Source of the DNA: Candidatus Latescibacterota bacterium | GTDB taxonomy: Bacteria; JAAXHH01; JACQVL01 | DNA length: 10,022 nt | Direction: 5' to 3' | NCBI GenBank assembly: GCA_016209865.1 | Contig: JACQVL010000226.1 | Span: forward strand, 1-10,022 | In this document: piece by piece, positions 1-10,022 of the stretch | Numbering within the stretch: position 1 is the stretch's first letter | Layout of the letters: each line of letters starts with the position of its first letter | Program-made: the position numbers and the translations under genes | The notes under the pieces: generated by a model | The model's input: only the letters and a program-made list of their open reading frames with translations | Database searches by the model: none | Told to the model about the DNA's origin: nothing

Positions 1-839
1 CCAAATTCCTGTTTCAGTTCCACCCGGTCCATGCCGGGACAGGTCCACTGCACCGGGTTGAGGATATCGATTCCCATCTCCACTAAATCGGGCAGGAACG
101 CGCGGATGCTGCCGTCATCGTGATGGAACACCTTGATGCCGAATTCGTGGCAGAGGTCGATGAACCGCCGGTGATAGGGCGCGTAGAACTCGTGGTAGAC
201 CTCAAGACTGATGAGCGGGCCGGTCTGACCGCCTAAGTCGTCCGTCACCTGCGCCACGTCGATCAGCCCGTCACAGGCTTCGAACATCCGCCGGTGGTGG
301 TTGTACATGAACTCGCAGAGGCGATGGAGGAGGTGATGGGTGAAGGCCGGGTTTTCCAGGAGATCGATCAACGAGGCTTCGAGACCGCGGAGCTTGTTGT
401 GCATGAAAAAGGGGACCATATACCCGCATTGCACGACGTGGGTCTTGCGGAGGTCTGCGGCCGTCGCTCGCATCTGCGAATAATCGAACCAGTCGGACTG
501 AGGCCAGGGGTAGGCGTCCAGATCGTCGATCGTCGTGGCGGCGGCTAAGGGATAGAACCACTGTTCATGGTAAACCCCGCCTTCATACGCCATCGGCTTG
601 AGGCGCATCCCCCACATATCGACGATCTCGCCGTCGGGGACTTGAGGCAGGGGAGGGCCGGTATAGACAGGACCGACGCTCGCCATGCCGTCGATGTGTA
701 AGCACCGGTAGACGGCTTCCCGTGACCCGAAGTGCCTGTCGAGGGCATCCCAGACTTCAGGGGTCGCCCAGATGTCGGTCGGGACGCGATCCAGCGGCTG
801 GCGGTTGATGGCTGCCAGCATCCGTTCTCGTGAGGTCAT
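1..839 (-). CDS. URO-D-like (MtaA/CmuA-type fold) protein, 3' end outside window
   Basis: I translated 279 residues; the C-terminus lies beyond position 1. The start (MTSRERMLAAINR) fits the uroporphyrinogen decarboxylase superfamily, as do the segments DDLGGQTGPLIS (about residues 201-212), FHHDDGSI (238-245) and GIDILNPVQ (near 256-264). The HemE-type RQAGRYMPEY N-terminal motif is absent, so this is not a heme-pathway decarboxylase. In corrinoid methyltransferases of this fold (MtaA type) an H-x-C-G motif supplies zinc ligands; here the place reads H240-D-D242-G, so the Cys is Asp. The ATG overlaps the stop of the upstream dehydrogenase as ATGA (836-839), which implies translational coupling. 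It is the last operon gene visible. Family assignment is firm. Substrate and reaction are unknown; a C1 or small-molecule transfer or decarboxylation is only a family-level guess. Confidence 0.85.
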   Translation of the reverse strand, partial: MTSRERMLAAINRQPLDRVPTDIWATPEVWDALDRHFGSREAVYRCLHIDGMASVGPVYTGPPLPQVPDGEIVDMWGMRLKPMAYEGGVYHEQWFYPLAAATTIDDLDAYPWPQSDWFDYSQMRATAADLRKTHVVQCGYMVPFFMHNKLRGLEASLIDLLENPAFTHHLLHRLCEFMYNHHRRMFEACDGLIDVAQVTDDLGGQTGPLISLEVYHEFYAPYHRRFIDLCHEFGIKVFHHDDGSIRAFLPDLVEMGIDILNPVQWTCPGMDRVELKQEF

Positions 840-1864
840 GGCATCCCTATCTGCAGCACCAGACGGCCTAAGACCTTACCGTCGCGCAACCGGGCGAGCG
901 CTTCGTTGGCCTGGTCGAACGGATACAGATCAGTGACGATCGATTTCGTCTTCCCCTCCGCCACCAGTCGCACGACGTCGATCAGGTCCTGCTTCCGGCC
1001 GCATCGCGTCCCGATGATCTCCAACTCGCTCTGCGCTAAAGACTTGCCGTTGAGCGGATACGTGTCGGGGGTGTAGCCGACGACGACGAGCCGCCCGCCG
1101 GGACAGAGCGCGTCCATGCCCGCGGCCAGGGTGGCCTCTTTGCCCACGATGTCGATCACGCAGTCCGCGCCCCATCCGCCGGTGAGCTGCCCGACCGACG
1201 CCGCCACATCCTGCGCGCTCGCGTTGATGGCGACGTCCGCGCCGAGGTCGACCGCCCGGGCGGTCTTCTCCTCCGTCTGATCGACGGCGATGACGCGGCC
1301 GCCCGACAGCCTGGCGAACTGGACGGCGAACGACCCGACGCCGCCCACCCCGACGATGACCACCGTCTCACCCAGCGTCAGTCGGGCACGGTCAACCGCA
1401 TGGAACGCGGTGATCCCGGCGTCGCAGAGTACCGCCGCGTCCGGCCACGGAATCCCCTCCGGGAGCCGGACGACCTGCCGGGCGGGAATCTTGAGGAATT
1501 CCGCATACCCGCCCGGCACATCGCGAACGCCTAAGACACCGGCCATCTGGGGACACAACTGTTCCCGCCCGGTCAGACAGAGGGGGCACGCGCCGCACGT
1601 GAAGAAATTATAGGTGATCACCCGATCGCCCGGTTGGACGGACGTCACCGCACTCCCCACCTGGCGCACGACCCCGGCGGGTTCGTGTCCCATGATGAAC
1701 GGCAACTCCGGGGTATAGCCAAACCCGTCGAGCAGCTTCAGGTCGGTCCCGTCGATGCCGCACGTCATCACCTGGACGAGGGCGTCGTCCGGGCCGATGC
1801 TGGGGTCGGGCGCGTCCTCGATGACGAGCGGCTTCCCGAATGCCGTGAGCACGGCCGCTTTCAT
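836..1864 (-). CDS. Zinc-dependent medium-chain alcohol/polyol dehydrogenase
   Basis: A 342-residue cytosolic medium-chain dehydrogenase/reductase, normal in length. Catalytic zinc ligands fit C35 (in CGIDGTD), H60-E61 (GHE) and C147 or D148. The structural zinc loop is complete: C90, C93, C96 and C104. The Rossmann motif GVGGVG covers 172-177, and D195 at the end of the second beta strand points to NAD rather than NADP. The enzyme should oxidise a secondary alcohol or polyol to a ketone (or the reverse). The closest well-known relatives would be sorbitol- or threonine-dehydrogenase-like enzymes, but the substrate cannot be read from sequence. The ATG at 1864 has AAGGAG about 9 bases upstream, overlapping the end of the BKACE gene. 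It lies 13 bp after that gene and overlaps the URO-D-like gene by 4 bp, so it is the third gene of the operon. Confidence 0.93.
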   Translation of the reverse strand: MKAAVLTAFGKPLVIEDAPDPSIGPDDALVQVMTCGIDGTDLKLLDGFGYTPELPFIMGHEPAGVVRQVGSAVTSVQPGDRVITYNFFTCGACPLCLTGREQLCPQMAGVLGVRDVPGGYAEFLKIPARQVVRLPEGIPWPDAAVLCDAGITAFHAVDRARLTLGETVVIVGVGGVGSFAVQFARLSGGRVIAVDQTEEKTARAVDLGADVAINASAQDVAASVGQLTGGWGADCVIDIVGKEATLAAGMDALCPGGRLVVVGYTPDTYPLNGKSLAQSELEIIGTRCGRKQDLIDVVRLVAEGKTKSIVTDLYPFDQANEALARLRDGKVLGRLVLQIGMP

Positions 1865-1877
1865 GGCGTGCCTCTCC

Positions 1878-2759
1878 TTACATCAGGCCGATGATCGCGC
1901 GGGCTTCGTCCGGCGTGGCGATGTCGCGGCCGAGCTCACGGCTGATGCGCACGATCTTCTCGACGAGCTGGGCGTTGCTCGTCGCGTACCCGCCGGGCGA
2001 CAGGTACGGGTTGTCCTCCATCCCCACGCGCACGTGGCCGCCTAACAGAATGGCCATCGTCAGGATGTGCCAGTGCATCGGCGGGTCCATCACCGACGTG
2101 TTGAAGATGAACCCGTCCGGCTGGTGATCGTACATGTACTGGATCCCCTTGAGGGTCGGAGGCGTCCAGTTCCCGCCGCGCCATCCCAAGAACTGCGTCG
2201 CCCACACCGGCGTGTTCAACAAGCCCGCCTGGATCAACCGCTGGGCGTTCCAGACCCCGCCGAACTGGAAATTCTCGACCTCCGGCTTGATCCCGTGCTC
2301 CAGGGTAAACCGGCCGTACTCGGCTAATTCGTTGCGATCATGGATGGCATACAGGTCGATGGCCGGGTGCCGGGGTTCGTCGTAGTTGAAACACTCGTCG
2401 TGCGGATGGAAGCAGACGGACACCATGTCCGGTTCCTGTTCCAGGAGGACGAGTCGCTGCTGGAAGGGGGCGTGCGCGTAGCCGTACTGGATGATCGGCC
2501 TGGTCGAGCATCGGTCGACGATCCTCTGCCGCATCGTCAGCCAGCCGGAAACGTCGAGGTCGACCTCCTGGGCGCCGCCTTCGGCGAACGAGCCCCGTGG
2601 CTTGAACGGGCCGTGGATATGGCAGATCGACGCGCCCGCGCTGACGCTGCGGACGTACTCGTCCACCACAGTCTCCATCCCCTTCGGGGTCGGGTTGTGC
2701 GGGTTGAGGGGATAGGAGATGGTGCTGTCGCAGGTGATGGTGATGATGAGCTTGTCCAT
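1878..2759 (-). CDS. BKACE (DUF849) beta-keto acid cleavage enzyme, diverged
   Basis: This 293-residue protein matches the beta-keto acid cleavage enzymes. These zinc TIM-barrel enzymes condense a beta-keto acid with acetyl-CoA and release acetoacetate plus a new acyl-CoA. The C-terminal signature is intact: RVGMEDNPYL (244-253) followed by SNAQLVEKIVRISRELGR and TPDEARAI. R244, E248 and D249 keep the spacing I recall for the Kce residues Arg226, Glu230 (zinc) and Asp231. The zinc histidines fit H47 and H49 (CHIHGP). Two parts differ from the family as I remember it: the usual H-x-H-x-R-D is HIHGPF, and the N-terminal glutamate expected near residue 14 is not evident. The ATG at 2759 has a GGAG site 8-9 bases upstream. 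It is second in the operon, 15 bp after the isomerase-like gene. The family call is strong; the exact substrate is unknown and activity may be altered. Confidence 0.88.
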   Translation of the reverse strand: MDKLIITITCDSTISYPLNPHNPTPKGMETVVDEYVRSVSAGASICHIHGPFKPRGSFAEGGAQEVDLDVSGWLTMRQRIVDRCSTRPIIQYGYAHAPFQQRLVLLEQEPDMVSVCFHPHDECFNYDEPRHPAIDLYAIHDRNELAEYGRFTLEHGIKPEVENFQFGGVWNAQRLIQAGLLNTPVWATQFLGWRGGNWTPPTLKGIQYMYDHQPDGFIFNTSVMDPPMHWHILTMAILLGGHVRVGMEDNPYLSPGGYATSNAQLVEKIVRISRELGRDIATPDEARAIIGLM

Positions 2760-2774
2760 CGAGTTGTGCTCCTT

Positions 2775-3593
2775 TCAGTGAATTCCTAATTCATCCATCA
2801 CGCGCCGCAGGTACGGGACACCGATCCGTGAGCCTTCGATGGGGAAGGGGTACAGCCACAGGTCGAGCATGCAGGTGCCGTGGAACCCGATCGCCTTCAG
2901 GGCGCGGACGATGCCCGGCAGGTCGAGGCAGCCGGCGCCCGGGGCGAAGTGCAATTCTGAACTGTGCCGATCGCTATCGGAGAAATGAATATGCTGGATG
3001 CGGCGCCCGAGGGCGTGGACAGCCTCGATGTAGCCCTCCGGCAGACCGACGCCGAAATGGCAGCAATCGTAGGTGACGCTGAACCATTCCGGGTCTAACC
3101 GGTCGCAGAGCGTGACGAGGAACGCCGTATCGATCCCCATCGTGAACGGGTGGACTTCGACGGACAGATGGACGCCGTGCTGCCGGGCGTAGGGGATGGC
3201 GTCCTGGAACAGCCGCGTCGTCGCGTCCAGCGCCCAGCCGTGGATCTCCTCACGTGAGGCGCCCGGCGGCGGCCTGCCCTCCCAGGCTAAGAGGTGGGGA
3301 ACGCCCAACGCGGCGGCGGTGTCGATGTCCTGCTTCAGTCCCTCCAGGACGCGGGGCCAGTCATCCGGATGGGCCAGTGGGGTAAAGTAGTCAGCGGCGG
3401 CGGTGTTGTAGCGGATCAGGGTCAGGCCGAAGGAACGAACGGACTCATTGAACTGTCGCTTGAGGACGCTCGTCTTGCACGCCTGAATGTCAGGCAGGCA
3501 GACCTCGATCCCTTCATACCCTAACGTCTTCATGCGTTCGAGCGCATCCTCGATCGGGAGTTGCCGGAGCATCATCGGGTTGCCGATCAGCAT
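2775..3593 (-). CDS. Xylose-isomerase-like TIM-barrel (sugar phosphate isomerase/epimerase family)
   Basis: This 272-residue protein belongs to the AP-endonuclease-2/xylose-isomerase-like TIM-barrel family, which includes inosose dehydratase, hydroxypyruvate isomerase and ketose epimerases. Divalent-metal ligand positions fit E146 (SVEVHPF), D176 (with H179 nearby, YDCCHFG), H203 (HIHFSD) and D244 (MLDLW). The last is usually Glu, so an Asp there is a mild deviation. The N-terminus IGNPMMLRQLPIEDAL and the strand GYEGIEVCL are typical of the family. It is the first gene of the minus-strand catabolic operon. The ATG at 3593 is preceded by GGAGG with 4-5 bases of spacing. Likely role: isomerisation, epimerisation or dehydration of a sugar-like or keto-polyol intermediate feeding the BKACE and dehydrogenase steps. 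The specific reaction cannot be told from the sequence. Confidence 0.9.
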   Translation of the reverse strand: MLIGNPMMLRQLPIEDALERMKTLGYEGIEVCLPDIQACKTSVLKRQFNESVRSFGLTLIRYNTAAADYFTPLAHPDDWPRVLEGLKQDIDTAAALGVPHLLAWEGRPPPGASREEIHGWALDATTRLFQDAIPYARQHGVHLSVEVHPFTMGIDTAFLVTLCDRLDPEWFSVTYDCCHFGVGLPEGYIEAVHALGRRIQHIHFSDSDRHSSELHFAPGAGCLDLPGIVRALKAIGFHGTCMLDLWLYPFPIEGSRIGVPYLRRVMDELGIH

Positions 3594-3636
3594 AGGCCCT
3601 CCGTGTTACGGGGGAATGAATCGTCTCAGCCTTGCA

Positions 3637-3709
3637 CCTCACCCCTACGCCCCAGCCCCTTCCCCTCTCCGCCTGCGGAGAGGGGAAGGGGAGCGGGGAT
3701 GAGGTGAGG
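3637..3709. repeat. REP-like palindromic element with 17-bp perfect stem
   Basis: The element is bounded by CCTCAC (3637-3642) and its complement GTGAGG (3704-3709). Its core is a perfect 17-bp stem (3656-3672 with 3675-3691) around a 2-base centre. The outer arms pair imperfectly. Elements of the type CCTCACCCC...CCCCTCTCC...GGAGAGGGG...GTGAGG are scattered between genes in many GC-rich bacteria, so this is probably a dispersed REP or MITE-like repeat rather than a unique regulatory site. It would lie in the 5' leader of the catabolic operon if the 3783-3811 promoter is used, and could fold strongly in that RNA. Confidence 0.8.
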
Positions 3710-3756
3710 TTTGAGGACAGGACATGCATAGAGATGCAGTTCGAAACATTATCTGA

Positions 3757-3768
3757 AAACTATAGTTT
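3757..3768. promoter_or_regulatory. Perfect 12-bp palindrome AAACTATAGTTT, candidate operator
   Basis: AAACTATAGTTT equals its own reverse complement. It lies in the AT-richer part of the divergent region, about 8-20 bases downstream of the transcription start inferred for the catabolic operon promoter. That is a usual place for a repressor site. No regulator gene is present in the window, so the protein that would bind is unknown. Such a palindrome can also occur by chance in AT-rich spacer. Confidence 0.35.
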
Positions 3769-3782
3769 ACCCTCATACGGAC

Positions 3783-3811
3783 AACGTACGCATCCTGCTT
3801 GCGGTTGTCAA
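3783..3811 (-). promoter_or_regulatory. Candidate sigma70 promoter of the catabolic operon
   Basis: On the minus strand there is a perfect -35 box TTGACA (3811-3806), a 17-base spacer, then TACGTT (3788-3783). The latter keeps the first, second and last bases of TATAAT. The start would fall near 3776, giving a leader of roughly 180 bases that includes the palindromic repeat. The -35 box sits inside the inverted repeat GGTTG-T-CAACC (3803-3813). A rival -10, GATAAT (3753-3748), has only a weak -35. The weak -10 keeps confidence moderate. Confidence 0.45.
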
Positions 3812-3853
3812 CCCCTGCACGCTCAGGAGCGGGAAATCCCCAGATTTTCCTGC

Positions 3854-3882
3854 TTGACAAACACGGAGGTTTCTTCTACGCT
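3854..3882 (+). promoter_or_regulatory. Candidate sigma70 promoter of the Gfo/Idh/MocA gene
   Basis: A perfect TTGACA (3854-3859) is followed after 17 bases by TACGCT (3877-3882). The predicted start near 3889 gives a leader of about 43 bases before the GTG at 3932. The arrangement mirrors the divergent promoter on the other strand: same -35, same spacer length, -10 of the form TACGYT. A short dyad ATAC-CC-GTAT (3894-3903) lies just downstream of the predicted start. Confidence 0.45.
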
Positions 3883-3931
3883 CTCCCATGACGATACCCG
3901 TATGTTCCCTATACTTCACAGGAGGGATGGA

Positions 3932-5152
3932 GTGGACAGAATTCGGTTAGCGCTCGTCGGCTGTGGGGGAATGGCGAAAGCGCATCTGGATGCGTACCAG
4001 ACGCTCCGGCAACGCGGGGTGGCCTGGTTTGAGATCGTAGCCGTCTGCGACCCGGTTGAGGGCAGCGCACGGGCGTTCGCCCGACAGACCGGGGAGTTTC
4101 AGGAGACGCCTGCGACGGTCTACACCGACCTCGACGCGATGCTGGCGCGGGAGAGGTTGCATTGTATCGATACGGCGTCCCCCCATTACCTGCACCACAC
4201 GATCGCCATCGCGTGCATGGAAGCGGGACTGGATGTCATGGTGGAAAAGCCGTTAGGGGTGACGATGAAAGCCGCCCGGCTGATGTGTGCCTGTGCGGAG
4301 CGCACGAAGCGTATCCTGGCGACAGCGGAACAGGTGCGGCGCTGGCTGGGACCGCGTGCGGTCAAGTGGGCGCTCGACCAGGGCCTTATCGGGAGACCAC
4401 AGTTTTTCTTCATGCACAGCAGCGGGGGAGTATCGACGCGATCGCCCGACGCGACGGAGCCGGTGGGGACGTTCACGTGGCGGCATGACAAACTCACCGG
4501 GGGCGGCGGCGGAGTGTTCGACGCGGGCGTCCACCATGCCGACCTCCTGCTCTATCTCTTCGGCGAGGTTGAGGCTGTCTACGCGTTCACGGGGACCGTC
4601 AACCCGGTCCCGCTGCGCAAGCCGGACGGCAGCCTGACGGTCGCCACGATTGAAGACACGACCGTCGCCCATCTGACCTTTGCCAACGGGGTCGTCGGGA
4701 CGTGGACCTGGCCGGGCAGCCGGGGACACCGCATCAGCTACCTCGTCTATTATGGCTCACACGGGTCGATTTTCTCGGAGCAGGGCTATCCTCTCATGCC
4801 CCGTCTCGAACGGTGGAACGGGGAGGTCATCGAGCCTGACAACCTGAAACGGATGTACATCGACTCGTTGGATGCGGAGACCCGAGAGCGGTTGTTTCCA
4901 CGCGTCGTCGTCGAAGACCCGGTGACGGCCGAGGGGGATTACGGCGTGGCGCTCGAATGCTATGACTATCTCTGCGCCGTCCGTGACCGTCGCCCGCCAG
5001 AGCTGGACGGATGGGCTGGGCTTCGGGCGCAGGCGATTCCCGAAGGCTTCTTCGAGTCGTCACACCTCCGGCAGGCCGTCCGGATCGAGGACGTGGTGAA
5101 CGGAACGGTGGACGGCTATCAGCGCGAGATCAACGAACGGTTGGGACTGTAG
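3932..5152 (+). CDS. Gfo/Idh/MocA family NAD(P)-dependent oxidoreductase
   Basis: I place the start at GTG 3932 because GGAGG at 3921-3925 precedes it by 6 bases and the protein then begins MDRIRLALVGCGGMAKAH. The longer open frame from 3632, or from ATG 3902, would translate promoter and repeat DNA. The 406-residue product has the N-terminal Rossmann motif GCGGMA (10-15), an acidic D40 at the end of the second strand, the EKP motif (E105-K106-P107) with the conserved catalytic lysine, and the C-terminal-domain motif DAGVHHADLLLYLFG (197-211). The family oxidises or reduces sugars, inositols and related cyclic polyols in the cytosol. It is divergent from the catabolic operon and may act in the same pathway. 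Its 3' end overlaps the convergent ABC gene by 23 bp. The substrate is unknown. Confidence 0.92.
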   Translation: MDRIRLALVGCGGMAKAHLDAYQTLRQRGVAWFEIVAVCDPVEGSARAFARQTGEFQETPATVYTDLDAMLARERLHCIDTASPHYLHHTIAIACMEAGLDVMVEKPLGVTMKAARLMCACAERTKRILATAEQVRRWLGPRAVKWALDQGLIGRPQFFFMHSSGGVSTRSPDATEPVGTFTWRHDKLTGGGGGVFDAGVHHADLLLYLFGEVEAVYAFTGTVNPVPLRKPDGSLTVATIEDTTVAHLTFANGVVGTWTWPGSRGHRISYLVYYGSHGSIFSEQGYPLMPRLERWNGEVIEPDNLKRMYIDSLDAETRERLFPRVVVEDPVTAEGDYGVALECYDYLCAVRDRRPPELDGWAGLRAQAIPEGFFESSHLRQAVRIEDVVNGTVDGYQREINERLGL

Positions 5153-6929
5153 TCTCCTTTTCTCGGTCGCTATACTGGAGTTGGTGAAGCCGGCGGTAGA
5201 TGCCGTCTTTCGCTAACAGTTCTTCGTGCCGGCCGATCTCGCGCACCTCGCCTTTATGCATCACGATGATCGTATCCGCATTGCGGATCGTCGAGAGTCG
5301 ATGGGCGATGATGATCGAAGTCCGGGTCTGCATGAGCCGTTCCACGGCGTCCTGAATCCAGAGTTCGGTTTCAGTATCCACACTGGCAGTCGCTTCGTCC
5401 AGGACGAGGATGTCGGGGTCAAACGCTAACGCCCGGGCGAAGGCGAGCAACTGGCGTTGTCCCGAGGACAGGGTGCTGCCCCGTTCGGTCAGGGTGTGCT
5501 GGTAGCCATCCGGCAGGCGCTGGATAAACCGGTCGGCGTTGACGTCCTGCGCGGCCTGTTCCACCCGCTCCTGTGAAATCCCCTGATTGCCCAGCCGGAT
5601 GTTCTCCTCGATATTCCCCGAGAAAAGAAAAACATCCTGCTGCACGATCCCGATGCGGCGACGCAGTCCTTCCACGTTCCATTCCCGAATGTCGATCCCA
5701 TCGACGAGAATCGCCCCTTTCTGGATGTCGTAAAACCGGGCAAGCAGGCTGATCGTGGTGGTCTTGCCCGAGCCGGTCGCCCCAACTAACGCCACGCTCT
5801 CGCCCGGGGTGATGTGGAAGGAAACGTCTCGGAGCACCCATTCTTCCCCTTTGTACGCGAACCAGACGTTCCGGAATTCGATCTCGCCCGTTGCCCGTTG
5901 TGGAGCCACATTTCCGCCTTCCGGTTCCGGTTTGGTATCCAGCAGTTCGAAAATACGTTCTGAGGACGCCATCGCCGTCTGGAGAATCGCATACCGTTCC
6001 GCGATGTCCAGAATCGGCCAGAAGAACCGCGGAATGTACTGGAGCATGGCGATCAAGATGCCCCAATCGATCCGGGATCGCACGACCTCCCCGCTGCCGT
6101 ACCAGATCGCCAGCGCCATGACGACGGCTCCGATCAATTCCATGATGGGATAGAAGAAGGAATTGTACAGCGCCGACAGCAGATTGGCTTCCACATATCG
6201 GCTGTTGACGGCGTCGAATTGTTCGGTATGGCGGCGCTCACGGTTGAAGAGCTGCACGACGTCCATCCCGGTGATGTTCTCTTGCAAGAACGCATTGAGC
6301 CGGGCCAGCCGGGTGCGCGCGAGGCGGAAGGCGCGCAGCATCCGGCTTTGAAACCAGAACGTGACCCCGAACATCACCGGGACGGCTGCACAGGTCACCA
6401 GCGCCAGGTCGGTGTCCAGGTAGAACATGTACACGATGATGGCGATGACCGTAAAGAGATCGCTGAACGAAGCGACGATGCCGTCGGTGAACAATTCGTT
6501 CAACGCGTCGACGTCGTTCGTGTTGCGTGTCATCAGCCGGCCGATGGGAGTCCGGTCGAAGAAGGCCAATGGCAGGCGCTGGAGGTGCGCAAAAATCTCG
6601 GCGCGGACGTCGTACATCGCCCACTGGCCGGTGAGCTGGGTGATGAACCGCTCGCCATAGCTGGTGAGGAACTGGAGGAGCAGCAGGCCCACGAAGAGGA
6701 GGACGATCCGGTTCAATCCCTGGAAATTGCCCTTCAGGATGTAGGTATCGACGGCGATCTTCGTCAGGTACGGGCCGGCCTGGCTGATGATCGAGGTCAG
6801 GAGAATCAGCGCAAACGCGAGCGCGACCCACCCGATGTAGGGCTTCAGGTAGCCGAGCAGACGCACCATCAGCCGGGCATCAAACGGCTTTTCTGTGATC
6901 TCTTCTTCGTGGAAATCGGTGTAAGGCAT
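5130..6929 (-). CDS. ABC exporter half-transporter, second subunit (MdlB-like, catalytic NBD)
   Basis: This 599-residue protein is a transmembrane domain (about 25-325, several hydrophobic segments) fused to a nucleotide-binding domain (about 348-585). ATP motifs are Walker A GATGSGKT (383-390), Q-loop Q430/Q431, signature LSSGQ (487-491), Walker B ILVLDE with catalytic E512, D-loop SVD and H-loop H543. The signature has Ser in place of the first Gly of LSGGQ. With the neighbour's Asp Walker B, this is the expected partition of a heterodimeric exporter such as MdlA/MdlB, YheI/YheH or TM287/TM288. It would sit in the inner membrane and export a lipid, peptide or hydrophobic compound; the substrate cannot be read. 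It follows the first subunit after 52 bp. No clear Shine-Dalgarno precedes its ATG at 6929. The last 23 bp overlap the convergent oxidoreductase gene. Confidence 0.95.
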   Translation of the reverse strand: MPYTDFHEEEITEKPFDARLMVRLLGYLKPYIGWVALAFALILLTSIISQAGPYLTKIAVDTYILKGNFQGLNRIVLLFVGLLLLQFLTSYGERFITQLTGQWAMYDVRAEIFAHLQRLPLAFFDRTPIGRLMTRNTNDVDALNELFTDGIVASFSDLFTVIAIIVYMFYLDTDLALVTCAAVPVMFGVTFWFQSRMLRAFRLARTRLARLNAFLQENITGMDVVQLFNRERRHTEQFDAVNSRYVEANLLSALYNSFFYPIMELIGAVVMALAIWYGSGEVVRSRIDWGILIAMLQYIPRFFWPILDIAERYAILQTAMASSERIFELLDTKPEPEGGNVAPQRATGEIEFRNVWFAYKGEEWVLRDVSFHITPGESVALVGATGSGKTTTISLLARFYDIQKGAILVDGIDIREWNVEGLRRRIGIVQQDVFLFSGNIEENIRLGNQGISQERVEQAAQDVNADRFIQRLPDGYQHTLTERGSTLSSGQRQLLAFARALAFDPDILVLDEATASVDTETELWIQDAVERLMQTRTSIIIAHRLSTIRNADTIIVMHKGEVREIGRHEELLAKDGIYRRLHQLQYSDREKETTVPTVR

Positions 6930-6981
6930 AGGGGCGGTAGTCGGTGGTCAGTGTTTCACTCGTCACTCGTCACTGCCTTCA
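6930..6981. repeat. 52-bp spacer with 7-bp tandem repeats between the ABC genes
   Basis: CACTCGT occurs twice in tandem (6957-6963, 6964-6970), followed by the partial copy CACTGCC (6971-6977). The inverted repeats AGTG-TTT-CACT (6950-6960) and CAGTG...CACTG (6949-6953, 6971-6975) overlap them. On the minus strand I see no GGAGG-like site before the downstream ATG. The spacer could fold weakly and may affect how much of the second subunit is made, but it may also be plain slippage-prone spacer. Confidence 0.55.
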
Positions 6982-8766
6982 TCACAGTTCGCTCAACTCA
7001 TCCGTCAGTTGTTGTTGCTTATACATGTCCGCGTAGAGCCCGCCCAGCGCCACTAATTCCGCGTGCGTGCCCTGTTCGACGATGTGCCCCTCATCCAGCA
7101 CGACGATCTGATCGGCTTCTTTGACCGTCGAAACCCGGTGGGCGATCAGGATCGTCGTCCGCTCGGCCATCACGTCCCGCAGACGTTTCAGGATTTCATC
7201 CTCCGTATGGGTATCCACGCTGGCCATCGCATCGTCTAAGATCAAGACCGGCGGCCGCCGGATGACCGCGCGGGCGAGGGCGGTGCGTTGTTTCTGTCCG
7301 CCCGACAGGGTGACTCCGCGTTCCCCCATCATCGTCTCCAGACCCTGAGGGAAGTCGGATACATCATTGGACAACTGGGCGACCTCGGTCGCCCAGGCCG
7401 CCTCCGTGTCAGGCGCGTTCTCCACCCCCAACGCGATGTTCTCGCGCAAGGTCGCTGAGAAGAGAAACGTGTCTTGCGGCACGTAGCCGATGGCGGCGCG
7501 CAGGGTCTGCAAGGCGATCTGCTCGACCGGGACGCCGTCGATCAACACCTGTCCCTGTGTCGCCTCGATCAGCCGTGGGATGAGCCGGGCAAGGGTGGTC
7601 TTCCCGGCGCCGACCCGACCGACGACGGCTAAGGTGCTGCCAGCCGGGATGCGCAGGGTGATGTCTTGCAGCACCGGGGTTCCGTTGTACGCGAAACTCA
7701 CCCGGCGAAATTCGATCTCGCCCCGGATCCGGGCTGGGGTCGCCGGATGACTCGCATCCTGGATGTCCGGCTGGGCGCGCAAGACCTCGTTGATCCGGCT
7801 CATGGAGGCCGTCCCCCGTTGATACCGGTCGATCATCCACCCTAACGTGATCATCGGAAACACCAGCCGGGTCAGGTACGTGTTGAACGCGACGAACTCC
7901 CCGAGGGTCAGCTCATGCCGGATGATCTGGCCGCCGCCGATCCAGAGCACGATCGCTAAGGATGCGCCGCTGATGAGGAACATGAACGGGAAAAAGAGGC
8001 TCTGAATATGAATCAAGGCGCGGTTCTTGTGCAGATACTCCTCGTTGAGCTTCCGGAACGTCTCGATTTCCGCCGTCCGCTGCACGTAGGCTTTGACCAC
8101 CCGTATCCCGGACAGGTTTTCCTGCACCCGTGCGGTGATCGCGGAAAACTGTTCCTGGACGGCGCGGAAGCCGTGATGGATTTTGGCCGCAATCCGGTTC
8201 ATCACCAGCGCCAGCACCGGCATCGGCAGGAGCGCGTAGAGGGCTAACCGCCAATCGATCGTCGCCATGACCGTCAGGCTCAACCCGAACGCCAGCATCG
8301 CCGTGAAGATCATCCGGACGCCAAAATCGAGGAACATCCGCACCGCCTGGAGGTCGTTCGTCGCACGGGCCATCAGGTCGCCCGTCGGGGTGCGCTGGAA
8401 ATAGGAGAGAGACAGGGTGAGGAGATGTCCGAAGTAGCGTTTCCGGATGTCATATTCGACGAATCGCGCCGTACTGTTCAGCCCCCACCGCATCCCCATC
8501 GACAATCCCATCTGAACCAGCGCGAGACTCAGGATCAGTCCCGCGTAGCGTGTGACATCGTGCAGGGCCGCCGCAGTTGCGGCCGTTTGCCCGGTCTGGC
8601 GGCTGGCTTCAACCCCCACTTGGGCCGCATCGATCGCCCATTTCAACGCGAGAGGAATGATAGTCGAGACGATCTGAGCGCCGGTCAAGAGGACGAGACT
8701 GAGGAGAATCCGGCGGTGGTAGGGACGTAGATAAACCCAGAACGGTTGAAAAAGATTCCAACTCAC
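6982..8766 (-). CDS. ABC exporter half-transporter, first subunit (MdlA-like, degenerate NBD)
   Basis: This 594-residue half-transporter has a membrane domain (about 15-315) and a nucleotide-binding domain (about 349-580). Motifs are Walker A GRVGAGKT (383-390), Q431, an intact signature LSGGQ (487-491), Walker B VLILDD with Asp512 where the catalytic Glu belongs, and H543. An Asp at this place is typical of the non-hydrolysing side of heterodimeric exporters. Its intact signature would serve the catalytic site formed by the other subunit's Walker A/B. The GTG at 8766 is the only plausible start: an in-frame TGA lies upstream with no ATG, GTG or TTG between. A weak GGAAGA site (8776-8781) lies 9 bases before it. 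First gene of a two-gene operon behind a strong promoter at 8894-8921. Substrate unknown. Confidence 0.95.
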   Translation of the reverse strand: MSWNLFQPFWVYLRPYHRRILLSLVLLTGAQIVSTIIPLALKWAIDAAQVGVEASRQTGQTAATAAALHDVTRYAGLILSLALVQMGLSMGMRWGLNSTARFVEYDIRKRYFGHLLTLSLSYFQRTPTGDLMARATNDLQAVRMFLDFGVRMIFTAMLAFGLSLTVMATIDWRLALYALLPMPVLALVMNRIAAKIHHGFRAVQEQFSAITARVQENLSGIRVVKAYVQRTAEIETFRKLNEEYLHKNRALIHIQSLFFPFMFLISGASLAIVLWIGGGQIIRHELTLGEFVAFNTYLTRLVFPMITLGWMIDRYQRGTASMSRINEVLRAQPDIQDASHPATPARIRGEIEFRRVSFAYNGTPVLQDITLRIPAGSTLAVVGRVGAGKTTLARLIPRLIEATQGQVLIDGVPVEQIALQTLRAAIGYVPQDTFLFSATLRENIALGVENAPDTEAAWATEVAQLSNDVSDFPQGLETMMGERGVTLSGGQKQRTALARAVIRRPPVLILDDAMASVDTHTEDEILKRLRDVMAERTTILIAHRVSTVKEADQIVVLDEGHIVEQGTHAELVALGGLYADMYKQQQLTDELSEL

Positions 8767-8804
8767 GTGCGGTTTTCTTCCGAATGCGGGTCGCGGTCGT
8801 GCAT
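8763..8804 (-). other. Short upstream ORF overlapping the exporter start (possible leader peptide)
   Basis: An ATG at 8804 opens a 13-codon frame (MHDRDPHSEENRT) whose TGA (8765-8763) overlaps the exporter's GTG start (8766-8764) as GTGA. The peptide is strongly charged and resembles no leader I know. The GAGG upstream is only two bases from the ATG, so independent initiation is doubtful. The overlap may instead reflect chance at a GTG start. I list it because the exporter's own ribosome binding site is weak and coupling could matter. Confidence 0.2.
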
Positions 8805-8806
8805 GT

Positions 8807-8859
8807 CCTCATCCCCCGCTGGTCCTCCCTTATGAAGGGGGGACGACAGAGGGGGTTGA
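8807..8859. repeat. Palindromic element in the exporter leader
   Basis: A 10-bp stem (8822-8831 with 8835-8844, one imperfect pair at 8826/8840) closes on the 3-base centre ATG. It is flanked by outer arms CCCCC (8813-8817) and GGGGG (8851-8855) that also pair across an internal loop. No T-run follows on either strand, so it is not a standard intrinsic terminator. It lies between the predicted transcription start (about 8887) and the exporter GTG, hence in the 5' leader. Its C-rich/G-rich make-up resembles dispersed intergenic repeats of GC-rich bacteria, and it begins CCTCATCCCC, much like the repeat at 3637. Confidence 0.65.
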
Positions 8860-8886
8860 ATCAGCCAAGTCAGAATTGATGTTCCA

Positions 8887-8902
8887 CTGTACCATTGTAC
8901 AG
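8887..8902. promoter_or_regulatory. Palindromic operator CTGTAC-N4-GTACAG over the -10 box
   Basis: Perfect 6-bp arms separated by four bases (CTGTACCATTGTACAG) cover the -10 box (8894-8899) and the predicted start of the exporter promoter. This is the classic position for a repressor operator. The sequence fits CTGT-N8-ACAG, the consensus of the LexA (SOS) box known from gamma- and beta-proteobacteria. LexA boxes differ between phyla and the host phylum is unknown, so a TetR- or MarR-type regulator is equally possible. A second short dyad, TTGTC-AAC-GACAA (8915-8927), overlaps the -35 box. Confidence 0.55.
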
Positions 8903-8921
8903 AAAACACGCTCATTGTCAA
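8894..8921 (-). promoter_or_regulatory. Strong sigma70-like promoter of the ABC exporter operon
   Basis: On the minus strand there is a perfect TTGACA (8921-8916), a 16-base spacer and TACAAT (8899-8894), one base from TATAAT. Transcription would start near 8887 and give a leader of about 120 bases before the exporter GTG. It is the best promoter in the window. It lies in an AT-richer gap between the PhyH gene and the exporter, which indicates that the exporter has its own transcription unit. Confidence 0.75.
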
Positions 8922-8956
8922 CGACAAAATGTGCCTCATGAGCGCATCCCACATGC

Positions 8957-9814
8957 CTATTCCGATGGGGAGGCGGGAGTCTCTAATCGACGCAGCTTGC
9001 GCTCCCACCCATACTTTTGGCTCCCCGTTAAGAGCGCTCGATGGTCTTCGGCGATGTCTTCCACGAATACAGGATCGGGGTCATAGCCGTTCCACGCCTG
9101 AAACATCGTCGGGGTGTATCCGGCGATAATCAAAACGCGATCCTTGTTGGATCGAATGATACCCGATGAGTGCATCAACGATTCAAAAAACAGTAGAGTC
9201 GAACCCGCCGGTGCCGCCACTTCGTGGATGATGCGGGGATCGTCGAGGGCCGCCTTAACGATCGCATTCCTATCCACGTCTTCTGAGATCTTATGAGTAC
9301 CGGCAATCACCGTCGTCCCGCCGTCTCCCGGCTCTAAATCCGTCAAATTCGTCAGCGTCTTGACGAACGTGAAATGGTACAGCCCATTTTTGATGTAACT
9401 GAATCCGGGGTTGATCCCTCTGTGGAATCCATAGCTTTCTGGCTCGGTCTGATGCTTGACGGGCCGGCGGATGTGGGCATCCGATTGTTCCAGACGGACG
9501 GTGCCTCCCACGATCTCCTCTGCCATACCCACCAGGCGCGGATGGGTCACATACTCGAAGAAGCACAGATCGATGTGGGGCAAATTATCGATGCGGAAGA
9601 AGTCTTCCTTCGTACTGGAAAAATGGGAGCAGGCAGCCGGTAGCGCACCGGTTTCTCGGTAGACCCGCTCGATCTTGTAGATTGTATCGAGCAGTTTGTC
9701 GACTTCAGCCTTGCTCAGGACGTTTTCGATGACGACATACCCATTGATGTCCAGGTACAAGCGTTGCGCGGGGGTTAATGCGGGAAAGGGCTTGATCGAA
9801 ACGGTCTGACTCAT
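8957..9814 (-). CDS. PhyH (phytanoyl-CoA dioxygenase) family protein with HxG instead of HxD
   Basis: I chose ATG 9814 (285 residues) because AGGAGG (9819-9824) lies 4 bases upstream; a TTG at 9829 would put that site inside the gene. The family fits Fe(II)/2-oxoglutarate dioxygenases of the PhyH group: an N-terminal FPALTPAQ...DINGYVVIENVLS, the block PGDGGTTVIAGTHK (162-175), the distal histidine H215 (SLMHSSG) and R226, which fits the 2-oxoglutarate-binding Arg. H215 and R226 are 11 apart, as in human PAHX (H264, R275). The proximal motif, H-x-D in active hydroxylases, is H131-R-G133, so the carboxylate iron ligand is missing. The gene is lower in GC than its neighbours and uses codons such as AGA and TTA. 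It follows a Gfo/Idh/MocA gene by 18 bp. Candidates are a halogenase-like enzyme, a variant oxygenase or a non-catalytic homologue. Confidence 0.88.
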   Translation of the reverse strand: MSQTVSIKPFPALTPAQRLYLDINGYVVIENVLSKAEVDKLLDTIYKIERVYRETGALPAACSHFSSTKEDFFRIDNLPHIDLCFFEYVTHPRLVGMAEEIVGGTVRLEQSDAHIRRPVKHQTEPESYGFHRGINPGFSYIKNGLYHFTFVKTLTNLTDLEPGDGGTTVIAGTHKISEDVDRNAIVKAALDDPRIIHEVAAPAGSTLLFFESLMHSSGIIRSNKDRVLIIAGYTPTMFQAWNGYDPDPVFVEDIAEDHRALLTGSQKYGWERKLRRLETPASPSE

Positions 9815-9832
9815 ACAACCTCCTCTCAACTT

Positions 9833-10022
9833 TTACCTCGTGCGTCCGCTCCCGACCAGACCTTGCTCCAGCATCGTCAACAGGGCGGAGTCATCGACAT
9901 CGAGCGGGAGGGTGATCTTCGCGCGGCGCCGGCTCGACTCGTACGTGGCGAAGATGAGTTCCGTCGCCTGCAGCGCCTTTCGTCCGCTGAGCACCGGCTC
10001 GCGTCCGGTCTTCAGGCACTCG
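9833..10022 (-). CDS. Gfo/Idh/MocA family oxidoreductase, C-terminal fragment
   Basis: Only the last 62 codons are inside the window, ending at TAA (9835-9833). The peptide reads CLKTGREPVLSGRKALQATE followed by LIFATYESSRRR and a short tail beginning AKITLPLD. The TGREP..SGR.AL.A.E.IFA.YESSR pattern is the usual end of Gfo/Idh/MocA sugar or inositol dehydrogenases, where this segment packs on the C-terminal beta-sheet domain. The Rossmann domain and catalytic lysine lie beyond the right edge. It is immediately upstream of, and probably co-transcribed with, the PhyH gene (18-bp gap carrying AGGAGG). Its base composition is GC-rich, unlike the PhyH gene that follows. Confidence 0.85.
   Translation of the reverse strand, partial: ECLKTGREPVLSGRKALQATELIFATYESSRRRAKITLPLDVDDSALLTMLEQGLVGSGRTR

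Follow-up and report, generated by a model that had tools for sequence, protein, structure and literature searches.

A HygX-clade PhyH oxygenase in which Gly has replaced the iron-binding Asp, with a candidate substitute carboxylate four residues before the distal His

The window, which is the whole stretch of 10,022 nucleotides analysed here and makes up a complete contig of a metagenome-assembled Candidatus Latescibacterota genome, carried genes for a URO-D-like protein, a zinc alcohol dehydrogenase, a BKACE protein, a xylose-isomerase-like protein (AP_endonuc_2) and two ABC exporters on its minus strand, and a gene for a Gfo/Idh/MocA oxidoreductase on its plus strand. The first four of these genes lay consecutively at 3-3593 (-) and are likely to form a small-molecule catabolic cluster. 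The gene under study was located at 8957..9814 (-), including the stop codon, and encoded a protein of 285 aa. According to the Pfam, PDB and Foldseek matches and the tree, this protein was a PhyH-family Fe(II)/2-oxoglutarate (2OG) oxygenase of the HygX clade. Its only Pfam match was PF05721 (E 1e-16), with a score of 62.3 bits against a gathering cut-off of 22. Directly upstream of this gene, at 9839-10021 (-), a C-terminal fragment of 61 aa resembled the end of a Gfo/Idh/MocA protein and had no Pfam match.

The active-site residues named in the earlier note, H131-R-G133, H215 and R226, were all present in the translated 285-aa ORF. The proximal iron His and the Gly replacing the canonical Asp were found in H131-R132-G133 (9416..9424, minus strand), which was encoded by the codons CAC AGA GGG at 9424..9416. 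The distal iron His was H215 (9170..9172, minus strand), and R226 (9137..9139, minus strand) corresponds to the Arg that anchors 2OG in PhyH enzymes; both were invariant in two alignments. The distance from H215 to R226 was 11 residues, which agrees with the PAHX-like spacing proposed earlier, as the corresponding residues of human PAHX are H264 and R275. The protein thus had H131-R-G133...H215 and lacked the canonical 2-His-1-carboxylate motif H-x-D...H. This motif is usual for PhyH proteins but does not define them, since HygX and the members of TIGR01762 are also without it. Four residues before the distal His, we found E211 (9182..9184, minus strand), which is the candidate for a replacement carboxylate.

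The His-x-Gly motif was conserved among the relatives of the window protein. Sixteen related loci were drawn from public genome contigs, and all of the 15 close ones (45-75% identity) had His-x-Gly except L011, which had His-x-Thr. When the comparison was widened to 53 family members, position 133 was Gly in 52 and Thr in one, with no H-x-D among them, so the conservation of H-x-G across the subfamily, for which a homologue search had been proposed, was borne out; H215, R226 and E211 were each present in 53/53. Moreover, GGG differs from the Asp codons at two positions, and G133 can thus not have arisen from an error at one base. A private mutation or a sequencing error was therefore ruled out by the Gly in 52/53 family members together with the two codon changes needed. 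The window's own genome (3.75 Mb) contained 77 PhyH matches, and 74 of these proteins kept both His residues, comprising 63 with H-x-D and 11 without, which indicated that H-x-G is a minority state in this genome. Three of the PhyH proteins of the genome (L037:30-809, L102:277-1170 and L103:324-857) carried H-x-K, with His replacing the 2OG Arg, or H-x-H, and had no acid four residues before the distal His; they are possibly inactive or possess a different metal site. Outside this genome, the family profile matched at 1e-20 or better in 73 of the 84 genomes of one other phylum, where the weaker matches may represent sister subfamilies. These results supported the suspected existence of a large H-x-G subgroup of PhyH proteins, and the window protein is a member of this widespread, HygX-related group of oxygenases. 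The 77 matches represent an expansion of the PhyH family, which was also seen in two genomes of another phylum, with more than 150 matches in each.

The sequence searches linked the window protein to HygX (PDB 4XC9, 4XCA, 4XCB and 4ZPI), which is the hygromycin B oxygenase from Streptomyces hygroscopicus. According to the titles of its PDB entries, there is an iron-bound structure as well as a complex containing nickel, 2OG and hygromycin B. With the single sequence, HygX chains were the only convincing PDB matches (1.8e-9, compared with 0.79 for PAHX). With the family profile, PAHX ranked first and HygX second, and SyrB2 and CytC3 were placed far lower. The AlphaFold2 model had a mean pLDDT of 82 and a pTM of 0.83, with low confidence at about 121-150, the metal loop, and values below 50 at 136-147. 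The top Foldseek match of this model was HygX with nickel, 2OG and hygromycin B (1.2e-14). With a second structural aligner, the scores of many PhyH enzymes lay close together (Z about 22-23), so that the fold by itself gives no basis for preferring one of them; halogenases were absent among the matches listed by this aligner, an absence that carries no evidential weight.

HygX shared with the window protein the PhyH fold, H-x-G in place of H-x-D, the Glu four residues before the distal His and the same clade in the tree, although the identity in the structural alignment was only about 22%. The motif context also differed, being HRG in a short loop in the window family and LHGG followed by an insert in HygX. 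Human PAHX (2A1X) likewise had the PhyH fold, and its two His residues and its 2OG Arg were spaced as in the window protein, but it contained H-x-D and had Pro at the position of E211. Variation in metal coordination is reportedly mentioned in the abstract of the HygX structure paper, so the idea developed here for E211 may already be described there.

To place the protein, we built trees without the motif columns; they came from quick searches and had many long branches, and their deep order was not settled. Among 149 non-redundant sequences, HygX, the window family and other paralogues formed a clade of 18 rows with an SH-aLRT of 95. The third motif residue of the paralogues in this clade was G, A, N, H and, once, D, and position 133 varied among G/A/T/N/H/D across the H-x-G clade as a whole. 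In a second tree with halogenases added, the window protein fell into a group of 16 rows with HygX (SH-aLRT 99); L001_1027 was placed less firmly in this second tree. Five members of TIGR01762, the chlorinating-enzyme model, were taken from other genomes and formed a clade of their own (SH-aLRT 100), distant from the HygX clade. On these trees, the separation of the two clades indicated that the Asp was lost in separate events. The TIGR01762 family (SyrB2/CytC3 type) resembled the window protein in its PhyH fold and its loss of the Asp of H-x-D; however, the five proteins had H-Q-A or H-Q-V as the iron motif and Ser or Ala four residues before the distal His. Two of the TIGR01762 members, L232 and L233, scored above the curated cut-off and carried H-Q-V rather than H-x-A/G.

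A scan of all acidic residues for conservation in the clade singled out E211, and no other column of the protein separated the clade as well from the H-x-D paralogues (0.94 vs 0.01). In every clade member, the fourth residue before the distal His was Glu or, once, Asp, and the contexts were F-F-E-S-L-M-H in the window protein and L-N-E-A-L-M-H in HygX. The non-redundant clade rows all had an acid at E211 (18/18), compared with about 2% of the H-x-D rows, but the clade rows had been chosen partly by carrying the acid, so the 18/18 is only descriptive and the count from the window's own genome, 8/11 non-Asp proteins vs 1/63 with H-x-D, is fairer. The same association appeared in 225 sequences with both His residues (65/68 non-Asp vs 3/157 H-x-D) and in the non-redundant set (17/20 vs 3/129); nevertheless, we sought independent origins of the Asp/Glu swap on the tree and found none but a single event, so shared ancestry alone could produce these contingency tables and their Fisher values are not independent evidence. 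One clade row, L016, carried Asp and Glu together, so Glu alone does not force the loss of Asp. This single case fits an order in which the Glu may have come first, leaving the Asp free to drift. With G133 and E211, the window protein carried the HygX-clade signature, consisting of a non-Asp third residue and an acid four residues before the distal His. The Ser of SyrB2 equivalent to E211 presumably lines the chloride pocket, in which case E211 would be next to the vacated ligand site; a literature check on the SyrB2 residue at this position gave nothing useful.

Based on its motif and relatives, we consider it probable (roughly 0.6) that the window protein is an active HygX-clade Fe(II)/2OG oxygenase with E211 as the substitute for the missing Asp, and that it most likely oxidizes a sugar-like C-H bond and does not halogenate. 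H131 and H215 would hold Fe(II), and R226 would anchor 2OG. The task of the Asp lost at G133 would be taken over by E211, either directly as the third ligand or through water, by holding and charge-balancing a water molecule in the vacated site. An Fe(IV)=O would then attack a C-H bond of the substrate, which is the established mechanism of 2OG oxygenases. This 2OG-driven oxidation might hydroxylate or dehydrogenate the substrate or close a ring in it oxidatively, and the most likely substrate would be a small molecule resembling a sugar.

A replacement carboxylate may not be needed, because enzymes of the AspH type work with two His residues. Human AspH, from another 2OG-oxygenase family, is a natural hydroxylase that has H-x-G and binds its metal through two His residues alone, and FIH retains some activity when its Asp is replaced by Gly (PMC10947486). 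With Gly133, the third protein ligand would thus be either E211, directly or via water, or none, as in human AspH. If there were none, water would occupy the vacated site and E211 would be a clade marker with a structural or substrate-binding role. The single origin of the swap is compatible with this explanation, since common ancestry can account for the association of E211 with the loss of Asp, and another column, D22, was clade-specific as well (0.94 vs 0.10). On the other hand, E211 was the top clade-specific column while residue 133 drifted, which suggests that the duty has moved to E211, and we regard a two-His site as rather unlikely. Another carboxylate had also been suggested as a metal ligand, with D113 as the example. 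The idea of a substitute carboxylate was kept, with E211 as a far better candidate, but the residue named was not: position 113 of the window protein is Ala, and the Asp sits at 112 (9479..9481, minus strand). D112 was acidic in 51/53 family members, and the equivalent residue was Glu in sister subfamilies, which would agree with a third ligand confined to the window family. However, the single family row with a readable non-acidic residue had Asn, only 44% of the clade was acidic there, and HygX had no acid, so D112 is a very improbable ligand within the family. As a ligand for the whole clade, it was ruled out by the 44%.

The earlier note had raised the possibility of a halogenase-like enzyme. 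In an Fe(II)/2OG halogenase, Gly133 would make room for a chloride or bromide ion, as is the case in SyrB2, CytC3 or WelO5. This idea was reasonable because G133 is a trait of the halogenase type, a small residue in place of the Asp of H-x-D, and halogenases have Ala or Gly at the third motif position (PMC8407142). Beyond the H-x-G motif itself, the results pointed the other way. The window protein had no match to TIGR01762 in an NCBIfam search at E up to 1, and it stood apart from the distant TIGR01762 clade. Its relatives in the HygX clade had T/N/H/D at the third position, and Glu was fixed at the column occupied by Ser or Ala in the TIGR01762 proteins; an invariant Glu, if near the vacated site, would make binding of an anionic halide less favourable. 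Nor is HygX, which is the nearest relative with a solved structure, described as a halogenase. Furthermore, no NRPS condensation domain was found in the window's own genome, which makes a carrier-bound halogenase substrate unlikely. This point is weakened by halogenases of the WelO5 and BesD types, which act on free small molecules, and it does not bear on free-substrate halogenation. We therefore did not retain the halogenase assignment and consider it the least probable of the explanations discussed here, with hardly any likelihood.

For the preferred assignment as a HygX-type oxygenase, the genes around the window protein and its orthologues were compared with regard to the substrate. HygX itself closes a ring oxidatively on a substrate of the aminoglycoside type. 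It is described as an orthosomycin-type oxygenase that holds its substrate in an orientation suited to abstracting hydrogen from a sugar linkage (PMC8234114). Conserved gene neighbours were sought in about 20 loci and were not found, and because the neighbours differ between orthologues, the substrate class is weakly defined. In the window, the AP_endonuc_2, Gfo/Idh/MocA, BKACE and alcohol dehydrogenase genes encode enzymes of the sugar or small-acid type. We infer from the neighbouring genes and the kinship to HygX that a sugar-like substrate is favoured. In L001, the orthologue was flanked by the gene of an RmlD-like reductase on one side and that of a class-III aminotransferase on the other, and another PhyH gene of the HygX clade was located two genes upstream. 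The two PhyH genes, of the THGG and HRG types (1057-1875 and 2889-3707), thus lay in one cluster with the RmlD-like and aminotransferase genes. In several Latescibacterota-type genomes (L002-L009), the orthologue at about 5100-5880 (-) was divergently arranged beside an H-x-D PhyH gene at 6001-6807 (+). Sulfatase-like sequences, judged by eye from the sequence, were observed near several family members.

When the Asp of H-x-D is missing, the protein is often taken to be a halogenase. Loss of the Asp together with a linked Glu four residues before the distal His would provide a simple sequence rule separating HygX-type oxygenases from chlorinating enzymes, which would be useful for annotating uncultured genomes rich in PhyH proteins. 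More tentatively, the metal site of the HygX clade may have been rewired to H-x-G...E-x3-H, with the carboxylate of the facial triad shifted from the H-x-D loop to four residues before the distal His. We regard such a site as a possible but still doubtful third plan, beside the H-x-D oxygenases and the halogenases without the carboxylate, spread over several phyla of uncultured bacteria. The HygX clade also allows a direct test of whether the carboxylate of a facial triad can shift to a different strand.
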